Both the position numbers and the translations under genes were made by a program. From contig JAFTOT010000075.1 in assembly GCA_017463665.1 (NCBI GenBank), forward strand, positions 1-42,062: a stretch of 42,062 bases of DNA, written 5' to 3'. Of this stretch, positions 1-42,062 are shown in pieces (the stretch's first letter is position 1; each line of letters starts with the position of its first letter). Below the pieces are notes generated by a model. The model was not told the origin of the DNA. It worked only from the letters and a program-made list of their open reading frames with translations, and did no database searches. Origin of the DNA: Clostridia bacterium. Its GTDB lineage: Bacteria; Bacillota; Clostridia; Oscillospirales; CAG-272.

Positions 1-95
1 GCCGATACGCCGAGCAATGCGCCGAACTGCTCCTGCGTCAAACCGTGCGCCCGACGGTATATTCTGATCTTTTCAAAAATGATAACTTTTCGCAT
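1..95 (-). CDS. XRE-family transcriptional regulator, N-terminal fragment
   Basis: This is the beginning of a small DNA-binding regulator; the rest runs off the left edge of the window. Translating the minus strand from the ATG at 95 gives MRKVIIFEKIRIYRR followed by AHGLTQEQFGALLGVS. That is the classic start of a Cro/CI-type helix-turn-helix, in which GLTQEQFGALLGVS forms helices 2 and 3. It begins 5 bases after the stop of the ArsR-DUF2087 gene, so the two are probably cotranscribed. The ribosome binding site is weak and lies inside the upstream gene, which suggests translational coupling. The target is unknown. Confidence in the family is good despite only about 31 residues being visible. 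Confidence 0.75.
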   Translation of the reverse strand, partial: MRKVIIFEKIRIYRRAHGLTQEQFGALLGVS

Positions 96-100
96 ACCCG

Positions 101-631
101 TCAAACAAGCCAATAGCTCTCTTTTTCGCGCGCCATGATGCTGCAGGCGATCATTTCGCGGCGAACGGTGCAATGATCCTCATGGAAACGATGGATGATC
201 TCGTTGACCTCTTTTTCGTCATACACGCGACCGCTTTCAAAGCTTTTTGCGATCTCCCCAAGGACGATCTCGCGCTTTTTCCGCTGTGTCGGGAGCTGTG
301 TCAGCTTGCCGTATTTGAAAAAGTGCGAAAGGACTTCTTTTTTGTATTTTTCGTCGGCATCGGCAAGCGGTTCATCCTTTTTGATCAGCTCATACAGCGG
401 CTTGTCGAAGATCGCGCGGTTGAGCGAATAGATCATATAAAACTGCGAGCGGGAGCACCGGACAACGCCCGCCGACTCCATCTTTTTGAGATGATAGCAG
501 ATCGTCGCAGGCGTGAGCGAGAGATCGCACGCGATCTTTTCCACATAGGAATCTTCTCTGAGAAGAATGTTGAGGATCTCCAGCCGCGTCTCATCCGCGA
601 GGAGCTTTAAAAGCGCAAGTTTTTCTTTCAT
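101..631 (-). CDS. ArsR-type winged-helix regulator with C-terminal DUF2087
   Basis: A 176-residue cytoplasmic transcription factor. Residues about 1-75 form an ArsR-like winged helix (LLADETRLEILNILL, then LTPATICYHLKKMESAGVV as the recognition helix). Residues about 110-176 match DUF2087 in the part FESGRVYDEKEVNEIIHRF followed by HEDHCTVRREMI. This two-domain arrangement is common in Firmicutes; the ligand of DUF2087 is not known to me. No obvious metal-binding ELCVCDL-type cysteines are present in the winged helix, so metal sensing is not indicated. The ATG directly abuts the stop of the upstream Cys-cluster gene (TGAATG), with GGAG nine bases ahead, so the two are translationally coupled. 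It may control its own operon, whose promoter lies at 1500-1528. Confidence 0.88.
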   Translation of the reverse strand: MKEKLALLKLLADETRLEILNILLREDSYVEKIACDLSLTPATICYHLKKMESAGVVRCSRSQFYMIYSLNRAIFDKPLYELIKKDEPLADADEKYKKEVLSHFFKYGKLTQLPTQRKKREIVLGEIAKSFESGRVYDEKEVNEIIHRFHEDHCTVRREMIACSIMAREKESYWLV

Positions 632-961
632 TCATGCATTCTCCGTTTCTTGCTTCTTTTTGATCGCAACATACTGCGAAACCAGCTTTTGTGTTTCGGC
701 GGAAGACAGATATTTTTCGGGAATACATCCCCCGCATTTTAAATCTTCACTGGTGCCAAACAAGCGGCAAACGAACGGTCGGTTCTCATAGATCGAACAC
801 GATCCGTCTACCAAGTGGCAGCAGTGCTCATTACAACTGTAGCCACCCATATTTTGTTCTTCCGCAGGTGTGAATTGGATTTGATCCGAGCAGCATTTAT
901 GGCATCCGGGCGTACATTTTGACCGAGGTATCTGCTCGTACAGCCGAGTCAATTCACGCAT
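632..961 (-). CDS. YkgJ-type cysteine-cluster (CxxCxxxxCC-like) protein
   Basis: A 109-residue protein rich in cysteine: CTPGCHKCC near residue 17, then CNEHCCHL, CSIYENRPFVCRLFG and CGGC. The pattern resembles the YkgJ/zinc- or iron-chelating cluster family, in which Cys residues in CxxxCxxCC and RPxxCR contexts bind a metal. Enzymatic activity is not established. The start at 961 is chosen because GGAGAGAAGG sits just upstream, and because a longer reading frame would run through most of the preceding gene. It overlaps the end of the 954-1442 gene by 8 bases, which indicates coupling. It lies in an operon with two regulators, so it could be a metal- or redox-related partner, but that is inference. 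Confidence 0.78.
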   Translation of the reverse strand: MRELTRLYEQIPRSKCTPGCHKCCSDQIQFTPAEEQNMGGYSCNEHCCHLVDGSCSIYENRPFVCRLFGTSEDLKCGGCIPEKYLSSAETQKLVSQYVAIKKKQETENA

Positions 962-1442
962 GTGCCTTCTCTCCGGCACGCCAAGCATCTTCAAGGCATT
1001 TCTTGCCGAAACAGTAGCCGTCCAGACGGCATTCCAGTTCGATCTTTTCCCAATCCGTTGCAAGCGGGAGCTTTTGAGATACTTCTGCAATCAAGGTATC
1101 CGCAAACTCCAACATGCCGTAATACAAGCCGTAATCCGGCTTTTCTTCATCGGGAGCATTATCATACAGTGTCAAATAATCTTGTCTTTTTTGGAGTATT
1201 TCATCTAACGGTAAAAGCAGATAGTGATGATTTCGAAATTTTTCTCCATATCTTCGGCAGTTGCGCAGCATACAATGCAGTCTTGACACTGCTGCGTAAC
1301 GGTATTTCGCGCATTTATACTCTGCGATCTGTTCTTTTTTCACGGTCGGGTTCTTATCAAGATTTCCCGTGAACGCTTCTATTCGCCCGATCTCCTGTTG
1401 CAGTACAGCATCGGCGGTGTTGTAAAAAACCGAATCTTTCAT
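954..1442 (-). CDS. Hypothetical protein, first gene of the regulator operon
   Basis: A 162-residue soluble protein with no signal peptide or membrane segment. It is helical and charged, with many Tyr and Lys residues and scattered cysteines (CAKYRYAAVSRLHC, CFGKKC). I do not recognise the family. The ATG at 1442 has a very strong ribosome binding site, GAGGAGGGG. It is the first gene after the perfect-consensus promoter at 1500-1528 and overlaps the downstream Cys-cluster gene. Its strict linkage to a metal-ligand-rich protein suggests they work together. Confidence 0.7.
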   Translation of the reverse strand: MKDSVFYNTADAVLQQEIGRIEAFTGNLDKNPTVKKEQIAEYKCAKYRYAAVSRLHCMLRNCRRYGEKFRNHHYLLLPLDEILQKRQDYLTLYDNAPDEEKPDYGLYYGMLEFADTLIAEVSQKLPLATDWEKIELECRLDGYCFGKKCLEDAWRAGEKAHA

Positions 1443-1499
1443 TCCGTCCCCTCCTCAAACATACGCGGATAGTTCAAATACATCGATGTCTACACTGAT

Positions 1500-1528
1500 A
1501 TTATAGCCGTCTAATCACTTTATGTCAA
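1500..1528 (-). promoter_or_regulatory. Perfect sigma-A promoter of the leftward regulator operon
   Basis: On the minus strand TTGACA (1528-1523) and TATAAT (1505-1500) are separated by exactly 17 bases. This is a full consensus match and points into the gene starting at 1442. Such a strong promoter next to two regulator genes implies tight repression. Confidence 0.85.
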
Positions 1529-1553
1529 TATTGATTCGATAAATTTCTAATCA

Positions 1554-1570
1554 TTCTACCGATGGTAGAA
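1554..1570. promoter_or_regulatory. Inverted repeat between divergent operons, candidate operator
   Basis: TTCTACC-GAT-GGTAGAA is a perfect 7-base inverted repeat. A second, 9-base inverted repeat (AAATTTCTA at 1541-1549 with TAGAAATTT at 1566-1574) overlaps it. The octamer TCTAATCA is repeated at 1510-1517, inside the leftward promoter spacer, and at 1546-1553. These are plausible binding sites for the ArsR or XRE regulator; this is inference. Confidence 0.45.
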
Positions 1571-1665
1571 ATTTTGTATATATTTTTCATTTTCTGTCAC
1601 AAAACACGCTTTTCGAGCGTTAATAAGGGTGTCCGGATACAAAACGAACCAAAGGAGGCGAGCGA

Positions 1666-2187
1666 ATGCACACAAGCGAAGACGCGGAAAAGATCGCGGC
1701 GCTGTATGCGTTGTATGAGCAGACGATGTTCTACGATGCGCGGCAGATCCTGCACGATGATTTTCTCGCGGAGGATGCCGTACACGAGGCGTTTCTGCGG
1801 CTGATCGCGCGGCGGGACAAGCTGGGCGATCCGAATTCCGCATCGGTACATAGCTATGTGAAAAAAACGCTGCGCAGTGCAGCGATCGACTTATATCGCA
1901 AAAATCTTCGCGAGCGGGAAAACTGCTGCGATTTAGAAGACTTTGAGATTGCCGAGGAGGGGTCGGAAGATCTTCCGACCGACGCGCTCTCCCTGCTCGG
2001 AGAGCTACCCGCAAAGTATGCCGCGGTGATCCGCTGCCGCGCCGTGCACGGTCTGTCGGTACACGAGACCGCCGCCGTGCTGCAGATCAGCGAAGCCTGT
2101 GTTCGCAAGCGCTGCGAACGCGCGCGGCACATGCTGCAAAGCAAGTTAGACACGAACCATCCCGCACGAAAGGAGCTGACAAAATGA
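1666..2187 (+). CDS. ECF-type RNA polymerase sigma factor
   Basis: A 173-residue sigma-70 family factor. Residues about 10-85 correspond to region 2 (AEDAVHEAFLRLIARR, then the promoter-melting segment SVHSYVKKTLRSAAIDLYRK). Residues about 110-165 form region 4 (LPAKYAAVIRCRAVHGLSV followed by the helix-turn-helix ETAAVLQISEACVRKRCERA). It directs RNA polymerase to an alternative promoter set. The start has an excellent ribosome binding site, AAAGGAGGCGAGCGA. It overlaps the downstream putative anti-sigma gene by 4 bases (ATGA), the usual organisation for a sigma/anti-sigma pair, and probably autoregulates. A hairpin (ACGCT-TTTCG-AGCGT) lies in its leader near 1610-1624. Confidence 0.9.
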   Translation: MHTSEDAEKIAALYALYEQTMFYDARQILHDDFLAEDAVHEAFLRLIARRDKLGDPNSASVHSYVKKTLRSAAIDLYRKNLRERENCCDLEDFEIAEEGSEDLPTDALSLLGELPAKYAAVIRCRAVHGLSVHETAAVLQISEACVRKRCERARHMLQSKLDTNHPARKELTK

Positions 2188-3485
2188 ACGAAAAACATAT
2201 ATTTTCCCCCGCATACGAGGCGAAAAAGCAAGCCGTGCTGAACGCACTGGCGTCCGAGACCGGGGTGCAGCCGACGCGGCGGGCAAGCCGCGTGCCGATA
2301 CGCGTGATGGTCGCGGCGGCGACCGTGTCGCTGCTCGCGCTCACCGTTTTTGCTGCGGCGAAGCTGATCGACTTCGCCGCCGAGCAGGAGGGCTACGCAA
2401 CGCACATTCACATCGCCCTTGCCACCACCGAGGGTAAAACGGCGCTGGAAACGACCGCGGCGGACACGCAAAAAACCTTGCGTGCATGGAATGTCGGAGA
2501 CAGTGAGATCGGTATCAAACTGAGTTTTGCATACATGCCCGAAGACTTAATAGAAAATACCCCCTACAAATGGGGCGCCGAAGAAAAAACGCGGCACATC
2601 ACCTTTAACGGCATCGATCTGCGCCGTGGTGCATGGGACACTGTCATTGCGCAAACGACAACATACGAAGCCTTCACCGCAGGGGAGCATGCGGCATATC
2701 TAATCCAAAAATCCGATGCCGACCTCTATAACAGAGAGCTGTACGTTCTCTTTGCCGAGGAGGAGCTTGCCGTACACGCATGGTTGACCTACGGTATCAC
2801 CGACGAGGAGATCAAGGCGATCGCCGCAGGAATCACCCTGGAAGAAACCACCGATACCGAGTCGGCAATCCCCATCGCCAACGAATTCGGTTCCGGCACG
2901 CCGGAGGTTATCGAGATCACCCGACCGACGGTGTATTACGACGATCTGCTGACCGTGGGCGAAACGGGAAAACATGAACTCGGCGATTGCACCGTAACAC
3001 TGGAAAGCGTGGAATACTACGACAGCTTTTCTGAGCTGAACAGCGAATACATCGTGCGCAAAGAATTCGTCCGCAAGTTCACGGACGAAAGCGGCGATCT
3101 GATCCCGTATCGGCGCACCGAGTATATCCGCGGCGACGGAGTCACCACGATCAATCGCTTCGGCGAGACCGAGGAGATGACCAAAAAACTCATCTGCATC
3201 ACCGTGTCACTGACCGAATCCGAGCGCTCTGTGCGAAATTTCAGCCTTTACGCACTTTCCGTAGATGCCTACGGCGCGGTTTCTTCCGCGTCCGATAAAA
3301 CGTATGTCATAGACAGCACGCCCGGGGAGCGGGCAGGCAGCAACGAGTATGTATACTTTGAACCGCTCGGAAACGGCCGCTACCGTCTCGGATATCTGCC
3401 GGACGCAGACGAATGCGACGGCGAACTCTGGCTCCGCAGCAGACTAAGCGCTACCGACTACGGTGTCAATTTCAAAATACAATAG
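2184..3485 (+). CDS. Putative membrane-anchored anti-sigma factor
   Basis: A 433-residue single-pass membrane protein. The N-terminal ~40 residues are hydrophilic and cytoplasmic, then a transmembrane segment at about 42-62 (VMVAAATVSLLALTVFAAA) leads to a ~370-residue extracytoplasmic domain. This topology, together with the 4-base overlap with the sigma gene, indicates an anti-sigma factor of the DUF4179-like class common in Clostridia. The exterior part has repeated short beta-rich blocks and no catalytic motif that I recognise, so it is probably a sensor. A strong terminator follows at 3500-3530. The signal sensed is unknown. Confidence 0.75.
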   Translation: MNEKHIFSPAYEAKKQAVLNALASETGVQPTRRASRVPIRVMVAAATVSLLALTVFAAAKLIDFAAEQEGYATHIHIALATTEGKTALETTAADTQKTLRAWNVGDSEIGIKLSFAYMPEDLIENTPYKWGAEEKTRHITFNGIDLRRGAWDTVIAQTTTYEAFTAGEHAAYLIQKSDADLYNRELYVLFAEEELAVHAWLTYGITDEEIKAIAAGITLEETTDTESAIPIANEFGSGTPEVIEITRPTVYYDDLLTVGETGKHELGDCTVTLESVEYYDSFSELNSEYIVRKEFVRKFTDESGDLIPYRRTEYIRGDGVTTINRFGETEEMTKKLICITVSLTESERSVRNFSLYALSVDAYGAVSSASDKTYVIDSTPGERAGSNEYVYFEPLGNGRYRLGYLPDADECDGELWLRSRLSATDYGVNFKIQ

Positions 3486-3499
3486 TCTTTGTAAGCACA

Positions 3500-3530
3500 G
3501 GCTCTGCCACACGGCAGAGCCTTGTTTTTT
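3500..3530 (+). terminator. Rho-independent terminator of the sigma/anti-sigma operon
   Basis: A 9-base perfect stem GGCTCTGCC/GGCAGAGCC with an ACAC loop is followed by TTGTTTTTT. Confidence 0.9.
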
Positions 3531-3554
3531 AAAAGCAATGGCAACCACCCCTAT

Positions 3555-3626
3555 TGTAGGGCGCGACGTCCCGACGCGCCGTTTTACTACGGTTCATGCG
3601 GCGCGTCGGGGACGTCGCGCCCTACA
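3555..3626. repeat. Palindromic intergenic repeat (GTAGGG-type)
   Basis: The left arm 3555-3580 and right arm 3600-3626 are inverted copies differing by one C, with a 19-base loop. The arms begin with TGTAGGGCGCGACGTC. The element lies between the anti-sigma terminator and the exporter promoter. It resembles short non-coding MITE/REP-like elements and shares its GTAGGG ends with the element at 41524-41625. Confidence 0.8.
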
Positions 3627-3653
3627 GATTACTGCATATCACACAGATTACAG

Positions 3654-3682
3654 TTGCTTTTCCGAAAGAAAAATGCTACAAT
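3654..3682 (+). promoter_or_regulatory. Promoter of the heterodimeric ABC exporter operon
   Basis: TTGCTT (3654-3659), a 17-base spacer ending in TGC (extended -10), and TACAAT (3677-3682). It lies 34 bases before the TTG start of the first exporter gene. Confidence 0.75.
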
Positions 3683-3715
3683 AGATGCGACTATTTTTAT
3701 ATTGGAGTATTGACC

Positions 3716-5431
3716 TTGAAACGAATTCTCAAATACCTTGCAAAGTACAAGGGCATGGCGATCTTGGCGCCGCTGTTTAAGATGATAGAGGCGACCTTTG
3801 AGCTGCTGGTGCCGCTGGTGGTCAAAGACCTCGTGGATGTGGGCATCCAAAACGGCGACAAGCCCTACATCATCAAAATGTGCCTGACCCTCGTGCTGTT
3901 TTGCGCCTTCGGCTTTCTCAGCGCGGCGATCGCGCAGTATTTCTCGGCAAAAGCCGCCGTCGGCGTGTCAAAAGACCTGCGCCGCGATATGTACGCGAAG
4001 ATCCAGACCTTTACCCACAGCGATCTGGATACCATCGGCGTTTCCAACATTCTTACCCGCATGAGCGGCGACGTCAACCAGGTGCAGACGGGTATCAACG
4101 TCACGCTGCGTCTGCTGATGCGCTCGCCCGTGGTCGTATTCGGCGCGGTGATCTTCGCTTTCTCCATCGACGTCGGCTGTGCGATCATCTTCGCAGTCGT
4201 GGTACCGCTGCTGCTGGCGGTGGTATTTGCGATATTGCTTGCGACCATCCCGCTCTTCAAAAAAGTGCAGAAAAACCTCGAGCGCGTACTGCGTTCCACC
4301 CGCCAGAGCCTGACGGGTACGCGCGTGATCCGCGCGTTCTGCGCCGAGGACAAGCAGGTGGAAGACTTCGACCGCGAGAACGACGCGCTGTTTGACCTGC
4401 AAAAATTCACCTCCAAGATCTCGGTGCTGATGAACCCGCTCACCTATCTGCTCATCAACTTTGCGATCATCGTGCTGATCTACACGGGCGCGATCCGCAT
4501 GGAGAGCGGCATCATCACGCAGGGCGCACTGCTCGCGCTCTACGACTACATGTCGCAGATCCTCGTCGAGCTGATCAAATTTGCAAACTTCATCATCACC
4601 ATGACCAAGGCGATCGCCAGTGCTGGGCGCGTGGACGAGTTCTTTAACGAGGGCAAGCTGCCCGAGGCGGTCAAGGCAGAGCACGACGAAAAAGCGCCTT
4701 TCATCACCTTTGACCACGTCTCCTTTGCCTACCCGAGCGGCGGCAATGTCCTGCACAACATCAGCTTTACCGCAGAGCGCGGCGAGACCGTCGGCATCAT
4801 CGGCGGTACGGGAAGCGGCAAGACCTCGCTGGTATCGCTGATCCCGCGCTTCTACGACGCGACCGAGGGCACCGTCAAGGTGGACGGACTCGACGTGCGC
4901 GCCTACAAGGGTGAATCGCTCAAACTGCGCATCGGCGTTGTCCCGCAAAAGGCAGTGCTGTTTGCAGGCACCATCCGCGACAACATGCGCTGGGGCAAGG
5001 AAGATGCGACCGACGAGGAGATCCTCGCCGCCATCGAGACCGCACAGGGCGGCGACATCGTCTCCGCAAAAGGCTCGCTGGATGCCGCTGTGACCGAGGG
5101 CGGCAAAAACTTCTCGGGCGGTCAGCGGCAGAGACTGACCATCGCCCGCGCACTGGTGCGTAAACCCGAAATTCTCATCCTCGACGACAGCGCGAGCGCG
5201 CTCGACTATGCCACCGACGCACGGCTTCGCATGGCGATCCGCGATATGCAGAGCGCGCCGACGACCTTCATCGTCTCGCAACGCACCGCGTCGGTCATGC
5301 ACGCGGACAAGATCATCGTGCTCGACGACGGCGAAACGGTCGGCATCGGCACGCACGATACGCTGCTCGAAAGCTGCCCGATCTACAAAGAGATCTATGA
5401 TTCCCAGTTCAAGGGAGGTGAGCGCAAATGA
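3716..5431 (+). CDS. ABC exporter half-transporter A (degenerate ATP-site subunit)
   Basis: A 571-residue subunit of a type IV (multidrug-like) ABC exporter: a six-helix membrane domain (about residues 15-310), then the nucleotide-binding domain. Walker A is GGTGSGKT (363-370), the Q-loop is in GVVPQKAVLF, and the signature is FSGGQRQR. In Walker B, ILILDDSASALD, the catalytic Glu is replaced by Asp (D491). The switch His is replaced by Gln (Q522 in IVSQRT). These substitutions are typical of the degenerate-site subunit in heterodimeric exporters such as TM287/288 and BmrCD. The TTG at 3716 is chosen as start because GGAG precedes it by 8 bases; the longer frame would cross the promoter. It overlaps the partner gene by 4 bases. 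The substrate cannot be read from sequence. Confidence 0.9.
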   Translation: MKRILKYLAKYKGMAILAPLFKMIEATFELLVPLVVKDLVDVGIQNGDKPYIIKMCLTLVLFCAFGFLSAAIAQYFSAKAAVGVSKDLRRDMYAKIQTFTHSDLDTIGVSNILTRMSGDVNQVQTGINVTLRLLMRSPVVVFGAVIFAFSIDVGCAIIFAVVVPLLLAVVFAILLATIPLFKKVQKNLERVLRSTRQSLTGTRVIRAFCAEDKQVEDFDRENDALFDLQKFTSKISVLMNPLTYLLINFAIIVLIYTGAIRMESGIITQGALLALYDYMSQILVELIKFANFIITMTKAIASAGRVDEFFNEGKLPEAVKAEHDEKAPFITFDHVSFAYPSGGNVLHNISFTAERGETVGIIGGTGSGKTSLVSLIPRFYDATEGTVKVDGLDVRAYKGESLKLRIGVVPQKAVLFAGTIRDNMRWGKEDATDEEILAAIETAQGGDIVSAKGSLDAAVTEGGKNFSGGQRQRLTIARALVRKPEILILDDSASALDYATDARLRMAIRDMQSAPTTFIVSQRTASVMHADKIIVLDDGETVGIGTHDTLLESCPIYKEIYDSQFKGGERK

Positions 5432-7167
5432 AAAAAACATCTACGTTCGGTCGAGTGCTCACCTATATTAAGAGCAGCCTCGGCAAGCTGCTTGTCACGC
5501 TCGTCCTGGCGCTCGCCATCGTCGCCATGACGCTCTATGTGCCGATCCTCATCGGCAACGCCATCGACCTCTGTGTGGACGGAAGTGTTGACCTTGATGC
5601 GATCGTGCCGATCCTCATCGAGAGCGCGATCCTCATTGCGCTGACTGCACTCCTGCAGTGGATCATGAGCATCCTCAACAACAACATCACGTTCACCATC
5701 GTGCGCGATATCCGCCGCGATGCCATCCGCAAGCTGCAGCGTCTGCCCCTCTCCTACATCGACTCCCATTCTGCGGGTGACATCGTCAACCGCGTGATCT
5801 CGGACGTCGATCAGTTCTCGGACGGTCTGCTCATGGGCTTCACGCAGTTTTTCACGGGCATTATGACCATCCTCGGCACCATCGTTTTCATGCTGTGGCT
5901 AGACTGGCGCATCGCGTTGTTCGTTGTCCTGCTCACGCCCCTTTCGCTCTTTGTGGCAAAATTTATCGCCACACACACGCATGACTTCTTCCTCGCGCAG
6001 AGCAAGGCAAAGGCACAGCAGACCGGCTTTGTCAACGAGACGGTCTCCGAACAGAAGGTCTCCATCGCCTTTTCGCACGGCGAAAAGAACCTCGAAAAGT
6101 TTGACGAGATCAACGAAAACCTCGCAAAATGCTCGCTGAAAGCCACCTTCTATTCCTCGATGACCAATCCCTCCACCCGCGTGGTCAACAACCTCGTGTA
6201 CGGCGGCGTGGCACTGCTCGGCGGCTTCTTCTGCCTCGGTGCAAATCCCACGATGACCGTCGGCGGACTTGCCGTGTTCCTGCGCTATGCAAACCAGTAT
6301 ACGAAGCCGTTCAACGAGATCTCGGGCGTCATCACCGAGCTGCAAAATGCGCTCGCCTGCGCATCCCGCATTTTTGAGCTCTTGGACGCCAAGGAGATCG
6401 AGCCGGATGCCCCCGACGCCGCCGATCCCGAAAGCATAGGCGGCAACGTGGACTTCAAGAACGTATACTTCTCCTACACGCCCGAAAAAAAGCTGATCGA
6501 GAACTTCAACTTCTCGGCAAAGCACGGGCAGCGCATCGCCATCGTCGGTCCCACCGGCTGCGGCAAGACCACGCTGATCAACCTCTTGATGCGATTCTAC
6601 AACCCCACAAGCGGCGAGATCGCCGTCGACGATATCTCTACGCGCAAGCTGCGCCGCGCCACCCTGCGCAAAAATTTCGGCATGGTACTGCAGGACACAT
6701 GGCTGCGTGAGGGCACCATCCGCGATAACATCGTGATGGGCAAACCCGATGCCACCGACGAGGAAGTCGTCGCCGCGGCAAAGGCGGCGCACGCGCACTC
6801 GTTCATCAAGAATCTGCCAAACGGCTATGATACCTACATCGGCGAAGACGGCGGCGCGCTCTCCGCAGGACAAAAGCAGCTCCTCTGCATCACGCGCATC
6901 ATGCTCTGCCTGCCGCCCATGCTGATCCTCGACGAGGCGACCTCGTCCATCGACACGCGCACCGAAATGCGCATTCAAAACGCGTTTGCCACGCTGATGA
7001 AAGGGCGCACCAGCTTTATCGTAGCGCACCGCCTTTCCACCATCCGCGAGGCGGATGTCATCCTCGTCATGCGCGACGGCAACATCGTCGAGCAAGGTAC
7101 CCACGACGAACTGCTGCAAAAAGGCGGCTTCTACGCCGAACTCTGGAACGCGCAATTTGCGAATTGA
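5428..7167 (+). CDS. ABC exporter half-transporter B (canonical catalytic subunit)
   Basis: A 579-residue partner of the preceding gene with the same membrane domain plus nucleotide-binding domain layout. Walker A is GPTGCGKTT, Walker B is MLILDEATSSID with the catalytic Glu, and the switch His is in IVAHRLSTI. Its signature is ALSAGQKQLL rather than LSGGQ. Because ATP sites form between the Walker motifs of one subunit and the signature of the other, the altered signature here and the DD/Gln changes in subunit A fall in the same, degenerate site. The ATG overlaps the upstream stop (ATGA) and has a strong AAGGGAGGTGAG ribosome binding site. The pair probably exports lipids, drugs or peptides; the cargo is unknown. 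Confidence 0.92.
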   Translation: MKKTSTFGRVLTYIKSSLGKLLVTLVLALAIVAMTLYVPILIGNAIDLCVDGSVDLDAIVPILIESAILIALTALLQWIMSILNNNITFTIVRDIRRDAIRKLQRLPLSYIDSHSAGDIVNRVISDVDQFSDGLLMGFTQFFTGIMTILGTIVFMLWLDWRIALFVVLLTPLSLFVAKFIATHTHDFFLAQSKAKAQQTGFVNETVSEQKVSIAFSHGEKNLEKFDEINENLAKCSLKATFYSSMTNPSTRVVNNLVYGGVALLGGFFCLGANPTMTVGGLAVFLRYANQYTKPFNEISGVITELQNALACASRIFELLDAKEIEPDAPDAADPESIGGNVDFKNVYFSYTPEKKLIENFNFSAKHGQRIAIVGPTGCGKTTLINLLMRFYNPTSGEIAVDDISTRKLRRATLRKNFGMVLQDTWLREGTIRDNIVMGKPDATDEEVVAAAKAAHAHSFIKNLPNGYDTYIGEDGGALSAGQKQLLCITRIMLCLPPMLILDEATSSIDTRTEMRIQNAFATLMKGRTSFIVAHRLSTIREADVILVMRDGNIVEQGTHDELLQKGGFYAELWNAQFAN

Positions 7168-7190
7168 GAATAACATTTGGAGACAAAACA

Positions 7191-7877
7191 ATGATCGGAA
7201 TTATTTGTGCAATGAAAATCGAGGCGGATGCGATCCGCGCTTCTCTTACGGACACGCGCACCGAGGTGGTGAGCGGCGTGGAATTTACCATCGGCAAACG
7301 ATACGGCAAGGAGATCGTGCTGGCGGTCTGCGGCATCGGCAAGGTATTTGCCGCGATCTGCACCGAGGCGATGATCCTGCGCTATGCCCCCACGCTGATC
7401 ATCAACAGCGGCGTTGCGGGCACGCTGACCGAGACGCTCTCGATCGGCGATATCGCCATTGCGAAGAACCTCGTGCAGCACGACATGGACACAAGCCCGC
7501 TCGGCGATCCCGTGGGACTGGTCTCGGGCATTAACAAGATCTATTTTGACGCGGACGAAAAAGCGGTTGCGGCATTTGAGAAAGTAACCGCATCGGTCGG
7601 TGCCAACAGCGCGGTCGGCACGATCGCCTCGGGCGACCAGTTTATGTCCGACACCGCAAAGAAAAACGCCATCCGCGACCGTTTTAACGCAATCGCATGC
7701 GAGATGGAAGGCGCGGCGATCGCGCATGTTGCGTATGTGAACAACGTACCGTTCGCGGTACTGCGCGCGATCTCGGACAGCGCCAGCGGCGACGCGCAAA
7801 TGGAGTACCCCAAATTCGTTGCCATGGCAGCCAAACGCTCCCACGCCATCATCGATGCATTCTTGCAGCAGTGGTAA
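7191..7877 (+). CDS. mtnN: 5'-methylthioadenosine/S-adenosylhomocysteine nucleosidase
   Basis: A 228-residue cytoplasmic enzyme that hydrolyses MTA and SAH to adenine plus the thioribose sugars, recycling by-products of SAM use. Family signatures are the N-terminal IGIICAMKIEADAI (Glu11 corresponds to the catalytic general acid), VNSGVAGTL-type NSGVAG, CEMEGAAIAHVA (ribose-binding Met-Glu) and AISDSA with the catalytic Asp. Length is normal for the family (about 230). The ATG at 7191 follows GGAG by 8 bases and agrees with family starts. It begins 23 bases after the exporter gene, so the three genes may be cotranscribed. A bidirectional terminator lies at 8123-8148. Confidence 0.94.
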   Translation: MIGIICAMKIEADAIRASLTDTRTEVVSGVEFTIGKRYGKEIVLAVCGIGKVFAAICTEAMILRYAPTLIINSGVAGTLTETLSIGDIAIAKNLVQHDMDTSPLGDPVGLVSGINKIYFDADEKAVAAFEKVTASVGANSAVGTIASGDQFMSDTAKKNAIRDRFNAIACEMEGAAIAHVAYVNNVPFAVLRAISDSASGDAQMEYPKFVAMAAKRSHAIIDAFLQQW

Positions 7878-7882
7878 AACCA

Positions 7883-8117
7883 GCCTTCCCCCCCGGGGGA
7901 AGGTGGCGAACGCGACTCTGCCCAAGTATAAACAGGGACATCGGTTCCGTCGCGTTTGACGGATGAGGTGTAGGATGCGCCGTAAGGTCGCATCCGTGTC
8001 CGTAGAGATGTAACATTCATTCCGTAAGGGGAAACGCCGCTGCGGCAGCTACACCTCATCAGCGGTTTACCGCAATGCGACCGCAGGTCGCTATGCTTCC
8101 ACCTCGAGGGGAAGCCT
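7883..8117. repeat. Intergenic repeat family B, copy 1
   Basis: A ~235-base non-coding element whose core (GGATGAGGTGTAGGATGCG through GCAATGCGACCGCAGG and on to TATGCTTCC) is repeated almost exactly at 12228-12418. The ends are roughly inverted (GCCTTCCCC near the left, GGGGAAGC near the right). This copy has an extra segment of about 50 bases at 7911-7960 compared with copy 2. No open frame is convincing. Confidence 0.85.
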
Positions 8118-8122
8118 AATAG

Positions 8123-8148
8123 AAAAAGCCGCACGTGTGCGGCTTTTT
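8123..8148. terminator. Bidirectional terminator between mtnN and the GH43 gene
   Basis: A perfect 12-base stem, AAAAAGCCGCAC/GTGCGGCTTTTT, with A and T tracts on both sides, lies between convergent genes. Confidence 0.9.
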
Positions 8149-8159
8149 GCTATACATAT

Positions 8160-9632
8160 TTACTTGATCAGACCGTCTTGGGGGGTGCCGGTGGGGCCTT
8201 TGACGAGGATGACATCGGGCTCGCCGTCTACTTCTACGAACTTCATCGCGTCGTAGCAGATGTGGCGGGGCGAGATCTCGGTGGGGCTGAAGTGCTGGTG
8301 ATAGAACATGATGTACTCACCGTTTGCGGTTCTGGTGTACACAGAGTCGCCCGTACCGCGGGAGAACTTGGTGCCGCGCAGGATCGGGTTGTACTTGTAC
8401 TTAACGTACGGACCGAGCGGCTTTTCTGCGATAGCAAAGCCTTCGCCGTAGTCGCCCTTGTAGTGCGAACCTGCGTAGATCATGTAGTAGAGACCCTTGT
8501 GCTTGAAGATAACGCCGCCCTCGGTGATGCGTGCATAGTCGCACTCCCAAGGCTCGGTGGGAATGATGATCTTGACGAGCGTGTCGTCCAGCGCAGTGAC
8601 GATGCCGTCTTCCATCTTGATCTCGTATGCCCAGATCTCGTTGCCGTTGTTGAAGCGAACGACCGTCAGATAGCAACGTCCGTCCTCGTCGATGAACGGA
8701 TGTCCGCCGATTTCCAGAACATCCTCATGGATCGGCTTCATCGTCTTGGACTTGAAGGGACCGAGCGGGCTCTCGGAAGTAGCAAAAGCAATGTGCGGCT
8801 CACGGCGTCCCGTCTTGGGGTTGGGTGCGGTGTGGGACGCGTAGAACATGTAGAACAAGCCATCCTTGTAGATGACGTTCGGGCTCATGTACTCGTTGTT
8901 GCCCCAGCCGTCACAGCCGTGGAAAACAACATGCGGCTCCGACCAGTGGATCAGATCCTTGGAGGTGTAGCACTGGAAGAGCGACATGTCCTGTGTATCG
9001 GTGAAATAGAGGTAATACGTGCCGTCATAGAACATGATGTCGGGGTCGGCACCGTATACTACGGGATTGAGATACTGCGTATCGGGATCGAACGGCTTTG
9101 CAGGCTCGATCTCGGTCAGGGAGATGCCACGGAACTCTGCCACACTCTCGCCGAAATTGAAGCCGATACCGCCGCGGGTGAAGTGCTTCAGTTCGAGGTC
9201 GATCTTCGGATAGATGGGAGCAGTCTCATGCTCGAAGTTGTTGAACCAGATCTTCGCGTATGTACCGCGGATCTCGATGCGGATCTTATACCATGTATCG
9301 GTCGTGAAGGGATAGGACATGTGGCTGAGGACAACATGATCGCTGTCGCCGCCGTTGACCTTCTTGAGGGTAAGCGAGTGATCTGCCGCATTCAAAATGA
9401 GGTAGTAGCCGGTGACCCATCTTGCGCCGTTTTTACCCTGCGAGCGGAAGTAAACACCTGCCTCGCCGGTCTTGTTCAGCTTGATCTCGCACTCAAGGGC
9501 GAAGTTCAGCGGCGTTTTCTCCACGGAAAACATCGTTGTGGGCTCTTTGGTGGGAAACAGCATGTCCGCTGCCGGTGCAGAATACACACCGTCCTTTTCG
9601 GTGATCGTGGCGCCGAATTTCATCCATTCCAT
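8160..9632 (-). CDS. GH43-type beta-propeller glycosidase with N-terminal beta-sandwich
   Basis: A 490-residue protein lacking a signal peptide, hence probably intracellular. Residues about 1-175 look like a concanavalin-like/3-keto-disaccharide-hydrolase-type sandwich (ARWVTGYYLIL, WYKIRIEIRG, GGIGFNFGE). Residues about 185-490 form a five-bladed propeller of the GH43 type: Asp196 in GADPDIMFYDGTYYLYF (base), Asp315 in HPFIDEDGRCYL (pKa modulator) and Glu371 in ITEGGVIFKHKGLYYMIYA (acid). GH43 enzymes usually cleave arabinose or xylose linkages; the substrate here is not resolvable. The ATG at 9632 follows AAAGGAG by 7 bases. It is a single-gene unit with its own promoter at 9676-9704. Confidence 0.87.
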   Translation of the reverse strand: MEWMKFGATITEKDGVYSAPAADMLFPTKEPTTMFSVEKTPLNFALECEIKLNKTGEAGVYFRSQGKNGARWVTGYYLILNAADHSLTLKKVNGGDSDHVVLSHMSYPFTTDTWYKIRIEIRGTYAKIWFNNFEHETAPIYPKIDLELKHFTRGGIGFNFGESVAEFRGISLTEIEPAKPFDPDTQYLNPVVYGADPDIMFYDGTYYLYFTDTQDMSLFQCYTSKDLIHWSEPHVVFHGCDGWGNNEYMSPNVIYKDGLFYMFYASHTAPNPKTGRREPHIAFATSESPLGPFKSKTMKPIHEDVLEIGGHPFIDEDGRCYLTVVRFNNGNEIWAYEIKMEDGIVTALDDTLVKIIIPTEPWECDYARITEGGVIFKHKGLYYMIYAGSHYKGDYGEGFAIAEKPLGPYVKYKYNPILRGTKFSRGTGDSVYTRTANGEYIMFYHQHFSPTEISPRHICYDAMKFVEVDGEPDVILVKGPTGTPQDGLIK

Positions 9633-9675
9633 AAGTATTCTCCTTTGTAAACAATATGGATTTTCTTACAGTTTT

Positions 9676-9704
9676 ATCATATAGCAAAAATCCCGCGCAG
9701 TAAA
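9676..9704 (-). promoter_or_regulatory. Probable promoter of the GH43 gene
   Basis: Minus strand TTTACT (9704-9699), 17-base spacer, TATGAT (9681-9676). The -35 box is imperfect. Confidence 0.45.
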
Positions 9705-9800
9705 TACGAAAAACCATATTTTTTGTACAAAAAGTCAACCAATATAAAGTCAAGCCATGATCTTTTGCGATGCAAAATACATTTCCCCGCCCCACAAACA

Positions 9801-9827
9801 AAAAATGCGGCACACGCCGCATTTTTT
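9801..9827 (-). terminator. Terminator of the radC transcription unit
   Basis: Stem AAAAATGCGGC/GCCGCATTTTT with an ACAC loop. It overlaps the radC stop codon and runs into a T tract on the minus strand. Confidence 0.88.
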
Positions 9828-10551
9828 AATCTTTATTATAGAACGCATCGGTTTTGCTTTTTTGCCAGAAAATTCCCTCGGCTTTGGAAAGGAGCGGCTC
9901 ATACTTGTTTCCGGCGATGAGCAAATGCTCCAAAAACTCCACGCGAATGGTACGAAACGCGTGGGCAACCTCGGTGGTGGTCACCATATCCTCGGGAGAC
10001 GGGACCAACGTACCGTTCGGATGGTTGTGTGTCAGAACCGCCATCGCGGCATTGGTACGGATCGCATGCTCAATCAGCTTGCGCGTATCCATGCGCACCT
10101 GATTGACCGATCCCTCCCCTAACTTCACGATCTCGAGGATATGCCAGCTGTTGTCCATCAGCACCAAAAAGATCGCCTCTACCGTCATCCCCGCATAGCG
10201 ATCGATCATCAAGCGTCCAAGCTTATCCACGCTGTCGTAACGGACATCGGGAAGAACCTCGCTCGCGACATTGCGCCAGACCTCGGGGATCATCTTGATC
10301 AGCGTTGCCGTATGCTCGCTGACACCGTTCACCGTGCAAAGCTCTTCCAAACTCGCCGCAAACACGCCCTTGAGCGAGCCGAAGCGATTGAGCAGCGCAT
10401 GCGCGATAGGATTTGTATCTCTCTGCGGAATGGTATAAAACAAGAGCAATTCGAGTATATTATGCTTCTCGAAGCCGTCCAGTCCCTCGCGCAGGAATCG
10501 CTCCTTGAGCCGCTGACGGTGTCCGCTGTGAATGTTTTTCTTTACTGCCAT
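9826..10551 (-). CDS. radC: RadC/JAB-domain protein
   Basis: A 241-residue protein of the RadC family. The N-terminal part (about 10-95) contains a helix-hairpin-helix-like region (ALLNRFGSLKGVF, then LCTVNGVSEHTATLIKMIP). The C-terminal JAB1/MPN-like metal-binding domain has His175, His177 and Asp188 in THNHPNGTLVPSPED. Despite the historic name, a direct DNA-repair role is not supported for the family; its biochemical function is open. It starts two bases after the stop of the unknown upstream gene, so the two are cotranscribed. Length is typical (about 225-240). Confidence 0.93.
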   Translation of the reverse strand: MAVKKNIHSGHRQRLKERFLREGLDGFEKHNILELLLFYTIPQRDTNPIAHALLNRFGSLKGVFAASLEELCTVNGVSEHTATLIKMIPEVWRNVASEVLPDVRYDSVDKLGRLMIDRYAGMTVEAIFLVLMDNSWHILEIVKLGEGSVNQVRMDTRKLIEHAIRTNAAMAVLTHNHPNGTLVPSPEDMVTTTEVAHAFRTIRVEFLEHLLIAGNKYEPLLSKAEGIFWQKSKTDAFYNKD

Positions 10552-10553
10552 AC

Positions 10554-10982
10554 TTATCCGAGCAGTTTTGCAAACGCAGAGGGAGTATATACGCGGCAGC
10601 CGAACGCCGTTGCACCGGGCGTAACGGTCACCACGCGATTTTTGGAAAGCTCGGTTGCGGCAGCCTCGCGATCCAGCAACAAAACGCCGATCACATGTTT
10701 TCCGCCGTTTACCTTTGCGGCAAAATCGGGCTTATTCCACAGATAGTCGGTCTCGCCCGACGCACCCTTCACGGCGATGTAGCCGCCGACATTCTGAAAG
10801 TACACGCGCTCCGCGCCCTCGCCGAGCGTCAGCACCTTGACCGCGTAGACGGTATCCGCCGTCTCAACGAAGAAGTCGCACTTGCCGCTGTCATTCTTGC
10901 TGATGCCGAACAGACTTGCCGCGCGGAAAGCATATCCGCGTTCCTTGCAAAGTTTTTTGATCTCACCCATGGAAAAAGTCAT
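10554..10982 (-). CDS. Hypothetical protein cotranscribed with radC
   Basis: A 142-residue soluble protein of unknown function. It has an N-terminal helix (MGEIKKLCKERGYAF) and an alternating strand pattern (CDFFVETADTVYAVKVLTL, then YIAVKGASGETDYLW) reminiscent of a small nuclease-like fold. I cannot identify a catalytic motif with confidence. The ATG at 10982 is chosen because the second Met lacks a ribosome binding site; the site for the first (GGGTGA) is weak. The tight linkage to radC is the only functional hint. Confidence 0.65.
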   Translation of the reverse strand: MTFSMGEIKKLCKERGYAFRAASLFGISKNDSGKCDFFVETADTVYAVKVLTLGEGAERVYFQNVGGYIAVKGASGETDYLWNKPDFAAKVNGGKHVIGVLLLDREAAATELSKNRVVTVTPGATAFGCRVYTPSAFAKLLG

Positions 10983-11019
10983 TTTTTCACCCGCTTTTCT
11001 ATCAAAGTGTACCGAATAC

Positions 11020-11048
11020 TTGCAATTCGGTTGTTTTTTTGATATAAT
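11020..11048 (+). promoter_or_regulatory. Strong plus-strand promoter facing the tRNA terminator
   Basis: TTGCAA (11020-11025), 17-base spacer, perfect TATAAT (11043-11048). It points rightwards, straight into the bidirectional hairpin at 11064-11091. It could fire a very short RNA, or read through antisense to the tRNA toward rsmA. Confidence 0.6.
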
Positions 11049-11063
11049 CGTCCAAGAAAGAGC

Positions 11064-11091
11064 AAAAAAACCTCGCCGAGGCGAGGTTTTT
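11064..11091. terminator. Terminator of tRNA-Thr
   Basis: CCTCGC-CGAG-GCGAGG stem flanked by seven A and five T. It lies 3 bases downstream of the tRNA CCA end and is usable in both directions. Confidence 0.88.
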
Positions 11092-11093
11092 GC

Positions 11094-11169
11094 TGGAGCT
11101 GGTAGCCGGACTCGAACCGGCGACCTGTTGATTACGAATCAACTGCTCTACCAACTGAGCCATACCAGC
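11094..11169 (-). tRNA. tRNA-Thr (anticodon CGT)
   Basis: The 76-base minus-strand sequence folds into a full cloverleaf: acceptor GCTGGTA/TACCAGC, D-arm GCTC/GAGC with AGTTGGTA, anticodon stem GTTGA/TCAAC around loop TTCGTAA (anticodon CGT, reads ACG), and T-arm GCCGG-TTCGAGT-CCGGC. The discriminator base is T and the CCA end is encoded. It is preceded by a near-perfect promoter (11179-11208) and followed by a terminator, so it is transcribed as a single-tRNA unit. Confidence 0.97.
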
Positions 11170-11178
11170 GCGCTTGCT

Positions 11179-11208
11179 ATTATACTATATTTAGAGGGCG
11201 TTTGTCAA
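11179..11208 (-). promoter_or_regulatory. Promoter of tRNA-Thr
   Basis: Minus strand TTGACA (11208-11203), 18-base spacer, TATAAT (11184-11179); both boxes are perfect. The -10 box ends 10 bases before the mature tRNA 5' end. Confidence 0.88.
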
Positions 11209-11267
11209 GTGTTTTCACGCGAAAAATGATTTTTTTGTGTGTTTTCGCAACAAACGCAGGAGCTATT

Positions 11268-12122
11268 ATGAATTTATGTGATATCCGCACCGTGCGCGAG
11301 ATCTTATCCGCGTTCGGCACGACGACCAAAAAAGGCTTTGGGCAAAACTTCCTCATCAATCAGAGCATCCCCGAGCGCATCGCGGAGAACTGCTGCGATG
11401 ACGCAGACAGCGTGATCGTGGAGATCGGTCCCGGTATCGGATGCTTGACCGCCGAGCTTGCCAAGCGGTACAAAAAAGTCATCGCCTTTGAGATCGACAA
11501 GACGCTGATCCCCGTGCTTGCCTACACGCTCGGCGAATACAAGAATGTGGAAGTGATCAACCGGGACATCATGGAAGCAGACCTGGCGGCAGTCCTTGCC
11601 GAAAAGGCGGCGGGCGAGCGCATTTCGGTCTGCGCAAATCTCCCCTACTACATCACCACGCCGATCTTGATGCGCCTGCTGGAGAGCGGCATTCCCTTTG
11701 ACTGCATCACGGTCATGGTGCAGGCGGAGGTGGCGGCACGGCTCGCCGCCGCGCCCGGCTCCGCCGACTACGGCGCGATCACGGCATCGCTCTGCTACTA
11801 CGGGCAACCGCAGCGGCTGTTCACCGTGGCGGCAGGCAACTTTATGCCCGCACCGAAAGTGAATTCCGCCGTCGTGCGCATTGATCTCTACCGAGACAAG
11901 CCGGTCAAGCCGAAGGATGAAAAGCTCTTTTTCACCGTGATCAAGGCGGCTTTCGGGCAGCGGCGCAAGACGCTGACGAACGCGCTCTCGACCGCCTTTC
12001 CCGACCGCACCAAAGAGGAACTGACCGAAGCGGTCACCGCCTGCGGCTTTGACGAGCGCATCCGCGGCGAACGCCTCTCCACCGCCGATTTCGCAGCCTT
12101 GGCGGATCAGTTAGTGAAGTAA
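11268..12122 (+). CDS. rsmA: 16S rRNA (adenine(1518)-N6/adenine(1519)-N6)-dimethyltransferase
   Basis: A 284-residue methyltransferase (KsgA) that dimethylates two adjacent adenosines in the 3'-terminal hairpin of 16S rRNA during small-subunit maturation. Evidence is GFGQNFLINQ at residues 23-32, the SAM-binding loop VEIGPGIGCLTAELAKR (51-67), the acidic FEID after strand 2, and the catalytic NLPYYITTPI (124-133). The C-terminal helical domain (about 200-284) includes AAFGQRRKTLTNALS. The ATG at 11268 follows CAGGAG by 6 bases; the longer frame lacks a ribosome binding site and overlaps the tRNA promoter. Length is normal. Confidence 0.95.
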   Translation: MNLCDIRTVREILSAFGTTTKKGFGQNFLINQSIPERIAENCCDDADSVIVEIGPGIGCLTAELAKRYKKVIAFEIDKTLIPVLAYTLGEYKNVEVINRDIMEADLAAVLAEKAAGERISVCANLPYYITTPILMRLLESGIPFDCITVMVQAEVAARLAAAPGSADYGAITASLCYYGQPQRLFTVAAGNFMPAPKVNSAVVRIDLYRDKPVKPKDEKLFFTVIKAAFGQRRKTLTNALSTAFPDRTKEELTEAVTACGFDERIRGERLSTADFAALADQLVK

Positions 12123-12227
12123 GAAGACGTGGGGACGCTTTTGTAAAAGCGTCCCCACCCCCCGTAAAACTTTTGAAAAAAAGTATATGGCTACACCAAT
12201 TTACTTTTCAAAAGTTTCTACTTCATA

Positions 12228-12418
12228 GCCTTCCCCTCGAGGGGAAGGTGGTGCGAAGCACCGGATGAGGTGTAGGATGCGACGTAGTTCGCATCCGTGT
12301 CCGTAGAGATGTAACATTTATTACGTAAAAGGGAAACGCCGCTGCGGCGGCTACACCTCATCAGCGGTTTACCGCAATGCGACCGCAGGTCGCTATGCTT
12401 CCCCTCTAGGTGAAGCCT
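12228..12418. repeat. Intergenic repeat family B, copy 2
   Basis: A ~190-base element nearly identical over its core to 7883-8117. It includes the ACACCTCATCAGCGGTTTAC segment and the hairpin GCGACC-GCA-GGTCGC. The segment CCGTCGCGTTTGACGGATGA, internal to copy 1, recurs just beyond this copy at about 12429, suggesting fragmentation of a longer parent element. Confidence 0.85.
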
Positions 12419-12590
12419 TATTTTTGCTCCCGTCGCGTTTGACGGATGAGGGATCCGCAACAGCAATATTTTCCCCCAAGCACCAAACATCAGTTGCCGT
12501 CATACTTGTTTGATCATGCCCAAGAACACCAATTTACTTTGCAAAAGTTTTGGAAAAAGGTGCGTTTACTCATTTCCTATGTTAACAAAC

Positions 12591-12619
12591 AAGCCACGCT
12601 GATTTCAGCGTGGCTTTTT
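12591..12619 (+). terminator. Rho-independent terminator downstream of rsmA
   Basis: An 11-base stem AGCCACGCTGA/TCAGCGTGGCT followed by TTTTT on the plus strand. It lies 470 bases beyond rsmA, past the repeat, and is the first good terminator for that transcript. Confidence 0.8.
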
Positions 12620-12703
12620 GGACGCGTCGGAACTCAAAGTTTATATACGTAATCCGTTAGAGACGCGTTAACTTTCTTACAAAAAGTTTTCCCCTGCATA
12701 TTT

Positions 12704-14188
12704 TTATTCCTGATTCAATCTGCCGAAGTCGGCGGTGAGTTGGTAGAGGCGTTTTTCGATCGCCTTTGAGGGCATTTTGGTCATGCGCCACGACCAGTTG
12801 CCGACAGAGGTGGAAGGCGTGTTCATGCGCGCCTCGCTGCCGAGCGAAAGCAGATCCTGCATGGTGTAGATCGCAGTATCCGAGATCGAACCCGCCGCGC
12901 CGCGGATCATGCCCCAAGCGTAGCCCTCTTTTTTGTCGAGGTTCAAATACCGCTTGGCATAAGCGATGTCATCCGGCGCAGCAGTGCGCATCCAACCCTC
13001 GGCGGTGTCGTTGTCGTGCGTACCGACGTACACGACCGAGTTGCGATTATTGTATGTATGCGGCAGATAATTCGACTCCTCGCGGCTGTCAAAGGCAAAC
13101 TGCAGCACCTTCATGCCGGGATAGCCGCTGTCTGCAAGCAGTTTTGCGACCTCGGGCGTGATAAAACCGAGATCCTCGGCGATGATCGAAAGGTTACCGA
13201 CCTTCTTTCGGATGGCGTTAAACAGCGACATGCCGGGTCCCTGCATCCACGCGCCGCCGCGGGCGGTATCCTGCCCTGCGGGAATGGTGTAAAAGGACTC
13301 AAAGCCGCGGAAATGGTCAATGCGCAGAATGTCATAAAACTTTGCCTGCCGTGCGATGCGGCGGCACCAGAAGTCGTAGCCGTGCGCGCGCTGATACTTC
13401 CAGTCGTAAATAGGATTGCCCCAGAGCTGACCGTCCGCTGAAAAGGCATCGGGCGGGCAACCCGCGACGAGTTTGGGCGCGAGGTTTTCATCGAGCAGGA
13501 AACAGCGCGGATTTGTCCACACATCGGCGCTGTCGCGCGCGACATAGATCGGCAGGTCGCCGATGATCTTGATGCCGTTGTCGTTTGCGTATGTTTTCAG
13601 TGCTGTCCACTGCTTGGAAAACGCATACTGCAGGAATTTATAAAAACCGATCTCCCTGCCGAGCTTACGCTCGGCTTTTTCAATGGCGGCTTTGCGGCGG
13701 AATTTCAGCCCGTCCTCCCAAGTGTCAAACGACGCGCCGTGATTTTCGTTTTTGAGCGCCATAAACAAGGCGTAATCGTCCAGCCAATCCTTCTCGGCGC
13801 GGCAAAAATCCAGGAACTCTGCCGTAAAGTTTTCGGCGAAGCGCGCATATGCTTTCCGCAGCAGCGGATAGCGGCGATCATACTGCATCTGAAAATCGAC
13901 ATGCGACGGATCGCCCGTAAGCTCTGCCTCGGCGATCTCCTCTTTGGTCAGCAGCTTTTCGCGGCGCAGGATATCGAGGTCGATAAAATAGGGATTGCCC
14001 GCGAAGGAGGAAAACGACTGGTAGGGCGAGTCGCCGTAGCCCGTCGGACAGATCGGCAGGATCTGCCAATAGCGCTGCCCCGATCTTTTCAGAAAATCTA
14101 CGAATCTATATGCTTCTTTTCCCATGGTGCCGATGCCGTAAGGCGACGGCAGGGAGGATATGTGGAGTAATACACCGCTGCTTCGCAT
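12704..14188 (-). CDS. malQ: 4-alpha-glucanotransferase (amylomaltase, GH77)
   Basis: A 494-residue cytoplasmic GH77 enzyme. It transfers alpha-1,4-glucan segments between maltodextrins, releasing glucose. Family motifs are clear: SGVLLHISSLPSPYGIG at the N-terminus, GDLPIYVARDSADVW (210-224), the nucleophile Asp291 in RIDHFRGFESF, the acid/base Glu338 in IIAEDLGFITPEV, and the transition-state Asp in YVGTHDNDT. Length is typical of bacterial amylomaltases. AAAGGA precedes the ATG by 9 bases. It is the last gene of the uptake operon that begins at 17368, 90 bases after the second permease, pointing to maltodextrin or related alpha-glucans as the imported sugar. Confidence 0.95.
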   Translation of the reverse strand: MRSSGVLLHISSLPSPYGIGTMGKEAYRFVDFLKRSGQRYWQILPICPTGYGDSPYQSFSSFAGNPYFIDLDILRREKLLTKEEIAEAELTGDPSHVDFQMQYDRRYPLLRKAYARFAENFTAEFLDFCRAEKDWLDDYALFMALKNENHGASFDTWEDGLKFRRKAAIEKAERKLGREIGFYKFLQYAFSKQWTALKTYANDNGIKIIGDLPIYVARDSADVWTNPRCFLLDENLAPKLVAGCPPDAFSADGQLWGNPIYDWKYQRAHGYDFWCRRIARQAKFYDILRIDHFRGFESFYTIPAGQDTARGGAWMQGPGMSLFNAIRKKVGNLSIIAEDLGFITPEVAKLLADSGYPGMKVLQFAFDSREESNYLPHTYNNRNSVVYVGTHDNDTAEGWMRTAAPDDIAYAKRYLNLDKKEGYAWGMIRGAAGSISDTAIYTMQDLLSLGSEARMNTPSTSVGNWSWRMTKMPSKAIEKRLYQLTADFGRLNQE

Positions 14189-14278
14189 AAAATATGTCCT
14201 TTCAAATCCAAACTTTCACGCCTGCCCGAGAGTGAGCAATATTGCCATCCGCAGACAGATGTGTTCGACTTCGGTACC

Positions 14279-15124
14279 TTAACCTTTTACTGCACCTGCC
14301 ATAATTCCCTTTATGATATGCTTTTGGCAAGTGAAGTAGAAAACGACGATCGGGATGATCGACAAAACGATCAGTGCCATGATCGCGCCGATATCGCTTT
14401 GACCATAGCTGCCGTTGAGATACTGGATGTGAATCGGGATCGTACGATAGTTTTTGATATCGAGTACCAGATACGGGAGCAGATAGTCATTCCAGATCCA
14501 CATTGTCTCGAGGATGCACACCGAGATGAGCGTTGGCTTCATGATCGGCAAAACAATACCGAAGAATGTGCGGATCGGACCGCATCCATCGATATTTGCC
14601 GCCTCCTCGATCTCCAGCGGAATACTCTTGACAAAGCCGCAGAACATAAACACGGCAAGTCCCGCTCCAAAGCCGAGATAAACCACGATAATGCCCACGG
14701 GATTGCTGAGGTTCAGCGTATCCGCCGTCTTTGAAAGCGTATACATGACCATCTGAAAAGGTACGATCATCGAAAACACGCAAAAATAGTATATACCACG
14801 ACAGATCTTGTTGTCAACCCTTGTGATATACCATGCGGTCATAGAAGTGAACAACAGGATCGCAAGCGTTGAAAATACCGTGATAAAGATCGAATACATG
14901 ACCGACTTGTAAAACGGATAGTCCCCGAAAGTAATACCGCGCATGTAGTTCTCAAGTCCCACATAACTCTCCGCGCCGGGAAGCACAAAGGGGGATGCAC
15001 TGATAGAGGTCTTCAGCTTAAAAGAGTTCATCAGCACGATAAAGATCGGCGAGATATACACAACGGAGATCAGCGTCATAATAATGGTGGTGATCGTCTT
15101 GCCGATCGCGTTTTTCTTGAACAT
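14279..15124 (-). CDS. Carbohydrate ABC transporter permease, MalG type
   Basis: A 281-residue inner-membrane permease with six predicted transmembrane helices. The EAA loop that docks the ATPase is visible as EIEEAANIDGCGPIRTFFGI followed by VLPIMKPTL. The N-terminus (ITTIIMTLISVVYISPIFIV) and the C-terminal KHIIKGIMAGAVKG are typical of the MalG/CUT1 class. It overlaps the upstream permease by one base (TAATG) and has AGGGAGGTG as ribosome binding site, so the two subunits are made together. No ATPase gene is in the operon; CUT1 systems in Firmicutes often share one MsmK-like ATPase encoded elsewhere. Confidence 0.93.
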   Translation of the reverse strand: MFKKNAIGKTITTIIMTLISVVYISPIFIVLMNSFKLKTSISASPFVLPGAESYVGLENYMRGITFGDYPFYKSVMYSIFITVFSTLAILLFTSMTAWYITRVDNKICRGIYYFCVFSMIVPFQMVMYTLSKTADTLNLSNPVGIIVVYLGFGAGLAVFMFCGFVKSIPLEIEEAANIDGCGPIRTFFGIVLPIMKPTLISVCILETMWIWNDYLLPYLVLDIKNYRTIPIHIQYLNGSYGQSDIGAIMALIVLSIIPIVVFYFTCQKHIIKGIMAGAVKG

Positions 15125-15993
15125 TACTGCTGCACCTCCCTTTTACGGGTGAAATAAAGCTGCGCAAGTCCGATCACGGCAACCAGCAAGAAGAAAACGA
15201 CCGCCTTTGCCTGACCGACACCGCGTGTATTGGCATTTTGATAGAATGTATTGTAGATATTCAGCGCAAGCATCTCTGTCTGATAAATGGTTTCGCCGCC
15301 GACCTGCAAACCGGGTTCGCCCGCAGTCAACGCGAGGTTCTGGTCAAAGAGTTTAAAGGAATTGGTCAGCGACAGAAAAGTGCAAATGGTGATGGAAGGC
15401 ATCATCATGGGCAGCGTCACTTTTCGGAGTGTCTGCCACTTGGTAGCACCGTCCACCTTTGCCGCCTCATAGAGCGACTCGGGGATACTGTTCAGCCCCG
15501 AAATATAAATGATCATCATATAACCGATCTGCTGCCAGCAAAGCAGAATGATGAGCCCCCAAAAGCCGAATGTGGAATTCAGCTTGATATTGGTACTCCA
15601 GTTTTGCAGAATACCGTTAAAGATAAGCTGCCAAATATAACCGAGAATAACACCGCCGATCAGGTTGGGCATGAAAAACACGGTTCGAAAGGCATTTGCA
15701 CCCTTGATACCGCCGGTGAGCACATGCGCAACCGTAAAGGCGAGCACATTGATCAGCACTACGGATACGACCGTAAACACAGCCGTAAACGCAAAGGCAT
15801 GCAAAAAGGACGGATCTTGAAATGCATCAATATAGTTTTGAATGCCTACCCATGTGGCATCGCTTGTAGTTTTGAATTTACAGAAAGAAAGGTATACGCC
15901 GTGCAAAAACGGGTATATAAAACCGATACAAAAGGCAGCAAAAGTAGGCAGCACAAAGATCGGAAAGTAAAATTTCAGTTGCCGTTTATTCAT
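15124..15993 (-). CDS. Carbohydrate ABC transporter permease, MalF type
   Basis: A 289-residue membrane permease partnering with the MalG-type protein. It has six predicted helices and the EAA motif SLYEAAKVDGATKWQTLRKV followed by TLPMMMPS. The N-terminal LPTFAAFCIGFIYPFLHGVYLSF is characteristic. It lacks the large periplasmic insert of proteobacterial MalF, as expected in Firmicutes. AGGAG precedes the ATG. It follows the binding-protein gene after 67 bases that contain a stable hairpin (16019-16045), which probably sets the ratio of binding protein to permease. Confidence 0.93.
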   Translation of the reverse strand: MNKRQLKFYFPIFVLPTFAAFCIGFIYPFLHGVYLSFCKFKTTSDATWVGIQNYIDAFQDPSFLHAFAFTAVFTVVSVVLINVLAFTVAHVLTGGIKGANAFRTVFFMPNLIGGVILGYIWQLIFNGILQNWSTNIKLNSTFGFWGLIILLCWQQIGYMMIIYISGLNSIPESLYEAAKVDGATKWQTLRKVTLPMMMPSITICTFLSLTNSFKLFDQNLALTAGEPGLQVGGETIYQTEMLALNIYNTFYQNANTRGVGQAKAVVFFLLVAVIGLAQLYFTRKREVQQ

Positions 15994-16018
15994 AGTATGT
16001 CTCCTAAATATCCGTAAA

Positions 16019-16045
16019 AATAGGGGGCGATGACCGCCCCCTATT
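16019..16045 (-). terminator. Intercistronic attenuating hairpin between binding protein and permeases
   Basis: An 11-base perfect stem AATAGGGGGCG/CGCCCCCTATT with a 5-base loop. On the minus strand it is followed by a short T run. It probably causes partial termination or stabilises the upstream mRNA, raising binding-protein output. Confidence 0.7.
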
Positions 16046-16060
16046 GTTTACGAAAGAAAT

Positions 16061-17368
16061 TTATTGATTCGCTGCAGCGTACTCGGTCTTCCAGCCGTCA
16101 ACGAATGCGGAACCAACACTGTCCCAAGTGCCTGTACCTGCTGCATACTGCGTGAGTGCGGTGCCAAGACCCTTCTTCCATTTTTCGGAAGGAATCGAGG
16201 AGAAGTTCCACGAAACAGAGGTTTTACCCTCAGCAATATACTCGTTTGCGATGGTAACCAGCGGGTTGGAAGCAGCTTTTGCCGACTTGAACGGAACGAC
16301 AAATCCCATGTCGTTTGCCAGTGAAGAAGTTCCCTCTTCGCTGGTAACTACCCAGTAGAGGAAGTCGAGCGTAGCCTGAATGTCAGCCTCGCTTGCCTTG
16401 GAGTTTACGCACCAGAAGTTCTCAGAACCTGTGCAAAGTCCCTGATTCTCTTCACCGTCTGCACCGATATAGATCGGAAGCATACCGAACTCGCTGTCCT
16501 CAAGACCTATGCCGCTATCGTCCTTTTTGACAGAGCCGTATGCCCAAGTGCCGTTCTGATAGAACACAGCTTTTTCGGTCTTGAACTCGGTCTCTGCATC
16601 CGTGCCGGTCTTGCTTGCCAGCACAGTGGGATTACAAGTAGCATTATTGATATAGAGATCCCAAATTGCGCGATAGTTGTCCAGATACTTGCCCTCGATC
16701 GCGTCGGTCGAGCCGATACCCTTTGCCTGATACTCATAGTAAATGGGCATATTGGCAAGATGCGTCTGGAAACGCCAGTCAGACGAAGAATCCATGCCCG
16801 CAGAGGTAAATGCACCGTCTACGCCAAGAGCGGTCTTGTTTGCCTGAATCTCCTCTGCAACCGTCTTGAGTGCCGCAAAGTTGTTCAGTTTGTCGATCGA
16901 CTTGATCGTTGCAAAATTAGATGCAAAATACTTAGCCAGCAGCGTCTTGTTGTAGATGATACCGTAGGTCTCTACGACGTACGCAATACCGTAAACCTTG
17001 TTGCCCTCAACCAATGTGAAATCGTTCGAGGTCAGCTCACCGAGCACCTTACTGCCGCTGAAGTCATAGCAGTAGTCCTTCCAGTTGGCAAGACCAACGG
17101 GGCCGTTGACCTGGAAGAGCGTGGGCGCCTCTTTTTTGTCCATTTCCGAGGTCAACGTCTGCTCATATGTACCTTCGGCAGCGGTAACGACGGTAACCGG
17201 AATACCGGTCTTTTGGGTGTAGGTTGCAGCAAGTGCTTTCCACTGCGCATCCTGTTCGGGCTTGAAGTTGAGGTAGTATACGGAAGCCGTATCTTCCTTT
17301 CCGCAGGCTGCAAACATGGGAATAATCATGAGAATCGCCAGGGTCAATGCCAAAATTTTCTTAATCAT
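16061..17368 (-). CDS. Extracellular sugar-binding lipoprotein of ABC transporter
   Basis: A 435-residue solute-binding protein (family 1) that captures an oligosaccharide outside the cell for the two permeases. It has a lipoprotein signal: MIKKILALTLAILMIIP then MFAAC with the lipidated Cys at residue 22. The mature part shows the expected binding-protein features (LTSEMDKKEAPTLFQVNG, VEGNKVYGIAYVVETYGIIY, KAVFYQNGTWAYGSV). The ATG at 17368 is preferred over the longer frame because GGAGG lies 10 bases upstream and the lipobox then sits at a normal distance. It is the first gene of the operon, driven by the promoter at 17447-17475. Confidence 0.93.
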   Translation of the reverse strand: MIKKILALTLAILMIIPMFAACGKEDTASVYYLNFKPEQDAQWKALAATYTQKTGIPVTVVTAAEGTYEQTLTSEMDKKEAPTLFQVNGPVGLANWKDYCYDFSGSKVLGELTSNDFTLVEGNKVYGIAYVVETYGIIYNKTLLAKYFASNFATIKSIDKLNNFAALKTVAEEIQANKTALGVDGAFTSAGMDSSSDWRFQTHLANMPIYYEYQAKGIGSTDAIEGKYLDNYRAIWDLYINNATCNPTVLASKTGTDAETEFKTEKAVFYQNGTWAYGSVKKDDSGIGLEDSEFGMLPIYIGADGEENQGLCTGSENFWCVNSKASEADIQATLDFLYWVVTSEEGTSSLANDMGFVVPFKSAKAASNPLVTIANEYIAEGKTSVSWNFSSIPSEKWKKGLGTALTQYAAGTGTWDSVGSAFVDGWKTEYAAANQ

Positions 17369-17421
17369 GTCAGAAAATCCTCCTAATTTGTTTAGCATTT
17401 TTTAATGTACCCGTGCTTAGG

Positions 17422-17431
17422 TTTGCGCAAA
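17422..17431. promoter_or_regulatory. Palindromic LacI-type operator candidate
   Basis: TTTGCGCAAA is a perfect 10-base palindrome located about +10 to +19 relative to the inferred start of the sugar-uptake transcript. It resembles LacI/GalR-family half-sites with the central CG. No LacI-family gene is in this window, so the repressor would be encoded elsewhere. Confidence 0.45.
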
Positions 17432-17446
17432 TGTCCTACCACGATG

Positions 17447-17475
17447 ATTATACCACCGTTGTTTATTTTTTTCAA
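17447..17475 (-). promoter_or_regulatory. Promoter of the sugar-uptake/malQ operon
   Basis: Minus strand TTGAAA (17475-17470), 17-base spacer, perfect TATAAT (17452-17447). The sequence upstream is strongly A/T-rich, as in an UP element. Confidence 0.82.
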
Positions 17476-17600
17476 TATTTGATTTGTATTATTTATTTTT
17501 TTGTTTATTTTCAACAAAAGAAGAACCAAAACCCACAAAAAACGGTGGGGTGATATCTTGTTATTTTGTCTAAGTTGTCACTTTCTATGGCAGTTTTGAC

Positions 17601-17646
17601 GAAGCACAAAAAGTCCACGGCTTGCGCCGTGGACTTTTTGTGCTTC
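17601..17646. terminator. Long bidirectional terminator downstream of nifJ
   Basis: A perfect 21-base inverted repeat (arms 17601-17621 and 17626-17646, loop TTGC) containing AAAAAGTCCACGGC and its complement. The T tract is inside the stem, so it terminates nifJ and insulates the sugar operon promoter region. Confidence 0.9.
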
Positions 17647-17674
17647 ATTATATAAATATAATTTTATGTTCGGA

Positions 17675-20600
17675 TCAGTTGAACATTTCGCCGTACTTGA
17701 GAAGTCTCTCGTACTTAGCCTTTGCAGCTTCCTCAGCCTTGGTGAACAGAACTTCTGCTCTCTCCGGGAATGCCTGTGCAAGGCGGCTGTAACGCGTCTC
17801 GCTCGTGATGAAGTCACGGTAAGAAGCGGTGGGAGCCTTGGAGTCAACGGTCAGCGGGTTCTTACCCTCTGCCTTGAGCGTCGGGTTGTAACGGAACATC
17901 TGCCAGTAACCTGCCTCAACGGCTCTCTTCATTTCGAGCTGGCAGTTCTGCATCGTGCCCTTGATACCGTGCATTTCGCAAGGTGCATAGCCGATGATGA
18001 GCGAAGGACCGTTGTAAGCCTCAGCCTCGGTCATTGCCTTGAGCGTCTGGTTCATATCCGCGCCCATAGCGATCTGTGCAACGTATACGTAGCCGTAGGA
18101 CATTGCGATCTCTGCAAGGTTCTTCTTGCCGATTGCCTTACCTGCTGCTGCGAACTGTGCAACCTGACCGATCTGGGAAGCCTTGGACGCCTGTCCGCCG
18201 GTGTTGGAGTAAACTTCGGTATCGAATACCATTACGTTTACGTTCTCGCCCGAAGCCAGTACGTGGTCCAGACCGCCGAAACCGATATCATATGCCCAAC
18301 CGTCGCCGCCGAAGATCCATACGGACTTCTTGGAGAGGTAGTTCTTCTCTGCGAGAATAGCCTTGGACTCTTCACAGCCGTCTGCAGCCCACTTCTCGAG
18401 CAGCTCAACGAGAGCCTTGGTAGCCTTCTCGTTTGCTACGCCGTCATCGAGGGTGTTCAGATAGTTGTCGATCACTGCCTGGCAGTTGTCGCAGGGAGCC
18501 TTGAGAGCCTTAACCTTAGCGATCAGTCTCTCACGGATCGCCTTCTGACCGAGAGCCATACCGAGACCGTGCTCAGCGTTGTCCTCGAACAGGGAGTTTG
18601 CCCATGCGGGACCGCGGCCGCTCTCGCGGTTTACGGTGTAAGGCGTTGCAGGTGCGGAGCCGCCCCAGATAGAGGAGCATCCGGTTGCGTTGGAGATGTA
18701 CATTCTCTCACCGAAGAGCTGGGTGATCAGACGAGCGTAAGAGGTCTCTGCACAACCTGCGCAGGAGCCGGAGAACTCAAGCAGAGGCTGCTTGAACTGG
18801 CTGCCCTTAACGGTTGCGTTGATGAGCTCGGGCTTCTCGGAAACGTTTGCTACTGCGTAGTCAAACGGAGCCTGCTGATCGAGCTGCGAAGCCTGCGAGG
18901 TCATCTCGATAGCGACCTTCTCGGGAGCGCCGTCCTTGAGTGCCTTTGCGGAAACAGGGCAAGCCTTTACGCACAGGGTACAACCCATGCAGTCCATGGG
19001 CGAAATTGCCATGGTGAACTTGTAGTCGGTCTTAACGACAGGCTTTGCAGTGAACTTGGTAGCCGCAGGAGCGTTTGCAGCCTCCTCAGCGGTCATAGCG
19101 AAGGGACGGATCGCAGCATGCGGACATACAAATGCGCAGTTGTTACACTGGATACAGTTTTCAGCGTGCCATACGGGAACGTTGACTGCAACGCCGCGCT
19201 TCTCGTATGCAGCAGCACCCTGCGGGAAGGTACCGTCAACATAGTCAACGAAGGTGGAAACGGGGAGAGCGTCGCCGTCCATCTTGGATACGGGCTCAAC
19301 AACGTTCTGAACGAACTTAACGAGCTCGGGACGGTTGCCGGTCACGGTGCTCTCTGCAGCCTTGACCTCTACGGTCTTCCAAGCCTCGGGAACCTTGACC
19401 TCTACCATTGCGGAAGCGCCTGCGTCGATCGCCTTGTAGTTGAGGTCAACGATCGCCTGACCCTTCTTGATGTAGGACTTGTATGCCATCTTCTTCATGT
19501 ACTCGATGGCTTCTGCAGCGGGCAGAATGTTTGCCAGAGTGAAGAATGCGGACTGCAGAACGGTGTTCTTAACCTTTGCGTTACCGATCTCCTTAGCGGC
19601 GATGTTGGTAGCGTTGATGATGTAGAACTTGATGTTGTTGTTAGCGATGTAGGACTTGACGGATGCGGGCAGGTGTGCGTCCAGCTCGTCAGCAGTCCAC
19701 TGGCAGTCGAGCATGAAGGTTCCGCCCGGCTTTACGTCCTCAACGATCTTGTAGCCCTTGAGGATGTAGGAAGAGTTGTGGCAGGCAACAAAGTTTGCCT
19801 TGGTGATGTAGTAAGGAGACTTGATCGGCTTGTCGCCAAAACGCAGGTGCGAGATGGTTACGCCGCCCGTCTTCTTGGAGTCATACTGGAAGTATGCCTG
19901 AATGTACTTGTCGGTGTGGTCGCCGATGATCTTGATGGAGTTCTTGTTTGCACCGACGGTACCGTCGCCGCCCAGACCCCAGAACTTGCAGGAGATGGTG
20001 CCCTCTGCAGCGGTGTCGGGAGCAGCGGTCTCCTCGAGGGACAGACCGGTGACATCATCCACGATACCGATCGTGAAGTTTGCCTTGGGCTCATCCTTTG
20101 CGAGATTGTCATATACAGCAAATACGCTTGCGGGCGTGGTATCCTTGGAACCGAGACCGTAACGGCCGCCGACGATCTTTGCATCTACGCCGGTTTTGCT
20201 CAGCGCTGCAACTACATCGAGGTAGAGAGGCTCGCCGAGGGAGCCGGGCTCCTTGGTTCTGTCGAGAACAGCGATCTTCTTAGCGGTCTTGGGCAGTACT
20301 TCTGCCAGCTTCTCAGCAACGAAAGGACGGTACAGTCTTACCTTAACGAGACCGACCTTCTCACCCTTAGCGGTGAGATAATCGATAACTTCTTCTGCAA
20401 CGTCGCAGATGGAGCCCATAGCAACGATCACGCGATCTGCGTCCGGAGCACCGTAGTAGTTGAAGAGCTTGTAGTCGGTGCCGATCTTGGCATTGACCTT
20501 GTCCATGTACTTCTCAACGATCGCGGGGAATGCGTTGTAGTACTTGTTGCAAGCCTCTCTGTGCTGGAAGAAGATATCGCCGTTTTCAGCCGAGCCGCGC

Positions 20601-21265
20601 AGAACGGGATGCTCGGGGTTGATGGAGCGGGCACGAAATGCCTCAACAGCATCCATATTTGCCATTTCCTTCAGATCGTCAAAGTCCCAGACCTCGATCT
20701 TCTGGATCTCGTGCGAGGTACGGAAACCGTCAAAGAAGTTGAGTACGGGAACTCTGCCCTCGATGGTTGCAAGGTGAGCAACTGCGCTGAGGTCCATAAC
20801 TTCCTGCGGGTTGGTCTCCGCCAGCATTGCGAAACCGGTCTGACGGCAAGCGTAAACGTCCGAGTGGTCGCCGAAGATGTTCAGCGCGTGGGATGCTACG
20901 CAACGAGCGGATACATGGAATACGCAAGGGAGAAGCTCGCCCGCGATCTTATACATGTTCGGGATCATAAGGAGCAGACCCTGCGAAGCGGTGTAGGTGG
21001 TCGTAAGAGCACCTGCTGCAAGCGAACCGTGAACGGTACCTGCCGCACCTGCCTCGGACTGCATCTCGGTAACCTTTACAGGGGTGCCGAAGATGTTCAG
21101 CGCGGGCTTGCCCAGAATGTTCTTGCCGGATGCAGCCCACTGGTCTACGTTGTCGGCCATCGGGCTGGAAGGCGTGATGGGATAAATGCCGGCTACTTCC
21201 GTAAACGCATAGCTTACGTGAGCGGCGGCAGTGTTACCATCCATGGAAAGTTTTTGTCTTGCCAT
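17675..21265 (-). CDS. nifJ: Pyruvate:ferredoxin (flavodoxin) oxidoreductase
   Basis: A 1196-residue single-chain PFOR that oxidatively decarboxylates pyruvate to acetyl-CoA, passing electrons to ferredoxin; it is the central catabolic enzyme of strict anaerobes. Domain order is intact: the pyrimidine-binding domain with YPITPSSPMAD (28-38), the transketolase-like domains, two 4Fe-4S motifs (CIQCNNCAFVC at 704-714, then CMGCTLCVKACP at 759-770), the proximal cluster ligands in SGSCAGCAETSY (832-843), and the thiamine-diphosphate site GDGWAYDIGFGG (987-998) with NTGGQ (1021-1025). Length matches the family. GGAGG precedes the ATG. It is monocistronic between its own promoter (21329-21357) and a strong terminator. 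Codon use is highly biased, as for an abundant protein. Confidence 0.97.
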   Translation of the reverse strand: MARQKLSMDGNTAAAHVSYAFTEVAGIYPITPSSPMADNVDQWAASGKNILGKPALNIFGTPVKVTEMQSEAGAAGTVHGSLAAGALTTTYTASQGLLLMIPNMYKIAGELLPCVFHVSARCVASHALNIFGDHSDVYACRQTGFAMLAETNPQEVMDLSAVAHLATIEGRVPVLNFFDGFRTSHEIQKIEVWDFDDLKEMANMDAVEAFRARSINPEHPVLRGSAENGDIFFQHREACNKYYNAFPAIVEKYMDKVNAKIGTDYKLFNYYGAPDADRVIVAMGSICDVAEEVIDYLTAKGEKVGLVKVRLYRPFVAEKLAEVLPKTAKKIAVLDRTKEPGSLGEPLYLDVVAALSKTGVDAKIVGGRYGLGSKDTTPASVFAVYDNLAKDEPKANFTIGIVDDVTGLSLEETAAPDTAAEGTISCKFWGLGGDGTVGANKNSIKIIGDHTDKYIQAYFQYDSKKTGGVTISHLRFGDKPIKSPYYITKANFVACHNSSYILKGYKIVEDVKPGGTFMLDCQWTADELDAHLPASVKSYIANNNIKFYIINATNIAAKEIGNAKVKNTVLQSAFFTLANILPAAEAIEYMKKMAYKSYIKKGQAIVDLNYKAIDAGASAMVEVKVPEAWKTVEVKAAESTVTGNRPELVKFVQNVVEPVSKMDGDALPVSTFVDYVDGTFPQGAAAYEKRGVAVNVPVWHAENCIQCNNCAFVCPHAAIRPFAMTAEEAANAPAATKFTAKPVVKTDYKFTMAISPMDCMGCTLCVKACPVSAKALKDGAPEKVAIEMTSQASQLDQQAPFDYAVANVSEKPELINATVKGSQFKQPLLEFSGSCAGCAETSYARLITQLFGERMYISNATGCSSIWGGSAPATPYTVNRESGRGPAWANSLFEDNAEHGLGMALGQKAIRERLIAKVKALKAPCDNCQAVIDNYLNTLDDGVANEKATKALVELLEKWAADGCEESKAILAEKNYLSKKSVWIFGGDGWAYDIGFGGLDHVLASGENVNVMVFDTEVYSNTGGQASKASQIGQVAQFAAAGKAIGKKNLAEIAMSYGYVYVAQIAMGADMNQTLKAMTEAEAYNGPSLIIGYAPCEMHGIKGTMQNCQLEMKRAVEAGYWQMFRYNPTLKAEGKNPLTVDSKAPTASYRDFITSETRYSRLAQAFPERAEVLFTKAEEAAKAKYERLLKYGEMFN

Positions 21266-21328
21266 TTTGGAATACCTCCGAAAATTTAAAATTCATTTAT
21301 ATAAATAACTTATTAAATGCCACCTGTT

Positions 21329-21357
21329 ATTATAGCATTATGCCGTATAAAAGTAAA
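21329..21357 (-). promoter_or_regulatory. Promoter of nifJ
   Basis: Minus strand TTTACT (21357-21352), 17-base spacer, TATAAT (21334-21329). It is followed by an A/T-rich leader of about 60 bases. Confidence 0.7.
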
Positions 21358-21428
21358 GAGAATTTCATGGATTTTTTGCAGTTTATACACGTTTTTTGAC
21401 GGCAGAGATACCATTTTTCCCCGCACCG

Positions 21429-22241
21429 TCAGAAAAATTTGATCTGCGTCATGCCCTGATACATCGCGCGCAGCTCGCGCGGCGTGACATGCTCGTGCTT
21501 TTTGAGCATGTCGCCGAAGTATTTGGCACTCTTGAAGCCGCACGCTGTGGCGATCTCCTCAAACGAGCGGTCGGTCGCCGCCAGCAGCTCCTTTGCCGCC
21601 TCCAGGCGAACGCGGATCAGGTACTGCACGGGTGTGCAGCCGTAAACGCGCTTGAAATGGCGGGTGAACACGCTCTCGCTCATGGAACAGCTATGCGCCA
21701 GCACACGCACGGTCAGCGGCTCCATATACCGCTGCTCGATCTGCAGCATCGCGGGTGAAAGGCGGTCGGTCAGCGTGTCAAAGCGTTCGAGGCGGCTGAT
21801 CATGCCGTCACGTGCGATACTCGCCAGCGCGGAATACACTGCGGCGCAGATGCGCAGGCAGTCGTGGTAGTATTCGAGCGCATACGGACTCATCTTCACC
21901 ACTGCGGAAAGCCCCGTGCCCTCATGTGTCTCCCCCACGGCGATGTCGGACAGCTCCAGATGCCCGAGAAAATCCTCTGCGGCATCAAAAAGCACATACT
22001 CGCAGACGAAATCCGCACTCTTGTCCGAAAAGACAAGCGGCGTGTCACGGCGGACAAACAGCATCGCCCCCGCAGAGAGCTCCTCGCCGCCGGCGATCGC
22101 GATGCTGCCCTCCTTGACCGAAAGCAACAGGTGTGTCCCATCGGCAGACGGCGTCTTTTTGCCGCTGCCGAAGGCGATCGGTGCGATCGGCAGACGATCG
22201 CGCTCCTCGGTTTCTCTGTCGAGATCTATGTATTTTTCCAT
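21429..22241 (-). CDS. AraC-family transcriptional regulator
   Basis: A 270-residue regulator. The N-terminal ~150 residues form a cupin-like ligand-binding region (LLLSVKEGSIAIAGGEELSA, AMLFVRRDTPLVF). The C-terminal 166-264 segment holds the two AraC helix-turn-helix motifs (LTVRVLAHSCSMSESVFTRH, then EEIATACGFKSAKYFGDMLK and TPRELRAMY). Proteins of this layout generally sense sugars or small metabolites. The ATG at 22241 is chosen over the upstream in-frame Met because AAAGGA sits 6 bases ahead. It is downstream of nothing cotranscribed; its targets may be neighbouring sugar genes, but this is not shown. Confidence 0.9.
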   Translation of the reverse strand: MEKYIDLDRETEERDRLPIAPIAFGSGKKTPSADGTHLLLSVKEGSIAIAGGEELSAGAMLFVRRDTPLVFSDKSADFVCEYVLFDAAEDFLGHLELSDIAVGETHEGTGLSAVVKMSPYALEYYHDCLRICAAVYSALASIARDGMISRLERFDTLTDRLSPAMLQIEQRYMEPLTVRVLAHSCSMSESVFTRHFKRVYGCTPVQYLIRVRLEAAKELLAATDRSFEEIATACGFKSAKYFGDMLKKHEHVTPRELRAMYQGMTQIKFF

Positions 22242-22284
22242 ACCCATTCCTTTCCGAAAAGCGCAGCTTTTCAAAAACAGTGGA

Positions 22285-22313
22285 TTGACTTTTTATGCAA
22301 AAAAGAATACAAT
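22285..22313 (+). promoter_or_regulatory. Promoter of the orphan winged-helix regulator
   Basis: TTGACT (22285-22290), 17-base spacer, TACAAT (22308-22313). Transcription would start near 22320, which rules out the longer upstream frame of the gene. Confidence 0.8.
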
Positions 22314-22348
22314 ATTTTTATAATCTGCCCAAAACAGGAGAGCCGAAC

Positions 22349-22927
22349 ATGGATATTTGCGTGGTGACAAACGATGCGCTGCTGGCGCGCTTCTTGATTC
22401 TGGAGCTCGCCGAGGCGGGCTTTCATGCCGAGCAGCACACCGACTTCGCGAGCGAAGCGGAGCTGTATCTCTGCGATCTCGATTTTTATGTGGACGAAGT
22501 CCCCGAGGAGACCGTCGGCTTTTCGTATGACGAAAACAAGCGCCGCCGCGTGCAAAGCTTTCTGCACCGTCCCATCGACGCCGAAAAGCTGCGCAAATTG
22601 GCAGCAGAGCGGCTGCTCGCACCGGGGCGGCATGTGCAAACCGGCACGCTGACGATCGACCGCGTCTCCCGCCGCATAAAGACCGCGCTCGGTGAAGTAG
22701 GGCTGTCCGAAAAGGAGCTTGCCCTCCTGCTCGCACTCTGCGAAACGCCGCTGCTGCGGCGCTCGGATGCGATCAAGCTGTTCGGCGACGGCGAAAGCAA
22801 TGTGGTGGACGTCTACATGCACTATCTGCGCAAAAAGCTGAAAGCCGTCTGCCTCGGCGACGTGATCGAAGCCAAGCGCGGCAAAGGCTATGCCCTGTGC
22901 GGCACTATCACCATGCAAATCCGATAA
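22349..22927 (+). CDS. OmpR-type winged-helix regulator with degenerate receiver
   Basis: A 192-residue protein. Residues about 97-185 are a Trans_reg_C winged helix (LSEKELALLLALCETPLLRR, NVVDVYMHYLRKKLK recognition helix, AKRGKGYAL wing). The N-terminal ~85 residues resemble a shortened receiver: CVVTNDALLARFLILELAEA starts like a response regulator, and LYLCDLDFYVDE resembles the phospho-Asp strand. Helices 3-5 and the conserved T/K positions appear missing. No histidine kinase is adjacent. It is probably an atypical, phosphorylation-independent regulator. CAGGAG lies 8 bases before the ATG at 22349. It is divergent from the AraC gene. Confidence 0.82.
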   Translation: MDICVVTNDALLARFLILELAEAGFHAEQHTDFASEAELYLCDLDFYVDEVPEETVGFSYDENKRRRVQSFLHRPIDAEKLRKLAAERLLAPGRHVQTGTLTIDRVSRRIKTALGEVGLSEKELALLLALCETPLLRRSDAIKLFGDGESNVVDVYMHYLRKKLKAVCLGDVIEAKRGKGYALCGTITMQIR

Positions 22928-22944
22928 TATCCCATGAAAATTAT

Positions 22945-22980
22945 ACCAAAAAAGGCTTGCAAACGCAAGCCTTTTTTGGT
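22945..22980. terminator. Bidirectional terminator
   Basis: A perfect 16-base stem (ACCAAAAAAGGCTTGC and its complement, AAAC loop) between convergent genes, with A and T tracts on either side of the GC core. Confidence 0.92.
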
Positions 22981-22984
22981 TTGT

Positions 22985-25213
22985 TTATGCGCGGAACAGT
23001 CTTACCATGGTGAGGATCGCCTGTTCTTTGGTGTAGGTGCCCCTCGGGTTGAATCTTCCGTCGCCGAGACCGCCCATGACGGCGTTCTGCGTGGTCTTAT
23101 CCCGAGCGGAGGAAACAAAGGCGATGCCCGCCGCTGCCCAGGATGCAAACTCGCCGCTGTCGGTGAAGGTGCCGCCCTCTCCGCCGTCGATCTCCATCCG
23201 CTTCGCGGCATTGTAGAGCATAGTCGCCGCTTCCTGCCGCGTGATCGAGCTGTCGGGATCAAAGATGCCGTTTCCGCGGCCGTTCAGGATGCCGAGCGCA
23301 TTCGCGATCAGAACCGCTTCTGCCTTGGTATCGGTGAAGGCATTGACATTCACCGTCTTGCCGAATTTCGCAAGGAGCTCTTCGCCTGTCATATCCATAC
23401 GCTCAGTCAGAAGACGCAGGATCAGCGTGCAGAAATCGGCGCGGGTGATATTGGAGGTGAGATCGCAAAGGATGCTGTCGGGAACAAGTCCGAGCTCGTT
23501 TGCCGCGGTGACCTCGGGCACTGCCCAAGCGGAGATCGCGGTAGACGGTGCCGTCTCGCCCGCTGCGGCGAACTTGACGACGCCGAAGGCGTTCTTCACC
23601 AGCGTGTACTCGAGCGTTTCTGTGAAATTCGCACCGTCGGAGAACACCGCCTTAAAGGTGTGCGCACCCTCGGAGAGGGACGCGGTGTTCAGCGAAACAT
23701 CGTGCACAACGCCGCTGCCGCGCTGATACAGTGCACCGTCAAGGTAATAGTCTACATGCACCGCATTGCTGTAATGCGCGTTGCAGTATGCGGAGATCGA
23801 AATGCTGTCGGTCTTTTCACAGAAGTTCTCGAGCGATACATAGTGCATCGCTGCATCCTCGGTGCTGTGCAGCAGCGTCTTGTTGGCAGCCACTGCCGCG
23901 TCGAATGCCGCCTCTACCTTGGGATTCTGCTCGAGATCGTACTGATAATCCGAAACGTTGACATTGGTATCAAAATAGATGATGCCCTTGATCTGCGGAT
24001 ACACCATGGTCAGTGCGCGGTACGCGGAGGTAACGCGCTCGGCAGCGTAGTCCGAAAGATCCATGCCCGTCGCCGTATTGTAGTGACCGACGCCGCCCTC
24101 GGTGATCATGATCGGCTTGCGGTCGCCGAAGCGCTCCACCACCTCAGCAACCGAGGTGACGGGCTCCGCCCAGTTACCGACACCGAAGTACATGTTGTTG
24201 AAGTCCTCGCCCTCTTCACAGGTCTTGGAGTTCTGATAGCGGTTGTAGTAGAGCGAAACGCCCACCCAGTCCACATACTCGTCGCCGGGATAGTAGACCG
24301 ACATATCATCGCCGTAGGAGCCGACATGGTTGACCGAGAAGATCAGTGCGACCTCCGGTGCGAGATCGCGCGCCATGTTGGCGATGCGGATATACGCATC
24401 TCGGAATGCCTGCGGCTCTGTGGGGGTGCTCCAGACGTTCATCTCCGCGCCGATGCGCAGGAAAACGGGCTGATCCAGCTTTGCGAGATAGCGCAGCGTG
24501 GTGCGGATGTTGTCATCGTGCATGCCCTGATTGATCTCAGTGACGGTCGTTCCCTCTTTCGGGAAATTGAGCGCTACGTGCAGCGCCTTTTCGTCAAAGT
24601 CTACCTGCTCGAGGATCCACTCGTAATCGGATACGGTCTCCTGTCCGAGCTCCACGTACAGCGAAACGATCGACTCATCCTTGATCTTATCCGTGTTGGA
24701 GACCTTTTTGTTCTCGGTCGAGAACACGCGACCGTAGTATACGCCGTCGCGCAGCTCATTTTTTGCACCGTAGTAGAGCGCATCATCGCTCGACGCTGTC
24801 AGGGCAAATACGCCCATGTGCGTGTCGATCTTGCGCGCCTTTGCCTCGGTCACAACATCCATGTCCGAAATGCCTGCGATCTCGGAAACATAGCGCAGCT
24901 TTGCGAGGTTTTCCTGCGCCGCAGCATAGTCGCCGCGCTTTTCATAAACGCTGTTGACATAGCGATAATAATATACATTGAAGCTGTTCGCCGCGATGTC
25001 GGTATTGATCTCATATTTGGCATAGAAATTCAGCAGATCCTCGCCCGCCTTTAAGATCGCATCCTCATTGCCGCTGTCTATCGCCTCGTTGTATGCCACC
25101 TGATAGGGCCACCAGCCCTTCGGATGCCCGGAAGAAGCGGCAAACGCGCTCATCGGCACAAATAAAGCCAGCGCCAGCACAAGGCAAAGCGTACGCTTGA
25201 AAACCTTTCGCAT
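22985..25213 (-). CDS. Secreted GH26-like glycoside hydrolase with C-terminal SLH domains
   Basis: A 742-residue surface protein. It has a signal peptide (MRKVFKRTLCLVLALALFVP then MSAFA, cleavage near 25). A helical N-terminal region at about 30-125 is followed by a (beta/alpha)8-type catalytic domain at about 130-425. This resembles GH26: Glu257 in RIGAEMNVWS fits the acid/base, Glu372 in IMITEGGVGHY fits the nucleophile. A short Ig-like module follows (about 465-540). Three S-layer homology repeats are at about 562-742 (ITRADFCTLILRLL, ITRQEAATMLYNAAKR, YTKEQAILTMVRLFRA), anchoring it to cell-wall polymer. The ATG at 25213 follows GGAG by 7 bases; the longer frame starts before the ribosome binding site. 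A mannan-type substrate is possible but unproven. Confidence 0.85.
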   Translation of the reverse strand: MRKVFKRTLCLVLALALFVPMSAFAASSGHPKGWWPYQVAYNEAIDSGNEDAILKAGEDLLNFYAKYEINTDIAANSFNVYYYRYVNSVYEKRGDYAAAQENLAKLRYVSEIAGISDMDVVTEAKARKIDTHMGVFALTASSDDALYYGAKNELRDGVYYGRVFSTENKKVSNTDKIKDESIVSLYVELGQETVSDYEWILEQVDFDEKALHVALNFPKEGTTVTEINQGMHDDNIRTTLRYLAKLDQPVFLRIGAEMNVWSTPTEPQAFRDAYIRIANMARDLAPEVALIFSVNHVGSYGDDMSVYYPGDEYVDWVGVSLYYNRYQNSKTCEEGEDFNNMYFGVGNWAEPVTSVAEVVERFGDRKPIMITEGGVGHYNTATGMDLSDYAAERVTSAYRALTMVYPQIKGIIYFDTNVNVSDYQYDLEQNPKVEAAFDAAVAANKTLLHSTEDAAMHYVSLENFCEKTDSISISAYCNAHYSNAVHVDYYLDGALYQRGSGVVHDVSLNTASLSEGAHTFKAVFSDGANFTETLEYTLVKNAFGVVKFAAAGETAPSTAISAWAVPEVTAANELGLVPDSILCDLTSNITRADFCTLILRLLTERMDMTGEELLAKFGKTVNVNAFTDTKAEAVLIANALGILNGRGNGIFDPDSSITRQEAATMLYNAAKRMEIDGGEGGTFTDSGEFASWAAAGIAFVSSARDKTTQNAVMGGLGDGRFNPRGTYTKEQAILTMVRLFRA

Positions 25214-25247
25214 GATCGTACTCCTTTTTAACATATATAATAACGCT

Positions 25248-25278
25248 ATTATGGTATCACAATTTCAAAAATTGTCAA
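25248..25278 (-). promoter_or_regulatory. Probable promoter of the SLH glycoside hydrolase gene
   Basis: Minus strand TTGACA (25278-25273) is perfect, but the best -10 (CATAAT, 25253-25248) is 19 bases away; TACCAT at 16 bases is an alternative. Confidence 0.45.
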
Positions 25279-25325
25279 GAGCTCCGCAAGGAAAAAGCAC
25301 AAGCAAGGGACAGTGCTCCTGCCGC

Positions 25326-25376
25326 ACAAATTCAAAAGGACCGAACACAAAAGCATTCGGTCCTTTTTGAATTTGT
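25326..25376. terminator. Terminator downstream of the repeat protein gene
   Basis: A 20-base stem with one bulged T (arms 25326-25345 and 25356-25376) containing AAAAGGACCGAA and TTCGGTCCTTTTT. It ends just before the stop codon of the minus-strand gene. Confidence 0.85.
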
Positions 25377-25379
25377 GGG

Positions 25380-27065
25380 TTACTTCGTAATCGTTGCGGT
25401 GGAGGTCGCGCCGTCCCATGCTACGGTGCCGCCGAGCGTCTCGGCAACAAAGCGTACGGGCATGTAGGTGCGGTCATTTTCGATGAACGCGGGGGAATCC
25501 AGTGCTACGCTCTTGCCGTTTACGGTTGCATCCTTAGCACCGACCGTGATCTTGATCTCGGTGTCAACGGTCTTGAGCGTTGCGGTGGAAGTTGCGCCGT
25601 CCCAAGCGATCTCGGCACCGAGCGCTTCTGCCACGTAACGTACGGGCAGCATGGTGCGCTCGTTGCGGATGATGGGAGCAACGTCCATGGTCTTGGTCTC
25701 GCCGTTGAGGGTGTACGCGGTCTTACCGAGCGTCATCTTGAGTTCAACGCCTGCCGCAGTCTTGCCGATCGCAACGGGCGTCTTGCTCGCATCGCCGTAT
25801 TTGAGCACCGTGCCGCTGTTTTCGATGGTCAGCAGCTTCAGTGCCTCTTCGCTGAGGATTGCCGTGCCGCCCTGTTCAACCACAACTCTCCAATAATGCT
25901 CATTGCCGGGTTTGGTCATCAGATCGACCGAGTCGGTGATCGTCAGCGTGAGCCCTGCGGGAACGATGATCGAGTTCTGCTCATCCTCCTGGAACAATAT
26001 CATATCCGTCAAAGTCGTATCCGTACCGATGGTGATCGAAACGCCCAGGGGATTTGTCGTGCTGCCGGCACCTTTCAGAACACCTGCGGAAGGATTATCC
26101 ATCGGCAGATAGTTGCGGTAGTCCACGCCCTTCCAAACCGCGGTGATCGTCAAAGAACCCTCCATTGCGGGGAACGTATAATCCGCAGAGGGGCGTCCCT
26201 TGCCGGACAGGACAAGCGTGCCACCCTCTTTGCCGAAGGTGGTGAGAATGCTGACAACGCCGCTGCCATCCAGATTCTTCTTGGCAGCCTCGGCAGTTCT
26301 GCCGTTGTAAGAATCATTTCCGGCTACCACATCGTAAAAGACAACGTTGCCCTCTTCCTCACCGGTGGAGACCTTACCGATATCCAAGGGTGTAGCGGTG
26401 GGATCGCCGTACTTTATGACTGTGCCGCTGCGATTCTCGATGGTGAGCAGCTTCAGTGCCTCTTCGCTGAGGATCGCCGTGCCGCCCTTTTCGACCACAA
26501 CTCTCCAGTAGTGCTCATTGCCGGGTTTGGTCAAGAGATCGACCGTATCGGTAATGGTAAGCGTGAGCCCTGCGGGAACGATGATCGAGTTCTGCTCATC
26601 CTCCTGGAACAATATCATATCCGTAAAAGTCGTATCCGTGCCGATGGTGATCGAAATGCCGAGGGGATTTGTCGTGCTGCCGGCACCTTTCAGAACACCC
26701 GCGGAAGGATTATCCATCGGCAGATAGTTGCGGTAATCGACGCCGTTCCAAACTGCGGTGATCGTCAAAGGCCCCTCCATTGCGGGGAACGTATAATCCG
26801 CGCCGGGACGTCCCTTGCAGGGCAGGACAAGCGTGCCGCCCTCTTTGCCGAAGCCTGCAAGAACACTTGCAACGCCGTTGCCGTCGGCACTGCCGAGACT
26901 CCTCTTCGCCGTATCGGCGGTCTTGCCGTCATAGGCATCGTCGCCGTTTACTACATCGTAGAACGCGACGTTTCCGTCTGCGGCAAAGACAGACAGGGAA
27001 AATGCGCAGACCGCCAGTGCAACGATCAGGCAGAAGCATAAAACTTTTCCGGACTTTTTAAACAT
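25380..27065 (-). CDS. Secreted protein with two near-identical repeats and copper-amine-oxidase-N domain
   Basis: A 561-residue exported protein. The signal peptide is MFKKSGKVLCFCLIVALAVC then AFSLSVFA. Two ~200-residue repeats (about 31-231 and 239-435) each open with NVxFYDVVxGxDxYxGxTA, contain KEGGTLVL and YRNYLPMDNPSAGVLKGAGS, and end with LSEEALKLLTIEN. They look like secreted beta-structure, not an enzyme I know. The C-terminal part (442-561) is a Cu_amine_oxidN1 pair (TMLPVRYVAEALGAEIAWDG, TYMPVRFVAETLGGTVAWDG), a wall-associated domain widespread in Firmicutes and not itself an oxidase. GGAGGG precedes the ATG by 6 bases. It is preceded by the SLH hydrolase's neighbour space and has its own promoter at 27118-27146. 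Confidence 0.85.
   Translation of the reverse strand: MFKKSGKVLCFCLIVALAVCAFSLSVFAADGNVAFYDVVNGDDAYDGKTADTAKRSLGSADGNGVASVLAGFGKEGGTLVLPCKGRPGADYTFPAMEGPLTITAVWNGVDYRNYLPMDNPSAGVLKGAGSTTNPLGISITIGTDTTFTDMILFQEDEQNSIIVPAGLTLTITDTVDLLTKPGNEHYWRVVVEKGGTAILSEEALKLLTIENRSGTVIKYGDPTATPLDIGKVSTGEEEGNVVFYDVVAGNDSYNGRTAEAAKKNLDGSGVVSILTTFGKEGGTLVLSGKGRPSADYTFPAMEGSLTITAVWKGVDYRNYLPMDNPSAGVLKGAGSTTNPLGVSITIGTDTTLTDMILFQEDEQNSIIVPAGLTLTITDSVDLMTKPGNEHYWRVVVEQGGTAILSEEALKLLTIENSGTVLKYGDASKTPVAIGKTAAGVELKMTLGKTAYTLNGETKTMDVAPIIRNERTMLPVRYVAEALGAEIAWDGATSTATLKTVDTEIKITVGAKDATVNGKSVALDSPAFIENDRTYMPVRFVAETLGGTVAWDGATSTATITK
25761..26975 (-). repeat. Tandem intragenic duplication
   Basis: Two direct copies, 26373-26975 (protein repeat 1) and 25761-26351 (protein repeat 2), are nearly identical at the DNA level over their middle parts (for example around TCATCCTCCTGGAACAATAT, 25981 and 26597). 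This points to a recent duplication or ongoing homogenisation. Confidence 0.88.
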
Positions 27066-27117
27066 AACATACCCTCCGTAAAATAAATTTGTTTGACAGC
27101 TTTATGTGTCTACTGTA

Positions 27118-27146
27118 ATTTTACATCCAAAGCCGAAAAATGTAAA
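27118..27146 (-). promoter_or_regulatory. Promoter of the repeat-protein gene
   Basis: Minus strand TTTACA (27146-27141), 17-base spacer, TAAAAT (27123-27118); each box is one base off consensus. Confidence 0.7.
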
Positions 27147-27253
27147 TGCACCGCATCATTGAATGTTGCAAATATCAAACCTGAAAACAAACCTTGTTAC
27201 CAAAAATAAAACCACTTGCTTCAAGCCTCGGAACCGCTGTCTGAAAAAATCTG

Positions 27254-27282
27254 TTTACAAACCGATGTTTTTATGTTATCAT
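27254..27282 (+). promoter_or_regulatory. Upstream galactokinase promoter P1
   Basis: TTTACA (27254-27259), 17-base spacer with an extended TGT, TATCAT (27277-27282). Confidence 0.6.
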
Positions 27283-27336
27283 GTTTAATGTGTAAAAAAG
27301 TAGGATTTTCGTAGAAAATCTCTCGCAGAATTGGTA

Positions 27337-27366
27337 TTGTGTTCGCGAGTGGGTTTGCTTTATAAT
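27337..27366 (+). promoter_or_regulatory. Proximal galactokinase promoter P2
   Basis: Perfect TATAAT (27361-27366) with a poor -35 (TTGTGT, 27337-27342) 18 bases upstream. A weak -35 suggests activator dependence. Confidence 0.55.
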
Positions 27367-27406
27367 ACAGACAGATGATAATATTCCGACGAAAAGGAGT
27401 TTTTAC

Positions 27407-28687
27407 ATGAAGACTACAGAACTGATCAAGAACATTGAAAACGGCTCTCTCGACGCCGTATTCACCAAGCTGTACGGCAAAGAGGCAGAGGCGCAGAAGC
27501 CCCGCTATGTCCGTACCATCAAGAACTTTGAGGAAAACTACGGTGTTGACCGCGATGTATCCCTCTTCTCCGTTCCCGGCAGAAGCGAGATCTCGGGCAA
27601 CCACACCGACCACAACCACGGCTGCGTTCTCGCCGCTGCGATCAACCTCGACATCATCGCGGTTGCCGCGAAGAACGATGACGGTCTCGTTCGTCTGCGC
27701 AGCGAGGGCTACACCGAAGACAAGATGACGATCGCTGAATGCAAGGAGCCCGTCACCGACTACTACTTCAAGTCCCGCGCACTGATCGCAGGCATGGTAC
27801 AGGGCTTTGTCAACTACGGTCACAAGTCCGGCGGATTTGACGCTTTCACCACCAACAATGTACATAAGGGTTCCGGCCTTTCTTCTTCCGCAGCATTTGA
27901 AGTTATGGTCGGCAACATCATCAACCACTTCTACAATGACGGCAGCGTAGACAACGCCGAGGTTGCAAGAATCGCACAGTTCTCCGAGAACGTATACTTC
28001 GGCAAGCCCTGCGGTCTGATGGATCAGACGGCATGCGCTGTCGGCGGCTTCGTTGCCATCGACTTTGCCGATCCCAAGGCACCCGTTATTGAGCCCCTTG
28101 GCTTCGACATGAGCGCAGCGGGCTACAGCCTCTGCATCACCAACACCGGCGGCAACCACGCCGACCTCAACGATGACTATGCATCCGTTCCCGCAGAGAT
28201 GAAGGCGGTTGCCGCACACTTCGGCAAGGTCGCACTGCGCGAGGTCACCAAGGAAGAGATCATCGCAGCCATCCCCACCCTGCGCAAGACGGTCGGCGAC
28301 CGCGCGATCCTCCGTGCCCTGCACTTTGAGAACGAGAACGCACGCGTTGCCGTACAGAAGAAGGCACTGGAAGACAGCGATCTCGACACCTTCTTTGAGG
28401 TGATGAAGGCTTCGGGCAACTCCAGCTACAAGTATCTGCAGAACGTCTTCACCGTTAAGAACGTCCGCGAGCAGGGTCTGTCTCTGGCGCTCTGCCTGAC
28501 CGACGATGCTCTGACCGGTAAGGGCGGCGCATTCCGCGTACACGGCGGCGGCTTTGCAGGCACCATTCAGGCATTCGTTCCCCATGCAGAAGTGGAGAGC
28601 TACAGAAAGATCATGGACGCAGCATTCGGCGAAGGCTCCTGCGTAGTCATGTCCATCCGTCCCGAAGGTGCAATTAAAGTCCTTTAA
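27407..28687 (+). CDS. galK: Galactokinase
   Basis: A 426-residue GHMP kinase that phosphorylates galactose at C1, the entry step of the Leloir pathway. The galactose-binding signature appears in the variant form VPGRSEISGNHTDHNHG (56-72) instead of GRVNLIGEHTDY; this variant is usual in clostridial galactokinases. The ATP loop is KGSGLSSSAAFEV (154-166), Asp206 in GLMDQTACAVGG is the catalytic base, and GGAFRVHGGGFAGTIQAF is the third GHMP motif. The protein is longer than the ~390-residue norm because of an N-terminal extension. AAAAGGAG precedes the ATG. No galT or galE is adjacent, so other Leloir genes lie elsewhere. Confidence 0.94.
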   Translation: MKTTELIKNIENGSLDAVFTKLYGKEAEAQKPRYVRTIKNFEENYGVDRDVSLFSVPGRSEISGNHTDHNHGCVLAAAINLDIIAVAAKNDDGLVRLRSEGYTEDKMTIAECKEPVTDYYFKSRALIAGMVQGFVNYGHKSGGFDAFTTNNVHKGSGLSSSAAFEVMVGNIINHFYNDGSVDNAEVARIAQFSENVYFGKPCGLMDQTACAVGGFVAIDFADPKAPVIEPLGFDMSAAGYSLCITNTGGNHADLNDDYASVPAEMKAVAAHFGKVALREVTKEEIIAAIPTLRKTVGDRAILRALHFENENARVAVQKKALEDSDLDTFFEVMKASGNSSYKYLQNVFTVKNVREQGLSLALCLTDDALTGKGGAFRVHGGGFAGTIQAFVPHAEVESYRKIMDAAFGEGSCVVMSIRPEGAIKVL

Positions 28688-28694
28688 TTCCCTC

Positions 28695-28723
28695 TTGCAT
28701 TATTCTGCATGAAGCGGTATAAT
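28695..28723 (+). promoter_or_regulatory. Promoter of the walJ-rlmH unit
   Basis: TTGCAT (28695-28700), 17-base spacer, perfect TATAAT (28718-28723). It lies upstream of the hairpin at 28738-28770. Confidence 0.75.
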
Positions 28724-28737
28724 AATATGAGATTTTC

Positions 28738-28770
28738 AAAATATCCTACGGAAAATCCGTAGGATATTTT
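28738..28770 (+). terminator. Hairpin between galK and the WalJ-type gene
   Basis: A perfect 15-base stem, AAAATATCCTACGGA and its complement, with an AAA loop and then ATTTA. It terminates galK but also falls within the leader of the next transcript. Confidence 0.75.
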
Positions 28771-28791
28771 ATTTACGGGAGGGGGATTTCG

Positions 28792-29559
28792 ATGGAAAAC
28801 GTATCGCTGGTATCGCTGTATTCGGGGTCGAAGGGCAACTGCACGTACTTGCGCTGCGGCGCGGACGAGATCCTGATCGACGCAGGACGCAGTCTGCGTG
28901 CACTCACGGGCGCTTTGCAAAGCGTGGGCGGCGACATCACGCGCATCAAGGCGATCTTTATCACCCACGAGCACAGCGACCATGTCAGCGCGCTCGAAAT
29001 GCTCTCCAAGAAATACCGTATCCCGATCCACATGACCGAGGATTCTGCAAAAAAAGTGCTCGCCACGACCACCTATGTCCGAAACAATTTAGTCTGCCAC
29101 CCGCCGCTGTATGAGGAGACGGTCGGCGCGCTCACCGTGCGCTCCTTCCCCACCCCGCACGACAGCGACATGAGCGTGGGATTTACCATAGGGCTTCCGA
29201 GCGGTGAAAAGATCGGCTACGCGACCGATATCGGACATATTACACAAACGATTCGCGAGAATCTGCTCGGCTCGGCGGCGGTCGTCATCGAATCCAACCA
29301 CGACACGGAAATGCTCCGGGACGGCCCCTACCCCGCCTGGCTGAAAATGCGCATTGGTTCGCCGCACGGGCACCTCTCCAATGCCGATTGCTGCGCCTTT
29401 CTTCCCGAGCTTGCCGAGGGTGGTGCGAGAGACATCCTCCTCGCGCACCTCTCTGCGGAGAACAACACCCCCGCCGCCGCCCTGCGTGCCGCGCTGGATA
29501 CGCGGCTGGGCATACATATCGACGTTGCACGCGAAAGCGAACCGACAAAACTCATTTAA
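28792..29559 (+). CDS. MBL-fold metallohydrolase, WalJ/YycJ type
   Basis: A 255-residue metallo-beta-lactamase-fold protein related to WalJ (YycJ). The opening SLYSGSKGNCTYLRCGADEI and the metal-binding HEHSDH (59-64) with later His in FPTPHDSDMSVGF, GHITQTIRENL and the conserved SNHDTEML support this. WalJ proteins are linked to coordination of cell division with DNA replication; no WalKR genes are next to it here. GGGAGGGGG precedes the ATG. It is followed after 9 bases by rlmH, a common pairing in Firmicutes. Confidence 0.88.
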   Translation: MENVSLVSLYSGSKGNCTYLRCGADEILIDAGRSLRALTGALQSVGGDITRIKAIFITHEHSDHVSALEMLSKKYRIPIHMTEDSAKKVLATTTYVRNNLVCHPPLYEETVGALTVRSFPTPHDSDMSVGFTIGLPSGEKIGYATDIGHITQTIRENLLGSAAVVIESNHDTEMLRDGPYPAWLKMRIGSPHGHLSNADCCAFLPELAEGGARDILLAHLSAENNTPAAALRAALDTRLGIHIDVARESEPTKLI

Positions 29560-29568
29560 GGGGCAGCC

Positions 29569-30045
29569 ATGTTTAAGATCACGATCATCTCGGTCGGCAA
29601 TATGAAAGAAAAGTACTTTGCCGAAGCGATCAAGGAATACGAAAAGCGCATTTCGGCTTACGCCGAGATCCGCGACATCAACTTAAAGGAAGAAAACCTC
29701 GACAATCTGCGCGAGGGCGACATCGCCGCAGCGCTCGAACGCGAGGGCAAAGCGATCCTCGATGCCATCCCGCCGCGCGCCTACAAAGTCGCGCTCTGCG
29801 TAGAGGGCAAGTCGCTTTCCAGCGAAAAGCTCGCCGAGCTTGTGGAGAATGCGAAGAACACGCAGGGCGAGATCTGCTTTATCATCGGCTCCTCGCACGG
29901 GCTCGCACCCAAAGTAAAAACCGCATGCGACTACCGCCTGTCCGTCTCCGCCCTCACCTTCCCCCACCGCCTCATGCGCGTGATCCTCACCGAAGCCATC
30001 TACCGCGCCCTCTCCATCGCAAACGGCGGGAAATATCATAAATAG
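29569..30045 (+). CDS. rlmH: 23S rRNA (pseudouridine(1915)-N3)-methyltransferase
   Basis: A 158-residue SPOUT-fold enzyme that methylates pseudouridine 1915 in helix 69 of 23S rRNA on assembled ribosomes. Landmarks are ITIISVGNMKEKYFAEAIKE at the N-terminus, YKVALCVEGKSLSSEKLAE, the SAM knot loop FIIGSSHGLAP (the usual GGS/GGSxG becomes GSSHG) and the very C-terminal RALSIANGGKYHK, whose HK end is diagnostic. Length is exactly as expected. AAGGGG lies before the ATG, 9 bases after the WalJ-type gene. Confidence 0.96.
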   Translation: MFKITIISVGNMKEKYFAEAIKEYEKRISAYAEIRDINLKEENLDNLREGDIAAALEREGKAILDAIPPRAYKVALCVEGKSLSSEKLAELVENAKNTQGEICFIIGSSHGLAPKVKTACDYRLSVSALTFPHRLMRVILTEAIYRALSIANGGKYHK

Positions 30046-30059
30046 AGCACACAAATATA

Positions 30060-30217
30060 GGCTCCCTTGCCTAAAGGGAGCTGGCGCCGTAGGCGACTGA
30101 GGGATACGTTTCCGATATAAACTAACTTCTTAATTTTATTTTATTTCAGAAGTTAGTTTAGTAAGGAACGTATCCCACCACCACTTCGTGGTTCCCCTCC
30201 CTTTAGGCAAGGGAGGC
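30060..30217. repeat. MITE-like element between rlmH and mnmG
   Basis: A 158-base element with imperfect terminal inverted repeats (GGCTCCCTTGCCTAAAGGGA on the left, its complement at 30196-30217) and an inner palindrome (AAACTAACTTCT at 30119-30130 with its complement at 30148-30159). It has no coding capacity. A fragment of one end (GTTTAGGCAAGGGGG) recurs at about 30275-30289, so two insertions or a partial duplication separate mnmG from rlmH. Confidence 0.85.
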
Positions 30218-30321
30218 AATGTATGAATGACTGCAATGCGTTCAATAAGATGCACAGCGTCGCTTTTCTCCCGTTTAGGCAAGGGGGATATATCGGAAAA
30301 TCTAAGCAAAGGGTGAACCAA

Positions 30322-32223
30322 ATGACACATACAGCAGACGTCGGCGTGATCGGCGCGGGGCATGCGGGCATCGAAGCCGCGCTTGCCTGCGCAAGGCTCG
30401 GTCTTGACACCGTACTTTTTACCATAAACCTCGATTCCATCGGCAACATGCCCTGCAACCCGTCGATCGGCGGCACCGGCAAGGGGCACCTTGTCTTTGA
30501 GATCGACGCGCTGGGCGGCGAAATGGGACGCGCCGCCGACCTTGTCACCCTGCAAAGCCGCACGCTCAACCTCGGCAAAGGCGCGGCGGTGCATTCCAAG
30601 CGCATTCAGGCAGACCGCCAAAAGTACCGCGCACTGATGAAGCACACGGTTGAAACGACCGAGCATCTACGCCTGGTACAAAGCGAGATCAAGGAAATTC
30701 AAGTCGAAGAAACGAACGGCGAAAAGCACATTCGCGCGGTCGTCAGTGCGCTCGGCGAGGTCTGGAACGTCCGCGCCGCCATTCTCTGCACAGGCACCTA
30801 CCTTTCGAGCGAAATTTTCGTCGGCGACCGCTCCTACAAGAGCGGCCCCGACGGACTCATGGGCGCAGAGGGACTTTCGGACTCGCTGCGTGCGCTCGGC
30901 GTGACGCTGATGCGCTTCAAAACGGGTACGCCCGCGCGTGTCAAACGCGCCAGCATCGACTTTACAAGGCTCGAAGTGCAGCCGGGCGAGGAGATCATCA
31001 CGCCCTACTCTGTAAAGACCGATCCGCACGCCTTTGACGCCCTCGAACAGATCCCCTGCCACATTGTTTACACCAATCAAAAGACGCACGAGATCATCAA
31101 AAGCAACATCACGCGCAGTGCGATGTACTCGGGCAAGATCCACGGCACGGGCCCGCGCTACTGCCCCTCGATCGAGGACAAGCTCACCCGCTTTGCCGAC
31201 AAGGAGCGCCACCAGCTCTTTGTAGAGCCGATGGGCGAGAACACCGAGGAAATGTACATCCAGGGCTTCTCCACTTCGCTCCCGCTCGACGTGCAGCATG
31301 AAATGCTGCATTCGCTCGACGGCTTTGCCAATGCCGAGATCATGCGCTACGCCTACGCCATCGAGTACGACTGCATCGACCCGACCGAGCTCTATCCCAC
31401 GCTGGAATGCAAGCGCATCGCGGGGCTCTACGGCGCGGGACAATTCAACGGCACCTCGGGCTATGAGGAAGCCGCCGCGCAGGGACTCGTCGCGGGCATC
31501 AACGCCGCGATGAAGCTGCTGGGCAAAGAACCGCTCATCCTCACGCGCGCCAGCTCCTACATCGGCACGCTGATCGACGACCTTGTCACCAAGGGAACGA
31601 ACGAGCCCTACCGCATTATGACCTCGCGCAGCGAGTACCGTCTGATCCTGCGCCAGGACAACGCAGACGAGCGCCTTACCCCCCTCGGACACCGCGTGGG
31701 GCTGGTCTCGGACGAGCGCTATGCCGCCTTCCTTGAAAAGCAAAAGCAGATCGAGGACGAGATCGCGCGCATACAGTCTACCAACCTTTCGCCGAGCGCA
31801 GAACTCAACGCCCTGCTCCGCGAGCAGGGTTCCACCGAGGTCACCACGGGTATCAAGCTCTGCGACCTGCTTCGCCGCCCCGAGCTCTCCTATGCCGCGC
31901 TCGCACCCGTGGATGCAAACCGCCCCGACCTGCCGCGCAGTGTATGGATGGGTGCGGAGATCCGCATCAAGTACGAGGGCTACATCCGCCGCGAGCTTGC
32001 CGAGGTGCAGAAACTGCAAAAGCTGGAAGAAAAGCTGCTGCCGCCCGACATCGACTATAACGTCATCGGCGGTCTGCGCATCGAGGCGCGCCAAAAGCTC
32101 TCGAAGATCCGCCCGCTCTCGATCGGGCAGGCAATGCGCATCTCGGGCGTGAACCCCGCCGACATCTCGGTACTGCTCATCCGACTTTCCGAACACGGAG
32201 AAAACGATCATGAACAAAACTGA
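30322..32223 (+). CDS. mnmG: tRNA uridine-5-carboxymethylaminomethyl modification enzyme MnmG (GidA)
   Basis: A 633-residue FAD protein that, with the GTPase MnmE, installs the carboxymethylaminomethyl group at wobble uridine 34. Evidence is the FAD loop GVIGAGHAGIEAALAC, then NPSIGGTGKGHLVFEIDALG, FKTGTPARV, the signature GLYGAGQFNGTSGYEEAAAQ, SRSEYRLILRQDNAD and the C-terminal helical domain ending in KLSKIRPLSIGQAMRISGVN. The ATG at 30322 is chosen because the longer frame would translate the repeat element; AAGGGTG lies upstream and the mature N-terminus then matches the family. It overlaps rsmG by 14 bases. Confidence 0.96.
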   Translation: MTHTADVGVIGAGHAGIEAALACARLGLDTVLFTINLDSIGNMPCNPSIGGTGKGHLVFEIDALGGEMGRAADLVTLQSRTLNLGKGAAVHSKRIQADRQKYRALMKHTVETTEHLRLVQSEIKEIQVEETNGEKHIRAVVSALGEVWNVRAAILCTGTYLSSEIFVGDRSYKSGPDGLMGAEGLSDSLRALGVTLMRFKTGTPARVKRASIDFTRLEVQPGEEIITPYSVKTDPHAFDALEQIPCHIVYTNQKTHEIIKSNITRSAMYSGKIHGTGPRYCPSIEDKLTRFADKERHQLFVEPMGENTEEMYIQGFSTSLPLDVQHEMLHSLDGFANAEIMRYAYAIEYDCIDPTELYPTLECKRIAGLYGAGQFNGTSGYEEAAAQGLVAGINAAMKLLGKEPLILTRASSYIGTLIDDLVTKGTNEPYRIMTSRSEYRLILRQDNADERLTPLGHRVGLVSDERYAAFLEKQKQIEDEIARIQSTNLSPSAELNALLREQGSTEVTTGIKLCDLLRRPELSYAALAPVDANRPDLPRSVWMGAEIRIKYEGYIRRELAEVQKLQKLEEKLLPPDIDYNVIGGLRIEARQKLSKIRPLSIGQAMRISGVNPADISVLLIRLSEHGENDHEQN

Positions 32224-32968
32224 AATTATTTTAAATAAAGAAGAATTCTTCTCGGAATACCGCCGCATCTTCACCGAAAATAACCTCGCGCACTTCATCT
32301 CGGACACGCTTATGGAAAAGTTCTACGCGCTGACCGAATACATGCTCGAGCAGAACGCAGTGATGAACCTCACCGCCATCACCGAGCCGAGCGAGGTCAT
32401 TTTGAAGCACTATGCCGACAGCCTGACCGTAGCGGAGTACATCGAAAACGGCAAGAGCGTGATCGATGTCGGCTGCGGCGCGGGATTCCCCTCCCTGCCG
32501 CTCGCCATTGCGCGTTCCGATCTTGCGATCACCGCGATCGACTCGACCGACAAGCGCATTGTCTATGTCCGCGAGTGTGCACGGCGCCTCGGACTTAACA
32601 ACCTCACGGCGAAGACCGCGCGCGCCGAGGATGCTGCCGCGACCGACATGCGCGGCAAATACGATTACGCCACGGCGCGTGCCGTTGCAAGGCTTAACAT
32701 CCTCGCCGAATACTGCATCCCCTTTTTGAAAGTCGGCGGCGTATTTTTGCCGATGAAGGCAAAAAGCGGCGCGGAAGAAATGAATGAGGCGAAAAACGCC
32801 TTTGCCACCCTTCATGCAAAAGTGCTGTTTTCCAAGGAATTTTTCCTTGCGGATACAAAAAACGAGGGCGAGCCGCAGACAAGACTGATCGCGGGCATTG
32901 AAAAATGCGCGCCGACCGAAAAAATTTATCCAAGAAATAATGCACAAATCAAGAAAAAGCCGCTTTAA
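32210..32968 (+). CDS. rsmG: 16S rRNA (guanine(527)-N7)-methyltransferase
   Basis: A 252-residue Rossmann methyltransferase (GidB) that modifies G527 of 16S rRNA. Motifs are NLTAITEPSEVILKHYADSL (53-72), the SAM loop VIDVGCGAGFPSLPLAIA (84-101) and AIDSTDKRIVYVRE. The ATARAVARLNILAEYC segment and YPRNNAQIKKKPL end are family-typical. It is translationally coupled to mnmG (14-base overlap), an almost universal Firmicutes arrangement. It is slightly longer than the usual ~238 residues. The terminator stem at 32951 overlaps its stop. Confidence 0.95.
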   Translation: MNKTEIILNKEEFFSEYRRIFTENNLAHFISDTLMEKFYALTEYMLEQNAVMNLTAITEPSEVILKHYADSLTVAEYIENGKSVIDVGCGAGFPSLPLAIARSDLAITAIDSTDKRIVYVRECARRLGLNNLTAKTARAEDAAATDMRGKYDYATARAVARLNILAEYCIPFLKVGGVFLPMKAKSGAEEMNEAKNAFATLHAKVLFSKEFFLADTKNEGEPQTRLIAGIEKCAPTEKIYPRNNAQIKKKPL

Positions 32969-32987
32969 ATTGCGGCTTTTTTCTTTT
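32951..32987 (+). terminator. Terminator after mnmG-rsmG
   Basis: Stem AAGAAAAAGCCGC / GCGGCTTTTTTCTT around an 8-base loop, with TTTTTTCTTTT on the plus strand. It overlaps the last codons of rsmG. Confidence 0.88.
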
Positions 32988-33299
32988 CTGCGGCACAAAT
33001 GCGGCGCGGTGCGCCGCGAAACGCCGCTTTTTCGGCAAAACGCGGCGGGAAATACCATCGCGGTTTCTTTTTTTATTTCCAAGGGAAAAGTTGTAGCATA
33101 AAAAGGCAATCCCCCGCCCGCAATATGCATGTATGTTCGTTCGGCCTCTCCTTGCCGTCATCCTCGAGCGAAGCCACCCCACAAGATCCTTCGCTTCGCT
33201 CAAGGATGACGGTGGGGTGGCAATAGCGAAGGATCCCAAAGAGAGGTCGGACACGACAAAAGTCTCCCGGGCGGAATACAAACGAAAGGAAGTAGATAT
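32969..33299. other. Non-coding gap between rsmG and noc
   Basis: This 331-base stretch contains the tail of the terminator, a very GC-rich hairpin cluster at about 33000-33053 (GCGGCGCGG-TG-CGCCGC type) and the interleaved inverted-repeat element at 33157-33220. A promoter for noc must lie here, but I cannot place one convincingly. No gene is seen. Confidence 0.6.
33157..33220. repeat. Interleaved double inverted repeat
   Basis: Arm A (33157-33173, GTCATCCTCGAGCGAAG) pairs with 33194-33210 (one mismatch), while arm B (33174-33182, CCACCCCAC) pairs with 33212-33220. Order A-B-A'-B' means the two stems are interleaved, not nested. GCGAAGGATCC just beyond repeats part of the inner segment. Confidence 0.78.
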
Positions 33300-34175
33300 A
33301 TGAACCTGCTGCAAAATTTTCTCCCGCGCTTCTCCGAGAAAAACGATGCCGAAGCGCTCGATCGCGTACATAAGATCCCTGTTTGCCGCATCCTGCCGAA
33401 CCCCGCTCAGCCACGCAAGTATTTTGACAGCAACGAGACGCTGCGCCTTGCCGACAGCATTCGCCTGCACGGTATTCTCCAGCCGCTCTGCGTACGCAAA
33501 CCTGTGAGTGAAGGAGACCTTGACGATTTCGGCGGCGTATATGAGCTGATCTCGGGCGAACGGCGGCTGCGCGCAGCAAAACTGCTCGGACTCGCCGAAG
33601 TCCCCTGCATCATCATCGAAGCGGACAGCCTGCGCTCGGCAGAGCTTGCCATCATCGAGAACCTGCAGCGCGAAGATCTCAACATCTTTGAAGAAGCGTC
33701 CGCCATCGCCGCGCTGATCGACCTCTACGGGCTCACCCAAGAGGAAGTCGCGGCAAAGCTCTCCGCGAGCCAGTCCTATGTGGCAAACAAGCTGCGCCTA
33801 CTACGCTTTGACGAGCTCGAACAGCGCACCATTCTCGAAAAGCACCTCACCGAGCGGCACGCGCGCGCCCTGCTCCGCATCGCCGATCCCAAAATGCGAA
33901 AAGCCGCACTCGACACCATCGTGGAGCGCGGCTACAACGTCGCCGAGACCGAAGGCTTTGTCGCAAAGCTCATCGAGGAGACCGCCCCGCAAAAAGCGCC
34001 GTCCAAGCCGCGCACCGCGCTGGTCAAGGACATCCGCATTTTCTACAACACCCTCGACCGCGCCGTAGACATCATGCACCGCGCCGGCATCGACGCAAAA
34101 TCCCAGAAAAAAGACCTCGGCGACGTGTACGAAATCACGGTGAGGATCCCGAAGTGCAAGACGGAGGAAGTGTAG
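33300..34175 (+). CDS. noc: ParB-like nucleoid occlusion protein Noc
   Basis: A 291-residue ParB/Noc DNA-binding protein. The N-terminal CTPase/ParB domain shows LPNPAQPRKYFDSNETLRLA (32-51), GERRLRAAKLLGL (86-98) and the ENLQREDLN motif (120-128). The central helix-turn-helix is LTQEEVAAKLSASQSYVANK (145-164). Position after mnmG-rsmG is where Bacillus and many Clostridia carry noc rather than parB. An N-terminal amphipathic stretch (MNLLQNFLPRF) matches the membrane-targeting helix expected for Noc, which couples chromosome position to Z-ring inhibition. AAAGGAAG precedes the ATG. Its last 12 codons are duplicated in diverged form at 35221-35256. Confidence 0.9.
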   Translation: MNLLQNFLPRFSEKNDAEALDRVHKIPVCRILPNPAQPRKYFDSNETLRLADSIRLHGILQPLCVRKPVSEGDLDDFGGVYELISGERRLRAAKLLGLAEVPCIIIEADSLRSAELAIIENLQREDLNIFEEASAIAALIDLYGLTQEEVAAKLSASQSYVANKLRLLRFDELEQRTILEKHLTERHARALLRIADPKMRKAALDTIVERGYNVAETEGFVAKLIEETAPQKAPSKPRTALVKDIRIFYNTLDRAVDIMHRAGIDAKSQKKDLGDVYEITVRIPKCKTEEV

Positions 34176-34183
34176 AGGAAAAG
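34136..34183 (+). repeat. 3' end of noc, native copy of a flanking duplication
   Basis: This segment matches 35221-35268 at about 39 of 48 positions. Both copies encode VRIPKCKTEEV in the same frame with mostly third-position differences. Confidence 0.8.
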
Positions 34184-34198
34184 CGGAATAACCAAATT

Positions 34199-35098
34199 TT
34201 ATGATTTTAACACGTTCAAATAATCGTCCAAGCGTTGATTCACATATTCTGCAATAAGCGTTATCATTGCATCAGCGTTGCCATCACGATAATACGAGTC
34301 AAACGCCTGATAATACCGCTTGCGATCGGCAAACTTAACATTGATCGCAGGATAGCCGTTTCTAATAAGTTCAAGGTTCAGCAAAAGTCTGCCGGTTCTG
34401 CCGTTGCCGTCAATAAACGGATGAATACCCTCGAACTCAAGATGAAAAAGAGCAATACGTTTTACAACCGGCATGATTTGCTCTCGCGCATTGTTATTGC
34501 GAATCAGTTCTTCCATCTTAGGTGCAATCAAATACGGCTGTACAGGCTCGGTATATGCACCCATGATTCTGACGGGAATACGGCGATACACGCCTTTGTC
34601 CTCCGGCTGATGCATTAAAACAAGTGAATGGATATTTTTTATTGTAGATTCATTCAGCGGAACATCTTTGGTTGCGATCTCCCTCACATACAGAAAAGCA
34701 TCCCGATGACCGACTGCTTCCAGGTGGTCTTTGAGAGGTTTTTGGTCAACCGTCATGCCTTCAAGAACCATAGCAGTTTCTTGCAAAGTGAGAGTGTTTC
34801 CTTCGATTGCATTGGAATTATAGGTGAACTCCACCATAAACTCCTGACGCAAGCGATTGAGCTCTCCTTGCGTAAGCGGACGCATGGCAGCAAGACGAGC
34901 TTTTTTCTCTTCAATGATCTGCAACAGATCGGTTTTGGTTCTCCTGCCATCGATCGGTTTTTCTGCGTTTTCGGGAATCATATACAGATTCCCTTTGCGG
35001 ATAACGCCGTCTATTTTCCCCTCAGCACATAAAATACGCACTCGCCGTGCCGATATTCCCCACTTCTCTGCTGCTTTTGATACTTTTATATATTCCAT
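34199..35098 (-). CDS. Fic-domain protein (AMPylator-type) with N-terminal helix-turn-helix
   Basis: A 299-residue protein. The N-terminus (4-41, VSKAAEKWGISARRVRILCA then EGKIDGVIRKGNLYMIP) is a MerR/excisionase-like DNA-binding domain. Residues 95-101, SNAIEGN, are the inhibitory (S/T)xxxE(G/N) helix placed N-terminal to the Fic core, making it a class II Fic. The catalytic motif HPFIDGNGRTGR (226-237) is complete. Class II enzymes transfer AMP to protein hydroxyls and are self-restrained by the inhibitory Glu. TGGAGG precedes the ATG at 35098 by 8 bases; the longer TTG start overlaps that site. Base composition is visibly more AT-rich than the core genes. It converges on noc with 23 bases between stops and no terminator. 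Confidence 0.92.
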   Translation of the reverse strand: MEYIKVSKAAEKWGISARRVRILCAEGKIDGVIRKGNLYMIPENAEKPIDGRRTKTDLLQIIEEKKARLAAMRPLTQGELNRLRQEFMVEFTYNSNAIEGNTLTLQETAMVLEGMTVDQKPLKDHLEAVGHRDAFLYVREIATKDVPLNESTIKNIHSLVLMHQPEDKGVYRRIPVRIMGAYTEPVQPYLIAPKMEELIRNNNAREQIMPVVKRIALFHLEFEGIHPFIDGNGRTGRLLLNLELIRNGYPAINVKFADRKRYYQAFDSYYRDGNADAMITLIAEYVNQRLDDYLNVLKS

Positions 35099-35117
35099 AT
35101 GCGTTACCTCCAAAATA

Positions 35118-35130
35118 TATACTTAGTATA
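35118..35130. promoter_or_regulatory. Palindromic operator over the fic promoter -10
   Basis: TATACT-T-AGTATA is a perfect 13-base palindrome that includes the -10 box of the fic promoter. The N-terminal helix-turn-helix of Fic itself is a candidate ligand. Confidence 0.5.
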
Positions 35131-35153
35131 CCGCATTTTAGGAATAATAGCAA
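35125..35153 (-). promoter_or_regulatory. Promoter of fic
   Basis: Minus strand TTGCTA (35153-35148), 17-base spacer, TATACT (35130-35125), 27 bases ahead of the start codon. Confidence 0.75.
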
Positions 35154-35220
35154 TCGGATTTTTATATTTTTGTCGCTTAAAATTCCTTTTTTTAAAATAT
35201 CGGGAACAATAAAGACCGGG

Positions 35221-35268
35221 CACCGTAAGGATCCCGAAGTGTAAAACGGAAGAAGTGTGGGGGATGAG
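35221..35268 (+). pseudogene. Diverged second copy of the noc 3' end
   Basis: In frame it reads VRIPKCKTEEV like the end of noc, but the stop is changed (TGT-AG to TGT-GG) so the frame runs on through WGMRV to a TAG at 35272-35274. Differences from 34136-34183 are mostly synonymous, so this is DNA that evolved as noc in another lineage and not random similarity. Just beyond it is a nested hairpin (35272-35313). Confidence 0.75.
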
Positions 35269-35334
35269 AGTTTAGGCATACCAACATCTCCGCCCGAGAT
35301 GTGAGTGCCCTAACCATTCATTTACAAAACAAAC

Positions 35335-35622
35335 CTAATTTGAAGCCAGCTGTTCCGCAGTAATCAATGCTTCTGTTGCGATTTTTGTTCCCATGCAGAA
35401 GCCATCGCAAAAAGCCTGCTCAACGGTTACGATCATATATTCCGTAAAGCAATTCTTATACTTTTCAAAGATCATCTTTTGATTTTCATTCAAAACCGCT
35501 TCCAGCTTTTCAAGGTTATTTTGCATTAAATCTTCCAGTTGCCGCATTTCCGAATTGTTCTTGCCTGAATGTCGAACCGGTTCAAGATTACCATTCCAAA
35601 GTTGCGCAATCGTTTTTGTCAT
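35335..35622 (-). CDS. DUF6809-type small protein
   Basis: A 95-residue, predicted mostly helical cytoplasmic protein. The start TKTIAQLWNGNLEPVRHSGK, a central coiled-coil-prone segment (LEDLMQNNLEKLEAVLNENQ) and YMIVTVEQAFCDGFCMGTKI are the features of the DUF6809 family found in Firmicutes accessory DNA. The function is unknown. The ATG at 35622 follows TGAGGTGA; the longer frame would cover the promoter. It is transcribed divergently from the ribbon-helix-helix gene through a shared operator region, which suggests joint repression. Confidence 0.8.
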   Translation of the reverse strand: MTKTIAQLWNGNLEPVRHSGKNNSEMRQLEDLMQNNLEKLEAVLNENQKMIFEKYKNCFTEYMIVTVEQAFCDGFCMGTKIATEALITAEQLASN

Positions 35623-35659
35623 ATATGTCACCTCAAAAATCAATAGTGGTACCACTCGG

Positions 35660-35688
35660 ATTATATCACAGTGATACCACTATTTCAA
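35660..35688 (-). promoter_or_regulatory. Promoter of the DUF6809 gene
   Basis: Minus strand TTGAAA (35688-35683), 17-base spacer, perfect TATAAT (35665-35660). One operator pair occupies the spacer. Confidence 0.82.
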
Positions 35689-35739
35689 GGGAGTAGGCTA
35701 AAATTCTACGAAATAGCCAAAATGTACCACCGTGGTATC

Positions 35740-35768
35740 TTGCAAGTTGTACAAAGGTGGTATATAAT
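35740..35768 (+). promoter_or_regulatory. Promoter of the RHH repressor gene
   Basis: TTGCAA (35740-35745), 17-base spacer, perfect TATAAT (35763-35768); GTGGTA lies in the spacer directly before the -10. Confidence 0.82.
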
Positions 35769-35785
35769 GATACCGAGGTGGTAAT

Positions 35786-35938
35786 ATGACAAACAAAATC
35801 CAAGTAAATCTGCGTCTGCCCGCAGAAGTGATTCAACAACTGAAAGCAGAAGCCGAAAAACAAAAAAGAAGCGTGAACAATCTACTGGAAGTTATCATCG
35901 AAGAATATCTGCAAAAATCCGATTCACAGAATATGTAA
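35786..35938 (+). CDS. Ribbon-helix-helix (CopG/Arc-type) repressor, 50 residues
   Basis: A small DNA-binding protein. Translation gives MTNKIQVNLRLPAEVIQQLK, then AEAEKQKRSVNNLLEVIIEE and YLQKSDSQNM. Residues 4-11 (KIQVNLRL) form the DNA-contacting beta ribbon. LPAEVIQQLKAEAEKQ is helix A, and SVNNLLEVIIEEYLQ is helix B with the conserved (S/R)-N turn. It works as a dimer. GAGGTGG provides a strong ribosome binding site that is itself inside an operator. It is the obvious ligand for the surrounding GTGGTA array. It resembles antitoxin-type RHH proteins, but no adjacent toxin is evident unless the DUF6809 protein plays that part. Confidence 0.9.
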   Translation: MTNKIQVNLRLPAEVIQQLKAEAEKQKRSVNNLLEVIIEEYLQKSDSQNM

Positions 35939-35943
35939 AACCA

Positions 35944-35976
35944 AAAACAGGTGCCGGCACAGCCGACACCTGTTTT
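35944..35976 (+). terminator. Terminator of the RHH gene
   Basis: A 15-base stem with one mismatch (AAAACAGGTG-C-CGGC with its complement), loop ACA, ending in TTTTCTAT. It lies 5 bases after the stop codon. Confidence 0.87.
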
Positions 35977-36021
35977 CTATTATAAATAAAATCCTTGTTT
36001 TAAAGACGGACGATGCGCAAC

Positions 36022-36162
36022 CTCAAATCTTCGATTTGAGCTAACTTTAAAACTCCTTACAGGTCGCGAGCGGTTGAGCGCGACTGTAAGTCGATAGGAA
36101 CGAAGTTCCTTAGTCGCTGAGACTTGCGACCTCATCCAGTCGAAAGTCTTGACTTTCGACTG
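36022..36162. repeat. Cluster of palindromes at the island boundary
   Basis: The segment contains CTCAAATC-TTC-GATTTGAG (36022-36040), an outer pair GGTCGC (36062-36067)/GCGACC (36126-36131) enclosing AGGAAC-GAA-GTTCCT (36096-36110), and CAGTCGAAAGTC-TT-GACTTTCGACTG (36137-36162). It is non-coding. The last hairpin could terminate the darA transcript, although the T tract is on the plus strand. Confidence 0.7.
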
Positions 36163-36168
36163 ATATTT

Positions 36169-36495
36169 TTACAGCTTTCCCATATCATCGACGTTGAGGA
36201 TGAAGTACGTCGCGCCGCCGACGGTGATCTCGGATTTGATGCCGTCGGGACGGAGACCTTTGCCGAGGGAATTCTGGCTGGGCACGGTGGTTTTATGCTT
36301 GGAGCAATACTTCTTCAAAATCGCAACCAGCTCATCCACGCGTTCGTCCTCGGTGCCGATCAGCAGCGTGGTGTTGCCGACCTGCAGAAAACCGCCCGTG
36401 GTGGAAAGCTTGGTCACGAAGAAGCCATCCGCCGTAAGCGCCGAGGAAGCGATGGCACTGTCATCGTTATGGATAATAGCAAGTACGAGTTTCAT
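36169..36495 (-). CDS. darA: Cyclic-di-AMP receptor, DarA/PstA (PII-like) family
   Basis: A 108-residue PII-like trimeric protein that binds c-di-AMP in Firmicutes. Signatures are KLVLAIIHNDDSAIASSALT at the start, FFVTKLSTTGGFLQVGNTTL (26-45) with the conserved GGFL-x-GNTT nucleotide-binding loop, LIGTEDERVDELV, and VGGATYFILNVDDMGKL at the end. Partners of DarA proteins are largely unknown. AAAGGAG precedes the ATG, 10 bases after the DUF1854 gene, so it is the last gene of the ABC-DUF1854 operon. Confidence 0.93.
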   Translation of the reverse strand: MKLVLAIIHNDDSAIASSALTADGFFVTKLSTTGGFLQVGNTTLLIGTEDERVDELVAILKKYCSKHKTTVPSQNSLGKGLRPDGIKSEITVGGATYFILNVDDMGKL

Positions 36496-36505
36496 AGTGA
36501 CTCCT

Positions 36506-36994
36506 TTAAATTTGAGAATTTAAAACATGTTTACTGTGTTTGTCGAGCTTGGTCCAATCGGGGATCTCATAGCGGTTATCATTGGTATCGCGGATGAGGA
36601 TTCTGCCGTCATAGAGCTGCTTGACATCCGAATGGCGATTCTGGATCTGGAAAGTGCGCTCGCCGCGCTCGGTCATCACCGTCCACGTATTCGAGCCGTA
36701 CTTTTCGTTGATATCGAGCACCGCCGTGATCTCGGGGATCATATAATATTCATGCAGCACCGCGCGAATGATCTCGGCGCTCTCGGGAAGCAAGTTGTTG
36801 ACATCACGGATGATCGCCTGCTCTTTTCCCTTTTTGTCAAGCAGGGTGATATAGCGGTCGCCGCCGCTGACGGGAAAGAGACGGCGCGGTTCAAGATCGG
36901 TGACGACGGTGCCGTCATAGTATTCCATATCCACGAGCGTAAGATCCTTACGTGTGAAACGAACGGTGTCTCCGCCTACATAATTTCTTGCCAT
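36506..36994 (-). CDS. DUF1854 protein partnered with ABC exporter
   Basis: A 162-residue soluble protein of the DUF1854 family: LVDMEYYDGTVVTDLEPRRL, FPVSGGDRYITLLDKKGKEQ, LDINEKYGSNTWTVMTERGE and RHSDVKQLYDGRILIRDTND are the conserved blocks. Members are usually encoded next to an ABC exporter, including systems annotated near cyanophycin genes in Proteobacteria; the mechanism is unknown. The ATG overlaps the stop of the exporter gene by one base (TAATG). It is therefore very probably a dedicated accessory subunit of that exporter. Confidence 0.87.
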   Translation of the reverse strand: MARNYVGGDTVRFTRKDLTLVDMEYYDGTVVTDLEPRRLFPVSGGDRYITLLDKKGKEQAIIRDVNNLLPESAEIIRAVLHEYYMIPEITAVLDINEKYGSNTWTVMTERGERTFQIQNRHSDVKQLYDGRILIRDTNDNRYEIPDWTKLDKHSKHVLNSQI

Positions 36995-39264
36995 TACTCG
37001 AAGCCCTCCTCTTTCTTGTCGGCTTCTGCCTGCTCCGCCATCGTCTGGATCTGGATGAGCTTGTAGTATTTACCCTTGGCAGCGATCAGCTCCTCGGGCG
37101 TACCCGTCTCGATGATCTCGCCCTTGTCGAGCACCACGATCTTGTTTGCCTTACGCAAGGTGGAGAGACGGTGCGCGATCATAATGGTGGTGCGCTCGCT
37201 GATGAGGTTTTCGATCGCCTGCTGAATCAGACTCTCGGTCTCGGAGTCGACCGACGCGGTCGCCTCGTCAAAGATCAGCATGCGGGGGTTCATCAGGACG
37301 GTGCGGGCGATCGAAAGTCGCTGCCGCTCACCGCCCGAAAGACCGACGCCGCGCTCACCGAGCATCGAATCGTAGCCGTCGGGCAGACGTGCGATGAACT
37401 CATGCGCATTTGCCACCTCGGCGGCGTGGAAGACCTCTTCCACCTGCGCGTCGGGTTTACTGAACGAAATGTTGTTATAGACCGTGTCGCGGAACATCAT
37501 CGAATCCTGCTGTACATAGCCGATCTGCGAACGGTAGTAGCCGAGGTCGATGTCGCGGATGTTGACACCGTCCACGAGGATCTCGCCCTCGTAATTGTCG
37601 TAGAAGCGCATCAGCAGGTTGACCAGCGTGGACTTGCCCGAGCCGGTCGTGCCGACGATGCCGACGATGTCGCCCTTCTCGATCGTAAGATTGATGTTCG
37701 ACAGCGTCATCTTGGTGCGGTCAAACGAGAAGTTGACATCTTTGAACTCGATCTTGCCGCGCATCTTGGGGCAGTTGCCCTTGCCGCGGTCGGGTTCTTC
37801 CTCCGCGTCGATGATATCGAGCACGCGCTCTGCCGAGGAAAGGGCATGCTGATAGGTGTCACTGAAGTTTGCAAAGAAGTTGACGGGCGTGTAGAACATC
37901 GAGGCATAGGAGATGAAGGCTACCAGCGTACCGATGCTGAGTCCCTCTCCGCCCGAGCTTATGACCCAGATACCGCCGATGAACCAGATCAGCAGCGTGC
38001 CGCACGCGTTGAAGAACGAAACGATCGTGGGGAACGCGGTGGAGATACGCGCACTGCGCTTATCCACCTTGAGCCATTCGGTGTTATACGCCTTGAAGTA
38101 GTCGCCGCTGCGCTGCTCGGCGGAAAACGCCTTGACCACGCGGATGCCGGGAAGCGTATCGGTCAAAACCGAAACGACCGACGCCCAGCGCCGCCATATC
38201 TTACGGTAGAACGGCAGGATCTTCTTGCCGAAGATCTTGGAGCCGATGACCGTGAACGGGATCGGCACGAGCGTGACCAGCGCCAGCTTGTAGTCCATAC
38301 CGAACATGATGAACACGATGCCGATCATGGTGAAGAACTGCACGACCACCTCCTGCGTGAGGCGGAGCATGAAGGACTGCAGCGTGGACGTGTCGCCGCT
38401 GATACGGTTGATGACCGAACCGGTCGAGGTCTTATCATAGAAGCGCATGCTGAGCTTCTGTGCCTTGGCATAGACATCGTTGCGCAGGGCGTACACCATG
38501 TTGTCGCCGCTCACGCGCAGGCGATAGCTGCGGATGATGGCAAGAATATGCCGCAGAAGCTGTGCGCCGAGCAAAAAGCCGACCACGCCGTACAGGCGGG
38601 AGAGATTGTCGCCGAGGAGCACATCGTCTACCAGCGTTTGTGTCGCAACGGGCTGCAGCATCGAGAGCGTGGTGCCCGCCAGCGACAGGATCATACATAG
38701 GAGCAGGTTCGGCAGCTCGGGCTTGACATATACGGCGAGCTTTTTGACAAGCTTGCCCTTGGATTGACAGGCGATGCACTCCGCACCCGGATGCAGCAGC
38801 TTTCTGCCGCAGCGCGGGCAAACGCACATTGCCTTTTCATAGCCTGCCGCCACCGCGTCATACGCGCGCGCAGCATCCTCGCCCGCCGCGATTTTTGTGA
38901 TATAATCCGCCGCCATGTCGCAAAGCGTTGCGACCGCGTAGGTAAAGCGGAACATCTCGATCGTTTCGCCGCCCGTATCCGTCAGGATCAGCCGCGCGTT
39001 TCCGTACATGCGTTTCACATCCGCCTTTTCCACATCGGCGTGTGCTACGGCACGCAGAAGCTTACCGTCCTCGTCCATGGCAAAGCTGCGCCGCTCGGTC
39101 ACAGCAAGCAGGCTGATGCCGTACTTCGCTTCCATCGTAAGATCGCCGACGACTGCAAAAAGGATCTTTTCATCCTTGCCGCAAACCTCGGCACGCGTGT
39201 GTTCAAGCTTTTCCAAAAGCTCGGTCGGGATTTCCTTGTTGATCAGGATGCCACCAATATTCAA
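36994..39264 (-). CDS. ABC exporter with N-terminal PH-like region and zinc ribbon
   Basis: A 756-residue full half-transporter. Residues about 1-130 form a soluble beta-rich region (ILFAVVGDLTMEAKYGISLL, RLILTDTGGETIEMFRF). Cys149/152 and Cys163/166 (CPRCGRKLLHPGAECIAC) form a zinc ribbon. Membrane helices span about 175-460. The nucleotide-binding domain is canonical: VGTTGSGKSTLVNLLMRFYD, LSGGERQRLSIARTVL, MLIFDEATASVDSETE and MIAHRLSTL, so it can work as a homodimer. The TTG at 39264 is chosen because GGAGGACAAGG precedes it; the longer frame, also TTG, has no ribosome binding site. It is the first gene of an operon with DUF1854 and darA. The cargo is unknown. Confidence 0.9.
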   Translation of the reverse strand: MNIGGILINKEIPTELLEKLEHTRAEVCGKDEKILFAVVGDLTMEAKYGISLLAVTERRSFAMDEDGKLLRAVAHADVEKADVKRMYGNARLILTDTGGETIEMFRFTYAVATLCDMAADYITKIAAGEDAARAYDAVAAGYEKAMCVCPRCGRKLLHPGAECIACQSKGKLVKKLAVYVKPELPNLLLCMILSLAGTTLSMLQPVATQTLVDDVLLGDNLSRLYGVVGFLLGAQLLRHILAIIRSYRLRVSGDNMVYALRNDVYAKAQKLSMRFYDKTSTGSVINRISGDTSTLQSFMLRLTQEVVVQFFTMIGIVFIMFGMDYKLALVTLVPIPFTVIGSKIFGKKILPFYRKIWRRWASVVSVLTDTLPGIRVVKAFSAEQRSGDYFKAYNTEWLKVDKRSARISTAFPTIVSFFNACGTLLIWFIGGIWVISSGGEGLSIGTLVAFISYASMFYTPVNFFANFSDTYQHALSSAERVLDIIDAEEEPDRGKGNCPKMRGKIEFKDVNFSFDRTKMTLSNINLTIEKGDIVGIVGTTGSGKSTLVNLLMRFYDNYEGEILVDGVNIRDIDLGYYRSQIGYVQQDSMMFRDTVYNNISFSKPDAQVEEVFHAAEVANAHEFIARLPDGYDSMLGERGVGLSGGERQRLSIARTVLMNPRMLIFDEATASVDSETESLIQQAIENLISERTTIMIAHRLSTLRKANKIVVLDKGEIIETGTPEELIAAKGKYYKLIQIQTMAEQAEADKKEEGFE

Positions 39265-39491
39265 ACCTTGTCCTCCGGTCCGCCCTGTGCGCGCGAATGA
39301 GCGCCGACCACAAAAACGGACTTTTTTCAAATGCCGCTTGTCTGCATGACAGACAATTTTTTCTTGGTACCCTCATAATACCATGCAAGTTCCGAAAAGA
39401 AAACCACTTTTTCGTTTTTTTGGGCAAGTCTCCAATCTTTTTGGTAATTCTAAACAAAAATCCGCCCTGTCAATTTGACAAAGCGGATAGC

Positions 39492-39518
39492 AAAACGGCG
39501 GGATTTTTCCCGCCGTTT
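39492..39518 (-). terminator. Terminator of the GT28 glycosyltransferase gene
   Basis: Stem AAACGGCGGGA/TCCCGCCGTTT with a TTTT loop. It lies 19 bases past the stop, with a short T run on the minus strand. Confidence 0.8.
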
Positions 39519-39536
39519 CAGTTTTTGATAGCAGGT

Positions 39537-40658
39537 TTATTTTTCGTCTGCATACTGTTCCACAAGCTCTTTGGTCAATGTGTACAGATCCTCTGTGGAA
39601 TTCGGTTTTGCGATCGCCTCGATGGCGTGCGCCATATCTGCAAGCCTTGCCGAACTGTGCAGGAGCTGATAGAAAACATCCTCAAAATGCGTGTGCGCAT
39701 CCACCGCCATGGCAACGCCGTTGTTGAGCAGGAAGTTTGCATTGCGCTGCTCGTGTCCGGGGATGGGATTGCAGATGATGATGGGCAGCCCCTTGACCAG
39801 AGCTTCCGAGGTGGTGAGCCCGCCGGGCTTTGTGATGATAACATCGGAAGCGTCCATAAGAAGCGAAACTTCTTTCGTAAAGCCGAAATTTAGCACCCGC
39901 TTCTTTGTGCGCAGAGCATCCACGCTCTCCTTTGCCTCCTGATTGTTGCCGCATACAGAAATGATCTGAAAATCGCCATCCACCGCGTCCAGCTCTTCCA
40001 CGACCGCCGCAATATCGCCGTAGCCCATGCTGCCGCCCATGAGCAGAACCGTCATCTTGTCGGCGAGCCCGAGCTCGGCGCGTGCACGCGCTCTCGGTAC
40101 GCTCTCGGTGAACTGACGGCGCACGGGAATACCGATCGGCGCGATCTGCTCGAGACGGATCCCCTTGCGCAGCAGCTGCGAGGTGAGCAGCTCGTTGGCG
40201 ATCACGATACGGTCGGTGCTGCGCGCCTCCTCCCACAGCGGATGCACGGTGTAATCGGTCACTACACCGATCATGGGCACGTCAATGCCGTTTTTGGTTT
40301 TGAGCAGGTCGGTGACCACGCCGAGGAAGGAATGCGTATAGATGATCGCGTCGGGCGAATACTGCTTGATAAACTTGCCGAGCTTTTTGGTCAGCTGCAG
40401 ATTGGCAATGCGATAAAGGCTGGTCCCTGTGGTCTTGCGGTTTTCGGCAAGGGCATAAGACTTGGCAAACAGCTTTTTAAAATCCTTGGTCACAAGCAGG
40501 TATCCCTGCTTGATGATCTCGTAGAGTGCCTTGCTGACATAGCGGTACGCGTCAAAAACTTCCGCCTCATCCCCGTGCTCGGTAAAGGCACGGCGGATCG
40601 CCTCCGCGGTGGAGTTGTGCCCCTCGCCTGCGGTGATGGATAAGATCAAAACTTTCAT
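39537..40658 (-). CDS. Processive diacylglycerol glucosyltransferase/MGDG synthase-type GT28 enzyme
   Basis: A 373-residue GT-B glycosyltransferase related to MurG and UgtP. The N-terminal MGDG_synth domain starts KVLILSITAGEGHNSTAEAI and includes PDAIIYTHSFLGVVTDLL and VVTDYTVHPLW. The C-terminal domain has VLLMGGSMGYGDI, DVIITKPGGLTTSEALVKGL and PIPGHEQRNANFLL, which bind the UDP-sugar. Such enzymes add glucose or galactose to diacylglycerol, giving membrane glycolipids and lipoteichoic acid anchors. The ATG at 40658 follows GGAGAG and gives the standard family N-terminus; the longer frame does not. It is divergent from the DUF6062 gene. Confidence 0.92.
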   Translation of the reverse strand: MKVLILSITAGEGHNSTAEAIRRAFTEHGDEAEVFDAYRYVSKALYEIIKQGYLLVTKDFKKLFAKSYALAENRKTTGTSLYRIANLQLTKKLGKFIKQYSPDAIIYTHSFLGVVTDLLKTKNGIDVPMIGVVTDYTVHPLWEEARSTDRIVIANELLTSQLLRKGIRLEQIAPIGIPVRRQFTESVPRARARAELGLADKMTVLLMGGSMGYGDIAAVVEELDAVDGDFQIISVCGNNQEAKESVDALRTKKRVLNFGFTKEVSLLMDASDVIITKPGGLTTSEALVKGLPIIICNPIPGHEQRNANFLLNNGVAMAVDAHTHFEDVFYQLLHSSARLADMAHAIEAIAKPNSTEDLYTLTKELVEQYADEK

Positions 40659-40687
40659 ATATCTCTCCGTTGATTTCAGAAAAACTC

Positions 40688-40716
40688 TTCTCAAAGGCAA
40701 AAAAGTATATTATAAT
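40688..40716 (+). promoter_or_regulatory. Promoter of the DUF6062 gene
   Basis: TTCTCA (40688-40693), 17-base spacer, perfect TATAAT (40711-40716). The A/T-rich palindromic -10 (TATTATAATAT-like) may also serve the divergent glycosyltransferase gene. Confidence 0.6.
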
Positions 40717-40764
40717 ATTATCACAAGAACATACACAAATCAACCGATAAGGAAAATTTAAGAA

Positions 40765-41478
40765 ATGGAAAAGATTTATACCATACCCGTCAACGAAGCG
40801 TTTGACCGCTCCGCCGCCGACAAGGCATGCGGCTGCCCGTTCTGCTCGCTCTACAACATGCTGGAGCAAAACGAGATCGACGCCATCCTCGGTGCCGCCA
40901 TGATGGAGCCCGATATCCGCATGGAGACCAACAAGAAGGGGTTCTGCAAGGAGCATTTTGACATTATGTTTGGCTATAAGAACCGTCTCGGCCTTGCGCT
41001 GATCCTCGAAAGTCACCTCGGCGAAAACCGCGCTGCCGCGTTCCCGAAGGGGCTGTCCTCGCTGATGGGCGGCGGCTCGGGCGTCAAAAAGCTGTCCGAG
41101 ATGTCCTGCAGCTGCTATGTCTGCGACAAGATCGAGTACCATTTCTCCCGCATGCTCGATACCGCCGTGCTGCTCTATGCCGAGGAAGACGCCTTTCGCA
41201 AGAAGTTTGCGGCGCAGCCCTATTTCTGCCTGCCCCATTATGCGCGCATGATGGAGTATGCCAAGTCCAAGCTGTCGAAAAAGGTGTATCCCGAGTTTGA
41301 AGAGACCGCCAAGTCGATCGAAGAAGGCTACTACGCGGAGCTGAGCGAAGATGTCTCCTGGTTCTGCAAAAAGTTCGACTACCGCTACGAGGAAGAACCC
41401 TGGAAAAACTCCAAGGACGCCGTCGAGCGCGCCATTAAGTTCCTTCGCAGCGATCTGCACACCATGAAAAGCAAGTAA
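40765..41478 (+). CDS. DUF6062 family Cys-rich protein
   Basis: A 237-residue cytoplasmic protein. Cysteine/histidine clusters are spaced through it: CGCPFCSLY (23-31), KGFCKEHFDIM, MSCSCYVCDKIEYHF and YFCLPHYARMMEY. This fits the DUF6062 family of Clostridia, which looks like a duplicated metal- or disulfide-binding module (CxxC...CxxH twice). The function is not known to me. AAGGA lies 12 bases before the ATG. It stands alone between a promoter and the terminator at 41647, and divergent to the glycolipid synthase gene. Confidence 0.85.
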   Translation: MEKIYTIPVNEAFDRSAADKACGCPFCSLYNMLEQNEIDAILGAAMMEPDIRMETNKKGFCKEHFDIMFGYKNRLGLALILESHLGENRAAAFPKGLSSLMGGGSGVKKLSEMSCSCYVCDKIEYHFSRMLDTAVLLYAEEDAFRKKFAAQPYFCLPHYARMMEYAKSKLSKKVYPEFEETAKSIEEGYYAELSEDVSWFCKKFDYRYEEEPWKNSKDAVERAIKFLRSDLHTMKSK

Positions 41479-41523
41479 GAATGATCGGTTATACGGTATA
41501 GCCCAAGAGAGCCGAACAAAATC

Positions 41524-41625
41524 GTAGGGACAGGCGTCCTCGACTGTCCGAAAAAGCAAAGGTTTGATGTTTTACAAAACGGACAGTCGAGGACGCAATG
41601 CGACCGTAGGTCGTTATGTCCCTAC
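41524..41625. repeat. Palindromic intergenic repeat with embedded hairpin module
   Basis: Terminal repeats GTAGGGACA (41524-41532) and TGTCCCTAC (41617-41625) enclose an inner pair GCGTCCTCGACTGTCCG (41534-41550) and its complement (41580-41596). The segment AATGCGACCGTAGGTCGTTA (41597-41616), present only on the right side, is the same hairpin module seen in repeat family B. Confidence 0.85.
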
Positions 41626-41646
41626 AATGTATATGTGATCCTTTAC

Positions 41647-41687
41647 AAAACAGCAGCGGAAAACTTTCGTTTTCCGCTGCTGTTTTT
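41647..41687. terminator. Bidirectional terminator
   Basis: A perfect 18-base stem (arms 41647-41664 and 41669-41686, loop TTTC) around CAGCAGCGG lies between convergent genes, with A and T tracts. Confidence 0.9.
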
Positions 41688-41688
41688 C

Positions 41689-41913
41689 TCATTCCATAAA
41701 GTCGATGTCGTCCATATCGTCGGCAGCATTTTTGACTGCTGCCATGTCGATGATGCCCTCGGCGGCGAGATACGCCACCACGGATGTGGCGATCATGGTG
41801 GCGCCTTCTGCCGTGCTGCCGCCGGCGATCAGTACAACGCCGCTGACGATGCCCGCGACCGCCACGAGGAACTTGCGGCTGGTGAGCTTGGTTTTAAGGT
41901 CCTTCATGTTCAT
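41689..41913 (-). CDS. Small phage-like membrane protein
   Basis: A 74-residue protein: MNMKDLKTKLTSRKFLVAVA, then two hydrophobic segments (about 13-33 and 41-61, with VAGIVSGVVLIAGG and ATMIATSVVAYLAAEGIIDM) and an acidic tail DDMDDIDFME. The size and hairpin topology resemble phage holin-neighbourhood proteins, but the family is not one I can name. The ATG at 41913 follows AGGAGG by 9 bases. It lies inside the end of the upstream gene (20-base overlap), a phage-like arrangement. Confidence 0.72.
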   Translation of the reverse strand: MNMKDLKTKLTSRKFLVAVAGIVSGVVLIAGGSTAEGATMIATSVVAYLAAEGIIDMAAVKNAADDMDDIDFME

Positions 41914-42061
41914 ATGTATTGTCCTCCTGTTCGGGCACATTGCCCTTTATTTTTTCTTTGTTTTCGACGGCACTTTTGAGCATATAGCCGAGCACGCCGC
42001 CCGTCATGGGCGTGCAGATGTAGGCAGTGAGATCGGTGGTATTCACGGTGAGATCGCCGCG
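41894..42061 (-). CDS. C-terminal fragment of a small membrane protein (phage-like)
   Basis: The open frame entering from the right edge reads RGDLTVNTTDLTAYICTPMT then GGVLGYMLKSAVENKEKIKG and ends NVPEQEDNTYEHEGP before TAA at 41896-41894. The N-terminus is outside the window. TAYICTPMTGGVLGYML could be a short membrane segment. The last codons include the ribosome binding site and start of the next gene, so the two are coupled. Confidence 0.6.
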   Translation of the reverse strand, partial: RGDLTVNTTDLTAYICTPMTGGVLGYMLKSAVENKEKIKGNVPEQEDNTYEHEGP

Positions 42062-42062
42062 C

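Follow-up and report, generated by a model that had tools for sequence, protein, structure and literature searches.

A recurrent DUF6809 cassette of Clostridia with strong divergent promoters, a dense putative operator array and exchangeable small repressors

The acr genes, known for inhibition of CRISPR, have strong promoters with inverted repeats, and Aca proteins, which are exchangeable, shut these promoters (PMC9410906). The acr-aca systems thus bring together small effectors, near-consensus promoters, inverted repeats in the core promoter and a small dedicated repressor, and the Aca family can differ between homologous acr genes (PMC9410906). The aca gene encodes an HTH-type protein and is usually a downstream gene of the acr operon. 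Other small repressors belong to the RHH (Arc/CopG) group. Arc and Mnt of P22 are minimal RHH repressors, and Arc contacts its operator through Gln9, Asn11 and Arg13 (PMC12645479). Omega (ParB) of pSM19035 is also a small RHH protein, with short repeat arrays over promoters that consist of WATCACW heptads (PMC9499535). In addition, RHH is a common DNA-binding domain of antitoxins, and type II antitoxins usually have a separate toxin-binding C-terminal part (PMC4803016).

Here we describe a cassette in which a DUF6809 gene, encoding a putative effector, diverges from the gene for a small repressor. The cassette is real and recurs in related gut bacteria, and it is undescribed in the literature searched, in which we found no paper naming DUF6809. 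Its regulatory half is well supported by sequence comparison. We estimate a probability of roughly 60% that the cassette is a stand-alone unit with a DUF6809 effector gene that is driven by a strong promoter and silenced by a dedicated autorepressor, this effector probably being an anti-host or anti-defence protein derived from mobile elements.

The window, a stretch of 42,062 nucleotides that was analyzed as a whole, comes from a draft genome (1.77 Mb, 84% complete) whose relatives are Clostridia. The DUF6809 gene occupies positions 35335 to 35622 of the minus strand (ATG at 35622, stop at 35335, 95 amino acids) and has a ribosome site, GAGGTGA, at 35628-35634. In a profile search, PF20648 matched the protein over positions 1-85 of 85 with 69.1 bits (cut-off 27), which places it in DUF6809. 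The RHH repressor gene (35786-35938, plus strand) encodes 50 amino acids and is preceded by the ribosome site GAGGTGG (35775-35781). Three models score above their curated cut-offs on this protein (RHH_5, 36.4 bits; Arc, 31 bits; RHH_1, 23.4 bits), and together with an alignment to Arc, covering a beta strand plus two helices, they assign it to the RHH (Arc/CopG) group. With these scores and the opposite strands of the two genes, the divergent DUF6809/RHH pair described in the original prediction is borne out. Behind the RHH gene, a terminator-like hairpin (35943-35977; 16 pairs, 8 of them GC) was called on the minus strand, and a T run follows this inverted repeat on the plus strand too.

The nearest solved relatives of the RHH protein are Arc and Mnt (E about 0.004-0.006), and like them it is a minimal RHH repressor. 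Its strand motif, Q6-x-N8-x-R10, is as in P22 Arc, such that the strand Q-V-N-L-R corresponds to the reading residues Gln9-Asn11-Arg13 (PMC12645479). However, the similarity to Arc is weak (E about 0.004), and the word read by Arc, a TAGA box, differs. Searches with the RHH protein gave six Arc-like repressor matches in phage records, no relatives in a scan of viral contigs and no match in a plasmid search.

Two near-consensus promoters were predicted to point away from each other, and they are indeed the top two of 7 promoter-like matches in positions 35000-36500, where shuffles lead us to expect 2.6 +/- 1.8. The DUF6809 promoter (TTGAAA-17-TATAAT; 35660-35688, minus strand) agrees with the consensus at 11 of 12 positions and has a TG ahead of its -10 element, and the RHH promoter (TTGCAA-17-TATAAT; 35740-35768, plus strand) agrees at 10 of 12. 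The 163-bp gap between the genes (35623-35785) also contains 7 exact GTGGTA or TACCAC half-sites. Among 1,000 dinucleotide shuffles of the gap, 761 had no half-site and the maximum was 3, and the whole 42-kb window has only 17. The dense array that had been noticed earlier is therefore present in the described positions: half-sites lie in both promoter spacers, near both starts and on the RHH ribosome site (35778-35783).

Most half-sites pair into a 13-bp unit, TACCACnGTGGTA, which describes the operator best and is found with 0-2 mismatches at four places in the gap. A perfect copy, TACCACCGTGGTA (35725-35737), lies just upstream of the RHH -35 element, and the same site is present in locus L046 (see below). 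The other three have 2 mismatches each: TATCACAGTGATA (35664-35676) lies in the DUF6809 promoter spacer and overlaps the -10 element, TACAAAGGTGGTA (35750-35762) lies in the RHH promoter spacer, and TACCGAGGTGGTA (35771-35783) lies over the RHH ribosome site and has equivalents in loci L041, L046 and L048. There are also two 10-bp palindromes. One of them, GTGATACCAC (35671-35680), was recognized from its sequence and half-sites and overlaps TATCACAGTGATA in the DUF6809 promoter spacer. The other, GTGGTACCAC (35646-35655), consists of two exact half-sites just downstream of the DUF6809 -10 element, in the region of the transcript start. With candidate sites in both promoters, the anatomy is consistent with the self-regulated two-gene module that had been proposed. 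In the 1.77-Mb draft assembly, the perfect unit is found once (35725-35737), and a one-mismatch unit occurs at one other place. Given this single perfect copy, the RHH protein looks like a local regulator, and it probably is one.

The array resembles that of Omega in that short repeats extend over promoters, and TATCACA in the window fits one of the Omega heptads. However, the units in the window are 13-bp pseudo-palindromes instead of contiguous WATCACW heptads, the RHH sequence is Arc-like, and the cassette has no gene for a partner ATPase.

In the mechanism that we favor, RHH dimers on the sites within the -35/-10 gap would block RNA polymerase and thereby keep the DUF6809 promoter silent. 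RHH dimers on their own promoter and ribosome site would lead to autorepression and limit further RHH synthesis. When the repressor is absent or diluted, for example, when the cassette is newly in a naive cell, a burst of DUF6809 would result, and the gene would be shut off again as the repressor builds up. A strong promoter pays off only when its gene is at times fully on; the obvious occasion would be arrival in a repressor-free cell, an argument that has been made for acr-aca loci (PMC9410906).

When about 85,000 genomes were scanned with the DUF6809 protein as query, 15 relatives were found. The original prediction proposed a check for recurrence of the RHH neighbor with the same half-site, and this check succeeds in three other genomes. 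In loci L041, L046 and L048, a homologous RHH protein, 61-73% identical to that of the window, is encoded divergently at 170-195 bp from DUF6809. A close RHH relative in genome G273 (L164 and L193) adds no independent case, since L041 comes from this genome too. Sites that match in at least 8 of 12 positions number 7 in the window, 5 in L046 and 3 each in L041 and L048, with shuffle means of 0.5-1.0. In L046, a perfect 13-bp unit lies at the corresponding position and the window's other sites have counterparts, and the sites of L041 and L048 are fewer and more degenerate than those of L046. At the same threshold of at least 8 of 12, the operator word was found in none of eight control DUF6809 upstream regions that are XRE-linked, linked to another RHH or regulator-free. 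Because the word is present in the loci with RHH homologues and absent from the eight controls, it belongs with this repressor and not with DUF6809. We infer that the RHH protein binds the TACCACnGTGGTA sites. In L048, the RHH protein (4693-4827) has the strand E-V-K-L-R in place of Q-V-N-L-R, and the sites read TTGGTACC in place of GTGGTA; reading residues and operator possibly co-vary in this locus.

DUF6809 is not restricted to this arrangement. PF20648 is present in 75 of the 146 related genomes sampled, and most DUF6809 genes in them have no divergent regulator; the divergent-repressor design is one DUF6809 mode among several. We searched the ORFs of 147 fetched loci with DUF6809, XRE and RHH profiles. 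A divergent XRE or RHH gene was found within 360 bp of 30 distinct DUF6809 genes out of 141. Of the 375 other genes in these loci with 120 codons or more, 4 have such a neighbor. The commonest divergent partner is a small XRE repressor with its own operator, and RHH proteins are in the minority. This extends the original prediction: XRE partners outnumber RHH partners, and what the cassettes have in common is the design of promoter and operator, not the RHH family. A class-wide search added few more divergent cases, among them L217 and L220 from other genomes. L220 is from another family of the class and has a spacer palindrome.

The DUF6809 promoters of the 30 divergent cassettes are near consensus. 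The promoter score averages 11.07 in these cassettes versus 8.22 in DUF6809 genes with no divergent regulator (Mann-Whitney p 4e-13), and the spacer palindrome averages 5.27 versus 3.30 pairs in other DUF6809 genes (p 1e-7), but these p-values are overstated because the sequences are related and not independent, and a sounder measure is the occurrence of about ten different words, as judged by eye. Spacer palindromes at p <= 0.01 occur in 9 of the 30 divergent cassettes versus 1 of 81 others. Examples are TTGACAtatatccaaatggatatTATAAT (L120), TTGGCAagcaccctataaggtgcTATAAT (L039) and TTGACTttactatcaaatgatagTAAAAT (L037). The operator word varies by lineage and is, for example, ATATCCAAATGGATAT in L120, GCACCCTATAAGGTGC in L039, ATAGTCGAAAATTCGACTAT in L043 and TACTATCAAATGATAGTA in L037. 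The palindrome fits the 17-bp spacer in many cassettes, often with a second copy near the start or upstream. By the score used, no significant spacer palindrome was found in L041, L046, L048, L049 or L029, all of which have RHH partners, or in several XRE cassettes (for example, L115 and L119). In DUF6809 genes with no divergent regulator, the strong promoter and the spacer palindrome are mostly missing. Most divergent loci have no close same-strand gene after DUF6809, and many have a convergent neighbor. Four loci of one genome (L029, L076, L135 and L136 of G109) have similar imperfect inverted repeats, of the GCACAAATATTTTACCATGTGC type, upstream of DUF6809; L029 has a divergent RHH of another type, and L136 has a same-strand RHH-like ORF upstream.

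We also studied how partners are distributed on a DUF6809 tree, which is based on only 86 columns and has many open forks. RHH linkage changes six times on this tree, and supported branches force at least three changes. A clade of 12 that includes the window's DUF6809 (support 99/88) has nine members linked to XRE, two linked to RHH and one that is regulator-free. Judged from this tree, XRE and RHH partners have been exchanged for one another inside one supported clade. Compared with the window, L041, L046 and L048 have RHH proteins that are 61-73% identical and DUF6809 proteins that are about 46% identical. The nearest relatives of the window's DUF6809 are at 62% (regulator-free) and 58% (XRE-linked). 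Because RHH identity exceeds DUF6809 identity and the nearest DUF6809 relatives are regulator-free or XRE-linked, the two genes do not travel as a fixed pair. Co-transfer of RHH and DUF6809 as a unit was considered and rejected, since XRE-linked DUF6809 proteins are nearer to that of the window than other RHH-linked ones. Assembly of the design has happened more than once, with repressors of different families, and thus selection appears to act on the combination of a strong DUF6809 promoter with tight, dedicated repression rather than on an RHH-DUF6809 complex.

This exchange of partners bears on the earlier suggestion that the unit is toxin-antitoxin-like, in which case DUF6809 would be toxic and the RHH protein would serve as its antitoxin, through repression as well as neutralization. 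Two small genes in an accessory location, one of them with a domain common in antitoxins (PMC4803016), would suit this role, and BrnA and RelB-like antitoxin models match the RHH protein weakly. However, these matches fall under the curated cut-offs, and the RHH protein stops about 5 residues past its second helix, such that a toxin-binding region is missing. Moreover, the genes are divergent and the partner is exchanged, as opposed to a stable pairing in one operon: unrelated XRE proteins replace RHH within one DUF6809 clade, and four loci (L036, L044, L045 and L113) have DUF6809 with no recognized regulator. We regard this suggestion as unlikely. A toxic DUF6809 may, however, be under transcriptional control alone.

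The DUF6809 protein itself was aligned with its relatives (n = 14; 32-62% identity), among which an EQAFCDGF block is invariant, partly as an artefact of the search, in which this peptide was a seed. An AlphaFold model (mean pLDDT 89, pTM 0.60) predicts a helical hairpin, mainly a 20-residue helix packed against a 49-residue helix. The model has no match in the PDB, and Foldseek comparison with viral models produced nothing but noise. No function for DUF6809 emerged from PHROGs, NCBIfam or PADLOC, and there was no match to a phage-function or defence library. With DUF6809 as query, a viral-contig scan found no relatives, a plasmid search found only two distant matches and phage records gave three weak, unannotated matches. 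A weak UPF0149 match for the DUF6809 protein of L037 (E 0.001, under the cut-off) was dropped in view of the model, which has no PDB match.

Most likely, DUF6809 acts as a small helical effector, useful for a short time and costly if constitutive. Our leading guess, held with low confidence, is that it is an anti-host or anti-defence burst protein. The "burst" part derives from promoter strength plus putative repression and the "anti-host" part from the mobile-element kin of the family, and the biochemical activity is guessed. Alternatively, DUF6809 could inactivate the repressor of its own cassette and so form a bistable switch. The divergent layout is like that of phage-type switches, and a small helical hairpin, as modeled, would be plausible as a repressor antagonist. 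However, one DUF6809 clade must then inhibit partners of two unrelated folds, no further target genes adjoin the cassette, and the genome has a single perfect operator. We consider such a switch quite unlikely, and return to the preferred reading, an effector under a dedicated autorepressor.

The source genome has four DUF6809 genes, and two of the others have divergent XREs. In G005, a genome of the same genus with flanks about 90% identical, positions 34159-36165 (containing the Fic gene, the module and a repeat) give way to 1.06 kb of unrelated sequence that contains a different XRE, and the site is therefore variable. Its neighbors are a parB-like gene on one side and a gene for a cyclic-di-AMP receptor on the other (L192 4356-5418 versus window 34159-36165). 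The repeat (35990-36180) is rich in short inverted repeats and gave 22 matches within the source genome, with 80-94% identity for the longer matches; by its sequence, it is a MITE- or REP-like element adjoining the module. The Fic gene (34199-35101) shares the variable stretch with the DUF6809/RHH module, and its product has an N-terminal HTH_17-like part and matches the PADLOC SoFic and PDC-S04 candidate defence models. The Fic gene lies downstream of DUF6809 on the same strand, but we set it aside as an operon mate: 230 bp separate the two, Fic comes with a promoter-like site of its own, and an inspection by eye of genes downstream of DUF6809 did not show it again.

Many other DUF6809 genes adjoin TnpV, HTH genes or, in one case, an integrase, and therefore the family has mobile-element members. 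The plasmid or prophage origin that had been proposed for the window copy stands only in part: the module is accessory, being absent from the G005 site and having TnpV-linked kin, but no integrase or plasmid gene was recognized beside it. In L061, L017, L099 and L006, DUF6809 is beside TnpV (PF14198), often directly downstream, and a same-strand HTH_26/XRE gene is nearby. TnpV adjacency is a second conserved DUF6809 context. Although these genes belong to the same Pfam family as that of the window, they are accompanied by TnpV and same-strand HTH genes and have neither a divergent repressor nor a strong promoter.

The occurrence of DUF6809 beside TnpV, XRE and one integrase, and the variation of the site between same-genus genomes, would also fit a remnant, kept by chance, of a lost mobile element that had used the repressor as its immunity regulator and DUF6809 as its first early gene. 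However, in many unrelated places the cassette is found by itself next to housekeeping genes, its promoters and putative operators intact, which looks like selection, not decay. We regard a remnant as unlikely, and the selected, stand-alone cassette remains our preferred reading.

Of the described systems, acr-aca shares with the DUF6809 cassette, as far as sequence can indicate, the small effector, the near-consensus promoter with inverted repeats in its core, the small dedicated repressor and the pairing of homologous effectors with different repressor families. Unlike aca, however, the repressor gene here is divergent, not downstream in the same operon, and is of the XRE or RHH type. The likeness is formal and regulatory, inhibition of CRISPR being known for acr and not for DUF6809. 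A more ambitious proposal is that DUF6809 is a widespread anti-host (anti-defence) family of Clostridia mobile elements, carried in burst cassettes with interchangeable, unrelated repressors that follow acr-aca-like logic on divergent promoters and include both RHH and XRE proteins. This proposal strikes us as doubtful.

The repeated, convergent design of an extreme promoter, a custom operator and an exchangeable repressor suggests that uncontrolled expression of DUF6809 is costly and that a pulse of it is useful. The cassette provides a concrete and cheap experimental handle on an uncharacterized family, and the DUF6809 cassettes together constitute a natural set of matched repressor/operator pairs of two folds.
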